DNA from: Rhynchopus sp. YZ270_cl-10
Lineage: Eukaryota > Euglenozoa > Diplonemea > Diplonemida > Diplonemidae
NCBI GenBank assembly: GCA_964035575.1
Contig: OZ037904.1
Span: 124,001-188,000 of the forward strand
Direction of reading: 5' to 3'
Length of the DNA stretch: 64,000 nt
Shown here: piece after piece, positions 1 to 64,000 of the stretch
Layout of the letters: each line of letters opens with the position of its first letter
How positions within the stretch are numbered: the first letter of the stretch is position 1
Made by a program: the position numbers and the translations under genes
Notes under the pieces: model-generated
What the model saw: only the letters and a program-made list of their open reading frames with translations
Told to the model about the DNA's origin: nothing
The model's database searches: none

Positions 1-667
1 GGATGTTCCAAGTTCCCAAATTGGCCAAAAAGTTCCAAACATTTTGGAGTCTTTTTTACGGGTAGGTGATTTTTGCCGATAGTTGGTTGGTTCTAAGTTG
101 CAAAATACCCCAAAAGTTCCAGTTTTTTTTTTTTTACGTTCCAGAATTTTTTGTTTTTTCGGTAGTACTTGAAGTACGTAGCACACCCATGATTTCCCCC
201 CAAAATCGCGAAAAAAAAAAGGGGCGGAAATTCGTACAAGAGAACAAGAGAAAGAAAACTTGAACAACAATGAAAAATATAAAAAAAAATAATTGGGCCT
301 CGTGGGCATCATAACAGAAAGGAACGTGAATGGGTGACGGTGGACGCCACAAAAAAACCACAACAAAAACTCTGCACTATTGTTTTGTGTTTTTTTTTAC
401 CATATTTTTGGCAAAACAAAAAAAAAAAACGCAGGAACTCTTAAATACCACACGCACGACTGAACGAAAGGAGGAATCATAAATCAGAAAAAAAAAAACT
501 TTTTATGGATGAAATATGCATCGTGCACCCACCTGAAATAATAAAACAAAAGATTTAACAACGTGCAAAGATGTGCACATGCATCTTGTACACTCACATC
601 TGAACAAAAAGAGTTGCAACAAAACATCCTATAGATGGGCATAAGCTTGACAGCGCCTATCATTTCA
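1..667. other. Gene-free A/T-rich stretch
   Basis: No coding region is supported. The stretch is made of A and T homopolymers with two short stem-loop-like modules at about 503-537 and 566-600. Each begins like GATG...GCATC and is bounded by A tracts, as elsewhere in the window. Confidence 0.6.
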
Positions 668-774
668 TACCGTATTCGTAAAAATGTTTGACCGTAAAAA
701 AGGTCGAACTTCCAGAAAAAAAATCCTGAAAAGGTCGAACATTAGTACGGTCGATACTTTTTACGAATACGGTA
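668..774. repeat. 107-bp palindromic mini-element with TA-CCGTA ends
   Basis: The sequence starts TACCGTATTCGTAAAAA and ends with its exact reverse complement (758-774), so it has 17-bp perfect terminal inverted repeats. TA lies at both outer ends, as for a TA target duplication. The outermost bases (CCGTA) match those of the 331-bp MITE at 42704. It looks like a very short MITE. Confidence 0.55.
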
Positions 775-2636
775 CATTCTTTTCTTAACGAAACGAAAAG
801 AATGCAAAGAGTGCAAACAATGTACCCTTGCTGAGCCTATGAAAAAAAACAACAACTCGGAATGCACTTTCTTCACTTTATTTCGTTGTGATTCATGACT
901 CCACAGAATACACTAAAAAAAAACAAAAAATGCAGCCGCACTTTTGAGAAAGTGGAATACAAAACGATTGTTTCACCACTTTTCCAAAAACAATAAAAAA
1001 AAAAACCCCACAAAAAAAAAAAACGTTCGTAAGAACGTCAGAAGCTTTCAGGACAGGAGTGCATTCCCCCCCCTTCGCCTTTTGGAATCACCGCTGAGAA
1101 CGGTTTTAGAGAACTTTTCGAGATCATAAAAAAGGGAGGAAAAAAGATGTGTCTTGCTTTTGGCACACAAGAAAATGGCGGGGGGGAAGGCAAAGGGGAA
1201 CGAGAGGGGGGGGGCCAAGAGGTGGGCTTTGTGAGAACGTATACAAGCTTTGTGCTTGGGGGTTTTTTTTTGGGGGGGATAATCTTTTATCAAAGGAAAA
1301 GGCTGGGAAGGAGAAGGAGAAGCTGGCATGTGTGTGGTGTGCTTGACAGCAGGCGTGGGGGCAGCTCGTAAGAGCGGAACCCCCCAGTGGGGAGGGGAGG
1401 GTTTAAGTCACAGTAGGGTATGTGTGTGTTTTGTGGAGAAAAAAAAAAAAGGAAAAATTCCATTTTTCGCGAGATGTCTTTACACTAGCAGTGAAAAAAG
1501 ACACACTTTGTAGAATAAAAGTGCCTCTCTCCTCTCCTCTCTCCCACATCCGAACTACTGTAGCTAAGGGAGAAAGTGGGTAATGCTGCAAATAGGGGTT
1601 CTGGTATGACCCCCTAATCTTGCTAATTGTGATAATGTCAACTTATTGCGTTTTTTTCTTTTTCTCGTTGTTATTTTGTTCATTTATTTTTTTTCAAAAA
1701 AAAAAAAGGGGGGAGAACGGGCTTTTGAGACAAAGATAAGAGTCTAAGACCTTCCCTCATACAAAAAAAAAAAAAAACTGTGGTTGTTGATGCAGACACC
1801 TCCGACTGACCCACATACGATGCCAGCCCCGGATGAAAGCACAAAAGGGAAAAAATAAATAAAGAGGCTGTTGAATGGATTTTTATGAAGTTTTTTTGTG
1901 GATGCTTTTTGTGCTCTTTTTTTTTGTTTTATTTTTGCACTCATGGTTTGCTGTGATAGTGACAACAGGGTAAGTTTTGTTTTTTTTTCTTTATTTGCTT
2001 TTGCAAAGTTTTTTGTTTTCTTTATTTTGTTGATAATCTTAGAGAGCAGTAGTTGCTTTCATGCACCATTTTGTTACTTTTGTGATAAATTGTTTGGAAG
2101 TGAAGTGGTGTGCACCTGCAAGCTCACGTTCTTTATTTTTTTTCTTCGTGAAAAAAAAAAATCTTCCAAATAAAATTAAAAAAGTTTTATAGGACCGAAC
2201 ATAAGTCTTGCGTGCCGAGCCACCTTTAAAAAAAAAACAACAAGAACTGCTCGTGTGGGTATATCGAACCCCGGAGTGTTGCACTTTAAAAAAAAAAATA
2301 CACAAAAAAAAAGTTGTTTCAATTCCAATTGATGGGATTTATTTGGATTGTACAGATGCATTGTGCTTGCAAATCTGTGCCTTTTTTTTTTTTTAGGGAA
2401 GGTATTTGGCAGGGTATTAGGGTGAAAATCCAAAATCCCGGAAAAAACTGGTTTTTCTGGTTTTCTCTCCTGGGCGGCAAAAACTAGTGTTTCTGGCGAA
2501 AACCTCCACCGTTGACGGACACAGTCACCCCTTTCGAGTTTTTCGGGGGTGGGGTCAGTGTCTTATCCAGGAATCCGATTTCAAAATATTTTTCGGCGCT
2601 GCTGACCCAGGGTAGACATTGGGAACATAGGGACTG
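775..2636. other. Gene-free stretch with dispersed modules
   Basis: Only short ORFs of biased composition occur, interrupted by homopolymers. Recognisable dispersed modules are the CTCCGACTGACCCAC family at about 1775-1845, a partial GATAAATTGTTTGGA module near 2083, and a stem-loop module at about 2190-2228. A B-box-like GGTTCGAT (minus strand) is present near 2265. Confidence 0.55.
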
Positions 2637-3599
2637 CATTTTTTTTTGCGGAGCAAAAAAAATAATATAAAATGGCGCCGCAGGCGAAAATTTTTTGAGG
2701 GTACGGTGTAAAAATCTAGCTTTTTATTGCACGTCGGGGCACTTTAATTTCACTCCCCTAACAAATTCCTGTAGAAAAATAAAAACGGCAGTGAAATAAA
2801 AAAGGCTTTATTTCTTTATTTCACTCTTTATTTCACTCTTTATTTCACTGCTCGATTTTTTTTTTTTTTTTCGCAAAGACAAAATTTTCAGCCGAAAAAA
2901 AAAATTTTTTTTGGGCTCAGATGGACCCAAAAATGCAAATAAAGCAAGAATTTTGATGTTTTGGAGGTACCCTAAATTGGTCAAAAATGGTAAAAATGGT
3001 AAAAATGGTAGGAATTTTGGGGGCTTTTTTAGGGGAAAAAAAGGGTGAGGGGAGTTGGGTCCAGTCATAGGGGGTATAGCATATTTTTTGGAAAATTCTT
3101 CAAAAAATCAAGGATTTTTGCTGGGCACAATGAAAATTTTCAGAAAAATCCCAATTTTCGGCCAAATTTGGAGCAAATTATGGCCCACCCACCCCGATTT
3201 TGGGTCAAAAACCGACTTCATTTTTGCACAGGAGTGCCTACGATTTCGTAAACCAGAGGTCCTCTGGATGCATGCATTGATAAACACAACACTGGAAATT
3301 GCAAGGAACGGGTCTGCATGTGCGTGTTCTCTAGCCACCACAGTCACAGGGTATGCACAAAATGACCGAAGTGCAATGGCGTGAACGAAGTGCAATGGCG
3401 ATAATGGAAAGATAGATGCCGGCATTGGTGAATTGCTGGAGTTCTGCACAGGAAGCTAGCATGACGTAGAATCACTGTGTGAACAAAATGACCGTATTTT
3501 GGTTGAAAAATTGACTTGAAAAATTTTTTCATAATTTGCCCAATCGAAGGTTTTCCTTGGATTTTTTGGGCCATTTTATGACGTACCACGCCCGATTTT
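2637..3599. repeat. A/T-rich repeat block
   Basis: Bases 2641-2690 (GGAGCAAAAAA... then ATGGCGCCGCAGGC) recur in diverged form at 9142-9182. Around 2809-2850 TTTATTTCACTC is repeated in tandem, and 2985-3010 repeats a TGGTAAAAA unit. The rest is fragmentary with no supported gene. Confidence 0.45.
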
Positions 3600-5900
3600 G
3601 GGCGAAAAAAAAATTTTTTTTTTGGTCAAAAATCGCCTTGTATTACCACTGTATTGGTGTAGGCTTGTACACAGAAGTGTGTTTTGTGTAACCACAGATG
3701 GTCAAAACACCCGATTTTTGCATTTTTTTTGCATTTTTTGGTGCCCAAAGACCCACCTCAGTGGTCGAAATTTTCCCGAAAAAAAAAATTTTTTTTTTTG
3801 AGATTTTTCGATTTTTCGACAAGGCGCTGGCCCATACAAAGTGCACTGGTGGTACAGAAAATGGCTGGGGAATAAACTCTAGATGCTCAAAACAGCCCAA
3901 TTCATGCTTTTTTTGACTTTTTGGTCTCAGAAGGGTGCCTAGGGTGTAGTGAGCAGGCCTCAAAAACACTTTTGTAACCCTCCAGAGGTCTCAAGGGATT
4001 CCCTTGAGAGCACCAAAAATTCCCGCGAGAGAATGTGCGTTTTGGTGACTGAAACCGGTCAAAAACTTTTTAAAACGGCCCACAACCTGGTTTCTGCGAC
4101 TCGAAAAGCGTATTCGCATGCTTTTGGGCGTCCGTGGGCCACAAACGATGGTACCCATGTGGGTCGAAAAACATACGTGTTTGTACACAAAACACCACAA
4201 AAGCGCTTGTTTGCAGGCAGTTCCTAAACACTGGTGTTTAGGTTTTTACTGTTGCTGCCCCCCCACTTACCCCCCGGGTTACCCTCCCGCCTAGGCTTAC
4301 CCCTAGGCTTACCCCCCCAGGGGGATACCCCAAAAATGACCATTTCGCGAAAATGCGCCAAAGTGTAAGATTTTTTCGTCATTGGAAAGATTGGGCCAAA
4401 AATCCAGTTATTACTAAATCAGATCGCTGAGAGATTTGTTACTAATTCCTAATTTCGTGTCGCGAGTTTACGTGTATTTTGCCTTAGGAAACGTGCGTTC
4501 CTTAAGGATTCTACAGGCAAAACAGGCGATTTTCACCAAAAACCGGGATTTTCGCCTTTTTGGGTGGTTTTTTCGGCCCATACCTGGCCATGTGGGCTGA
4601 GAAACGCGATTCTGGGGTGTTAGAACCGTGTATAGGCCCTTTTGTGGGCAAAAACAAGCCAAAAACCATGCACAACGTGGTGTTCTGTGACCACTCAGAG
4701 GTTTTATCTAGGTTAAGATCCTTTACGATTCCGTTTTGTGCCGGAAGATCTCGCTCATCAACCACACGAGCCAGCAGAAAGTGTTTAGGATTCGCAAAAC
4801 TAAATTCGGGTAGAAAACGACCTCTTCGGGTCACAAAGCTACATCCCTCCCTCCCTTGGCCCTCGGGATTCCCTTTCGGGAGGTCAGGGCTGCCCTGACC
4901 TCCCTCAAGGGATCCCTCGGGCTCTGGCGGGAGGGAGGGAAATAGCTAGTGAAAAAAAATTTTTGGATTTTTTTTTTTTGAGATTTTTCGATTTTTTGAC
5001 AAGGCGCTGGCCCATACAAAATGCACTGGTGGTACAGAAAATGGCTGGGGAATAAACTCTAGATGCTCAAAACAGCCCAATTCATGCTTTTTTTGACTTT
5101 TTGGTCTCAGAAGGGTACCTAGGGTGTAGTGAGCAGGCCTCAAAAACACTTGTGAAAAAAAAAAAATTTTTTTTTTTTTTTTCACGGGTTGCCGACGATC
5201 GTAGTACGAAATTTTACGATCGTAGCCTTTTTTTCCTCGTACTACGAAAATTTACGATCGTACTACGAAAATTTACGATCGTAAAATTTCGTAAAATCTC
5301 GTAAAATCTCGTAAAATTTCGTAGTGGTGTCGTTGCCGGTGGCTATTGCCTCCCAGGGAAAGGGACTCTCGAATTTTTTTTTTCGCCCCTAAAGAGGGCT
5401 AATTTCGACGATTTGAGGCCATTAAAAGCAAAATTTGGCACTTTTGAGCATCTGTGGGGGTCTAAAACGCGGTTTTGCGAACCCGAAATTTCGTGGTTTT
5501 TACCAAAAAGACAAGTCGATTTTTGAACCTTAAAAAACATCAAAAAAATTTTTCACAAGTGTTTTTGAGGCCTGCTCACTACACCCTAGGTACCCTTCTG
5601 GGACCAAAAAGTCAAAAAAAGCAAGAATTGGGCTGTTTTGAGCATCTAGAGTTAATTCCCCAGTCATTTTCTGTACCACCAGTGCATTTTGTATGGGCCA
5701 GCGCCTTGTCAAAAAATCGAAAAATCTCAAAAAAAAAATTTTTTTTTTCGGGAAAATTTCGACCCCTGAGTTGGGTTTTTGGGCACCAAAAAGTGCAAAA
5801 AAACGCAAAAATCGGGTGTTTTGACGATCTGGGGGTAAACCATATGCACTACTACAGGGGCCCACAATATCGACTTTTCCTTAGCAAATTCCTTGGAGTA
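3600..5900. mobile_element. Foldback-like composite element
   Basis: A block at 3650-3975 reappears inverted at 5545-5850, and part of it (GACAAGGCGCTGGCCCATAC onward) is present again in direct orientation at 4977-5155. A GC-rich palindrome lies at about 4853-4930. A diverged inverted relative is at 8440-8640. No transposase ORF was found. The exact ends are uncertain because A/T homopolymers border the arms. Confidence 0.5.
5184..5342. repeat. CGATCGTA-type short repeat array (left)
   Basis: Interleaved direct and inverted copies of TACGATCGTA, GTACTACGA and AAATTTTACGA make this block self-complementary. It begins GGGTTGCCGACGATCGTAGT, whose reverse complement closes the similar array at 8005-8183. 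The two arrays could be the arms of one larger foldback element spanning 5184-8183. Confidence 0.55.
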
Positions 5901-5955
5901 TTGAAACAAATAAAAAAAAGGGAAAAGTCACTTAGTGCCCAAGTTTGTTGTACCC

Positions 5956-5990
5956 ATTTAGGATAATACCCAGTGGGTATTATCCTAAAT
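5956..5990. repeat. Perfect 35-bp palindrome
   Basis: Seventeen-base arms (beginning ATTTAGGATAATACCCA) surround one central G. The right arm runs directly into a TACTGGG heptamer array. It could extrude as a cruciform; its function is unknown. Confidence 0.8.
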
Positions 5991-6003
5991 TATTTGGGTA
6001 TTA

Positions 6004-6054
6004 TGGGTACTGGGTACTGGGTACTGGGTACTGGGTACTGGGTACTGGGTACCC
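6004..6054. repeat. TACTGGG heptamer array
   Basis: About seven tandem copies of TACTGGG. The same heptamer forms longer arrays at 24581-24664 and 24895-25000. Confidence 0.85.
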
Positions 6055-6176
6055 AGAGAAGGCACCTTGACAGCAGCGAAGGCGCAAGACAAGGTATGTA
6101 AATATGTTTAACTTTCTGGTGAATATTCAACAAAATAAGGCCGTCGACTCGTATTTCCTCCAAAAAGTCTCCATAA

Positions 6177-6897
6177 GGGTAGATAAATAAATTTATTTGT
6201 TTCTTGTCCGAGACGTTTTGAAATTCTGTACGTACGTACGGAAAAAAATATTAGTTGGGGAAAAAATGTTGGAAAAAAATCGCTACCATGGGAGCGGGGC
6301 AAGCAGAAGGGAGACAACTACATTGATTTCACATGCCTCGTTGATGGTAGGTGTCATTAGGGGGGATACGGCGATGTTAGTTCTCAGTTTTTTATAATGT
6401 TCTTGTACGTTTAGCGGGTTCGCCACTGCTCCCAGAACGCTTCCACATTTTGCGCGGATAGAGCCTTGCATGCTTCCGTGGCAGTTTTGTGGCATTTCCG
6501 AGCCAATCCCGGGCTGTGTTGGGGGATATACGGAAAAATGGGCAAACTTTTAGTGACTTAAATTTTCACAAAGTATGAACCCATACTCGTAAGCAAGGGT
6601 CATTTTCAGGTCTGCAAACCCAACTTCAGATGAAATTGTGTTGTTGACTGGGAACAGGTAGCGCCGCAGGCGCACGGTACCCAACTTTTTTCCTTTTTAT
6701 TTTTTCCCTTTTCTCTGCTTTCTTTTGATTGCGCGAGCCGATTGCTTTCCTCGGTGGGGTCACAAGTGTGTCTAAAAACACTCTAAAGTACCGCTCAGGT
6801 CACAATAAACATTTTTAAAAACAAACATTTTTTTCTGGGAATCTCGAGATTCTGTACGTACGGTGGACAAGAAACAAATAAATTTGTTTATCTACCC
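6177..6897. mobile_element. Harbinger/Tourist-like MITE candidate (721 bp)
   Basis: The termini are inverted repeats of about 31 bp. The left starts GGGTAGATAAATAAATTTAT and the right is its near-exact reverse complement. TAA flanks both sides (6174-6176 and 6898-6900), which fits the 3-bp TWA target duplication of PIF/Harbinger elements. No transposase is encoded, so it would be non-autonomous. An internal segment (6660-6770) is related to 60960-61065. Confidence 0.5.
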
Positions 6898-7019
6898 TAA
6901 CAATGTTTTACACCCTCAGGCCAACTTATTTTTTAAAGAAATCACCTTCTTTAAATTCCCCACCACTCACAACTTCACTTTTAAACAGGTATCGCGAGTG
7001 CAACATCGAGAACCAACTG

Positions 7020-7850
7020 TGCAGAACGAGCGAACATATGGGGTGGAAAGGGGAGTGGGAACACTCTGTCAGTCACTGCTATAGCCATTAACCCAGGGAG
7101 CATAGCTAGTGCAAGAAATTCGACTTCGGGATCCGGAAAGTCTGTCCTCTGCTTGCGGAGGACTAGGCACAAGAAAATATTGCGTTCCCCCAGAAAACTA
7201 ATTTTTGTCACAGTAATTTTTGCCCAGGGCATGCTCTTGAAGCATGGCGGCTTGGTGTGAGAAGGGGCAGTGTATTGTTTTGTTCTAGATTTCAACGGTT
7301 GTTAGAACGAGTCAAGTGGATGCTTATCTAAACACTGACTTTAGTACAGACCCGAGAGATCACACATGACTTTGAGGAAAGAACAAAGCAATGCATCTGC
7401 ACCCGCACGCCAGGTTGTAGTTACTTCAGAATTTTCTTAAGTTTGCATGAACGAGGAGGGGGTGATTCATTCTTCGGGAACGCGTAGTATACCATGGAAT
7501 GATAATCTCAAAAAAACATGTGGGGGCTGAATTCATATCCCTTAGAATTGCGAATTCAGCCTTTGCAGAAGGTACGTCTTACTTGTACTTGTACTTGTAT
7601 GCCGTGTCACCCTTCTCAACCTTACCGGTTCACAGCTCGCAAGAGCAGTGTAACCCTTCTCGCTATTGCAAACTTAAGAATTTTCTGCTGTAACTTACCA
7701 AAATCGATTTTCTTTCACCCCAAACACCCGCAACACCCCACCTGCTACTTCGGTAGCCTGTGTTGTTGGGAGTTGGTTCTCATGTTGATCCCCAGTGACT
7801 GTCTAGCACTGCTTCTTCTGAGCCCAACGTTGTTTGGCCTGTCGACGTAA
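7020..7850. repeat. Dispersed core repeat, copy 1
   Basis: Several blocks match 14150-14900 in the same order. Examples are GGGAACACTCTGTCAGTCAC followed by GAGCATAGCTAGTGCAAG near 7050-7120, GGAAAGTCTGTCCTCTGCTT near 7134, and GGGAGTTGGTTCTCATG near 7768. The frames are broken, so this looks like a degenerate transposon interior rather than a gene. Confidence 0.6.
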
Positions 7851-8004
7851 TAAATACGAAGACAGGGCGGCGGTGCCAACAATTTTCCAATGATGTAACG
7901 TTTTATCTGATTGATTATCGTTTGATATACCTTGTGTGTGCTTCATGCACACCATGCAAGGAATATCGAACGGTATTTCAAGCGATATTCGTTATTTCGT
8001 TTGG

Positions 8005-8183
8005 CAAACGTACTACGATCGTAAAATTTCGTAAAATTTCGTCTACGATCGTACTACGATCGTTTACGATCGTAAAATTTCGTTGTACGAAATTTTACGA
8101 AATTTTACGAAAATTTACGATCGTAACGATCGTAAAATTTTACGATCGTAAAATTTCGTACTACGATCGTCGGCAACCCGTGT
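8005..8183. repeat. CGATCGTA-type short repeat array (right)
   Basis: The same units as at 5184-5342, ending CGATCGTCGGCAACCCG. That is the inverse of the outer edge of the left array. It supports a paired-arm arrangement. Confidence 0.55.
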
Positions 8184-11100
8184 TTTTTGAGATTTTTGAA
8201 AAATCGGCCGATTTTGCGACCAAATTTGGCTGGGGAATTTCGGCGACCAAAGGGTCCCCCCTTTGGAAAAAAAACGAAATCGACCAAAAAAGGTACCCTA
8301 ACATTTCGGTTTTTTTCGGTTTTCATTTCGTTTTTTTCGGTTTTTCTGGTACAAGGGGAAATTTCCCTTTGCGAAAAAAAAAAAAAACGAAATGGACCGA
8401 ATTACACCGAATTGGACCGAACAGTTAGGGTACCTCCTTTGAGCATCACATATTTATTCCCCGGTCATTTTCTGTACAAAAAACCGGTTTGTATGGGCCA
8501 GCGCCTTAGCAAAAATCCGAAAAATCGGGAAAAAAAATTTTTTTTTCCCCGGAAAGTTTCGACTCCTGGGTGGGGTCTTGGGGTACCGAAAAATGCAAAA
8601 AAACGCAAAATTTGGGTATTTTGACCATCTGAGGGATTTTTTCACGTGTTTCACCTTAGATGGATGCGGATGCGGCTGGTGGGGGTGGGGTGTGCCCACC
8701 TACGGGAACAGTGCTGCCTGTGGAGTGGCCACTCCATCTGCCTCAATGGTGTTTAGGTCGGACATAAGCAACTCTGCAAGGTTGTGATACAGGAGATAAA
8801 GATATTTCGAAAAGAGAAAAATTTGAATGAAGATAACCCCAACACCAAAGGGAAGTTGATACGATGAACGTAAGCCTTGAGAACTAAGCGTTTAGCAGAC
8901 CCCCGGGTTGTGAAATAAAAGTGCCCCGTTGTGCAATAAAAAAATGTATTGTTGGTGTAATATTTTGCCTTAATTTCACTTACAGCCCCAAAACCCCTCG
9001 GAGTGGTATTTTTTCCCCTCGGGCTGCGCCCTCGGGGAAAAAAACCACTCCTCGGGGGTTTTTGGGGCTGTGCGTGAAATAAAGGCAAAAATATTACACG
9101 TCAATAATATATATTACACCACAGAGCCACTCAAACGAACCCTTTTTTACGGAGCAAAAAATGAAAAATGGCGCCGCAGGCAAAAAAAATTCAAGGAACA
9201 GCCATTTCCCAAAGGCACTCCCGTGGTTCAACCACGGTTCTACCAGGCGGGGGAAAAATGCGGGGAAAAAATCGAGTCCGCCCTAATCTGGGGACGACAT
9301 TTACAGAAAGGCCTGGTGAAAAGTGTCGGTTTTTTTTTCCCCTCCAGATTTCTCTGTTTTTTTTTTTTTTTTGAAAACCAGTTTTTGGAAAAACTGGTTT
9401 TGAAAACCAGTTTTTTTAACCACCCTAATACCCTGGTATTTGGAGATTTGTGAAGAAGTTTTTTTTTTTCTTTTGTTACTTTTTGGGGAAACGGGGAGAA
9501 ACGGAGAGGGGAGGGGAAGGAAATTGAAAAAAAAAAAAAATGAAGTGTGCCGCTCAAGCACACTCACAAAATGATAACAAATATGTTACGGAAAGAACGG
9601 AAAAAATGGGGGGAAAAAACTGTTTTTTTTCCCATAAACTCCTCTCGATTGGGGAGCAGGAAAAAAAAAAAGAGAAAAAAAAATATGGGGAGGAACATAG
9701 TTTCCAACCGCGCGGTCGGAAACTATTGAGGAAGGTGTTGTGTTACTTCACTAATAAAGAGGTGGGAAGGAGCAACACATTTTGCGTGAGAGAAAGAAAA
9801 AAGGGGGGGAAATAGTGTTTTGAAATTGATAAGATGAGAATAATTGTCTTAAAAAAAAAACGTAACAATTAACTAAAAGAGAAAAAGAAAACAAATAGAA
9901 AAGCAAGAGTGGGTAAGACGCTAAGCACTCTCTGCTTAGACACCTAACACTGGTGGGACTAGGCCTGAAATGATAAATAGGGAGAGAGAGAGAGAAGAGA
10001 GAGAAAGAGATAACCCACCCATCCTAGGGGGCAACAGTGAGGGGAAGGGGGGGGGGAAAAAATAAACTTGGTCAGAGAGAAAATTGAGGTAAAAAAAAAT
10101 ATCAGTCAATAACTGAACCACCGGGACTTTTCTCCCAAGGTTCGTTGAACAAAAAACTGATCGTCAAAAAAAATTGTCCGACCCCGCAATTGAAAGATTT
10201 TGAGCAGCGGAATGCAAAGAAATAAAAATAAAAATAAAAAAAAAAAATTTTTGAACTCCAGATTGGTGAATCCCAAAAAGTCGAAAATGAATTGCATGAA
10301 TGCGACCCACCGAAATTTTTAAAAAAAATTAAAACCCTGCGGGGATGGATTTCCGAGTCGATATCTTTTAATTGCGGGGTCGGACAATTTTTTTTGACGA
10401 GTAGAAATTAAAAATTTTTCTGTACAAAAACGGAAAAAAGTCCCGGTGGCTCAATTATTGACTGATATATGTTTTGTTGAGCCTCACGAAATCCTTCCAA
10501 CAAAAAATGGTAGTTATTGATGCAGGCAGACCTCCGACTGACCCACGTACGATGCCAGCCATATGGAATGAAAGCACACAACAACAACGAAAACGACAAA
10601 ATTAATATTGGGGGGGAAACTAACAGAGAAAAAGAGGGGAAAAAAAGAAGACTTCTAAAAATGAGTGTGCGTTCCTCTCTTTCGCACAACACTTAAAGAA
10701 TGCACTGCGGAAGACCAAAAAAGAAGAAAAAGAAAAAAAGGAAAACGTGAATGCCGATGATTATTGATGCAGCGCAAGGCCAACTCCCGTCCCGTGCCAA
10801 ACGATGTTTGTTTTTCCTTTGAAGATGAAGTTCCATCTTCTCAACTAAAAAAAAATAAATTTGAAAGGTAAGATGTGTGAGTCTAAAATTACTCAAAAAA
10901 AAAATTGGAGAATGAGCACTAAATTTGCTAGACAGGAGACCTGCCATACTGTTTTTTTTTTTTTTTTTTTTAAAGAATGGAACGAGCACCAAAAAAAACA
11001 TTCAACAAATAAAGAAAAGTGAAGATGAAACCTTAACGTCATACGCTTAGCCACCTATCACGAAATAATAACATAGATTGGGGAATCAGTAATCAGATAC

Positions 11101-11208
11101 TCAAAATTGCGTTTGAGAGAGACGTGAGGGGGACACGCCGCCCTTTTGTGTTTATTGTTTGCTGTGGTGTGTTTATGTAAAACGCCCGCACTGCAGGGGG
11201 GAAAAATG
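8184..11208. other. Gene-free stretch with hairpins and modules
   Basis: No gene is supported. A long imperfect hairpin centred near 9025 spans about 8955-9110, with CCCCTCGG and GGGGCTGT blocks in its arms. Bases 8440-8640 are a diverged copy of the foldback arm at 3650-3975. Modules of the CTCCGACTGACCCAC family are at about 10506-10580. A copper of long homopolymers fills the rest. Confidence 0.5.
9912..9946. repeat. Hairpin module (CTAAGC/GCTTAG)
   Basis: CTAAGC, a CTCTCT-containing loop and GCTTAG form a perfect six-base stem, followed by ACACC pairing with the upstream GGT. It is one member of the dispersed stem-loop family described in the findings. Confidence 0.55.
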
Positions 11209-11345
11209 AAAAGTGTCACTTGTCGTTCCCTCACCCCCCTTCTTGTAGTTGTTTGATGCGTTGACGCTTCCACACACACTAAAAATTACCTGTTGGTTGG
11301 TGGTGTTGCGGAGCACGGTTGGGTGAGTGAACGACGTGACACTTT
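11209..11345. mobile_element. Short MITE, copy 1 (GTGTCAC ends)
   Basis: The left end AAAGTGTCACTTGTCGTTC is mirrored at the right end by GAACGACGTGACACTTT. The interior contains TTCTTGTAGTTGTTTGATGC. A second copy with the same ends and interior is at 47444-47550. No coding capacity. Confidence 0.55.
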
Positions 11346-12306
11346 CCGCTCACAAAGTAGTGTGCGTAAAAAATAGTAACTCTGATAGGTAAGTAAAAGG
11401 AAAAAAGGTTTTTTCGTTGATTGCAAACCCACCAAAGCCGTACCTTCATCCTCTCGCACGTACAAACACAAAACGATCCCAACCTTCTACGACCGCATCA
11501 TAAGCGAGTCGCGCGCTATCCAAGCAGGACTCCATAATGAACATAGTTGATTGTAATAAATATTTTTCGTTGATTGCACAATTACCCTGTTTGAGGGGTG
11601 ATTGGCGACCGTATCTGAGGAACTATTTCTCCTTTAAGCTACGCTTGTAGGAATAAAAAAAAAAACTCAATTTCATATACTTTCCAGTTCAAAGAACAGA
11701 AAAAGCACACAAAGAGACGGTCAACAATACATCCCGAAAATACTGAAAAAGAAAAATGTGCCTCGCACAACGCTCACAAAAAAAGTACGGTGTGGGGTAG
11801 TGTGTGGAAGGGAAACGGAGGGGGAAAAATCGCTAATCGGAAAAAGGAAGAAAATCAAGAGGAAAAAAAAAAATGTGCAAAAACGAGCAGTATTTTGTTC
11901 CGTCACAAAAAAAAGGGTTTTTTTATTTTCTTTTTGTGAACAAATTGTACAGCAAAAAAACTGCCGTCAAAAAAAGAGCAGTGGAAAGTTTTGGAAGGAT
12001 GATCTTAACCTTTCTGTGTTAAGGCCACCAGAAGGGGGGGGGTGGGGAGGGTTGTGGAGTTTTTTTTTGTTTGTGTGGCACACAAACAATGGCAACCAAA
12101 AAAAAGAAAATTGACTTTGAACTAGAACCTCCCGTTCGTGAACAGTGTACCTTGGTACATGACCGGTACTGGGGTGGACACCCAACCAGTTTCCTGCATT
12201 CATTTCGTGGTTTACATCTGATATGAAAGAAGAGTGTTGGACGGTCTTCAGGGTAAAGGGTAAAGGTAAAGGGAAGAGAACTGTTTTTTTTTTTTTTTTT
12301 TTAAAT
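11346..12306. other. Gene-free stretch
   Basis: Homopolymer-rich DNA with no supported gene. A GTGAACAGTGTACC-type module is at about 12125-12235 and is followed by a T20 tract. Confidence 0.5.
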
Positions 12307-12500
12307 ATGAATGAACATACTAAGCAGCCGCTTATAAAATACGCGCAAAAAGTGAAAATAAGGGGCAATTAAAGTCACTTTAATTTTTAGTCGAAATAAG
12401 GGTCAAATAAGGTGCAAATCCGCGCAAAATAAGGGGCAAATAAGGGGCAAATAAAGTAAATAAGCGGCAAATAAAGTCCCGTTTATTATTTTTATTCAAT

Positions 12501-12739
12501 ACCTGTGTACCTGTGTACCTATGTACCTATGTACCTATGTACCTATGTACCTATGTACCTATGTACCTATGTACCTATGTACCTATGTACCTATGTACCT
12601 ATGTACCTATGTACCTATGTACCTATGTACCTATGTACCTATGTACCTATGTACCTATGTACCTATGTACCTATGTACCTATGTACCTATGTACCTATGT
12701 ACCTATGTACCTATGTACCTATGTACCTATGTACCTATG
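12501..12739. repeat. ACCTATGT octamer satellite
   Basis: About 30 tandem copies of ACCTATGT, the first two being ACCTGTGT. Because the unit is 8 bases, all three plus frames are open and give the same YLCTYVPM peptide repeat, so the ORFs here are artefacts of the satellite. Confidence 0.95.
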
Positions 12740-13530
12740 GTACGCGACCGTGCAGTGTACCCGAAAGCCACCAAAACGCACAAAAAATCACAAAAAATCC
12801 TGCAAACCCGCGTCGGACCCGTACGGAGAGTGGCTACTCAAACACCCACTCAGCCCTTCGTCCTCTGAGGCTCCCTCATCCGTCAACGCGAGAGCCATAA
12901 TAGCCGCCCCGTACCCCCTCCAGGCACAGAAAGTAAAAACTGCCCTTCCTCAGTCCGGAAGTACCACCTCATCCGGTTCCCTGTCGTAAAAGAGGTGTAG
13001 AGGTTACGAGATACAATGCAAAAATGTTTTGGGGCTGAAAACCCCAAAACTTATTAAATCACAAACATTCACAAAAATTCGAGGTGCGGAAGAAAAATGT
13101 GATGTGTCACATGTGTGAATTTTTGTGAATGTTTTGCGAGTTTTTTGTGAATTTCCCTCAATATTCCCATGGGTTCGGAAAATTCCTTTCGAAATCCTTT
13201 TGTCAAATCCCAAAAATGATGATATCTTTGGATACTATTCCAATCTCAATGTGTGGGTATTTATGACTTTGTTCTGAAAGTTCGAAGGGTGCACACTGCA
13301 CCAAAAATATTGAACGATGGTCGTGACAGCCACTCCCACCCCCACTGCATCCCCCATTGGTCACCCAGCATATAATATATTTGTCTGCGGTGACGGCACC
13401 TGGGCAGTACTCGTTGTTCAATGAAATACCCACACAACTATAAAAATAAGCGCAAAAATATAAAAAATAAGCGCAAAAAATAATAGAAATACGCGCAAAA
13501 TGGCAAAAATATTTAATATTAAAGAGAAAA

Positions 13531-13790
13531 GTTCGATTTCGGCCTCGAAAATACCCGTGACACCGATTTGTCACGGTACTTTGTCACGGATTTTTTTTGA
13601 AAGATTCGATTTCGTGACAAGCCGATTTTTTCATTGACACACAAAATTCAATTTAGTGACAAATGACTTTTTTCATTGACAAAAAAAAATTCGATTTCGT
13701 GACAAATCCATTTTTTCATTGACAAAAAAATGTCATTGAAAAAAATGGATTTTGTCAAGGAAAAAGTCGTGACAGCCAACCCGCCAGTCA
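13531..13790. repeat. TGTCACG-rich inverted arm (left)
   Basis: Repeated TGTCACG, TTTTTCATTGACA and TTCGATTTCGTGACA units, inverted with respect to 15386-15735. The outer edge TCGATTTCGGCCTCGAAAAT matches the reverse complement of the right arm near 15705-15730. Confidence 0.65.
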
Positions 13791-14149
13791 CTGAAAAGTG
13801 ACCAGACAGCCACTTGACAAACACAAAAGAGGCCATTCTTGAGCTGTCTAGAAACCTAAGGGCAGAGACTGAAGACACAAGGTATGATAACTTTATGATT
13901 ATGCAAGACTTAGTATATCGCGAACACGGTCAGGCTTGCACGCCTCTGGCCAGAGGCCAGCCCCACTAAATGATATGCAGCAGACACTCATTGCAGATTT
14001 CATTTTCATTCGGTAAAAAATTAATGGGTGCGCAAGTTTCTATACCTAATACCCCAACCCTCACCCATACATTCCATTACACACACCAAAACAGATCGAA
14101 TCCACCAGCGCATGCGACGGAAGCAGATTCAGATTGTGGTTTGATAAGC

Positions 14150-14900
14150 AGAGTTCGGTTATTATGGTGGTGGAAAGGGGGGTGGGAACACTTTGTCAGT
14201 CACTGCTATAGCCATTAACCAGGGAGCATAGCTAGTGCAAGAAATTCGACTTTGGAAACCTTCCGGAAAGTCTGTCCTCTGCTTCCGGAGGACTAGACAC
14301 AAGAAAATATTGTTTGTTCCCCCAGAAAACCAGTGCACAATTCACACTCCTTGTGGGTGGTCTTGTTGCCTTTTCGTCATAGTAATTTTGGCCCAGGCAT
14401 GCTCTCGAAGCATGACAATTTAGTGTGTATGGGGCAGGGTGTTGTTTTGTTCTGAATTCTCTTTGTTATAACATCTAAGTCAATCGCGGGTGGTGGTTTG
14501 TGTAGCGTGAGGCACTCTTTTTAGCAAACTTCCTGCGGCTGCTAAAGTGTTATTTCTTCGGATTTAACAACGTACAGCGTAACATAGTGGTTTCGCCTGG
14601 TCGACACAACCTTTGATAGATACGGGATAACCAACCCCCTTCGACCCCTCGTGGGTTCACTGAACAAGCCCTAGTGGTAGTTAAACGCGATTGACATTTA
14701 CATTTCCTAGAGATGAAAGAACAAGATAACACTTCTGTACCCGCGCATCAAAATTGTGGAAAACTTTGCACCCCAAACACCCTCAACAACGCCCGCCAAA
14801 AGGCGCCCCTTGTTGCTGGGAGTTGGTTCTCATGTTTTGATACACTGCACAGCAGGCATTCCTCTGAGTCCAACGCATGTTTGGCCTGTCTGCGGCGTTG
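14150..14900. repeat. Dispersed core repeat, copy 2
   Basis: Matches 7020-7850 in order, including GGGAACACTTTGTCAGTCAC, GGAGCATAGCTAGTGCAAG and GGGAGTTGGTTCTCATG. Here it is nested inside a different pair of inverted arms. Confidence 0.6.
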
Positions 14901-15385
14901 TACTTAAGGTGCACGAAGACAGGGTCTGGTGGTAAATTTTGCGTAGTACTGCGACGTGGTACTACGTGGGTCTGGGAACCTGGTACCTGGGTACAGGATA
15001 TTTGTTGTAAAGACATCTTCCACCATGCATTGAGGAGGGTAAGACAGTGTTCGCAGTTTCTACCTGATAGCATTACACATTTAACTTCTCCACGGGGGTC
15101 TTGGGCCGTTCATTCGGTTATACCTTGACTACCGGAAGATATTCTTGAGGCCTTTTTGGTCTCTAGAATATCCGGTCTTCCCGAACGGAGGCACACTTTG
15201 TGTGTTACTACGACCTGGCAATTTCCAGCAGTAGGTTAAGTAATCTTTCTTGTAAATTGTTGGATCATTATCTCCTCAGTGCATGCATGCCCCACGTGAC
15301 TGGACACTTTTGTGTTTGTCATGTGGAGCTGTGGTTGCTCTTTCACAACTTTTATCCTTGTGTCCAGTGTACCCAGTACCCAGTG

Positions 15386-15735
15386 CCCTGTCACGACTTT
15401 TTCCGTGACAAAAAGTTTGGTTTCCTTGACAAAATCCATTTCTGTCACGACTTTTTCCGTGACAAAAAGTTCGGTTTCCTTGACAAAATCCATTTTTTCA
15501 TTGACATTTTTTTGTCACTGAATTTTTGGATTTGTCACGAAATCGAATTTTTTTTTGTCAATGAAAAAATCGGTTTGTCACGAAATCGAATTTTGTGTGT
15601 CAATGAAAAAATTGGTTTGTCACGAAATCGATTTTTTTTTGTCACGAAATCGAATCTTTCAAAAAAATTCCGTGACAAAATTCCGTGACAAATCGGTGTC
15701 ACGGTAATTTTCGAGGCCGAAATCGAACTTTTCTC
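15386..15735. repeat. TGTCACG-rich inverted arm (right)
   Basis: The inverted counterpart of 13531-13790. A CACGACTTTTTCCGTGAC unit is tandemly duplicated at about 15392 and 15445. Confidence 0.65.
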
Positions 15736-15845
15736 AATATTAAAATAATATTAAACGAAATAAGCGGTCACTTATTGACTTTAATTGCCCCTTATTTTCA
15801 ATTTAGTGCCGCGTATTTTATAAGCGGCTGCTTAGTATGAATGAA

Positions 15846-17332
15846 AGCACCTCTCATGACCCTTGACAAAGAGGTAAATAAGATAAAATCTTAGAAGGAT
15901 GGAATTATCCATCAGGGGTTTGTTTAGAGGGGAGGAGAAAAAAAAAAACCTCCCTGTCAAAAAATAAAAAGTTTATAATATGAACCTAAGCCTCTCGTAC
16001 TGTCACCTTTTTTAAAAAAAAGATTAAAAAGAGTAGTTGAAACGTGCTGAAAACGCAGCTCAAGAGCTCCTGCAAAAAAAAAAAGGGTGAGACGGTGAGT
16101 GATCCGCACCGTAAAAGAGAAACGGAGGCGGTTCACACAACTCGCTTTGGCGATTTAAAAAAAAATAAAATAAAAATGAGAAGCTGAAAATATACAAAAA
16201 CACACCTCACCCGTTTCAGAGCACTTCCCTCCCTGCGGGGTTATCGAACCCCCTCCCAGAGAACATTTCATTTGTTTTTTTTGTTTTTGTTTTTCGTTTT
16301 TTGCAAGCATACAGTTACCCCACAAGGGAGGTTGCGATGCGTGATGCATAACAAATGAGGAGACACACACCTCCTTTTTTTGGCGGTTTTTTTCGTTGTG
16401 TTGACAAAAAATCGCCTAAAAGCACCCTATCTTTTGGCAAATGACCACTCTCTGTACGCTAATGTTGGAAAACCTTTTATATCACCAGAAGGTACAGAGA
16501 CGCAGTTCAAAGGGTTTTGCTGTTAACAAAGCAAAAAAAAAGGGGGGGAGTTTCTTTACATAGGAGAGCCACATCCAGAAGGGGAAGGCGGCCCAGCATA
16601 CAAAAAAAGAGAAAAAGTGATTTTTCCTCGTGTTTAGTCACCTTTTAAAAATCGGGTCAAGGGGGGGTAGGCCAACTGTTTTAGTGTGCACTGAACTGTT
16701 TTGCCATTTGCTTGTTTTAATTGCTTTGTTTGGAGCGGGTGGTGTAGAGTCTTTGCGGGAGTTCGAAGAAAGGGTTTAAAAAAATGGGGGAAAATGTATT
16801 TTTTGTCCTTTGTGTTTTTTTTAGATCTATGAACAAAGGTACATCAGTGTGGAGTGAGGAGTGGTCTGTATTTTCTAACCAATCTTCTCCCCCGCTCATT
16901 CGTCTAGTAGAGCAAAGGAACAGACACCAAACCCCGCAAGCCACGGACATCACCCCTGCTGAGTTTTGTTGCTAAATGATGAGAATATTTAACCAAAAAC
17001 CCCCACAAGTGTGCTCATTCACACCTCTTGGTGGGCACTTAGGACGCGCCTGTAAGGGCTGCCCTGATTGATCTTTCCAATAACTAGTGAATACTGCCTG
17101 AGTAAAAATACAAACCACACAAATAAAAGTGAAGTTATTTAAATGCAGGCACCTCCGACTGACCCACGATGCCAGCTAAGAAATAAAAGGAAGTCTTTTT
17201 CGTTATCATTTTGAAAAAAAAAAAAAAAACTTTTCGTCGTTTTATTGTTAGAATAGGGGGCTTTGATGCTCATGAAGGTTTCCGTTTGCTTTTGTTTTAA
17301 CGTACTTTCCCTTCCCCACACGACAGCGAAGC
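15846..17332. other. Gene-free stretch
   Basis: No gene is supported. A stem-loop module (CCTAAGCCTCTCGT) is at about 15978-16010. A module starting GAAACGTGCTGAAAACGC at about 16038 recurs at 20477. A B-box-like GGTTCGATA (minus strand) near 16240 has no matching A box at tRNA spacing. A CTCCGACTGACCCAC module is at 17140-17180. Confidence 0.5.
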
Positions 17333-17501
17333 AAATGACATGACATGCGCTTTTTACATGTGATTTACATGTACCTTTTTATGTTAAGTGCCATGCGCCA
17401 CCGGTAAAAGGACCTGTGAGTACGTGTCATTTTACAGGTGACACATGTCACTGCTTTTTCACATATCATTTTACATGTAAAAGGCACATGTCATGTCATT
17501 T
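17333..17501. mobile_element. 169-bp MITE candidate
   Basis: The left end AAATGACATGACATGCGC and the right end, ending GCACATGTCATGTCATTT, are near-perfect inverses over about 30 bases. The interior repeats TTTACATGT. No target duplication is clear. Confidence 0.4.
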
Positions 17502-19973
17502 ACTTCACCGTCGTGCACACGCCCCCCTCTCTCTCCCCCCCCCAACACTTCTAGCATTCTCAATAAAACATAGATTGTGCTCTGGGTGTCTCAAAATAAA
17601 CTGAACGGCTAGACGAACAATACAAAAAAAAAAAAAAAATCTCACCATTTTGTGGCAGAGATAAGGGTGTGGGGAAATTGTGTTTTTTTTTATTTTTTTA
17701 CGCTTATTCTTTTGAAAAAACGTGCATATGAGGAAAAAACGGTTACCTACTGACACATTTTCAAAAGAGCGTTAAACTACCGATGAATCGCTAAAATTGA
17801 CTAAATAATAATGGGGTGATTTTGTGGTTTTGTGGGAATAACTTATTGTTTTTACCATAATGGGTAAAAGGGGGGTAATTGGTACACTTTGTTGTGCATT
17901 TTTTTTCCAGTTTTATTTTCTGATGAAAAAATAATAAAGTACAGTAGCTGGGCCAGAATTCGCGATACAGTCCTCAATACATCGAAGCAGAACTCTCTTT
18001 GTAATAACAGAAAGCTCCCCCACTCTAGGGAGGTAACACTCTGGGAAGTATTTTTTGTTTTTCGTTTTGAAAAAAAAAAAATCCATTCCTTTTTTAGGGA
18101 AACGGAGCAATGTATGGTCCTGGAAAAGCTCCAAGAAAAAATGGAGTCGGTGGACGTAGGGGGACGTTGCATTCCTGAACGTGATAAAAAAGGGGAGGTG
18201 TCATCAACCTGGTATCATCATCGAAATAACATTGCCTTACCAATGGTATACTCCGATACTGTTGCCCCCAATTTTGTTTGTTTGTTTTCTGATAAATTGT
18301 TTGGAGTAGTGTAGTTGCCACAGTTGTGCAATCTCCACTGTCAGTTTTCTTGTTTTTGTTGCGACAATCCCCCTGCCAGGTTTTGCACAACAATATTTTC
18401 GTTTTTTTTTTTTCCTTCTTTTGGACTAAAAATGATATAAGACGAATGTCCTCAACACATCATGAATCCATTTTTGGTAAAGATCTTTTTTTTTTTTGAC
18501 ACTTTTATTTTTTCTTTAATTTCGGCGGACGACCTTAACATTTTGTTTTTTGACGCAATAAGCAAAAAAGGAAAAGCTGATGAATATGCTTCGTATGCAC
18601 ACACATCCTGAAAAAAAAAGGTTTATTTGAAAGATTGATCCTAAGCTTACAGTGCTGAGTTCATCCTTCCAATGAAAAGAAATCACTTATAAAATAATAC
18701 TTGAATGCGCGAAAAAAGATGCACACTCAAAAACTCTCTTTGCTATATAAAATGGGAGCAAAAGGGTTGCAAAGGGTTTGTGTTCACTTTTAAAAAAAAA
18801 TGCAGATACATTCCCTAAGTGACCCCCCTCTACCCCCCTCCACCCCCGTAGTAAGAAGTCCCTCGTTGTTCCTGTCTTAAGGCCAAAAATGCCTCGTCTT
18901 CTAATTTTAAAACGCGCATGAATGGGACCAATGAGATTCCTTCTGTCCCTACCTACTATCTGGCGAAACAGCAGTCAAGACATATGACCTCTCTTGAGGT
19001 AGCCAAATGCCTCGTCTTCTAATTTTAAAACGCGCATGAATGGACCAATGAGATCTTCCTTCCGTCCCTGCCCTGAATAACGCTGAGAGATCAAAAAAAA
19101 AATTTTTTTTTTTTTGGGGGGGGGTCTTGGAAGGGGTTTTTGAAAGTTTGTTTTTTTGTTTATTTTTGTTTCCAATCCCGGTACCGGGGTACCGGGATTG
19201 GGAGGGGCCTAATAGGGAGGATTTTTTTTATCGTTCTTCTTCAAAAAAAAAAACAAAACTAAGGTTGACAGATGAATTTGTTGCTTCTCTGTTCGCACAT
19301 CTTTTTTACCACTCTCGTTATCGTGCGGGGATGGGGGGAGGAAACACGCTGGGGAGGGAGGAAAAAGGGTATGTTAAAAGCATGCACCCCAAAAGGATGA
19401 ACATTTTTTGGCTCTCTCAAGAAAGGTTTTAGTTTCATTCACGAAAAGAAAAGAGAAAAAAAAAATATGGGGTAACTGGTGCTCCTGACGACCCCCCCTA
19501 TATTGCGTACTTCTTGCGTACTTAGTGCGTAGTTGTTGCGTACTTCGTTTTTTTTTTTTTTTTTTTTTTTTTTGGATTTTGATAAATTGTTGGAGTTGCC
19601 TCGGTTGTGTTGCCACAGTTGTGCAATCTCCACCTGTCATTTTTGGGGTACCAGAGAGTAGTTTTTTTTTTTTTTTGATGAAGCTAAACCTTGCAACAAA
19701 GCTTAGAACGCCTGAAAGAGTTAAAAAAAAAAAATGGTAGTTATTGATGCAGGCAGACCTCCGACTGGCCCACGTACGATGCCAGCCATCCGGATGAGAG
19801 CACTGAGAGCACCTAACAGTAGAACGAGGCTGGGCAGAGAGGACATGAAAGACGAAACAGGTGATATGTGTTGCATGCAAAAAAAAACACATCACTATAT
19901 TAAAATGAGCGAACTCAATCAAACAAAGGGATGCAAGCACAAAAAAACAAAAAACAAAAAATGAAAAGTTTAT

Positions 19974-20008
19974 AAGATGAATCTAAGCCTCTCGTGATTA
20001 GCCACCTT
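19974..20008. repeat. Hairpin module
   Basis: AAGATGAATCTAAGC, the loop CTCTCGT, then GATTAGCCACCTT: CTAA pairs with TTAG, and the outer AAGATG pairs with CACCTT with one mismatch. A-rich DNA on both sides. Confidence 0.55.
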
Positions 20009-20160
20009 GAAGAAAAAAAAAAAGAAAAAAAAACTCGCTGTCAACGACCACGCAAGGTCCTTGGACAAGACGTTAAACTGTCTGGGGCAATAGTTGTTGT
20101 TTTTTTTGACACTGAAAAAACAAAAAAATAAAAAAAAGCAAAAGATAAAAGTTGGTATTG

Positions 20161-20195
20161 ACCAACCTAAGCCTCTCGTGTGCTTAGTGGGACTA
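20161..20195. repeat. Hairpin module (CTAAGC/GCTTAG)
   Basis: ACCTAAGC, the loop CTCTCGTGT, then GCTTAGTGGG. The six-base inner stem is perfect while the outer bases differ from other copies. Confidence 0.55.
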
Positions 20196-20385
20196 TAAAA
20201 AAAAGAAGGTAAACTTGAAAGATGACTGGTCTCCCCTCCACGACCACCCCCCTTCACGGACACGAATAATAATAATAAACAGATTCAACCACAGGCATTT
20301 ATTTTTCTTTTGTTCAAAAGAATAGAAAACTAAAAAAAAAAATCATCTCTCAGTGAGACTCACCTTCGCCAAAGTAATTGTTTCA

Positions 20386-20447
20386 GATACCAACTATTCT
20401 ACTGAATAGAAGGTATAATAGGGTGCACTAAATGTACCCAAACTTTT
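20386..20447. repeat. Double-hairpin repeat, copy 1
   Basis: CTATTC-TACT-GAATAG followed by GGTATAATAGGGT...ACCC gives two adjacent stem-loops. The same sequence of about 60 bases, with a few changes, is at 55546-55605 just upstream of the cysteine protease gene. Confidence 0.65.
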
Positions 20448-20675
20448 TTTTTTCCAAAGTAAAAAAGAAAGAATAGTTGAAACGTGCTAAAAACGCATCT
20501 CAGTCGAGAAAAAATGATAACCCATCCCCCCAAATACCCCCTCCATTTTTCATTATAACAGTTTTTTCTTTTAAAAAACCACTCTTTCTTATAGTTTTTT
20601 TCATTCTTTTATCAAATTCCGTTCCAAATTCATTGAATTTTTTTTTCTTCAATTTGTTTTCACTTCAAATAAATT

Positions 20676-22127
20676 CTAAAACATGTTTCCGTACATTGCG
20701 ACCCTCGGGGGTGAAGGGAGGGCCAGGCCGTATGGGACCTCCGGGTGAGACGTCACACTGCTGGACCGGACAGAACTCGTGAAGGTCGACCCGAGACTGC
20801 TGCTTACGTTCGAAGCGCTGCTGTTGGCGGCACTGAATACGCTGGCAGGTGTTCCGATTTGGGGCACTGTCACATGCTGTTGCTGCGGTGCCACAACCAC
20901 ACCAAGAGGCAAACCCGCTTGGAACGACGCCCTTCTCGTACCACCACACATTCTCTGTGGGATCACGATAGGGCGTGACACGACCACCTGCTGCATGGGA
21001 GCCACCACCTGCACCGGCACCGCATGCTGCTGCTGCTGTGTCGCCGCAACCACATCCCAATCGTACAACCCACACTCACCCCCAGAGGCCTTCACCCATG
21101 CTGCCACCAGCCCTTTCAGGTACTCATAGTTCGGCTCATCCATGAATTGAAGCTTCAAAACGTGGTCGAAAAATGGGGTAATAAACGGGTGTCCCCCTGT
21201 TAGGAGGGAAGGGTTCGCCGCGCATTCATCCTTGCAGCGGAGGACCTGGTCGGCAGTCTTGATGCGTGACCATGGCAGCACACCCTTCAACATCTGCACC
21301 AAGGTGTACACCAAGGATTCGAGGTCATCCCGACGGCTGCTCTGCACGCCCCTATGGCTCGAACGGCTTGCAAAGCGTGGTGTACCAATAAATCTTGCGG
21401 CGTTCAGATCGTACGCAATATGCTGCCCCTTCTCATCCACCCAGGGCCTGGTAAATCCTAGGTCCAGCATGTAAAGCTCTGCGCCACTCATCGCAAAGTT
21501 CGCGGGTTTGACATCCTTATGGATGCACCTCGTCTCTCTGTGAAGTGTTTGCAGCAAATCCAACATCTTCCCTGCAAGCTGCGACAATGTACGGTCTGAG
21601 AAGGTTCCCCCTACGGCCTGTTGTTTTACGTGAAGATCATCACCGAGGAGTTCCATGATCATGATATGCACATTGCCGCATGGTCCTGCCCAGTGGAGGT
21701 GGGGGAGACGGATGGCGGGGCTCTTTGTCCGGCAGTGCTGGTAGGCCTGCGCTTCCTTCTTCATTTGCACGATGTGCCCTGGGGAGCGTGCGACCTTAAT
21801 AGCGACAGAGGCGCCGGTGGAGAGGTACTGTGCCTCGTAGACGTCACCGAAGGTTCCGTTGCCGAGACGGCGGAGGACTTTGTATTGTCCGTTGAAGAGG
21901 GTGGCGCCGACGCAGACTTCGTCGGCGGGGGGTGTGGTGGTGGTGGTGGTGGTGGTGTTGTTGTGGTTCAAAGCTTTTGCAGTAATCTCAGCCTGCATAG
22001 GGTAGGAAGAGACGGTAGTGTTGTTGTTGGCTGCATGCGCGGGCATCGACGAAGGGAAATGGGGTTGAGAAGGGGAAGGGGAAGCGACACACACAGTGGC
22101 GGGAGCCAGCGCAGTGTGTGTTCTCAT
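20676..22127 (-). CDS. Casein kinase 1-like serine/threonine kinase
   Basis: A single uninterrupted frame of 483 residues. The glycine loop GNGTFG is at 89-94, the ATP-binding lysine in VAIKVA at 111, the catalytic loop HKDVKPAN at 203-210 and the metal-binding motif at 222-224. The stretch GTPRFAS..SHRG..SSRRDDLESL (248-272) is the CK1-family signature. CK1 enzymes phosphorylate Ser/Thr on many soluble targets. Two changes from typical CK1 are seen: DLG in place of DFG, and HKDVKPAN in place of HRDIKPDN; both keep the catalytic Asp and Lys, so activity is expected. The N-terminal 70 residues and the tail from about 365 are Ser/Thr/Gln-rich, low-complexity and probably disordered. It could belong to a divergent CK1 branch such as TTBK or VRK-like kinases. 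I used the first ATG, which follows an A-rich leader. Confidence 0.9.
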   Translation of the reverse strand: MRTHTALAPATVCVASPSPSQPHFPSSMPAHAANNNTTVSSYPMQAEITAKALNHNNTTTTTTTTPPADEVCVGATLFNGQYKVLRRLGNGTFGDVYEAQYLSTGASVAIKVARSPGHIVQMKKEAQAYQHCRTKSPAIRLPHLHWAGPCGNVHIMIMELLGDDLHVKQQAVGGTFSDRTLSQLAGKMLDLLQTLHRETRCIHKDVKPANFAMSGAELYMLDLGFTRPWVDEKGQHIAYDLNAARFIGTPRFASRSSHRGVQSSRRDDLESLVYTLVQMLKGVLPWSRIKTADQVLRCKDECAANPSLLTGGHPFITPFFDHVLKLQFMDEPNYEYLKGLVAAWVKASGGECGLYDWDVVAATQQQQHAVPVQVVAPMQQVVVSRPIVIPQRMCGGTRRASFQAGLPLGVVVAPQQQHVTVPQIGTPASVFSAANSSASNVSSSLGSTFTSSVRSSSVTSHPEVPYGLALPSPPRVAMYGNMF

Positions 22128-22938
22128 TGTTTTGCTTTACTAAAAAAAGGGGGGAAAGAGAGAGAAGAGACGGTCGAGTCTTTGTGCCCTGAGGGGAAAC
22201 AAGGAACACAAAAAAAGGTGTGGGGATGGGGGGGTGGTGGTGGGGGTGGGGTGGGGGGGGGTTGTGCCGCGATGCCTGTTAGGGGAGTGGGGGTGTGGGG
22301 TTGTATATGGAAATGTATATGGAAGTAGAGTTGAAATACGAAAGGCCTTCTCGTGAACAGTGTACCTTTTTGGTACCGGGGGGGTGGACACCCCAACCAT
22401 GCAGTCCTATAATCCATTTTGTGATTTACGGATGGAATGATGTGGAATGGTGTGTGATACAATGACATCGATAGATAATATGATGTATCATGTTGTATTT
22501 TTCCACGTTAATTACAAAGGGTAGTGTGGCAGTGGGGTAATATAGGTTGTAAACAGAGAAGGAGGGGGTTTTTCTGGTAAAGGTAAACCTAAAGGCGAAG
22601 GCTTTCATCGCATCGTTTGCTTTAAGAAAAAAGGGTTAGGCTTTGGTACAGCATCAGCTGAACTAAAGGGAAACGAGAGACAGGCCATTTGTGATGACAC
22701 ACTAAGGGCGCTTTATGTTTCGGATCACTTTCCACCCAACCACAGAATCTAATCTCAACTGCCTCTGCACTACTGCAGGTAGACCGATAGAACAGCTGTC
22801 ATTTTATTTGAAACCTTTTTTCCCATTCCTTTTAGGAGCAATGTACGGTCCTGGGAAGATCTAAGAAAATGGAGTCGGTGGACTTAAGATGCCTTTCCTA
22901 AACATGCACACAACTGGCAAAAAAGGGGATATGGTATT
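22128..22938. other. Intergenic region between kinase and methyltransferase
   Basis: A G-rich stretch (22220-22265), then a GTGAACAGTGTACC-type module at about 22335-22440. Bases 22838-22885 are a second copy of a repeat at 18090-18190. No gene is supported. Confidence 0.5.
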
Positions 22939-23757
22939 TCATCCATAGGGAATGGGATGTTCAAGCCTCCCCCGCACTGCCCATACTGTGAAGGCATCGG
23001 AGTGTTCATTGATGGGGCGGGAGGAGAGCTCCTGCGGGTACTCCCTCAGGGTGGGGTGCGGGAGGTGCACACTTTTATGCACTACACTGCCAAACGGCGC
23101 TTCTGCTCCACCCCCTCCTCTCCGCAACACATGGTGCACCTGCGAGAGCACCACAGAGGCACAGTCTGCGACATTCAACGACGCCTTCTCTCCTCGCAGT
23201 GGCAGGTGCACGTGAACATCCCCTAGAGACAGCGCCTGCATGGATACCCCGCTTCGTTCATTCCCAAAGACCAACGCAATTCCATTCTGAGCATCAAATG
23301 ACTTAAAATATTCTCCACTTTCCATCGATTTCTCAGTCGTTTCCACACAAACCACCAAAACCTTTGGGTGTCTTTCTCTTACCCTCTGCAACGCATCTTG
23401 TATTGTCTCTGCTGAAATCACATTGACACATTGTTCTGCCCCGAGAGACCCACGAAGAACTTTGCGTGATTGTGCATCGCTCGTCAAACCTACCAAACAA
23501 ACTGTGTCCACTGCACCAACACACGCAGTGCGAAGGATGTGACCTACGTTCCGGGTAGATCTGATGTTCTCTAGAATCACATAAACCGGGGCTACCTCAC
23601 GGTGGACGTCAATCGCTGGAGGGAGGTCTTGGAGAGCTGCTGTCAGGTGTTTGGGTGTTTTCGGGGTTTTTTGGGGAGGAATGCCAGAATGCCTCCGCAA
23701 AAAGCAGAGAGATGTGAGAGATGGCCGAGAGGCGTGGCGGAGAAGCCGGAGCATCAT
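22939..23757 (-). CDS. SpoU (TrmH) family RNA 2'-O-methyltransferase, probably organellar
   Basis: A 272-residue protein from MMLRLL. The three SpoU/SPOUT motifs are in order: ENIRSTRNVGHILRTA (63-78), LVFGNERSG (162-170) and LPLRGEKASLNVADCASVVL (185-204). These form the knotted SAM-binding site of enzymes that methylate ribose 2'-OH in tRNA or rRNA. The substrate cannot be told from sequence. The first 24 residues are rich in Arg, Leu and Ser without acidic residues, which suggests a mitochondrial or plastid targeting peptide; this is inference. An upstream in-frame Met at 23847 would add a hydrophobic leader and was not preferred. No intron is needed. The tail after about residue 215 is not recognised. 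Confidence 0.88.
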   Translation of the reverse strand: MMLRLLRHASRPSLTSLCFLRRHSGIPPQKTPKTPKHLTAALQDLPPAIDVHREVAPVYVILENIRSTRNVGHILRTACVGAVDTVCLVGLTSDAQSRKVLRGSLGAEQCVNVISAETIQDALQRVRERHPKVLVVCVETTEKSMESGEYFKSFDAQNGIALVFGNERSGVSMQALSLGDVHVHLPLRGEKASLNVADCASVVLSQVHHVLRRGGGGAEAPFGSVVHKSVHLPHPTLREYPQELSSRPINEHSDAFTVWAVRGRLEHPIPYG

Positions 23758-24043
23758 CGTGTTGTCTTTGATGGGATGGATGTCGACAAAAAGAAATACT
23801 CCGGTGTCAATAACTATCTTCGCCCACAGGAAAAACGGGAAACGCAACAGGGGGAGAGTTTGTTAGTTGTACGCTTCCACCTTCGGTTGTGCTCAAAATG
23901 TTACCTTGAAAAAGGCGATGTGCTTGTGTTGTTGTTGTGTGTGTGTGTGGGGGAAAGCAGGAAAGCCAGTGTGTAGTATCTGCATAGGAGGAGGTCATCG
24001 TGTTCAGCATTCTTCAGAGGGGAGGCTGGTGTCAATGTAGTTT

Positions 24044-24195
24044 TTGAATGAATTTCGAAGAGAAGACACCCACCCCGATCAAGTTTTCCACAAAGTCTTT
24101 ATGGTGTACGACCTTCGCACCAGGTTAAATATAGTGGAGCTCATCCTCGGGTTGTCTGCACTAAGTATTCAAAAAACAAAATATGGGGGGAAAAA
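24044..24195 (+). other. Possible isolated coding fragment
   Basis: An open stretch reads DTHPDQVFHKVFMVYDL and then NIVELILGLSALSIQ, which looks like folded protein rather than low complexity. It runs into the foldback element starting at 24202. No neighbouring exon or homologue was recognised, so it may be a gene fragment or chance. Confidence 0.2.
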
Positions 24196-24580
24196 TAGGG
24201 GTAGGCTAGTTGACGCCACGGGTCGGTTTAGGAAATTTGTCCATTTTTCTGGAAAATCGTGTCCCATACCCCCCCATACCGCCCTCAAATGCCCCCAAAC
24301 CCTCCAAAACCCTCGCGAACCCTCGCATACCCCACCATACCCAACCATACCCTGCCGTACCCTCCCATACCGCACGTTTGCCTTTTTTTTTGGGATAATC
24401 ATATCCCATACCATGCCATACCCTGCCATGCCCTGCCATACCGTGCCATACCCTGCCATACCCATGCCAAACCCTGCCATACCCATGCCAAACCGTGCCA
24501 TACCATGCCATACCATGCCAAACCCTGCCATACCGTGCCAAACCGTGCCATACCGTGCCATACCCTGCCATACCCTCCCG

Positions 24581-24664
24581 GTACTGGGTACTGGGTACTG
24601 GGTACTGGGTACTGGGTACTGGGTACTGGGTACTGGGTACTGGGTACTGGGTACTGGGTACTGG
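24581..24664. repeat. TACTGGG heptamer array
   Basis: About 12 copies inside the 24202 element. Confidence 0.9.
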
Positions 24665-24894
24665 CTAATGGCTACCCGTGCCACACTGTGCCACACCCTG
24701 CCATACCGTGCCATACCCGTGCCAAACCGTGCCACACCCTGCCATACCGTGCCATACCCTGCCATACCATGCCAAACCCTGCCATACCCATGCCAAACCG
24801 TGCCATACCATGCCAAACCGTGCCATACCATGCCATACCATGCCAAACCCTGCCATACCGTGCCATACCGTGCCATACCCTGCCATACCCTCCC

Positions 24895-25000
24895 GGTACT
24901 GGGTACTGGGTACTGGGTACTGGGTACTGGGTACTGGGTACTGGGTACTGGGTACTGGGTACTGGGTACTGGGTACTGGGTACTGGGTACTGGGTACTGG
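24895..25000. repeat. TACTGGG heptamer array
   Basis: About 15 copies; part of a larger duplicated unit with the array at 24581. Confidence 0.9.
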
Positions 25001-25221
25001 CTAATGGCTACCCGTGCCACACTGTGCCACACCCTGCCATACCGTGCCATACCCGTGCCAAACCGTGCCACACCCTGCCATACCGTGCCATACCCTGCCA
25101 TACCATGCCAAACCCTGCCATACCCTGCCCTACCCTTACTAACCCTCTCAAACCCCCCCAAATCTGCCCAAATCCTCTCAAACCCTCCCAAACCCAAATG
25201 TCCGTGACGTCAACTAGCCTA

Positions 25222-25402
25222 AGGGGGGTTTTTTGGGGGGTCTTTTAATTCAACCAAAATGGACTCAATAAAATTTAAAGAACATTGAATGAAACTTGAA
25301 GCAGGTTCCTTTGAGGGAAACACATTGAAATAAAAAAAAAAATCGTGGTTCTAAGTTGCCAATCAAACCAATCGAGCATTGAGAAAGTGAAGCTGATATA
25401 GT

Positions 25403-25438
<36 letters not shown>

Positions 25439-26917
25439 GCCTCAGCAAACGCAAAGGCGCTCTGATAATCGAAGGGTTGCGAGAACAGCGTCAGAACAAA
25501 ATAGAAACTTAACACTCATCACACGATAAAACCCATGGGAGAGGTGGTGAAACGCACACACCTCGCCCTGTTTGGTGAGGAGTGGCTCTGCAGCGCGGTT
25601 CGTCCCTAGAACCGCGAGTGTGTTCAAAATGCTTTGTTTCTATTTCCTCCTTCATTTCATGAGGTGACACAACAAAAAAAAGCAGTGTGTGGCAGTGCTA
25701 CTCTCTCGCAGTTATGGGAGGGGGACACCCGACAGTGCCAAGCCTGAGGCGAAACGGCAATGTAAGCCGAAAAAAAAGAAAGCTTGGTAAGATGCATGTG
25801 CCTCTCGTGCACACCTAAAAAGGGGGCAAAATAAACAAAAAAAAAAAAATAGCAGCAACACGACCACGGCAGCCGAGGGAGAGGAGTCGAGGGAGGAGCT
25901 GCAGAGGCAGAACCTCGACCTTCTCGACAGCTGGGTGGAACTGAGGCACGCTGGGCTGACTGGTTAGGGGGAAAAAATGGGGCAAAACAATGAACGGGCG
26001 TATTACTGTGAACCTGGGTTAGGATGTCAGAACGTATTTTCATCATCTGCAATCAATAAATTGATAGTATATGGTCAGAAAGAAACGCTTGTGGCAGACT
26101 AGTAGACGAATGCGCCATAGGGGGCAGAACAGCACTCAATGGAATGGAGCAAAAAATAAAGAAAATCTGAAACGAATTTGAACGACCTAACGAAAGGCAA
26201 ATGGTAGCCTATTTTGAAACAGACGTCCACTACATTCACATACTCTCTCAGGTTTAGGAGCAAGAGCATTGAGGGGGATAAAATAAAACTCTTCCTTTTT
26301 TAGATAGATATTCAGTCAAAAGAAACGAAAACAAGGAAAAAAAGAGAGAAAGTTTTTTCGTTGATCGCTCGAATTAGTGTCCCTGAGTGAATGAGTCTGG
26401 GGAGATAATTCGGCAAAGCACTATCTAAAAACAGAGCTTTATTTGTATATGACGATTCTCGTATATTCAAAAATTTTCCTCACGGGGTTTCTGTTTTGCA
26501 ATCCTTTTATATTTTATGTTTTTTGAAACGTTTTACAACACCATTTCCACCTCAAATCTACTTCACATATTGTATGCTCGACACCTTTTATACGCAGCAA
26601 TATTTTTTTCTTTCAACAGAAACGTAGGTCAGATAATCCCAAAAAAAAACAACAACAAGAGAAACGTTGGAAAAGATGTATCTAAAAGCTTTCCATAAGC
26701 ACCTCAAAAAAAAAAAAGAGGGGGTTAAGATATGAGCAGTTAAACACAACACACAAAACAGAGGGGAGACAGTTCAGGTAGCGTTCCTCTCGACCAATAG
26801 TTACATTTACAGTAATATTTTCACACCTATGAATTCAACAAAATTGATAGCACAGGTATAGAGATCAACAAAGAATGTACCACACAAAAAAAAATCCCCC
26901 CCCCCCCCCCCCCCTTT
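25222..26917. other. Gene-free stretch with poly(A) and poly(C) tracts
   Basis: A long A run at 25405-25437 and a C run of about 18 bases near 26897-26914 (just past the stop of the next gene) stand out. A hairpin module is at 25789-25816. ORFs are short and unrecognised. Confidence 0.5.
25789..25816. repeat. Hairpin module (GTGC/GCAC)
   Basis: AGATGCATGTGC, CTCTC, then GTGCACACCT, followed by A5. The inner GTGC/GCAC stem encloses a CTCTCGT loop. Confidence 0.5.
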
Positions 26918-27868
26918 TTAACGAGAGTTTATAAGACCATCCCCGTTAATCTCCTCATAACGGACCGGAGGGGGTCTTTTACAATAAAATACAAGACCCC
27001 CAGCACCTGCCACTGCCGCCACTGCTCCCACGATGATAGCAATAAGCGCACCTCGCGACAGCCCATCACTGCCACCACCACCCCTTTTGGGAGCTTCCGT
27101 CTCCGGCACTTCAGTGACATTCGCACCAGGCGACTCTGTGGGAGGAGCCTCCGTGGGCGGAGCCTCTGTATCGGGCGACACTGTCACGCTCTCATTCCCC
27201 AGCGTATAATACCTTGCAGACAGACGTACCTCAAGCACGTCGCATCTGTTGTCCTCCAACAACACCACCCCCTCCACCCCTTCTGTCACAGCCTCTATGG
27301 CAAACCCCGAGTTCTCCGTTAAATTGAATTTCTGGGTCTCACCTCCATCAAACGATATCAAGCCGTCAACGGCATCGCAATCTCCTACTGCGCTTAGCGA
27401 GACGAAATTCACGTAGGAGGTTTCGTTAAAGGAGATCGTCAGAGAGAAGGAATCACTCATTACCAAATGGGGAGGACCAGATGCGGTTAAGGCGCCACTT
27501 TCGATAGAATAAAACAGAATTTCTGCGTAAACTTCGGCCGAACATTCGGAGGCAGAAATAGAAATTTCCGTCGATCCCATAGAGCTGATATTATGCCCCA
27601 CAGAGACTCTATGGCGTGACTTTGTGGTCGTCATATTGAATTCCGTGCTCACTAAGAGGGCATCGCTTGCGGAAATATTCGCCATGAGAACGTCACTGCA
27701 GCGGCTCACAGCAGAGAAGAGCACCTCAGCGAGCACCGTGCTCCCAGGAAGTGCTGGGGTAACATGCCATGTGTGCACTGCATCAGGTTGAAGTTCAATC
27801 CCAGGAGTGACAACCACCTCACAGGAGGCTAATGGAAGGCATAATACGAAAAAGAGTGTATAACGCAT
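26918..27868 (-). CDS. Type I membrane (cell-surface) protein, unknown family
   Basis: A single exon of 316 residues. Residues 1-16 (MRYTLFFVLCLPLASC) look like a signal peptide. The ectodomain has several N-glycosylation sequons (for example NMT, NIS, NET, NES) and scattered Cys. A short Thr/Pro/Glu stalk with TEAPPTE repeats and a glycine hinge leads into one membrane helix (ALIAIIVGAVAAVAGAGGLV). A basic stop-transfer (CKR) and a tail of about 20 residues follow. The layout is that of a surface or endomembrane receptor-like protein. No domain was recognised. The start is well placed for the signal peptide. Confidence 0.75.
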   Translation of the reverse strand: MRYTLFFVLCLPLASCEVVVTPGIELQPDAVHTWHVTPALPGSTVLAEVLFSAVSRCSDVLMANISASDALLVSTEFNMTTTKSRHRVSVGHNISSMGSTEISISASECSAEVYAEILFYSIESGALTASGPPHLVMSDSFSLTISFNETSYVNFVSLSAVGDCDAVDGLISFDGGETQKFNLTENSGFAIEAVTEGVEGVVLLEDNRCDVLEVRLSARYYTLGNESVTVSPDTEAPPTEAPPTESPGANVTEVPETEAPKRGGGGSDGLSRGALIAIIVGAVAAVAGAGGLVFYCKRPPPVRYEEINGDGLINSR

Positions 27869-28133
27869 TTTTTATCTGCTTTTTGGTGTTGAAAAGGAGC
27901 GGGAGGGGGGGGGAGGGGGAGGAGGGGGAGGAGGGGATTAAAAGTTGTTCTGTTCTTTTTTGCTCTATTTTAGGTTGGTCCCATCATGAGCCATCTGACT
28001 GTGGGTAGCAACCGCCAAAACACTGTTCCAAACTCGGGTCAAAAAAATCAGGTGGATTTAAAAAATAGTAATAAATCCTTGTCATAATATCCCCCAAAAA
28101 AAAAACCAGACGATGCAAGGGAAACAACTACTC

Positions 28134-28683
28134 TCAAAGATCGCTGTCCGCTGTTAGTGGTGCGGCAGTGTCGGTGATCTGAGTGAAGTCTTCTACTCCC
28201 CAGATCAGGACACATCCGCAAACGTAGTACAACATAAGCATCACCAGCTGGAACAGTGCAAGCGAGATGCCCAATGCCTGCGGGCCCTTGAGTCTGTGGA
28301 ACACAAGCACAAACCCGATCATCAATGCAGAGACCCTTCCCTGTGAGTAATTAAAGTAAAAAAGCAGAAGGATTTTTTTGTTGTGTCGACACTCACTTCG
28401 CTCCAAAAACGGAACAAAGTTCTGTACTCAAAGTTGGCCAAAGCCTTTGTACTGCAGAAGGTATAGACTTTTTTTTTTTTGGATTCCATACCGCCTGTGC
28501 TTGTTCCTCGTCGTCCAAGCCACCCAGTCCCATCATGTACCCTGAAGCAATACGCACGACAAGCATGTACATGGCAGCGAAGGCGCTCTCCCGTGCAATA
28601 GACCCCATAGAGAACGTGCCTGGTGCTGCTGTGCCTTCTGCTGTCCTCTGTGGCCCCTGTGTGGGCAGTGCGGCTCGCGACAT
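28134..28683 (-). CDS. Small multi-span membrane protein (2 exons)
   Basis: Exon 1 is 28492-28683 (from MSRAALPTQG) and exon 2 is 28134-28340. The donor GTATGG and acceptor TCACAG join in phase 0, giving 132 residues. Three hydrophobic stretches are visible: AFAAMYMLVVRIASGYMMGL, then VSALMIGFVLVF, then a long ALGISLALFQLVMLMLYYVC segment. The acidic end faces the opposite side or lumen. I do not recognise the family; the DAD1-type oligosaccharyltransferase subunit was considered and does not match. The ATG follows CAACACAAACAA, a reasonable context. Confidence 0.6.
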
Positions 28684-29902
28684 TTGTTTGTGTTGTGTTG
28701 GTGGCCTCACCCCTTCCTCTGGCAGGTGAAGATGTGTGTGAAGGGAACGCCGACAAAAAAAAAATATGTGATTTGAACATAGACTGCCGACCCGTCAGTT
28801 TCAGGTGATCCTACAACAGAGGGCCGGGAGGACCGGGACGAGACGCGACAAAAAAATCAACGGGAGTAAAAAGTGTTAGAAAAAAAGCACCCTACCCACA
28901 GATAGAACATGCCAACATAATACGAACACACTACCAGGTGCCGCTAGAAAAAAAAACAAGGAGGCGAGAGAACCCACATGCATCGCAAATCTGCCTCTAT
29001 GAGACAAGAGGGAGAGGGAGTCCATCCGCACGGGCGGTGGAGAAGTACGCCTTGATAAAGATGAAGGCTGAGAGGCACTGTCTGAGCGCCGACAGGACAT
29101 GTCAGGGGCCATGCGTGTGCCAAATACCTGAAGACATGGACGGTGAGCTAAATAAATAAGAAGGTGGCGGCCATGAGGGAAGCGGAGGTGAAGACTTCTT
29201 TGCCATTCCTTTCCACGTGGAAGGCCGCTGGGTAGGGAGGGACGTCGCCAAACCTGGATTTGCGAAAACCTCTTGAAAACTTCCCGAACTTCCCGAAAAC
29301 TTTTCTCTTTTGTCCTGAACCAGGGGGCTAACCAGGACCTCATGGGTGTCTTCGAGTCAATTGGTCGAAATACAAAATTCCTCTCGTGAACAGTGTACCT
29401 TGTATATGTACCGGGTGGACTGCAACCCATGTCCCACCCGTTTCGGGGTTGGCATCGAACGAGAATCAGCCTTTCCAAGATATGGTAAAGGAGGGCAAAT
29501 GGCATTTTTTTTTTCTCTTGTTTTTGTCGCTCCACAAATTGGTCGGAAGGTTAGATTAGATGGAGAAAAGAAAACACTACGGCGAGGGGTGCAAGCAGAC
29601 CCTTTCACATAGTACGACAAAGAAAGAAATTTATATGCAGCTCGCAATGAAAACTCACCTCAAAAAAAAAATATGAGATAATGTCGCCCTCTCAGATTGC
29701 ACAAAAAAAGGTAGAGTTGAAATACAACAGCTCTCTCGGTGAATAGCGTACCTTTGGTACAATGACCGGCTGTACCGGGGTGGACAAAAAAATGTCATCG
29801 GTTTTGAAGGGGCCGAAAGACCCTCACAAATTCCTCCAACAATATTACCCAATGAAGAAAAACGCTTCAGAATTGAATCATCGGGGAGGCACCTCGCTCC
29901 TC
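28684..29902. other. Intergenic region
   Basis: Two GTGAACAGTGTACC-type modules are present (about 29368-29460 and 29711-29785). The coding-like text on either strand at 28970-29160 has no recognisable homology, so no gene is called. Confidence 0.45.
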
Positions 29903-30751
29903 TCACCCCGCCACTTCCACCCCTCGTGTATACGCAATACGCAGCACTTCAACCCCCGCATTCTGTTTGCGCAGATACGCCTCTAGCCTCCCCATCATCA
30001 CATCATTGCGCCCTGGAGTCGCCATGGTGGGGAGACACATTTGCACTTCCTCTCCCTCTCCCTTTCCCCCTCTCTCTCCTCCTCCTCCTCCTCCTCTTAT
30101 CTGTACTATGTGAAAAAGCAGAAGCGATTTGTTCACAGACTGCGCAAGGCGTGTCCACCCGCAGACTGCGGTAACAGAAGGAACGGTTTTGCAGACTATG
30201 AGGAGATGGGTTGCATGGTGGGTGGCAGGGTTCGCTTCGTAGAGAAGAAAATCTGCGCCGAATTTTGCGGCATCTGCGATGTGGTAACCTGATGCAAGAC
30301 AATATGCTGCCGCTACAGCACGGTCTGATAACACCTCCTCCTCCTCCCCATCTTCAAATTTTAAAGGTAAAACCCCAGACCGAAAAGAACCACCAAAACC
30401 TCCCTCCTTCCGCCCCGCAACCAACCGCACCCCCTTTATCACCTCACGGCAGTACCTCTGCGGGTCTATTCTCCGCCTTTTATGTCTACTCTCTTTACTT
30501 CCTCCAACGACTCCCAAAACTGCGAGATGCACAACACTCTGTTCATCCCATACAGTGGCACCTTCTGATGTCCATGATATGAGTATGTTGGGTGAGGTTG
30601 AAGGGTGATGAGGAGGGGGAGAGAGAGACGGTTCGTCATCAGAGTCGCAGAAGATGTCTTCGGTGCGTTTGCGTTTGCGGGAGGAGGAGGCTGAAGAGAA
30701 AGAGGAAAAGATGCCGGATAGAGCTGAGAGGGCTGAGAGGGCGGAACCCAT
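29903..30751 (-). CDS. SEN34: tRNA-splicing endonuclease subunit, Sen34-like
   Basis: A single exon of 282 residues. The C-terminal half carries the tRNA-intron endonuclease catalytic fold: SGYHIADAAKFGADFLLYEANP, then HHATHLL, then RLAQSVNKSLLL. The catalytic triad is predicted as Tyr171, His179 and Lys208. The eight-residue Tyr-to-His spacing equals that I recall for human TSEN34. Sen34 cuts the 3' splice site of intron-bearing pre-tRNAs within the Sen2/Sen34/Sen15/Sen54 complex. The N-terminal 50 residues are Ser-rich with RKRKR (25-29), a likely nuclear signal. A Gly/Glu-rich insert (219-233) is unusual and probably a surface loop. Sen2 is the alternative, but the RLAQSVNKSLLL block fits Sen34 better. 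Confidence 0.85.
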   Translation of the reverse strand: MGSALSALSALSGIFSSFSSASSSRKRKRTEDIFCDSDDEPSLSPPPHHPSTSPNILISWTSEGATVWDEQSVVHLAVLGVVGGSKESRHKRRRIDPQRYCREVIKGVRLVAGRKEGGFGGSFRSGVLPLKFEDGEEEEVLSDRAVAAAYCLASGYHIADAAKFGADFLLYEANPATHHATHLLIVCKTVPSVTAVCGWTRLAQSVNKSLLLFHIVQIRGGGGGGERGGKGEGEEVQMCLPTMATPGRNDVMMGRLEAYLRKQNAGVEVLRIAYTRGVEVAG

Positions 30752-33700
30752 GGGATGTAGAGTTATGTCGGTGTTTTAAGAAATGCAAAGGGGTGTGTGT
30801 TACATTTTTTTTCCCTGTAGGTTTTTGGAGGTAAATGTGGTTTGTTGTGTGTGTTTTGTGTTGACAAAAACAAAATTGTTTTAAAGCTCCTCTTGGCGGA
30901 TTGCTACTTGAAGATTTGAATAGAAAGTGAAGTTGATATAATTGGCTGTTTTGCAAAACGCCTCTGGGACGCAGGCACTGACTTAGAAGACGGATAGAAG
31001 ATGATTAAGAGATAATATTTTTTAGTCGAAAGAGACGGAGTTTTATCATTAGGAGCACAAATGAGAGAAATTAGATAGGAAAAAAAAATGGGAGAAGTGG
31101 AGGAAATCTGGTTCCGTTTTATTTTGTGATTTGTACTTTTTTTTTTTTTGCTTTTTTGTTTGCTTTTTGTTTGTTTTTTTTTTTTGTTTGTTACTTTTCC
31201 CCCCCACCTCTCTTTTGCCTTCTTTAAAAGCCTGAAGATGCTTTTTTTCGCATTGTCTTTCTTTTGTTGCGTCAACACTCACCTCCCTTAGGATCTGCAC
31301 TCATTGTCACCCGAAGGCTCCTGTACTGTAAAGGTTAGACACATTTTTTTTCTTCTTTTTTTCTTTTTTTGCCATTCTTTTGTTTCTTCTTGAAAATTTG
31401 TTACTAATGTTAGTGTTCTCACGACGCCGATGTGTTTGAAAGCAAACCTGGGGGTAGTTCCTGAGAGCCGAAACATATCCCATCAATGCCTCCGTGTGTG
31501 TGTACAAATATCCACTTTATTCTTCTTTGTCAATTTTTTGTGTTAGTGCGTTAAAAAAGATATCCTCCAAGTGGAGAAAAGAAGAAAAAGAAGAAAAAGA
31601 GAGTCTCAAAAAAGACAGCCAATATGTGACTTATCCTGGAGGGGCAAAAAATTGAAAAAAAACTTGGTTTATACCGTACCGATCTTCTTTAGAGCCAAAG
31701 CGTCTTTTACCGAAGTTTTCAAAAAAATAAAAATTCTCCACTTCAAGAAAATCATAAATTACCTGTTTTGTTCTTGCGAATCCCGTATGAGCCATTTGTA
31801 CGTCTGTTCTGTGTTTACATACGGCTCCAAATTTAAAAAAAAAAGTTGAATAGATGGATACCCGATCGAAGAAGGTTTGACAGTGCGATGGCACCGCAAA
31901 AACAAAAAAAAATAACAAACACACACACACAATGACATAAAACCCCTCTCCTGCAAAAAGGAAGAACCAAATTGCAGATATCGGAACAGAGAATAAATGA
32001 TTTGCCAATCGATCCACAACACTAATCTCATGTCATGACAAAACGCCATCGTGTAGATATACGGACCGCCACATGGCCACAGAACACATATTTTCAATTA
32101 AAAAAAGAATGGGCACAGAGGGGGTGGGAGAAATATGGGGAAGAGTCCACACCATAGGATGGGGAGGATGTGGTAGGCAGATGGCATTTACAGAGAAAAT
32201 AGGCACATCTCACCCCCCACAAAAAAATAAAACAAAAAAAGGTAAGATGAACCCGAGCTTCTCTTTTCTCGTGCGTTTTTTTTTAGTCAACCTTGGCAAG
32301 GGGAAAATGAATGTGCCCTGAAAGGGCACACACTACATTTATTTTGATAAATTGTTTGGAGTAGTGTAGTGGCCTCGGGTTGTGTTGCCACAGTTTTGTG
32401 CAATCTCCACCGTCACTCACGAAAAAAAGGCCTCTGATCTCAGGCCTTTTTTTGGTATACGCTAGGGAGGTGGGAGGGCGTATTGAAGATAGTATTTGCT
32501 AGCCCCAATATGCGGTCCCCTGACCTGTCCACAGTGTACGACATCTATCAAACCTCAATACATCCATGCACAGGAGCGCAGGATGAACCGAGAGCTGACT
32601 TAAGGTGCCCGAGTGGTCGCTCATCAGATCCCACAAAGGGTGTAGGTTCATCTAGACAGCAGGACGGTCTCCCACAGAAAAAAAATCATGACAAAGGGGT
32701 TCTGACAATCCCTCTAACAGTAACAAAGCGGGTTTTCGACCGTTTTCCTCAGAAAAAAATGCAAACATTGGTGCTCCGGAAGGGGTCGATATTGACAGGT
32801 CACTGACAGGTCACTGACACAGGGACTTTATACACACCCCCCCTGATATTGACAGGTCGTGACAGGTCGTTGACCGACTTCCGAAAGCACCAACTCTCTT
32901 TTTTGAAAAGGCCAGAGGTGATTTTACAAACTAGTAAAAAGAATCCAACCATGATACAACTGGGTATGAGATGAGCGGGGATGGGATTTTTTTTTCTTCT
33001 TTTTTTTCCTTCTTCAAAGTAGAGAAATTGTGATTGAATAAATATGCTTCTCTGCGTTCATTGTGTGCCCTCCTATTTGTGTGCATATAACACGTATGGG
33101 TATGGGACAATGTTTCGCTCTCAGGAACTATCCGCGTTGTTGCTTTTCAAACACATCTTTGGGCAAATGTTCCAAGAAAAGTACCCACAACTGCTTTTTT
33201 TTCAACACATTTTCAAAAAAAAAAAGGTTCGCAAAAAGATAAAAACCCTAACTGACTTTTATGCACCCAAGCAAGTATCGTCACCATAAGGTGACGTTTT
33301 GCCTTTTGTGCTCACATCTAAAAAAAAAAGTTTTGACTTGAAATACAACAGCCCCTCTCGTGAACCTTGGTACATGACCAGGGTGTACCTGGGGTGGATT
33401 TTCCCCCCAGCCCTGCAGGTCCTACATCCATTTCGAGGTATGCGACAACGGAAAAAAAGAAAGCTTTGGGAGATGCATCGTGCCTCTCGTGCACGCGCAT
33501 CTAAAAAAAAGTGAAGTTGATAGTGCAAACGCCTCTGGGACGCAGGCACTGAAGAAAAAAATAACATGGGGGACAAAAAGTTGATAGTGTAAAACACCAC
33601 TGCGGGTGAAATACATGGGGGGGGAGAACAGTGAAAAGATGGTGTATGGTCTCATAGCACGTCATACACACCCATACATGTTGGGAAAGGGAGGAGGGGG

Positions 33701-34803
33701 GAGAGAGAGAGAGAGGGAGGGAGAAGAGAGTTCGGGGACATCGAACTGGAGTCCCCAAAACAAAACAAAAAAAAGGAAAAAAAAAAAAAAGAGCTGTGCC
33801 TATTTTTTTTCAAGCCAGCCTTGACTTTTCAGTAGCGGCAGAGAGCCGTACTATATTTTTTCTTTGAGTGAAATTGTGAACAATTCTTTAGAATTGAAAA
33901 AAGAGAGAAAAAAAAAATCCTTTTTGAAAAAAAAAAGCCTCACAATGCCATGAGGCACCGAAATACTAATGCATATGGCTTTGATACAGAGGTTTTTCTC
34001 ATAACATAATAATGAACAGAGACACGTGGTTTTATACATTTTATACGTGACCAGAACACCGCGGGGGTAAACCCCAAAAACCATAGAGTGCCCTACAATA
34101 CATTTCGAGGTTACCATCTGATATGGTTTGAAGAAAAAAAGGCACACAGTATAATGTACAAAAAATTTTTGCAAAAAAAAAGGGGGCAAAAAGTTTGAGA
34201 TGAACCTAAGCCTAAAGACTCTCTGCGCTTTTCAGTCAGCAAAAAAAGGAAAACAAAAAATATCCGGGTAGGGGGGGTTTTCCTTGTTGGACTACCATTC
34301 CAACACTAAAAGTAAAAAGTTGATATTGGGTAACATAACATACCCCCCTCTCGGCATGGACAGTCACTGTGTAAAAAAAAACAGAAAATATTTTTTTTTG
34401 ATGAACTTTCTTTTTACTTCAATCCTAAGATTGAATAGGGGACCTCACCGGGGGGGCAATACAGAAAAGAAAAAAAATCAATACACACACACAACTCTAA
34501 ATGTACAATAGCAAGAATAAAAAAAACTTCTTTTTTTTTGAAGAAACCAGAGGCCCCCTCCTTTTTCTTCTTCCACCCATCACCTTCAACTTCTTCGCAC
34601 CCCACAAATTTTTGCGACACAAGAAAATTGTGGGGGGTTTTTGCTGCTACAATGACACATTGTAAGGCACCACTATGGATGCAGAACAAACCAAAAAGAA
34701 ACCACACACACTATTTTGATCAAAACCCACACACAAAAAAAAAAAAATTGCCCCCCTCCATAAAACGTCCTTTTTTTAGTCATCCTTCATTTTTTTTTTT
34801 TGC
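30752..34803. other. Long gene-free stretch rich in short modules
   Basis: No gene is supported in 4 kb. Modules with CTCTGGGACGCAGGCACTGA are at 30927-30980 and 33510-33552. GTGAACAGTGTACC-type modules are at 33338-33450 (and a partial one at 34081-34130). A GATAAATTGTTTGGAG module is at 32343-32415. Hairpin modules are at 32243-32300, 33471-33502 and 34196-34240. TGACAGGTC repeats lie at 32796-32865. A degenerate tRNA-like A box/B box pair lies at 32604-32656. Confidence 0.5.
33471..33502. repeat. Hairpin module (AGATGC/GCATCT)
   Basis: Outer AGATGC pairs with GCATCT and inner GTGC pairs with GCAC, closing a CTCTCGT loop. A8 follows. This is the clearest two-stem member of the family. Confidence 0.6.
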
Positions 34804-36686
34804 TCAAACCTGTCCGGCCTCAAGCTCGGGGTGAGTGTTAAGCGCGCCTCCAACAAGAGGAGCCACACCAAGCTTGACAAGCATAGACTCAAATTCGTCG
34901 ACGTCAATGGTGCCGTTCCCGTCGAGGTCGTACTGCGAGAACATGGCTGTGACGGCGGTGTGGTCGACCTGGAGCGAGGGGTCACGTGGCGTCTCCTTCT
35001 TGATGTTACAGGCCTCAGACTCCTTGCTCTCCTCAAAGTTCCCCTCGAGGTAGCGTTCCAGACGCGCCTTCACGGTGTCCACAAATTGCTCCGTGGTCAA
35101 ACCCGAGGGGCCGACCATATCCCGGGTACCTTCTCCCAGTCTGAAGGAGGTGTGGACGGCACGCTTCAGGCAGGTGGTGAAGGTCTTCATCTCCGCCTCC
35201 TTGTCAGCCCCGGCGAGGAACGCGGAGTGGTCCATCGCTCCCATGATAGCTTCAACCATGCCGAGAGGGTTGAAGGATGTCTCTTCTCCACGGAGGTGCA
35301 TGTGCCAGAGGTCCGCCACGGTGCCGTGGGAGGCTTCGAACTCTTTGATGAGAGTTCCGTCGTCGGATTTGCCGATGAGGTTGGAGGTGATGAAGCCGGG
35401 GCTGCGGTGCATCTGTGCAACTTCGTCTGTGAGCATGTCACCGTCGTAGTTGTGCGCCGCCATACCAAACCCTCCGTCCGTCCAACGGATGATCTGCATC
35501 GTCGCCGCGTCGGAGATCAGATGCTGCAGCTCGCCCCCGCACTTCTCGAGAAGCCCTGCCTCCCGGTAGCTCTCCCTGTAGTGGTCATCGAAGGTCTTCT
35601 TCATAATCGCCCAGAAGCTTTCCTGCCATTTGAACACCGTCTTCTTCGTCACCACGTACGGCACGACCCCCTCCGCAAGGCAGCGGGTGAAGAAGTGGTG
35701 CGCCAGGTCGTCGACGTTGTCGAGCGGGTTGTGGTACACCACGGCCACGTTGTTGTCGTCGTGCAGATCTCTCTGGTCCACAATCTTGAAGTCGGAACGA
35801 ATGCACGTCGCCTCCGCACCACCCTCGAGAGGGTAGAATGTGGTAACCAGCTTGCCGCTTCCCAGCTCTTTCCATCCCGCTCCGTACTCCCCTCCGACAG
35901 CATGACGTTCGAAAAGCACCGGGCGTTTGTACCCAAGATCGACTCCGTCAATGTGGATGGTGTCTCTGCTAATGGTGATGCCGTTCCATCCACGGCGCAT
36001 GGCGCCGTTGGGCGAGCCCCAAGGCTTCTTGAGGCCGAGGGATTCGACCTGCTCGCTGGTGGGGGTGATGGTGGGCTCCTTGAAGATGGCCTTCAGGCGC
36101 TTGCCTGCGTCGACGGCGTCAATGAGAACCTTGTCCTCGGAGTCGTCGCGGGCCTTGCAGCTGAGGTCGTAGAACTCCCACCGGTCGGTGTTGACGAAGG
36201 GCTTGATCCAGCCGTCCATGACGAGCTCCATTGCGTAGCGGGTCATCTCCTCACCGGAGATGTACACCTGTAAGGGGGTGGAGTAAAAATCATAAAGACA
36301 ATACAAAGAAAGGGGACTGTTTTGAAACTCGACTCTTACAGTCTGCCAACTGATCTTGATTACTCGACTAGAAAAAGGGGGAAGATTATTTTGAACGCAG
36401 CCAAAAAACAGTGTATGGGGATCTGAATTTTGGCGCAAGTGATTTTTAAAGGGGAGGAGAAAATAGTCGGTATCAGGCGATTAAACGTTTGCTTTATTAT
36501 TCGAGTTTCTAATAACACTACGTGGAAGGAAAAACTAAGCAAAGAGTGATGCATAGAATTTCAAGACCGCAGCACAACAGCACAGCAACATACCATCGGT
36601 GCAGCGTCAATCTTAGCGTCAGAAGACGCCCATCTGCGCACGACCAGTGTTCTAGGGCCGCTCCGGAGAACGAATTGACGCATCAT
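34804..36686 (-). CDS. Mitochondrial isocitrate dehydrogenase with C-terminal EF-hand
   Basis: Exon 1 is 36594-36686 and exon 2 is 34804-36267. A 326-base intron (donor GTATG, acceptor TTACAG) joins in phase 0, giving 518 residues. Exon 1 encodes an Arg-rich presequence (MMRQFVLRSGPRTLVVRRWA) ending at KIDAAPM, which continues into VYISGEEMTR, the usual IDH start. The IDH fold is shown by NYDGDMLTDEVAQ (metal-binding Asp residues) and EASHGTV near the nucleotide site. The residues after HGTV are AD-L instead of the TR-H of NADP enzymes, which suggests NAD+ use. One canonical EF-hand loop, DLDGNGTIDVDE, is at 478-489 and points to calcium control. The role is isocitrate to 2-oxoglutarate in the TCA cycle. 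It resembles the type II NAD-IDH group known from some marine algae. Confidence 0.9.
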
Positions 36687-37223
36687 TTTTGCTTTTTTTT
36701 TGTTTTTTTGTTCTTTTTGTGTGTGGGGTCACGCCCAAAAGAAAAAGGGGATGCGGGGCAGGGGGGGCTCCCTCTGTGTGGTGGTTGGAACGTTGTCATC
36801 AAAAGCGGGGACGGAGAAGGCAGAAGGGAGTAGGGAAAATAATTGTATGGCGTTTATGTTTCATTTAGGGTTCTTAGAGTTGTGTAGAATCAGAGAAAAA
36901 GAGAAGCAGAACGTAACAATAGAACCCGGAAGGGCGTGTCATGAGCGTTCCAAAGAATAATGTTGGGAAACGAAGGAGGGGAATTGGGAGAAAGGTAAAT
37001 ACTTCCAGAAACCATACAGAAACGTAGCAATTGGGATAGTTAGTAGCAGACTGACTCCCTCCCTGACACACAGTTTGTTCACAGTGTTAATAGTTAAAAG
37101 ACGTGTTTTGAACACCGTTAGTTTGTTGCGATCTGCGCAAGGTTTGGGTGTGGTGGTTTTTGCCTGAGAGAGAACCAAACGGACATAAAAGTATCTTCGC
37201 TTTTTTGTGTGTGCCGCCGTGCA
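36687..37223. other. Intergenic region between CA-like and IDH genes
   Basis: No ORF of interest. T-rich DNA upstream of the IDH start and A/G-rich DNA past the CA-like stop. Confidence 0.5.
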
Positions 37224-38850
37224 CTAGTCCTCTTCCTCTTCCTCCTCCTCCTCCTCTTCTTCGTCTTCCTCCATCTCTTCGTCTTCGTCGTCCTCGTTCT
37301 TGAGGAGGTGTGCATCGTTTTGTACGTTTGAGTACTGTGTGGTGGTGGTGGTGGTGGTGGTGGTGTGTTGTGTTGTTGATGCCTGGTGAGGGCAATTCTT
37401 GCGCAGAAGAATGGCACTCAATGGCACTCAATGGCGGTGTGTTGTGTTGCGATCACCATACCAAGTACACTGTTGTTACGATGGCAACAACGGTAGCTGC
37501 AATGGCACACCCGAGGATTATCACTGCTGCCACAAGACCTGTATTGTGTTGTGTGTTTTGAGAACCGAGTCAGAGTGGGTAACGCCTGAACGGAGTATAG
37601 CCTACTTGTTGTGTTGTGCTGGTTGATGCCTGGGGAGGGTAATTCTTGCGCAGAATATGGCCCTTTGTTGTGTTGTGTCGTACTATGTTCTCACGGTTGT
37701 CAGGTCCAGGGTTGTGAGCAAAAAAGCAGGTATACACGCCCACCAGAGGTTAGCTCACCCAAATTTATGCGCAGTTTCTCGCCCAATTGTATCAAGAATT
37801 GACTCAAAATCGCTCTCTCATTACCCCAAAAAAAACCCCTCAATAATTACTACCCATACCAACATTGCTCTCATCATCATCGACGTCGCCAGTCTCCATC
37901 TCCGCCCCCTCATCGTGCAGCTCCACCTTCTTCCTGTATGCTGCGTCCACTATGGGGAGCTCCACGAAACGCGACATCTGCGTCTTGCTTATGGTCGACC
38001 CATAGCGCTTGATGCCTACCGCACGACCGTTCACGGGGAAGGCACGACGTGCGTTGCCGTCCACGAGGTCGATCACGTCTTCTAGCGAGGCGATCTCCTC
38101 TGGGTGGATGTGCTTGACCTGGGTGTTGACCAGCCACCGCACGGTCTCCTCACAAGGTGGGTGCGTGAAGGAGCCGTCGTACTCGTAGTACTCCTCGCCA
38201 TCGAGCTCTAGGAAGCGTCTGTCCGGCTCGCCGTCTATGCCTAGCAGGTCTCTGCCGTACCCGCTGCCCCATTCTGCGTGCACCTCGTCTTGGCGGCGGA
38301 GTGCACGGCTGTGGTTAATGAGGGAGTGTACAATGCCGAAGCCAGTGCTGTCTGCACCCGATTCGTCGAAGATGACAGCAATGATGGTCTTCTGCGATCT
38401 GGCCTGTTGGTTGTCGGAAAGGTGCGTGGAGTCGGCAGGTTCGAAGACGAAGTGCGCCTCCGCTTGGTATTGCTTGCCGTTGAGACGGTGTTCTGCCTTC
38501 GCGTGGAGACGGATTTGTGTGAGTCGCATTGCGTCTCGTAGAGCAGAGGTGACCAAAACCGCGCCACGTGATTGCATATCCTGTACCACAACACCGTTGT
38601 CCTTGTGTACCATGTGTGACCCATTAGCCTGTAAAGGTGCCCACAGCTTCATCACCCCCGCAGTCAGTCTATTAGCGCGGTCGTGTATTATGTCAACAGG
38701 GCTTTGCCGCCCACCACTGCATTCCAAAGACACTGTATGCCAGCTGTCTGGGCCGACCGCGGTGGTGCTGTCGCGGTAGCCCCATAGGGAAGGCGACGTT
38801 GTGAGGGCCGGAGATATGATGGCAAAAAGTGTGAGAAGTGATAGCTGCAT
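37224..38850 (-). CDS. Membrane-anchored alpha-carbonic-anhydrase-like protein lacking one zinc ligand
   Basis: Three exons are predicted: 37860-38850, 37462-37538 and 37224-37382. Donors GTATGG and GTATGG and acceptors TACAG and CCAG agree in phase, giving 408 residues. A signal peptide (1-18) is followed by an alpha-CA domain: WGYRD, W...SLECSGGRQSPVDI (37-54), AEHRLNG, AEAHFVF and SFTHPPCEETVRWLV. Cys44 and Cys233 fit the disulfide of secreted CAs. His116 and His133 match zinc ligands H96 and H119, but the H94 position is Arg114 (QIRLH). The same change makes vertebrate CARP VIII inactive. Exon 2 encodes a membrane helix (332-356) and exon 3 a Thr-rich then Glu/Asp-rich tail. It is therefore probably a non-catalytic surface or endomembrane CA-like protein. 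If the first intron is retained, a stop follows within eight codons and a soluble form results. Confidence 0.8.
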
Positions 38851-39429
38851 TGTTTGCTCTATGTTCTTGCAGGGGGATGGGGAGGATATGGTCTGTGGGG
38901 ATGTGCACGCTAGTTTGTAGGGATGGAGGAGAGGGGCCGCGGTGTTGCAGATAATTAGAAAATGTGGTTCACAATATTGGACTTTCTTTTCTTGTAGTTT
39001 CAACAATCACCCATCTGAGGACGGGTTTCTACACAACGTCGCCCAAAGGCTAATGAATTTCAAAGGTATAAGGATGCAGATCATCCTCAACTCAAACAAA
39101 TTTCTTTTAATGGGGTGGCTGAAGGGGTAAAAAGACAATACATAGTCACCTACTCCGGAGGGGGTAATGAAACATGGGGGGTGGTAGAGCGCCAGTGGGT
39201 TGATACGGGGCTGTCTTGAAGTGAGGGAAAAGGGTTAAGAGTCTCAAATGCGGGCAAGGAAACACAAACTTCTCAAACTCAACTTACTAAACGTTCATGA
39301 TACGCCCGATTCGTGTGTGCAGGTGCGTGAGTGTCCATGAGCATCAGTCTTGTCTCCAAACAAATTTCTTGTAGTTATTTTCTTTTATATCAGACGCCAC
39401 ATAGTCGCTGTTTACTCCGCAAGGGGGTA
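38851..39429. other. Intergenic region with a possible plus-strand fragment
   Basis: On the plus strand a short open stretch (NNHPSEDGFLHNVAQRLMNF, from about 39000 to 39064) sits between CTTGTAG and GGTATAAGG, which could be splice sites. No other exon was found and no family recognised, so it is not called as a gene. CAAACAAATTTCTT occurs at 39097 and 39358. Confidence 0.35.
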
Positions 39430-39686
39430 CTAATAACACTTACTGTCCTTGCCCAACTGCTTCAGAGCAGCATTCGTGAACATATTATCTGCGACATCCG
39501 ACGGCACCTTGTCTGTCAACTTTACCTGCACGCCACCACACAGCACAGTGTCAAAAGAGTGCAAAGGAAAGATGCACACCACCCCCCTTCGTTTTGCTTC
39601 TTAGAAACTACAATAGACGCTGCGTCGAGGGCATCTCTGCAGACCTCCACAGTGTTGAAGTTTCTCGCACATGGAGATATCGCCTA
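39430..39686 (-). pseudogene. Relic of the C-terminal end of the ATPase gene
   Basis: Past the double stop TAATAG that ends the upstream frame (39687), the same frame continues to read protein-like text (NFNTVEVCRDALDAASIVV). It then needs one extra base in a G6 run near 39587 to continue as FPLHSFDTVLCGGVQVKL and ends at a stop at 39430. The composition and continuity suggest this was once part of the same protein. Confidence 0.4.
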
Positions 39687-42493
39687 TTATGTTGTGCACT
39701 TCGTTTCCAACTCTGGAGAACATGACCTGTTCCTCTTCCGCTTGCGGGTTTGCGGGCTGCTCGATACACTGCTGTTTCGTTCCTCCTCTTGCTTACTGTT
39801 CAGCCACAATGGTGCAAAAAAATTGTAGTACTCCTCAAAGTTAGTTGCATCAACTACACCTATAATGTGATCTTTCAGATTGTCATCCTGCTTGCACCAC
39901 TCAGCCCACTCCTCTGGAAGGGTGGTCATGGTGTGCAACAAGAAGACCTCAGTTTTCTCCGCCGCTTTTTGCACCTCCTTTACCGCGATGACGGTGTCCT
40001 GATTTTTCGGGGAAGATGGAGTGAAGTGCTTTGCCAACACCTCGTGCACACCTTCGTCTGGTCGCACAACGACATCTCTGAAAGATGCCACCCCTGCGTT
40101 CTGGTATGCGAAGCCTTGGAGCGGGGTGCCCATATTGCCCAGACTCTTCGGCGAAGTGCTCTGTATCTGCTGATTTTGTATTGAACCATGGGTATCGGTC
40201 TGATGCACTGCATAACAGGTGTTCATGAACGTGCCAATGCTAGGCTGATTAATCCACTGCACACCTTTGTGCAGGTCCACCACGTTCATTGGTCCGGTGT
40301 CATACAGCTTAGAGAGGACACACCTATACCACAGCACGAACGACTCGAAGGAGCTACTGTGCTGCTCCTCCGTGAATTTGTACTGTGCGAGCAGGCTTCC
40401 CTCGCTGTCTGTGGAGTTGACAATAGCCCAGATGAGTGAAAGCCTGAGGTACGTCTTCCCCCCTCCCTTAGGAGGCCCATGAGGCCCATGGATAGGTGTG
40501 CTGCGAGGTCGGTGTCTTCGTTCAGAGGCTTCTTAAGCAGCGCATATCTGAGCAGCATCGTTTGCTCCTCCACGCTGACAACAATCCCGCTGTACCGAAG
40601 CTTAATTTGATCACACACAGCACTGAGCAGCCAAGGTTCGTCCCTCTCAGGGTGTTTATTGGCGACGTCACAGAGCACCTCGACCGCTCGTCCAAAACCT
40701 TTCACAATGTGGAACAATTTGTCAGGCACAGTCGCTGGCAGGGTCTCAGGTTTTGTGGTGACAGATGGGATTCGCAGATAGCATGGGACCACGCTCGATC
40801 CCTTCAACGCATCCACTGCTGTCTTCCGTGCGGTCATCGTGCATACGCTGAACACAAAGTACGGAGACGTCATTTGACAGGACAGCATCACCTTTCGCAG
40901 GAAAACGCGTATCTTATCACTGCTCGCTGGGTCCAGCTCATTCTTCGCCAAGTTGTGCACTCCGTCGATCATCAGCAGGCACACCACGTTAGTCGGGTAC
41001 TGCTCTTTCTTGCAGAGACGTTCCACAAGCTCGTCAAGAGTGAAGCCAGCTCTGTGGTCGTCGCTCCACTGCCGGAAGTCAGTCACAAGACCCAGCAGAT
41101 GGAAACAAATCCGATCGAGCACAGGACACATAGACGCGCTTTCGTATTCCTTGTTGTACGGGGTCCCGTTCTCGAAGGACACGTTGAAGGTAAATACCGT
41201 CTTGTCCTCCGTTTTAGCTGCCAACATCTCTGGCACCATCATGAGAGTACGGGACTTGCCCATGCCCAGACCTGCGCAGATTATTGCCTGTTGCAGACCC
41301 TGCTTATCTCTTTTGTTGGCATCAAACACAGTTTTGTTCTCCTCGAAGACTTGACACAGCTCTTCCTGCAGATCACCACCATTTTGGTATGCCCACGTCA
41401 CGCCAGAAGTCTCCGCTAATGTGAATGGGTGCTGCAGACGTTGAGCCATTCCCGGTGCAGCAAGGACCTCCTCCAGGGAGATTGCTCGTTTGCCTTGTTT
41501 AATCCGAATGTCCCTGAGTTCCTTGCGAATGGTCAACAGGCTCTCAAGAACAGTCGACAGGTTCTTGCGAGCAGTCAACAGGCTCTCGAGAACAGTCGAC
41601 AGGTTCTTGCCAATGGAAGACAGATCTTCGCGAGCAGTCGACAGGTCCTTGCGAGTGGTCAACAGGCTCTCGAGAGCAGTCGACAGGTCCCTGCCAATAG
41701 TAGACAGATCTTCGCGAACTCCCTGTTTTGCGGGGGAAAAGAATATGCAAAAACTACAAACAATACCATCAAAAACAAAGTTGCACCACACTGTGTATCA
41801 GCACTGCCGACTTTGCAACCCCAACACACATGCTGCGAATGGGTCATGCTAGACAGATACAAGAGGGTGCAAAAAAGCAAGTAGACCACTCACCGTGCGT
41901 CCAAAGGTCCTAGGTTCCCTACATCACATGTAATGACTCAACCCAAAAGGCTAAGTGAATATAAACTACAAAAATAAGGGTTATACCTTCAGCTCATCCT
42001 CGAGCTTGAGGATCATGGTGCGCGCAACGGCATCGCTTGGTGGGACATCCCAAAAACGGTGCACAGCATCACCCAAGGCATCGGGAGTGAACGTTTTCCT
42101 CTGAACACAATAAATTAAGGTAGCGATGTCACCACTGAGGTCCTTCTTCTGTGCCTCCAGCTTCTTCTTCTCTGCCTCCAGCTTCTTCTTCTCTGCCTCT
42201 TTCAGCTCCTTCTCTGCCTCCAGCTTCTTCTTCTGTGCCTCCAGCTTCTTCTTCTCTGCCTCCTTCAGCTCCTTCTCTGACTCCAGCTTCTCCTTCTGTG
42301 CCTCCAGCTTCTCCTTCTCTGCCTCCAGCTTCTTCTTCTCTGCCTCCTTCAGCTCCTTCTCTGACTCCAGCTTCTCCTTCTCTGCCTCCTTCAGCTCCTT
42401 CTCTCTCTCCAGATTCCTCACAGCTTCTTCCATTTCCTGTTGTACATTCATCAAGGGCAGGGGTCCACTTCCGTCATTCACACCAGAAGACAT
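39687..42493 (-). pseudogene. Coiled-coil plus P-loop ATPase protein, RHS/Crinkler-like, frameshifted
   Basis: Exon 1 (41987-42493, from MSSGVNDGSG) encodes a long Lys/Glu coiled coil and then a short globular part (KTFTPDALGDAVHRFWDVP). A 264-base intron (GTATAA...ACAG, phase 0) leads to exon 2 from 41722. Exon 2 starts with LST...SLLT.RK repeats, followed by Walker A GLGMGKS (about residue 320) and a Walker B-like VVCLLMIDG. The frame then breaks at a C6 run (40458-40463; G6 on the coding strand). The downstream frame carries the C-terminal part, including EEWAEWCKQDDNLKDHIIGV and a basic RKRKRNR. This order recalls the RHS proteins of trypanosomes and Crinkler-type ATPases, multigene families tied to mobile elements or effectors; that link is by eye. 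One missing base could be an assembly error, but in-frame stops and a second break downstream favour decay. Confidence 0.6.
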
Positions 42494-43205
42494 ACTTGAA
42501 GAGAAAGGGGGTTGGGGAACAGAACTAAACAAACAAAACAAAACAAAACTAACAAAAACAGACGTTGCAGGGGAACAGAAACGTCCCAGGGCAAGTGTTT
42601 GGGTATACTAGGGGGTTGGGTTTTGTGTGAAGAGGAAAGGGAAGAAAATAGAGACTGCACAGTGGTGATGTGGTGTGGAATAGGCGAAGTAATTTTTTGA
42701 TTACCGTAAAAATATTTATTCTGGGCTGTAACTATTCTGAGACAGAAGTATACTGGACCGGAACAAAACTGGAACACTTGGGGTTTTTGGGGGTGTCCCA
42801 GTTTTGTTCCGGCCCAGAACAGTTCTGTTGGGGTAGAATTTTTATCCCCATTCCCACCCCACCCAGGTGCATAGTGCATCTTTGGGCAAAAAAAAAATCG
42901 TCGCACTCCTCGTTTTTTTTGACAAGGCACGGATACCCCCCCAAAACAATGCTGGTACGGAACAAAACTGGAACAATCGACGATTTTTTGGGGTGTTCCA
43001 GTTTTGTTCCGGCCCAGAATAAATATTTTTACGGTATCAATCCTTCCTGTTGCGTATGGGCGAAGGAGGCTGCTACCTTTTAGTCAAAAACTAAACTAAG
43101 ATGTTGCCGCTTGATTTGTCATCACTAATCTACTACTGTGTCTTTCTTTTACGTTGACTGCAGTTGGCTAATCATGTTCAGTCTCTAGTAACACTGTGTG
43201 TGTAG
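42126..43205. repeat. Segmental duplication, copy 1
   Basis: The 5' half of the coiled-coil/ATPase gene plus its upstream DNA, up to CTAGTAACACTGTGTGTGTAGG, is duplicated at 43390-44592. Apart from the MITE inserted at 42704 in this copy, the upstream DNA is nearly identical, so the duplication is recent. Repeat numbers in the coiled coil differ. Confidence 0.85.
42704..43034. mobile_element. 331-bp MITE with TA target duplication
   Basis: Twenty-three-base perfect terminal inverted repeats begin CCGTAAAAATATTTATTCTG. TA flanks both sides (42702-42703 and 43035-43036). The equivalent place in the second copy (44413-44426, TTTTTTGATTATCGATCC) has a single TA and no insert. Each half also holds its own hairpin built on CGGAACAAAACTGG and CCAGTTTTGTTCCG. 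No coding capacity. TA duplication fits Tc1/mariner-like mobilisation. Confidence 0.9.
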
Positions 43206-43386
43206 GAAATTTTATTTCCCAACCCAACAACAACGATAAAGCGTGAAGACAATAAATAAAAGCAAAGAAGAAGTAATTTTAGGTTTTGTGAGGCACTCAA
43301 CGAGTGTGCCGGCTCTGTGGCGTCACGGAGCCACCAACACCCCCAGTCATTTTTCCTGCCCATCCAGGAAAACTCGCAGTGTGCGA

Positions 43387-44211
43387 CTAGGCATCAGGAG
43401 TGAACGTTTTCCTCTGAACACAACAAATTAAGGTAGCAATGTCACCACTGAGGTCCTTCTTCTGTGCCTCCAGCTTCTCCTTCTCTCCCTCCTTCAGCTG
43501 AAACACGCTTTCGCGGGTCTTTTTAGGTATTCTCTATCTATCTCATCTCCCTCCTTCTCTGCCTCCAGCTTCTCGTTCTCTGCCTCTAGCTTCTCGTTCT
43601 CTGCCTTCTTCGCCTCGTATTCTGCCTCCAGCTTCTCGTTCTCTGCCTTCTTCGCCTCGTATTCTGCCTCTAGCTTCTCGTTCTCTGCCTCTAGCTTCTC
43701 GTTCTCTGCCTTCTTCGCCTCGTATTCTGCCTCCAGCTTCTCGTTCTCTCTCCAGCTTCTCCTCCTCTGACTTCTTCGCCTCGTATTCTGCCTTCTTCGC
43801 CTCGTATTCTGCCTCCAGCTTCTCGTTCTCTCTATCCAGCTTCTTCTTCTTCGCCTCGTATTCTGCCTTCAGCTTCTCGTTCTCTGCCTTCAGCTTCTCG
43901 TTCTCTGCCTCCAGCTTCTCGTTCTCTCTATCCAGCTTCTCCTTCTCTGCCTCCTTCGCCTCCAGCTTCTTCTTCTCTGCCTCCAGCTTCTTCTTCTTTG
44001 CCTCCAGCTCCTTCTCTACCTCTTTCAGCTCCTTCTCTACCTCCAGCTTCTCCTTCTCTACCTCCAGATTCTTCTTCTGTGCCTCCTTCAGCTCCTTCAC
44101 TCTCTCCAGCTTCTCCTTCACTCTCTCCAGATTCCTCACAGCTTCTTCCATTTCCTGTTGTACATTCATCAAGGGCAGGGGTCCACTTCCGTCATTCACA
44201 CCAGAAGACAT
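43387..44211 (-). pseudogene. Truncated tandem copy of the coiled-coil/ATPase gene
   Basis: It starts with the same MSSGVNDGSG leader as the 42493 gene and an expanded coiled coil (EKLEAENEKLKAE-type units). About two bases are lost near 43750, after which the frame reads Arg/Gly-rich artefact. The original frame resumes as KKDLSGDIATLICCVQRKTF and stops at 43387, just where copy 1 continues into its globular part. The ATPase half is absent. About 50 bases (43500-43550) without a counterpart in copy 1 interrupt the coil. Confidence 0.75.
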
Positions 44212-44592
44212 ACTTGAAGAGAAAGGGGGTTGGGGAACAGAACTAAACAAACAAAACAAAACTAAACTAACAAAAACAGACGTTGCAGGGGAACAGAAAC
44301 GTCCCAGGGCAAGTGTTTGGGTATACTAGGACGTTGAGTTTTGTGTGAAGAGGAAGGGAAGAAAATAGAGACTGCACAGTGGTGATGTGGTGTGGAATAG
44401 GCGAAGTCATTTTTTGATTATCGATCCTTCCTGTTGCGTATGGGCGAAGGAGGCTGCTACCTTTTAAGTCAAAAACTAAACTGAAATGTTGCCACTTGAT
44501 AGGTCATCACTAATCTACTACTGTGTCTTTCTTTCACGTTGACTGCAGTTGGCTAATCATGTTCAGTCTCTAGTAACACTGTGTGTGTAGGC
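43390..44592. repeat. Segmental duplication, copy 2
   Basis: Partner of 42126-43205. It preserves the empty site of the MITE at about 44420. Beyond TGTGTGTAGG (44592) the two copies diverge. Confidence 0.85.
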
Positions 44593-45372
44593 AACGATGA
44601 TACAAGAATGCACCAGCACCAACGGTGAATATGAGGACGACGCGTGCTAGGGTAAAAAATGGTGGGGTGGGTTGGTACTCTGTATTTTGTTTCTAGAAAG
44701 ACAAACGAGAAAAACGAGAGGGAAAAAAAAAAAAAGAGAAAAAAAAAAGGAAAAGTTAAAAAATTTTTTTAAAATAAGATGAATATCAGCAAGGATCTCG
44801 TGCTTTTAGTCATCTTGAAAACTAAAAAAAAAAGGGGCAAAAACACAAAAAATCAAAGTGATTTATCGTTTTGGAATCTGCTTTCCTGCCCCAAAAAGGG
44901 TGAAAAAAAAATTTTTGTACAAAATCGCGAGATTTTGTACTACTTTTTGGAAATTTGAAATAAATGCAAAAAAAAAGAAGGACAACAAAATAGAGATATC
45001 ATTGCTGACGTGGCACAGTCCACGCAGTTCTTATTATTTTTTTTTTCTCTTTTATTTTCTGTTTCAACAGAGACAACCAAAACCCTTTTGTTTTTGAGAG
45101 ACATCCCAACTATTTTGGTATAAAAGAGAGAAAAAAGACTGGAAAAAAAAAAAAGGTTGACTTGAAAACAAAGCCCTCTCATGACAGTGTACCTAAAAAT
45201 AGGGCAGAGACTCGAACACCCGACACCCAGCCCCCCCCTGCATCACCTCAGGCACTGTCACATCAACCAAACACCACCCAATAAACCCCCCCCTTTTTTT
45301 TCCAGGAATTTGTTTTGAGACTTTTTGTTTTTTTTTGTTTTTTTCTGCGTTCTTCTCCTCCTCCTCCTCCCC
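44593..45372. other. Intergenic region; possible membrane exon
   Basis: On the minus strand (about 44690-44570) a reading frame TEYQPTPPFF then LARVVLIFTVGAGAFLYHRC ends in a stop, like a last exon with a membrane helix. No upstream exon was identified. A hairpin module is at 44776-44816 and a GTGAACAGTGTACC-type module at 45158-45200 is followed by TCGAACACCC. Confidence 0.3.
44776..44816. repeat. Hairpin module (AAGATGA/TCATCTT)
   Basis: A perfect seven-base outer stem, AAGATGA with TCATCTT, encloses an inner AGCA/TGCT stem and a loop containing CTCG. Confidence 0.6.
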
Positions 45373-46836
45373 TCAACACACCTTAAACATTGTGACATTC
45401 GGGGTGCATTCTTTGTCGATGTGCTTCATGAGGGTGAAGAAGAACTCCGCAGGACGTGTCACATCTGCAGGCTGCTCAAACCCTTCACGTCTTCCACTGT
45501 CTTTGTCATCTCCGTCAGGCCGTGCCCAGGTGACGAGGGGGCGGAGACTGCAGCGCTCGGGCACTCTGGTGACTTTGACAGGGAAGAGGATGTCGTCGTG
45601 GTGAATGAAGTTCAGGGTCTCGAGAAGGTGGCGGGTCTGCCCGTCGGAAACCTCTGTGTGGATGGAGAAGAAGGGGGCGCGGGTCTTCCGCGCATACATG
45701 ATGCGATGTGGCGCGATGCCTGCGTGCGTGCACAGATCCGCCAGCACCGCAAACTTATTGGTCTCCGCGACCAACCCACGCACCTCAACCACCACAGAGT
45801 AGCTCTGCGGTGCTGGCAGCCTCCTCGGCACGTGAGGAGGCTTCAACTGCAGACCCACGGAATCACCCCAGGTCAGTTTGATGCATTGCGTGCCAAGACG
45901 CAAAATCTGACGATCGAACTGCACGAACGCATGCTTCGAGGAGTCTCTCGCGAAGCCTACAATACGCGCCTTCAGCGACACCTCCAGACTCTCCACGAGA
46001 CGTCCATCGGACCAATCATTGGGGATGTTTTCCACAACAAGCACCCCCACGACACGGTCGAGGCAAAGATCGCAGGTCACCTTATCGCAAGAAGTGCATC
46101 GAAAGACGTACTCCCGAGGCTCCTTGACGATCGTGCCGTCATCTCCACTGCGCCATTGAGGGCAAGGTGAACGCAACGTGCTGACTGCCTTGCGGTCGTT
46201 GCGTAGTGGATGGTCGTGGCCAGCACTGCGCCTGCACCCTTTCTTCCCACAAAACGCGAGCTTGCACTGATAGCAATAGAACTGAGCCACACCGCCCGGA
46301 CCCCCACAACAGACAGACTTTGCCACATGCTTCTCCAGGATGAAGCAGCACGTTCCAAGGGTTGCGCGCTCGCGCTCCAAGCACCCTTCAACACAACAGA
46401 TCCTCAGTGTGTCGTCCCCTACTTCACATGGTTGACTCTGCAGAGAAGAACCCCTCGAGCCAGAGGAACCGCTCGGTGCGTTGCTGCTCTGAGACCCTGC
46501 GCGGGAGTTCCCCAAGGGGAGAGGTGTTTCGGCATTCATAATCGGCTGCATGCACCAGATCATTAGGGTACGTGGCAGGGCGCGTGGGTCGTGAGACACG
46601 CTGTCGGGCAGCACAATGTCCCACACCGAGATGCAGTCGGTGCCCTCGGTCTTGCCAACGTGAAACCCCGTGCTGTTCATCGCGAGTCTCCAGGGCATAT
46701 ACTTCATGTCCACGTATTCACGCAGCACCTTGGCGCGTGGTGCCAAGTGGAACACAGTGGAAGCCTCGAGGAGTGCAGCCTTGACCTGTTCTTCTGTGAT
46801 AGCGCCTGCTCTTAGGTGGCTTCGGAGGGTCGTCAT
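45373..46836 (-). CDS. Cys/His-rich zinc-binding protein with RRM-like domains
   Basis: One exon of 487 residues from MTTLRSHLRA. A Ser-rich linker (110-134) leads to a region with at least 16 Cys (137-258), including CCVEGC, GTCCF, SVCCGG, FYCYQCKLAFCGKKGC with HDH, and CTSCDKVTCDLC. These can bind several zinc ions. Next comes an RRM-like unit with VLVVENIP (about 266-273; RNP2-like) and KHAFVQF (301-307; RNP1-like). A second, weaker unit may start at SYSVVVEVRGL. The combination suggests a nucleic-acid, probably RNA, binding role, but no named family is recognised. The frame stays open upstream for 118 codons with a hydrophobic stretch; I chose the ATG that starts the compositionally normal part. 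Confidence 0.65.
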   Translation of the reverse strand: MTTLRSHLRAGAITEEQVKAALLEASTVFHLAPRAKVLREYVDMKYMPWRLAMNSTGFHVGKTEGTDCISVWDIVLPDSVSHDPRALPRTLMIWCMQPIMNAETPLPLGNSRAGSQSSNAPSGSSGSRGSSLQSQPCEVGDDTLRICCVEGCLERERATLGTCCFILEKHVAKSVCCGGPGGVAQFYCYQCKLAFCGKKGCRRSAGHDHPLRNDRKAVSTLRSPCPQWRSGDDGTIVKEPREYVFRCTSCDKVTCDLCLDRVVGVLVVENIPNDWSDGRLVESLEVSLKARIVGFARDSSKHAFVQFDRQILRLGTQCIKLTWGDSVGLQLKPPHVPRRLPAPQSYSVVVEVRGLVAETNKFAVLADLCTHAGIAPHRIMYARKTRAPFFSIHTEVSDGQTRHLLETLNFIHHDDILFPVKVTRVPERCSLRPLVTWARPDGDDKDSGRREGFEQPADVTRPAEFFFTLMKHIDKECTPNVTMFKVC

Positions 46837-49110
46837 GGTGAGAGAGAGAGAGAGGATGCTTTTTGAGATTAGTGTAGTTTTTTTTTTGAAGAATTCAAAA
46901 AAAAAAGGTAAAATCTGTGAGGTGAGTGTTAGAGTGAGGGGTTGGACAGTGAGAAAGGAGTGTTGAAAGAAAAAAAAATTCCGGGGAGGAATAGTGTAAC
47001 TTTTTTTGTGAACATTTCTTCTCATGTCTTTTGGGGGCCCATAGGGGCGCACACACAAAGTTACAACAAAAGAAATTACAATAAAAAGAGAGACTTGAAC
47101 AACGTTTGATGACCCAATCCAGTCACAAAGCAGATAGGTGCTGAGTCCTTGCCAATACATCATTCCGAGGGGGGATACGGACCTCAGCAAACAAGACTAA
47201 CAAAAAAAACCCCCCAAAAAAAAACACACACACACATCAGAACAACACCTTCCCTTCACACTATTTTCCGTTTGTTGCATCGACAAAAAAAAAAAAATCT
47301 CTCAATAGATTGAGAAAAGTTGAAAGATATGACTATGATCCATGCATGCACATCTTTGTCCAGGTATCGAAGGTGTCCACGCTCCTTACAAAAAAGACAG
47401 TGCGATTCTGACAAAAAAAGGAAGCTAAATTTAAAAAAAGGGTAAAAGTGTCACGTGTCGTTCCCTCCCCCTCTTCTTGTAGTTGTTTGATACGTTGCCG
47501 CTTCCATACACACTCTCACCTATTGGGTGAGGCGACCGATGTGACACTTCCTGCTCACAAATGTAATGTGCATAACAAATGAACAGCACACCTTTTTTTC
47601 ACCTTTATTTTGACTGAGCTCTTTCTCTCTCTCTCTGCAGGACTTCCCCTCCTCCCTAACGATGGCTGTATTTTGATAACTGCAGAGCATAATACATAAT
47701 ACACATTGCAGTACAGCTGTATTGTGACCTTATGATGTGCAGTTTATCACAATACAGCCATCATTTCTCCTCCCGCCACGCCCGCCACTCTTCTGATTGA
47801 CTGAAGAAGGGTTAGTTTCGTCAGGTTCGCGAGAACAAAAAAAAGGCATTGGATTGGTGAAATGATGGATATACCTCATGGTGTACACATCTTTAAAAAG
47901 GCTAGCAACAGACAATAGAACAATAGACTTCCTTTGGCGGGACAATAAAAAAGGTTTGAAAATACAAAGCCCTCTCGTGAACAGTGTACCTTTGGTACAT
48001 GAATGATGAATATACCTCATGGTGTGTACACATCTTTAGGCTAGCAACAGACAATAGAAGTTCCTTTGGCGGGAAAAAAATGGTTGACTTGAAAATACAA
48101 AGCCCTTCTCGTGAACAGTGTACTTTTTGTTCCATTTCGTGGTTTACCTCTGAAAACAAAGGGGGTACAGGAACATCTGATTTCTTTTGGTGTTATGTTA
48201 CCACGACGTTCAAAGCGACAAAAGCCCCTTCCTTGGTAAAAAGAGAAGAGTCCGTCTGAAGGAGAAACAGTCTTGCGCACATTTGTTTTATTGTCTCTGA
48301 AATACATAGCATCCGAACGCGCGTTCAAATACAAAAAAAAAAAGATCGGGTCTTTTGTTTGTGCGCTCAAAGCCGCGCAAAAAAAAAAAGCTTTTGGGAG
48401 CGGTGATATTGGAGGAATGGGTTTTTGTGGGAAAACAAAACTTTTAAAAGAGATGAAGCAAAGCTTCAGTCGTGGACCCCGATTTTCCGAGATTTCAAAT
48501 TAAAACGCTGTTTTTTTTGTGGCGATTTCGCGAGGGGAGGAGAAGGGAAAAATAAAGAAAACGTGAAAGGTGAATGTGTCTCTTGTGAACACAACACATC
48601 CACATCTTTAAAAAAAGAGAGAGAGAGAAAAATTTGTAAAGATGAACCTAAGCCTGAACCCAACTAGGTTAGCTGCGGGAATTATTTTTTTATTTTTTTT
48701 TGAATAATTTTTGAATAATTGATAACGTGTAGACACCTCGCTTTTTTTTGTGCGTTCCACGCATTTTTGAAAGATGAAGCCTCTCCGCACACCAGATCTC
48801 CTCTTTTTGGGTGGATGAGAGGGGAGGGGGAGCGGCACAGTTCATCGCAGTTTCTCCGTCCGTAAAACTTAAAAAAGAAAAAAATGGAGTTTGGTATGAT
48901 TGACCTTGTAGTAAGCCAAAAAGAAAAAAAACAGTCTGCAAGGTGATCTTAAGTTTAGTCACCTAAAGAGAAGCTGATAGCGCGAAAAAAGAAAAGAAAA
49001 GAAAAGGAACAGTTGAATAGATGAACTATGCGTTGCATTGTGCAAAGACATCTAAAAAAAAAAAAGAAAGCAAGAACACACATAGGACCCACCTGATTTT
49101 GCCAGAATTT
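46837..49110. other. Gene-free stretch with repeats
   Basis: GTGAACAGTGTACC-type modules are at 47956-48003 and 48085-48160; the two share flanking DNA (CTAGCAACAGACAATAGAA) and so form a local tandem duplication. Hairpin modules are at 48565-48605, 48636-48672 and 49020-49065. No gene is supported. Confidence 0.5.
47444..47550. mobile_element. Short MITE, copy 2 (GTGTCAC ends)
   Basis: AAAAGTGTCACGTGTCGTTC at the left and GATGTGACACTT at the right, with the TTCTTGTAGTTGTTTGATAC interior. Same element as 11209-11345, diverged and slightly shorter. Confidence 0.5.
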
Positions 49111-49510
49111 TTTTTTTTTTTTTTTTTTTTTTTTTGTACTCAGGTAGCTACGTAGCCTTCAGGGAGGCAATCGTGTGCTAATACAGAAAGTATCAGTCAA
49201 GGCTGTCCTTACAGACGCATGCCAAAGCGGCCGCCACATGGGTGTGGACTTTAGATTGAAGTTTCATCATTGTACTAGCCCAGGGAGGGTTCCCGGCTAC
49301 CGGCGAGGTCTCTTCCAATCCGTTCCCTAGTTTCCTAGGGGGGCCTCCTTGGCTTCACTGGCTAGGGCTCTGCAGGTCCCTCCACACATGTTGTGTGCCT
49401 GCCTTCAGCACCCAGGGTAGCATACCCAGCACCTTTTACCCTCAGGTCAGACCTTCATAGAGTTTCAGGAGGAGTGCCACAAAAGGGCCCCCGGATGCAA
49501 TTTAACGTCC
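49111..49510 (-). mobile_element. Candidate retroposon or structured RNA copy with 3' poly(A)
   Basis: A GC-richer island of about 370 bases, unlike its A/T-rich surroundings, runs on the minus strand into a run of about 28 A (T28 at 49109-49136). No frame stays open across it. This is the form expected of a SINE, a LINE 3' end or a retroposed structured RNA. No SRP RNA, rRNA or RNase P core motif was recognised, and clear A and B boxes are missing. Confidence 0.4.
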
Positions 49511-50951
49511 AGCCCAGGACGTGGTTTTTTTGGATTTTTTAGTAGTGTTGTAAATACCACCTCCACTAAACTCCTCGAAATTACACCAAAATTTCAGGTG
49601 GAAAACAAATGTTATAACAGTCTTATAGCATTTGCTTCACCATACGCATGCTAGAAAACAAAAATTGCTGTGAGGTCTGTGATCAACAGCCAGCTTAACG
49701 CCATGTTTAAGGCAGGCTCCCGCCACGTTACCGACACAGTCTCTTTAACACCCCCTCAAAAACAGGCACAGTAAGACACCAGACAGAAAGAGATAGGTAG
49801 AAGGGGAAAAAGCCATCATCATATCTGCAATTGTCTGGGAGATTTTTTTTTGATTTTTTTTGAAAAAAAAGTGGGGAGTGTAGTTGCCACAAGAGGCAAT
49901 AGTCACTTCCCTTTTGTATATTTTTGGGTAAATTTTTCGATAAATTGTTGGAGTGGAGCTTGCCTCGGTTGTGTTGCCACAGTTTTGTGCAATCTCCACT
50001 TTCTTTTACATGGCATATTGCTCAAATCTTCTTCAGTTTTCATTTTTTCTTTTTTTGTTGTTGCCAAAAAAAAATGGCGCTCTGTGACTCAGGTTTACTC
50101 GATTGTCGACAGCTAAGATAAGAGAAGAAGCAGTACAGCTTCTCGTATTCATACGCATCACAACAACACAACCTGAAAACTAAAACTTGAAAAAAAAAAA
50201 AATCTTTTGTAAGAATGAACAAAGCCCTCTCCTACCCCCTCGACGTTAATTTTTCCCCCCACCCCCACAATTCTGACCCCCACCTGAGAAATGGATACTC
50301 CCCGACACCCCCGCACGCTGCAAATTGCAAATTGCAAAAAATATAAACACAGTACTAAAACACAAAGAAAAAAACATGGTTGAAATACAAAGCCCTCTCG
50401 TGAACAGAGTACCTACAACAAAAAAAAGGGGAAACAAAACCACCCACCGTACCCTGCCCCAGAGACGCTTTTCGAAGAAGAAATAATTTTAAAAAAATGA
50501 GGGTGAGAAAAGGGCTTACAAAGCCGGCAATTATTTTTTGCTGCAGTTATCCTTTTTTTTTTCTGAAGGGGGTGAAACCCCTTTGCATTGCGTGTATATT
50601 TTTTTAAAAACGGATTCTCCTCGATTGCTCTCTCACCAAAAACTCTTGGGGGGTCAACGATGAAAAATGGGACAGCAAAAAAAATATACCAACTACGCTT
50701 CGCTTCTAGACAGTTGGTGTGCTCTCATCCGCACCGTATCTGAAAAAAAAGGAAGTGTTTTTTTTGTTATATCGACAATCACCTAAGTACCCGCTTTTTT
50801 GGAGAACCTAGCGGGTCAACTCAATGTTAGTCGAAGCCTTTTTGTACACTACATAAGACCTTTGTACTACACCTTTGCACTACATAAGGTGTAGACTGTC
50901 GTCCTGAACCCAACTTTTATGAAAAAAACCCCCTTTTTTTAAAAAAAAATA
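49511..50951. other. Gene-free stretch
   Basis: Bases 49715-49850 (ACACAGTCTCTTTAACACCC, then AAAAACAGGCACAG, then CAATTGTCTGGG) recur at 52960-53060. A GATAAATTGTTGGAG module is at 49939-50000 and a GTGAACAG-type module at 50382-50415. No gene is supported. Confidence 0.5.
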
Positions 50952-52812
50952 CTAATTGCCATACCCCTGCTGGACTCCGATGGACGTACGTGGTGCGGGG
51001 GCGAAGCTGCCCTGGGAGTATTCATTTGCCTTAGAGGTTTCCTTGCAGCAGATCTTTGCCTGCAGGTAGACACAGCCCTCCCCGATGAAGGAGGGGATCT
51101 CCACCCAGAAGCGGTGGTGCGGGAGCACGTTGGGGAACTGCTTCTCGCCCTGGTAGTAGTTGTACAGCACGCCTCCACCACAGTACACGGCAAGCGCCAC
51201 AACAAGAAGGATAAGGAAGATCGCTCCCCCACTGAGCCCGCTGCTGCCTCCACCCTGGGCCTCCTCGACGTCGAGCGTCACAACACCACGGAGCACACAC
51301 TGTCTCGGGATCGATCCCAACGCAGTGCAGTTCATCGAACAGCAGAAATCCCCAAAGCATGTGGTGTCCTGGCACATAAACGGCGCGTCAATCGGGCACA
51401 GCTTCACCCCTTGCTTTTCCACACAGCACCCCGGCGCGGTGCACACATCGCCATTGAAGCAGGTGAACGTCCCTGGGGCGCTGAATTGCTCGCTGAATTC
51501 ACAGAGATGCGAGATGTTGACCTTGTGGTCGTTCGGCCCACCTACGCGCACGCTGAAGGAGGCGGAGTCGTGGAGCATGAATGAGGATGCCATCTCCCAT
51601 TCTGCGCCGTCAGGGTGCGAGATCATCGGCTCCTTCTCAAGCCCTGCGTACAGGAAGGTTACGGGGCTGAAGGTGGTTCTGTTTGGTGGAGGAAAGGTTG
51701 GATGGGAAGTCTTGAAACTTTGTTTGATAAAATTGTTTGGAGTACTGTAGTTGCCTTGGTTTTGTGTTTGCCACAGTTTTGTGCAATCTCCACTTTTTCC
51801 AAAAAAAAGTGCACGCCTCTGTTATGCTTTGTTATTTTTGCTAGTTTTGTATTGCATTTCGCTGCAACTTTGTAAGTCAAAAGGTGGGTGCGCTTCTTTG
51901 TTGAGATAGCGACTAACTCCTGTTTAAGGTGATTCTATTGGTGAGAAGGGAGTAAAGGCACCTTATTAGAATTTTTTTTTTAGAAATCTGGCGGAAATTG
52001 GGGGATAACATCAAAAGGATGTAGTGGAGACATACTCAATACTGAGGTCTTTGTCCTGCACCTCTGAGAAGTCGAGCTGCATCGTGAAGTTCTGTGTTTC
52101 ATAATCGTTCGCGCCGGTCACCAGCGGGAAGGGGATAGGCTGGATATCACCCTCCGCCATCTGTGCAAGGAACGGTGCGGTGATGCGCAGCGGGTCCTCC
52201 ACACGGTACGCAATGAACGAGAACGGCACAGCCCCGCCAGGTGTTGCCCACATCGTGACGGTGGCGGTGTCGGCATCCTCGGGCTCGAGGTACATCGAAG
52301 CAAGGAACACAATCCCCTTCTCAGACCACAGTGTGTATGAAGTTCCCCCGTTCACGATCGACACAGAGAAGTCTGCAAAGAAAAATATATTTGGAGAAAG
52401 AAGAAAGAGGTGACATTGATAAAGATTCAGATGAACCTATGCATAAAACGGAAAATATTTTGTTATTAAATTGGGGGGATAGTGTGCAATCTCCGTATCA
52501 AAATCACTTTAGACCTACTGGTAAAGATTTCTACTCAATGTTTGGGAAGCTTTGTATTATTTGGGCCATACTAAGCTTATCGTCTGTTCCTGCCTCACCA
52601 AGCGAGTGTGTCACGAAGAATGTGCCTGCACTGTTCGCCATGACAGCGACGTTGAGCGAGATGCTGCGCTCGCTGTCAGTGTTCGACGTCGCCACGCACA
52701 TCTGGCCTACCTTCTGCGTCTGGTCCGCGGGCTGGCATGGGGGGAAGCTCAGCACGGCTGCTGCAGGCACAACACACAGAAGCCCCAACACCACCACCTG
52801 ACGGAAGGACAT
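50952..52812 (-). CDS. Atg27 / mannose-6-phosphate-receptor-homology type membrane protein
   Basis: Three exons: 52599-52812, 52036-52372 and 50952-51678. Donors GTGAGG (phase 1) and GTATGT (phase 2) and acceptors GCAG and ACAG agree, giving 425 residues. A signal peptide (MSFRQVVVLGLLCVVPAAAV) is followed by a beta-rich ectodomain. A Cys-rich segment follows (CTAPGCC, MCQDTTCFGDFCCSMNC), then one membrane helix (about 336-357). Just after it comes VLYNYYQGEKQFPNVLPHHR followed by FWVEIP, the conserved juxtamembrane block of Atg27 and related MRH-domain receptors. Such proteins cycle between Golgi, endosome/vacuole and autophagosome sites. The Cys-rich CC/CxxC segment before the helix is not part of the family pattern I know. 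The exact MRH assignment of the ectodomain is uncertain. Confidence 0.75.
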
Positions 52813-54439
52813 CTTTTGGTCTTTTTTGAACCCTTTTTTTTGTGGATAGGGGTAAGGGGGTTTCGCATAAAGAGGGCCATTTGTTCGGCGGAGGCATGAG
52901 GCATGAGGCATGAGATAAATGTAAAGACAGGGAGAACGGAGGGGGTAAATGCTCACCACGTTACGCCACAATCTCTTTAACACCCCTCAAAAACAGGCAC
53001 AGACACCAGACAGAAAGAGGCGTGTATTAAGGGAAAAGCCATCATAGCAATTGTCTGGGGAGAAAGGGGGGGTAAAGGCTATCTTTTTTGAAAACGTTGT
53101 TTGAAACAGGAGACCAAAAATAAGAAGCGTCAGCCGTCCTTTCACAGCACCTTTTTAAATACGGTGTGTAAGATGGAAGGCTGCAGCAGAGTACAGTGGT
53201 ACACCTTTGAAAAAAAAGAAAAGAAAAGATGGGAAGTGCGCGACGCCTCGACAAGACGTAGACAGGAAACAAAAAGTGAGATAAAAGATAATCATATGCA
53301 GACTACTAGCGAAACCAGTAAAGCATTAAAAGGGGCGCACCACAGTACCTCTTTTTTATCTTTTTTGAAAACTTGGTTGTATTAGTGTAGACACCCGAGG
53401 ATGAACTCCACTATAATTTTTATCTTTTTTTTCTCTTCTTCCGAAAGAAAGTGAAGTTTTGATTCAGTGCACCACGCCTGGACAGCAGGCACTGACTCAA
53501 AGCTAAGATGAAGATGTGTCTCTCCGTGTACACACATACACACGTGGGGGCCATATTCTGTGCAAGAATTACCCCCTATTAGTTATCAAATACACATCTT
53601 CGCCACTCTCGTTATCTTTACAGGGCGGGGAGGGGAATACGCTGGGCGTGCTGTTTTTTCCCTGACACGTAGGGTACTAAGAAACTAGACAAAGAAAGCC
53701 AACAATCAGATATTGTATAACAGTATTTTCCCCTTGAATCCTTTCACCGCCAATATTTTTTTACCCCCCTATTTTGGCGTGCATTCAACGAAAAAACACT
53801 GTTAGTTTTATCAAGATCAGTTGGCGGATGATATTGTCTAGTTTTAATTGTCGCAGAGACAGTTGTGTGGACGATGCCGTCGCTCATTTTTGCTACAAGC
53901 TAAGACATGACATGGGGGATATTTACCTCTCAAGCAGGATGGCCAGGTAGCCAACTTAGTGGAGCTGTTGCACGACGTGACCCAGTGACAAGTTACAAGT
54001 GAAATAACATGTGTCACTGGGTCCCGTCGTGTGGGGAGTGGAAGAGGGGGGCACAGCAGAGAATAAGCCGGGTCCCCGGTCCCTGGTCCCGGGTCCCAGA
54101 GTCATATTCTCTGCTGTGGAGGGTGGTACATATGGTATAAGAAGACAAGTGAACACAAAACAAAAGATCAACACAAAAGCACACGTGGCGGGTGAAGCAC
54201 CTTTTGACAGCGACGACGAGTGAAATTCGAAAACTCAGCTGAAAGTGCAAACACGGAGGCCAAAATAAACAAATAAATACTTTGCAAAAAGAAAATGTTT
54301 CGGATGCGAAGCGAACGACGGCAAAAAGAAAAGATTGAAAAAGATGAACACGCTTGACGTGCACACATCTGGGGGGGAAACGTTGAAACCCGAAAGCCTC
54401 TCTTCATTAATAAAGTATTGAATAGACGTCCACGACAGC
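52813..54439. other. Intergenic region with repeats and hairpins
   Basis: Bases 52960-53060 repeat 49715-49850. A CAGGCACTGA module is at 53452-53505. A strong hairpin (CACGACGTGACCCAGTGACA against its inverse) spans about 53970-54032, and a second (CACAGCAGAGAAT / ATTCTCTGCTGTG) spans 54051-54117. No gene is supported. Confidence 0.5.
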
Positions 54440-55456
54440 TCACACAACGGAGTGGATAGCGTCGAGAGCAATCCCGCATTTGTTCTCTCCACGCACAATG
54501 CGGTAGTAGCCCTCCTCACCCCAGTCCTTCGCCCAGGAGTTCTTGATCACCCAGTAGTCGACGCCGTTTTCAGTTCCGAAGCCGACGAAGAGAACAGCGT
54601 GGTCGAGGGAGTTCCACTTCGCCTGGCAGTTGTGTGGGTTGTCAATTCCACTGGCGTAGTCCTGCATGGGTGTGGAGTCGATGCTGGTTGTGATGGGACC
54701 TGCCTTGACCAGCTGCTCCACGATGTTCGACTCATTGGTTGGCCCGCTAGGAGTTCCTCCGGACACTTGGTAGTACTTTGTGATATTAGCAACACTCTTA
54801 TGCCCAGTCTCGCACGCATGATGCGACCCCGATCCTGAGACGTAAGGGTAGTCTGCTTCTGCTGCAACACCACCGTTTCTGACAATCCACGTGAACGCAT
54901 ATTCTTGCATGCCTCCATTACACCCTGAGCTAGTATGGTCGCAGGAGACAAGCTGCTGTTCAGAAAGCGATGTCAAGGTGTTCCCCGCAAGAAACCAGGT
55001 CCCCTCGATGTCCCCTGTTGTCGCAAAGCTCCAGCACGACCCGCACGATCCTTGGTTCTTCACTGGGGTGACCGCACCTTTTGTGCGCCAGTCGAATGCA
55101 TTGATGTCGGTCACCTCCACATCCTTCAGCTCCGGGAAGCGAGCGCATGATGTGCACTGACCGTTCCACCTTTGTGCGTTGTCTGCCAAGGCACCGCCTT
55201 TGCCTCTGGTTGCATAGATGCGTTTGAACTCCTCAGGTGTCATGTCGCTGAACTTTGTTAGTCCATGTGAAGGGTTGCCAGAGGCAGCAACGCGTTCAAG
55301 AGATGCACTGAATGCGGCAAAGCGCTGACGCTCCTCTGCCGCGGAGTATTGCTTATGGAAGCGCTGTTTGTACAATTGGAAGGACGCTTCGTGCTCTGTC
55401 ATGGCGAAGGACATAGCGGCGCAGTGCAGTACCGCGAGCGGAATCATCTTGTGCAT
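54440..55456 (-). CDS. Papain-family (C1A, cathepsin-like) cysteine protease
   Basis: A single exon of 338 residues from MHKMIPLAVL. A signal peptide (about 1-18) is followed by an I29 inhibitor prodomain (FQLYKQRFHKQYSAAEERQR, then LTKFSDMTPEEF). The mature enzyme starts near residue 119 (FDWRTKGAVTPVKNQGSCGS). Catalytic Cys141 in CGSCWSF, His286 in LDHAVLFVGFG, Asn306 in IKNSWAKDWGEEGYY and the oxyanion Gln135 are all present, as is the GCNGG motif. It should be an active endo-lysosomal or secreted protease made as a zymogen. CTSC at 101-104 between prodomain and mature part is unusual. An upstream in-frame Met (55543) was rejected because it would bury the signal peptide. A double-hairpin repeat lies about 90 bases upstream. 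Confidence 0.93.
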   Translation of the reverse strand: MHKMIPLAVLHCAAMSFAMTEHEASFQLYKQRFHKQYSAAEERQRFAAFSASLERVAASGNPSHGLTKFSDMTPEEFKRIYATRGKGGALADNAQRWNGQCTSCARFPELKDVEVTDINAFDWRTKGAVTPVKNQGSCGSCWSFATTGDIEGTWFLAGNTLTSLSEQQLVSCDHTSSGCNGGMQEYAFTWIVRNGGVAAEADYPYVSGSGSHHACETGHKSVANITKYYQVSGGTPSGPTNESNIVEQLVKAGPITTSIDSTPMQDYASGIDNPHNCQAKWNSLDHAVLFVGFGTENGVDYWVIKNSWAKDWGEEGYYRIVRGENKCGIALDAIHSVV

Positions 55457-55545
55457 TGTTTGTCTATTGTATACTCTGCTTAAATGGTGATGGAGAGACG
55501 TGGGGAGGTATAAATGAGGAGGGATTGGAAGAAGTTGTTTCATAT

Positions 55546-55605
55546 ACTAACTATTCTACTGAATAGATGGTATAATAGGGTACAACTAAATGTACCCAAA
55601 CTATT
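55546..55605. repeat. Double-hairpin repeat, copy 2
   Basis: CTATTC-TACT-GAATAG and GGGTAC-AACTAAAT-GTACCC are two perfect six-base stems. The copy at 20386-20447 has the first stem intact and the second slightly changed. It sits in the presumed promoter region of the protease. Confidence 0.7.
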
Positions 55606-55679
55606 TTTTAGAGGGGGGGGGGGGTTGGACGAAGGAAAAAAAACCCCCCTCGTACGTTTTGTGGTGCCGGGGGGGGGGG

Positions 55680-56875
55680 TAGGGGAGGGTCACTGTACTC
55701 GATAAATGCGATTTTTCCGATTTTGATCCTCAGAACCGCAGAAGTCCCCGAAAACTATACCAAACCACCTAGGGGACCCAAAAAACGCACCAGCGCCCCA
55801 GTTTTGACACAGAAACACTCAGATGATGCCTGAAATGCAATTTTTAAAAAATGCCTACAGAACTTGTACCTGCCCACCCCCGTAGATAGAGCAAATCACA
55901 CATTCATCACGCCTCAGTGTGGGCCAGGGGCCAGAAAAGCCCCCAAAGCCACATATTTTCACCCCAGAACCTATCCCGAGGGGTACCCAGGCTGTTTCGG
56001 GGTGTTTAGAGGGACTTGGTGGAACTTAGAACCATGTTTCAAAAAGGGTACAAGTACTGTGCCAAGGGTTTTCCCACCCTAAGGTATCTGAAGCCGTCAA
56101 AAAACGTGAAGTGGGCAATAAATCAAAAAATACCCCCTGAGGTCAAAAAAACCACACCATAGGCCCATTTGGACCCCAAAAATCGAATTCCGCCCGGTTT
56201 TGGGCACTTTTAACCACTTCTGAGCGACTTTTTTGCGTTTTTTAAAAGTGACCACCAACTTGTACCTGCCCACCCCCCCTGTAGATAGAGCAACTCACAC
56301 ATCCATCACGCCTCAGTGTGAGCCAGGGGCCAGAAAAGCCCCCAAAGCCACATATTTTCACCCCAGAACCTATCCCGAGGGGTACCCAGGCTGTTTCGGG
56401 GTGTTTAGAGGGACTTGGTGGAACTTAGAACCATGTTTCAAAAGGGTACCAGTACTTGGTCCCTTGAGAGGGCAAACCCTTGGCACAGTACTTGTACCCT
56501 TTTTGAAACATGGTTCTAAGTTCCACCAAGTCCCTCTAAACACCCCGAAACAGCCTGGGTACCCCTCGGGATAGGTTCTGGGGTGAAAATATGTGGCTTT
56601 GGGGGCTTTTCTGGCCCCTGGCTCACACTGAGGCGTGATGGATGTGTGAGTTGCTCTATCTACGGGGGTGGGCAGGTACAAGTTCTGTAGGCACTCTTTT
56701 AAAATTGCATTTCAGGCATTATCTGAGTGTTTCTGTGTCAAAACTGGGGCGCTGGTGCGTTTTTTGGGTCCCCTAGGTGGTTTGGTATAGTTTTCGGGGA
56801 CTTCTGCGGTTCTGAGGATCAAAATCGGAAAAATCGCATTTATCGAGAGATTTAACGTGCAGTGACCCTCCCCTA
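55680..56875. mobile_element. Foldback element 1 (TAGGGGAGGGTCACTG ends)
   Basis: TAGGGGAGGGTCACTG (55680-55695) is perfectly inverted at 56860-56875. Arms of about 380 bases (55696-56080 and 56480-56859) are almost exact inverses, and a third, direct partial copy of the arm lies at 56260-56455. Nothing resembles a transposase. ORFs such as the 113-residue one here come from the arms. Oligo-G borders both ends. Confidence 0.8.
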
Positions 56876-56901
56876 GGGGGGGGGGGGGGGGGGGGGGGGG
56901 G
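56876..56901. repeat. G-run between foldback elements
   Basis: About 26 consecutive G separate elements 1 and 2. It is a likely assembly and replication trouble spot and could form G-quadruplexes. Confidence 0.9.
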
Positions 56902-58492
56902 TAGGGGGTCCGACTGTGAGTAAAATTACCGTACAAAAAACTCATTATTAAACTTCTGGTCATTTCCAAGGCAACTGCGGGTGAAAAACACCCTCAGAGT
57001 GGGTCACAGGGGGCCTGTGGGCCGAAAAACGACGCAGAAGCCACCCCAGAATACAAAAAAATGGGAAAAAATAGTGAAAAAACGGCTTTTTGACGGTTTT
57101 GGCCATGTTGGGCAAAATAGCGATTTTTCAAGAAAAAACCAAAAAAACGGTTATTTTTTGACATCACAAAACCTCTTTTGGCACAAATATGCCCCAAAAG
57201 TGGCCCGTGAGTCCATTCCAACCTGTTTCGGACGTATTTGACACTTTTGGAAGTGTTTTTTTGGTGTTTTTACGTCAAAAAAAATACCCTGGCAATACCC
57301 TGACCGCGCTCCGGCAGCATTCCGGCATGCTGTTTGACCCATATAGGGGTCAAGAAATGGCCAAAAACCCCCGAAAAAGGACCCTGGGAGCCCAGATAGT
57401 TCCAAATTTCCACCACATCCACACCTAAACACCGCAAAAACACCACAGAAAGTCGTCTTTAAAAACACACTTTTTTCAAAAAGGTCATTATGGAGCCTGT
57501 CTGACGATAGCGATTTTTCAAGAAAAAACCAAAAAAACGGCTATTTTTTGACATCACAAAACCTCTTTTGGCACAAATATGCCCCAAAAGTGGCCCGTGA
57601 GTCCATTCCAACCTGTTTTGGACATATTTGACACTTTTGCAAGTGTTTTTTTGGTGTTTTTACATCAAAAAAAAATGGTATGGCAATGGTATGGCAGCGC
57701 TCCGGTAGCATTCCAGCATGCTGTTTGACCCATATAGGGGTCAAGAAATGGCTAAAAACCCCCGAAAAAGGACCCTGGGAGCCCAGATAGTTCCAAATTT
57801 CCACCACATCCCCATCCAAACACTGCAAAAACACGACAGAAAGTCGTCTTAAAAAACACACTTTTTTCAAAAAGGCTATTATGGAACCTGCCTGATGACC
57901 TTTTTGAAAAAAGTGTGTTTTTTAAGACGATTTTCTGTGGTGTTTTTGCGGTGTTTGGGTGGGGATGAGGTGGAAATTTGGAAAGATTGGGGTTCCGGGG
58001 GCCCTTTTTCAGGGGTTTTAAGCAAAAATATGGCCAAGAATGTGGTCGGAGCAATGGTGGCAGTGCTGTCCAAGGACCGTCCAAGGATTTTTTTGGGGTG
58101 TTTTTCAGCGTGAAAACACCAAAAAAACACTTGCAAAAGTGTCAAATATGTCCAAAACAGGTTGGAATGGACTCACGGGCCACTTTTGGGGCATATTTGT
58201 GCCAAAAGAGGTTTTGTGATGTCAAAAAATAACCGTTTTTTTGGTTTTTTCTTGAAAAATCGCTATTTTGCCCAACATGGCCAAAACCGCCAAAAAGCCG
58301 TTTTTTCACTATTTTTTTCCATTTTTTTGTATTCTGGGGTGGCTTCTGGGTCGTTTTTCGGCCCACAGGCCCCCTGTGACCCACTCTGAGGGTGTTTTTC
58401 ACCCGCAGTTGCCTTGGAAATGACCAGAAGTTTAATAATGAGTTTTTTGTACGAAATTTTATACACAAGTCTATTAGGAGTCGGACCCCCTA
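56902..58492. mobile_element. Foldback element 2 (TAGGGGGTCCGACT ends)
   Basis: TAGGGGGTCCGACT at 56902 is inverted at 58479-58492. Outer arms 56940-57270 and 58110-58455 are near-exact inverses. A 350-base unit containing TGTTTGACCCATATAGGGGT is present at 57140-57470 and again at 57505-57860. No transposase-like frame. Confidence 0.8.
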
Positions 58493-59314
58493 GGCATACT
58501 GTGCAGGCGAGCCGTTTTTAGGCGAGTTTTTCGTTTTCCTGATTTTCAGGAAAAACTCGCCAAAAACTCGCCCTACTCGCCCATTACTCGCCTATTACTC
58601 GCCAAAACTCGCCAAAAACTCGCCAAAACTCGCCTAAACTCGCCTAAACTCGCCCCAATTTGGGTGCAAATCCTGGTGCACATACGCACCTTGGGGGTGA
58701 AAATGTGCACCAGGATGTGAAAATGGAGGGCGGGGGTGACTGATGACAACATGCCACTCGAAAACACAAAAAAATTGAAATTGTGTCACTTGTACGTCTA
58801 AAGGCAACCATGTCACGGCAGTGGCTGACAGGCATGTATGTAAACATTTGCTCCAGGGGAAGATCCAGGCGTGCCATAGATCCCGGGGGACAAGACGTGC
58901 TACAATCCGGAGGATGACGAAGACATGAGCCGGGGCTACACTCGCTATACAACAATGTCCTCGCCATGCCGGTAAATGGCAACCCTGCAGGCCACCCCTT
59001 GGCGGTACTCCCCCACGACTACATCGCACCCATCTGTGCAAGCTTCATGGATCCGCAGAAGCTACAGCTGGACTGGTGGTACTGGTTGTGGAAGCCTACA
59101 AAGCAAACTGTAGAGGTCTTGTTCAAGTGGAACGAAAAAAATTTTCTCTTCAAAACTCAAATTTCCCTCATATTTTCGTGTGTACACTTTTCCCAAGGTA
59201 AAATCCCTACCAAAAAAAAAACTCGCCAAAACTCGCCCCCCAAAAATAGGCGAGTTTTAGGCGAGTTTTTGGCGAGTAGGCGAGTTTTTTTTACTCGCCC
59301 GCACAGTATGCCTA
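58491..59314. mobile_element. Foldback element 3 (TAGGCATACTGTGC ends, ACTCGCC repeats)
   Basis: TAGGCATACTGTGC at 58491 is inverted at 59301-59314. Its first TA is the last TA of element 2. Both ends carry arrays of CTCGCC/GGCGAG heptamers in mixed orientation (58505-58655 and 59220-59300). The unique middle (58660-59170) has a plus-strand frame with HPLAVLPHDYIAPICASF and DWWYWLWKP, perhaps a captured gene fragment. Confidence 0.75.
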
Positions 59315-59535
59315 GGCATAGTGTGCAGACGAACATTTTTGGTTCGTCGACGAACAAAATGTTCGTCGGTTTTGTTCGTCGATGTTCGTCGACGAACATC
59401 GACGAACATCGACGAACAGGTCCCTGCCACAAGGGCAACCCACGACGAACAACGACGAACATCGACGAACAAAAATTTTTTTTCCCCCCACGACGAACAT
59501 CGACGAACATTTTGTTCGTCTGCACACTATGCCTA
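59313..59535. mobile_element. Foldback element 4 (TAGGCATAGTGTGC ends, CGACGAACAT repeats)
   Basis: TAGGCATAGTGTGCAGACGAAC-type left end is inverted at 59514-59535. Its TA is shared with element 3, and its end sequence differs from that of element 3 by one base within the first 14. The body is CGACGAACAT repeats in both orientations around a short unique core (GGTCCCTGCCACAAGGGCAA). G18 follows. Confidence 0.8.
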
Positions 59536-59788
59536 GGGGGGGGGGGGGGGTTGCATAGAGGCTTGTGAGGGAGGGAACAGTGTGTCCCCTTTTTCAAAGA
59601 AGGTAACAACAAAAATGAATACAATTTTTTTTTTTGAAAGATGACTCATGAACCCACAGATACAAAAAAATAAATAAAAAGAACGTTCGCTTTCGTTGGG
59701 GGAGGACACATCTTAGATAGAGATCCTGGAAACATAACATAGCCTTACGAAAGCAAAATTGGACAAAAAAATAATAACAAAATCTATT
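59536..59788. other. Spacer with G tract
   Basis: A run of about 16 G, then A/T-rich DNA. Includes the left copy (59784-59788) of the CTATT duplication flanking the next element. Confidence 0.5.
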
Positions 59789-60022
59789 TGGTGTGGCTGA
59801 ACCCAAAAAAAAGGGTATTATTTAGCAGTTTGTTAGCACTTTTTTAGCATGCATTTTTGGGGGGGTGGTGTCAGTGTTTTTTCTAAGGGGGTTGGAGGGG
59901 GGCACTTTACACCCCTGGGATTTTTTTGGGGAAATACCGCCCCCCTCGAGGGGGGCGGTATTTTGGATTTTATTTTTTGGATTACTGTGGGTTTAAAGAT
60001 CAGTGGGACATTTTCAAACACC

Positions 60023-60322
60023 ATGTCGCTCACTCCGACCACTGCGCCGTCCGTCTACGCCCAGGACAGGCGTTTTTTGGTAGCAGTCAGCAAGTACTGT
60101 TGGCTAGAAGCCAACGCAGACGGGTACTATTGTACCCTCTGCCGCCGACACTACAACACTGGAGAGTGGGTATCAGCCCAATGGACAACGTGCAGAGGCT
60201 GGACGAGAAAGCAGAGCGACACCACGTCAGCGTCGCCCACAGGAGAGCAACGATCTGAGCAACGATCCCAGCAACGATCCTCCTCCTATGTCTTGATAAA
60301 GTACGCTACACACACACCATGA
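60023..60322 (+). pseudogene. Zinc-finger (BED-like) transposase N-terminus fragment
   Basis: From MSLTPTTAPS the frame reads FLVAVSKYCWLEANADGYYC with CTLCRRHYNTGEW. The spacing of the two Cys and the Trp is like BED/C2H2 fingers of transposases. The matching His pair (RHHVSVAHRR) is in the neighbouring frame from about 60200, so one frameshift seems to separate Cys and His halves. There is no catalytic domain. This may be the remnant of the element's own transposase. Confidence 0.35.
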
Positions 60323-60630
60323 TATTCTGATGAGACTGAGGCCTCGTCGAGAAAGCTCGGAATACACCCAAAAATCCCTGAAAAACCACTTTTTCTGGGG
60401 AAAAATTTTTTTTTTACCGCCCCCCTCGAAATGAAAAACTCAAATCCTAGAAAAAACACTGGGTGTATAAAAAAAAAATTTCCCCACGGGTGTTGGAAAA
60501 ATTATTATTTTTTTTCGTTGCTGAGCTTTTTAACGCCGGCATTTGCATTTCCGGAATCCGTCCGGCCAGTGGTGGGGTCAATTTGCCGAAATGGCCAAGT
60601 TCTCGTTTTTGGTCAATTTTTCGCAGTGCA

Positions 60631-60939
60631 CAGTATACACAGTATACACAGTATACACAGTATACACAGTATACACAGTATACACAGTATACACAGTATA
60701 CACAGTATACACAGTATACACAGTATACACAGTATACACAGTATACACAGTATACACAGTATACACAGTATACACAGTATACACAGTATACACAGTATAC
60801 ACAGTATACACAGTATACACAGTATACACAGTATACACAGTATACACAGTATACACAGTATACACAGTATACACAGTATACACAGTATACACAGTATACA
60901 CAGTATACACAGTATACACAGTATACACAGTATACACAG
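60631..60939. repeat. CAGTATACA 9-mer satellite
   Basis: About 34 near-perfect copies. Because 9 is divisible by 3, each frame gives a tripeptide repeat (IHS, YTQ, VYT), so the long ORFs across it on both strands are artefacts. It lies inside the 59789-61216 element. Confidence 0.95.
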
Positions 60940-61216
60940 GGGGAAAACTCACTTTGTGGGCGCCGCAGGCGCACGGTACGCATCTTTCGAGATTTTTTCC
61001 AGCCCCGTTCTGTGCGTTCTTTTGACTCAGCGAGTCGATTGCGTTCAACGGTGGGGTCACACATGAGTATGCAAGAGCGGAGGCGCGTCAACAGGGGGAG
61101 TGGAAAAACCCCAAGGTAAAAAAATGTTTTTATACACCACCCCTAAAAAAAGGGTATTATTTAGCAGTTTGTTAGCACTTTTTTAGCATGCAAATTTGCT
61201 GGTTTCAGCCACACCA

Positions 61217-61558
61217 CTATTCTAGAAAAAAAAGGAGAGTCATAGTTGACACGGGAGACAGTTGTCTTTTGTGGCAGCTCCCCACCGGTGTCTTTGTTTT
61301 CATTTGATCATTTGGACCAAAGATAGAACCTGTTTGGTATGCAAGATGAAAGAGTTGTCGTAACTGCAAACGCCTCGCCATCGGCGGACGGGACGTGATG
61401 AATGTACCTTTGTTGCTGTGCTGAATATATCTAAAAAATGGTGTCACGCTGTGTGGGTGTAAAAGGGGCAAAGCAGACAGAAAAGAACCGCTTGGAAAAA
61501 AGGGAAAATGGCTTTTCCTCAAAAAGAAGAGAAAAAAAACCCCTTTTTTTCTCTCCAT
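61217..61558. other. Intergenic region
   Basis: Begins with the right CTATT duplication (61217-61221). No gene is supported before the stop codon of the next gene at 61559. Confidence 0.5.
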
Positions 61559-62581
61559 CTACATCAGCACCTCCTCTCGGATCCATTGCACGCTCTCTGG
61601 GATCTCCCCGTTTTGATCTCGCTGGACTACACGCTTCCATCGGATTGACTTGTCATTCGTGTCTACGGGCTGCAGCGGGACACGTGGTGGCGATGCATGA
61701 TATGGGACGTGCTGTGGCACATGCGACACGTGGTGAGGCACCAGCATGTCCCGCTCCCGCTCCCTCTCCCTCTCCCGCTCTCCCCTGACCAGCGTGAACC
61801 TCCCTGGTGACCCCACCGCTGTGAGTGGGCTGGCAGCAACCTGCAGGCCTGTTTTGTGTTATTGTAGTATTGTGTTGTCAATACATTTTGCAAGACCCCC
61901 CCCTCTCGAACATACCACCCACATGCCGCGTGGCGTGCTGTGCTGCCGACGGTGCGTACGGCGACAGGATTGCAGTGTTGCCTTCATGGTACTGCCTGCC
62001 AATCGACGCCGGCGGCGGCGGCGGCGGCCACGCAGCATGCGACGCTGTAGGGCGCTGCGGGGACACATGCTGGTGCCCCATGCCATACATATGAGCCACA
62101 TGCTGATGCTGCTCCGACACACGCTGTGTGTGCGGACGTCCCGCGAACCCTCCCAACGGGTCTGGTGTCCCAAGGGGCATCGTTTCGCCGTTTCTGTGCA
62201 TTTTATTAAATTTCTTTACTTTTTGAAAACCCCCATCCCATACCTATAAAGGTGAGCATATTGCGCAGGTGTGAGTCCTGCAGCATTCACTCCCCCTCCT
62301 CCTCCTCCTCCTCCCCCTATGCCATCCGCACGCTGCCCTGCGCGCATGCCCCCACGCGACGCTGCTAAGGAAAGACGAAGGAGAGCGCGCTTCTTGATCT
62401 CCATCACATGTTTGTCCACATCGAAGCCTCCACCCGGTGCACCAGCGCCACCAGGCTCGCCTGTGGGCTGTGCGGAGTCTGCGCCGGGACCCCCTATAGG
62501 GGGTGGCGCCGCTGTTGGCCCTGGGTCCAACGCAGTGTTGCCTGCGACAGAGTGGCCTGCGTCGCTCATTCTGTCTGACAT
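61559..62581 (-). CDS. Gly/Pro-rich protein of unknown function (3 exons)
   Basis: Exons 62244-62581, 61916-62193 and 61559-61848 are joined by introns of 50 and 67 bases. Donors GTATGG and GTATGT and acceptors CACAG and AACAG match in phase 2 and phase 1, giving 301 residues. The N-terminus is disordered (Gly/Pro/Ala). FDVDKHVMEIKKRALLRLSL is a likely helix, and Gly9 and Pro6 runs follow. The middle is His/Gln/Met-rich (HQHVAHMYGMGHQHV). The C-terminus has an Arg/Glu repeat and ends in a compact-looking SIRWKRVVQRDQNGEIPESV block. No domain was recognised. The amino-acid bias is reminiscent of RNA-binding or cytoskeletal scaffold proteins, which is weak inference. Confidence 0.6.
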
Positions 62582-63249
62582 GGCACTATAAGGGGAAAGG
62601 GGAAGAGGGGAGAGGGGAGGGGGGAGGGAGATGGGGAACTGTGTTTGTTTGGTTTTCCCCTGGTGTGGTGGTGGAGGGGCGGGCAGGGGGGTGAGAAGAA
62701 TATCTAAAAAAAAATGCTAAAAAGTGGATCGCAAATAATTTGTCCGCATTTCGACCATTTTTGTGTACTTAATATATTTCTCTTCACTCCCCAGAAAAAT
62801 CCTACGACACAAAAACAACAACATGTACCCGAGGGCATGTCAAGAAGCCGACACCGTGGAATGACGCTTTTCAGTCCACCAAAATCTGCTCCAGGCTACA
62901 GCCTGCTTCAGAGCCTACCAGCTCCAGGGGATGATGAGCTCCCGAGTGATGTTTTGACAACAAACGTGCTGAATAAGCCATCGGTTGATGATCAACTCTA
63001 GTCTGAGCCGCCTTGTCATGGATCTCCACGAGCAGATGAAGCAGACAAAGATGATGTGTAACAAACTTCTCGAAAGCTCATGCACAAGTACGTTCCACCC
63101 ACAGAATGTACACGTCACTGGTATGTAATATAACGTTCGGCTGATTCCTGACCTCTCACAAGGGTCAGACATATGTGAACGAGATCTGGCTCGCAGAAGA
63201 TAAGAGGAAGCACCAAAAAGAGTGAAAAATAAGTGAGCCCCCGCACAGC
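62582..63249 (+). other. Likely upstream exon region of the transposase-like gene
   Basis: After a G-rich leader the plus strand has an open stretch at about 62976-63115 reading SSLSRLVMDLHEQMKQTKMM. It ends at GTATGTAA, a strong donor for this genome. It resembles a coiled helix that could precede the 63265 exon, but the splice phases I tried do not match, so the join is unproven. Confidence 0.3.
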
Positions 63250-63981
63250 GTGCTGTCTTCTTGCAGCGCTGAGGTTGTGCGTGAGGCTACCGCTCATGCT
63301 GAGGTTGGGCGTGACATACTTTGTGCCGGGGCGTCAATGGGCCTAGCGTACAAGACGTTGCAGCAGCGGGAGAAGCCATTTAAGGATAAGGCAGAGGCTC
63401 AGGTAGGTGATGTGCAGAAATCGCTCTCTTTGCTTCTGAAGTATTTCCCCCTGCGACTGGGCGGTGACTTCCCGACCATTATCATCACGTGGGATGGGTA
63501 TTCACCGTACAGTGCCTTCAGGTCCCAACTTGCACGGAAGAGGCTTGCAGTTGCTGCGACGAACGGGCTTGAAGCGACAAACTTTTTGACGGTCGCTGAC
63601 AAAAAAAAATCCACCTTCCACGACTGGTGGGTTTTTACCTTTCTGCCACAGCTCTCAAACATTCAACAGCGCATCCTCAGGAAGGGAGGCTTCGAATTTT
63701 CACTCATCTACTACAAAATCGGGGGAGATCATGCCGAGTTGACAAGTCTCTTCAAAGGTGTCGGTCCCGGGGGACATAGAAGTGCGTTCTGTGCGACCGC
63801 AATGCAACACGAAGCTGAGCAAACAGCTCGCAACTCTGGAGAAGTACTACTCTTCCCTGGACATTCCTGGACTTCCATGGAGAGGCGGATGAAGAAGTTA
63901 TGGCGACGACGTGGACACCTGGTGACGCTGAAGGAGACAAAGAAGGAGGAGACTTACAGAAAAGCTGCAGTAAAATATTAA
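63250..63981 (+). CDS. Transposase-like protein, partial
   Basis: An open frame of 243 codons, probably an exon starting near CTTGCAG (63265). WDGYSPYSAF and, 80 residues on, GGDHAELTSLFKGVGPGGHR look like the first and second Asp regions of some eukaryotic DDE-type transposases (compare the WDG and GDH...GLSGP pattern). A basic end (MERRMKKLWRRRGH) follows. The frame closes at 63981 close to the window edge, so the third acidic residue and the C-terminus could lie in a later exon. The family is not established. Confidence 0.35.
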   Translation: MLSSCSAEVVREATAHAEVGRDILCAGASMGLAYKTLQQREKPFKDKAEAQVGDVQKSLSLLLKYFPLRLGGDFPTIIITWDGYSPYSAFRSQLARKRLAVAATNGLEATNFLTVADKKKSTFHDWWVFTFLPQLSNIQQRILRKGGFEFSLIYYKIGGDHAELTSLFKGVGPGGHRSAFCATAMQHEAEQTARNSGEVLLFPGHSWTSMERRMKKLWRRRGHLVTLKETKKEETYRKAAVKY

Positions 63982-64000
63982 AATATGAGGGGGTAGTGGC

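Follow-up and report, generated by a model that had tools for sequence, protein, structure and literature searches.

Among the marks by which transposon superfamilies are recognised, the length of the duplicated target site is regarded as fixed. Tc1/mariner elements, for their part, target TA and duplicate it. End-to-end arrays of tract-targeted MULEs are already known in plants, as described for SaTar elements (PMC5907723). These elements of guayule and rice are non-autonomous, have inverted ends, insert into simple repeats and generate duplications of 9-10 bp where these are visible, and both MuTAnT and the microsatellite MITEs of pineapple are likewise microsatellite-targeted, members of such arrays or clusters being unrelated to one another (PMC4486113; PMC8449440). 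The hATm elements have 5'-TAGGGTG termini and are flanked by 8-9-bp duplications (PMC6004678). The genome of Diplonema papillatum contains many dispersed repeats, among which TATE, MULE and Helitron elements are named, and the word hAT is absent from the main text of its description (PMC10161547).

The array described here resembles the plant systems in its inverted ends, its targeting of a simple repeat and its end-to-end arrangement, and hATm in its TAGG termini. SaTar, MuTAnT and the pineapple MITEs are mainly (TA)n-targeted and have been assigned to MULEs. In contrast, the tract here is a G homopolymer, the elements that target it (class A) have no proven enzyme, and a second, apparently hAT-related class (class B) joins them at TA. 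A literature search, mainly of open-access sources, found no hAT-type element with a TA duplication, no hAT-related TA-duplicating element stacked on the end of another element, and no array targeted to a G homopolymer, although absence from such a search carries little weight. What looks new is the pairing of a TA-duplicating, probably hAT-related class with the ends of G-tract-targeted elements.

The window is a stretch of 64,000 nucleotides from the diplonemid Rhynchopus sp. YZ270_cl-10, in which four inverted-repeat elements follow one another in the order G11, element 1, G26, element 2, TA, element 3, TA, element 4, G15. All of them start with TAGG and end with CCTA, and exact terminal inverted matches of 16, 14, 14 and 23 nt, respectively, bear out their delimitation in the initial annotation. 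To the left of element 1 (55680-56875; ends TAGGGGAGGGTCACTG) lies the G11 tract (55669-55679, + strand), which would be a portion of the original G tract; its length is compatible with the 11-bp duplication discussed below, yet uninformative. The G26 tract (56876-56901, + strand) separates element 1 from element 2 (56902-58492; ends TAGGGGGTCCGACT). The inverted arms of both are long, 387 nt at 97% in element 1 and 397 nt at 92% in element 2, and further inverted repeats lie inside them. The term "foldback", for elements consisting mostly of long inverted arms, fits these two as a statement on shape and not on descent. Element 3 (58491-59314; ends TAGGCATACTGTGCAGGCGAG) contains ACTCGCCAAA-type subrepeats, and element 4 (59313-59535; ends TAGGCATAGTGTGCAGACGAA) contains 10-nt TCGACGAACA subrepeats; the G15 tract (59536-59550, + strand) closes the array on the right. 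As had been noticed initially, neighbours share a single TA at 58491-58492 and again at 59313-59314, the former being the terminal TA of element 2, which element 3 would have used as its target, and elements 3 and 4 alone have related ends among the repeats listed for the window.

The array was also described as devoid of transposase, and none was seen: a search of the genome with the class B transposase gave no match in it among the best candidates, which were those scored, and no frame of 250 aa is present, the longest ATG frame from 59400 onward, including frames overlapping that region, being 200 aa. A papain-type protease frame (54440-55543; PF00112, E 1.8e-69) is read on the other strand, and the array starts upstream of it, 137 bp from its first ATG. 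Elsewhere in the window, a frame on the - strand at 34804-36246 combines an isocitrate/isopropylmalate dehydrogenase with an EF hand at the C terminus (PF00180, E 2.7e-17; PF00036, E 5.3e-7), further long inverted-repeat structures lie at 3673-5853, 13517-15742 and 10092-10475, and long tandem repeats with both strands open at 24101-25248 (GTGYWVL / QYPVPST) and 60431-61066 (SIHSIHSIH / YCVYCVY).

The initial annotation had suggested that all four elements could form one family. They are instead two kinds of transposon, class A (elements 1 and 2) and class B (elements 3 and 4), which differ in their ends, copy sets and flank repeats. Recurrence of such ends elsewhere in the genome had been named as support for the original reading, and a genome-wide search did detect further copies. 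In the 152.4-Mb genome, the end pattern of elements 3 and 4, TAGGCATASTGTGCAG, occurs at 338 places, the element-2 family pattern, TAGGGGGTMCGACTCC, at 388, and the element-1 family end at 169; as none of the reversed controls gave a match, these patterns are not due to chance. The string GGGGGGGGTAGGGG was found at 835 places, against 76 for its reversed control.

Class A elements have the termini TAGGGG...CCCCTA, and their flanks were compared in the element-2 family. Seventeen pairs of flanks were at hand, one of which (L084/L085) was dropped as it represents the ends of two different copies. After setting aside one copy with a lost left end, two blocked by a class B insertion and two with pure homopolymer flanks, 11 of the 16 copies compared were informative. 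An exact 11-bp direct repeat lies outside the TA in four of them (ACCCCCCCCTC, CCCCCCCCCTA, TGGGGGGGGGG and TAGGGGGGGAC). The repeat is of 8, 13 and 14 bp in one copy each, and the remaining four have no exact repeat, three of these (L074/L075, L078/L079 and L092/L093) having flanks that agree once run length is ignored, which is not the case for L041. For the element-2 family, these observations support, if less strongly, a duplication of about 11 bp blurred by slippage in G runs, slippage being assumed for most copies. Since the 11-bp repeats lie outside the TA, the terminal TA of class A belongs to the element itself, and the TA was rejected as the duplication of this class. That the G tracts are parts of the elements was rejected as well, a duplicated target tract explaining them.

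Neither an autonomous class A copy nor a class A enzyme was found, and class A is therefore not filed as MULE. A 4.4-kb candidate with element-1 ends (L096) was rejected as an autonomous copy; it is an element-1-family copy with another element nested at a TA, and no frame in it exceeds 193 aa. The nested element, at about 1203-4420 and with ends CACGGCGGGGTCC, has TA on both sides, where element 1 of the window has a single TA at the same point, and L096 thus represents a separate, clean case of TA duplication by another kind of element. The ends CACGGCGGGGTCC also flank an element-4 copy in L029.

Class B elements start with GGCATA, and their relation to TA was examined with a TA-free version of the end pattern, found at 337 places, which tests the TA without presupposing it. 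In the portion of that list comparable with the TA-bearing list, TA precedes 98 of 99 inner ends of the element-3/4 type; TA at all 43 fetched class B ends is not independent evidence in the way this count is, as the loci were mostly drawn with the TA-bearing pattern. The initial proposal that the elements target TA thus stands for elements 3 and 4 and is not supported for elements 1 and 2, whose families have a TA of their own and, in that of element 2, often repeats of about 11 bp from the G tract outside it. Lengths of the short element-4 copies follow a ladder of 10 bp (213, 223, 233, 243, 253) in 16 of 18 cases among contigs C1-C18 with both ends listed, the two others measuring 185 and 199 bp. 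Such steps are as expected if 10-nt TCGACGAACA subrepeats were acquired or lost.

Relatives of both class B families that carry a transposase are 4.1-4.6 kb long. Those of element 4 (L039, 813-5394; L040, 784-5374) measure 4581 and 4590 bp and encode identical 823-aa frames, and in L064 (701-4783), a relative that shares the ends of element 3, the transposase frame is broken. Further class B families with a transposase were found at L060 (ends TAGGCATACCTAGAAAGCG) and on contig C40 (ends TAGGCATACATGTCATGCG). A protein search of the genome with the class B transposase gave 56 matching stretches among the best candidates scored. Two more distant relatives, L063 (C42) and L065 (C37), lie in different surroundings; for L063, the ends are close to TACATAGCGCTCC and AATTAGAGTC subrepeats are present. 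The 504-aa L065 protein is 47% identical over 99% coverage to DIPPA_31718 (P0004), annotated as a hypothetical protein of the euglenozoan Diplonema papillatum, and the ENA sequence P0001 is 43% identical to the 823-aa protein. A first profile search (A1) retrieved nothing beyond P0001, and in a scan of viral contigs with the 823-aa protein none of five pattern matches was confirmed.

In a Pfam scan of seven proteins, the hAT dimerisation domain PF05699 was below cut-off in four (E 0.058 for the 823-aa protein, 0.068 for P0001, 0.025 for L065 and 0.0074 for L060) and absent in three. A PDB search with the 823-aa protein by itself gave no transposase, its best matches falling in the Ala/Lys/Pro-rich N-terminal part. 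With an eight-row profile (A2), the best PDB matches were three Hermes-type chains, with whole-sequence E values of 2.9e-4 to 5.3e-4, followed by U1C zinc fingers in the N-terminal part (E 0.01). The match to Hermes consists of three collinear stretches, namely V-D with CxxH, TRW and a C-terminal stretch, none of which is under 0.001 singly (best 0.038-0.046). In the C-terminal stretch, PiSVtsVDavFs is aligned on Hermes PASSAASERTFS, and all five sequences reaching it have Asp at the Glu position of the SER-FS motif. This Glu is Glu572 of Hermes, a catalytic residue.

The class B enzyme is thus probably hAT-related, though the match is weak. It is below the Pfam cut-off and has Asp for Glu, and the elements also differ from hAT in their duplication. 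The flanks of L039, L040, L060 and L064 contain no 8-bp repeat and have TA in common instead, and the same was seen in the listed flanks of smaller class B copies. The 8-bp target duplication (range 5-8 bp) expected of hAT was therefore not found, and class B is not filed as hAT. It shares TA as target and duplication with Tc1/mariner, but searches of Pfam and PDB with the 823-aa protein and related sequences gave no match to a Tc1/mariner transposase. A tentative proposal, for which the odds seem not far from balanced, is that class B represents a hAT-related lineage so far undescribed, perhaps of diplonemid-like protists. Its transposase would carry Asp at the position of the catalytic Glu and would integrate at palindromic C-TA-G sites, duplicating the 2 bp of TA. 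For the most part, such a lineage would settle secondarily, on the ends of elements that target G tracts, each insertion making the next landing site.

The sequence outward of class B ends reads TA-GGGGG in 225 of 338 cases. When equal sequences are counted once, 43 distinct class B ends were fetched, and 34 to 36 of them have G at each of positions +1 to +5, where (G+C)/2 of the fetched loci predicts 24%. Twenty-one of these ends face short G runs or class A ends, six G tracts of at least 10, three other class B ends, one a GGTGGGGG end and 12 other sequence. Class B copies at L014, L032 and L042 all adjoin TAGAGTGTGCTCCACTAT, which may be where a further family of repeats ends. The data support a preference of class B for C-TA-GGGG, that is, for the junction formed by a class A copy and a G tract, and the 12 ends in other sequence make end-targeting a preference and not a rule. 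The initial idea that each element sits in the terminal TA of its neighbour thus applies to elements 3 and 4, and the preference for "own ends" becomes one for C-TA-GGGG, often a class A end in a G tract.

This preference is reflected in what precedes the 388 ends of the element-2 family: GGGGG in 148, CCCCC in 66, some of which may face the end of another class A copy, and the class B end TATGCC in 70, which are direct junctions between the two classes. Both the unfilled and the filled form of the site are thus present, which, together with TA at 98 of 99 class B ends, speaks for a duplication of TA, 2 bp in length. On contigs 1-7, where the compared lists are complete, inspection by eye found G8 directly at the opposite class A end in six of nine such junctions, and a listed CCCCC end there in none. 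Element-3-type copies adjoin at least six different class A ends, indicating repeated insertion and not copying of one array.

The best explanation of the array, to which a probability of about three in four may be given, is that cut-and-paste transposons of two kinds were stacked in two steps. In the first step, class A foldbacks would insert into a G tract and duplicate about 11 bp, leaving a G tract of the same strand on both sides. A class A copy would then have one end reading CCCCC-TA-GGGG and the other GGGG-TA-GGGG, and the former would be the preferred target of class B. In the second step, class B (element 3, then element 4) would enter the TA of the CCCCC-TA-GGGG end and duplicate it, and as each insertion would remake a C-TA-G site outward (GCC-TA-GGGG), a second class B element could land beside the first. 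Class B would be mobilised in trans by the putatively hAT-related transposase of its 4.1-4.6-kb relatives. Against this model speak the 104 of 388 class A ends that lie outside all three contexts, the seven of 11 informative class A copies that lack an exact 11-bp repeat, the 12 of 43 distinct class B ends in other sequence, the weak match to hAT and the search for an autonomous class A copy or enzyme, which found none.

An unlikely alternative is that all the elements are microsatellite-targeted MULE derivatives piled in one G tract, TA sharing being a by-product of recombination or repair. The end-to-end arrays and 9-10-bp duplications of the plant SaTar MULEs (PMC5907723) offer a precedent that class A fits by its size, long arms, tract targeting and repeats of about 11 bp, and 12 matches to the MULE domain (PF10551) are present in the genome. 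Those on contigs 1-14, where the list of element-2-family ends is complete, were inspected by eye, and none of the six has such an end listed within 10 kb; moreover, class B has relatives that encode a transposase of their own resembling that of hAT, and its ends are marked by TA and not by a repeat of 9-11 bp.

The single TA-targeting foldback family with a preference for its own ends, as first proposed, accounts for TAGG and CCTA at the ends of all four elements and for the TA common to elements 2/3 and 3/4. This reading is improbable given that classes A and B differ in ends and copy sets, that class A lies between G tracts of the same strand, and that several class A copies have 11-bp repeats in their flanks, beyond the terminal TA, including repeats with distinct borders at L086/L087 (ACTGGGGGGGGGG before the copy, TGGGGGGGGGGCC after it). 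That the array arose in assembly, or that a single array spread by segmental duplication, is very improbable: G tracts are hard to assemble and one 101-bp junction between the classes is identical at contig C50, but the junctions recur with different class A ends, element-3 lengths (802-879 bp) and outer flanks, and their 70 occurrences genome-wide show that the array is not one odd spot of the assembly.

Two-step stacking would explain simply how transposons come to lie end to end, the insertion of one element creating the target of another, and would have a bearing on the pile-up of such elements in G tracts beside genes. If a hAT-related enzyme does duplicate TA, the duplication length that marks a superfamily is open to change, which the two full-length copies, being identical, allow to be tested.
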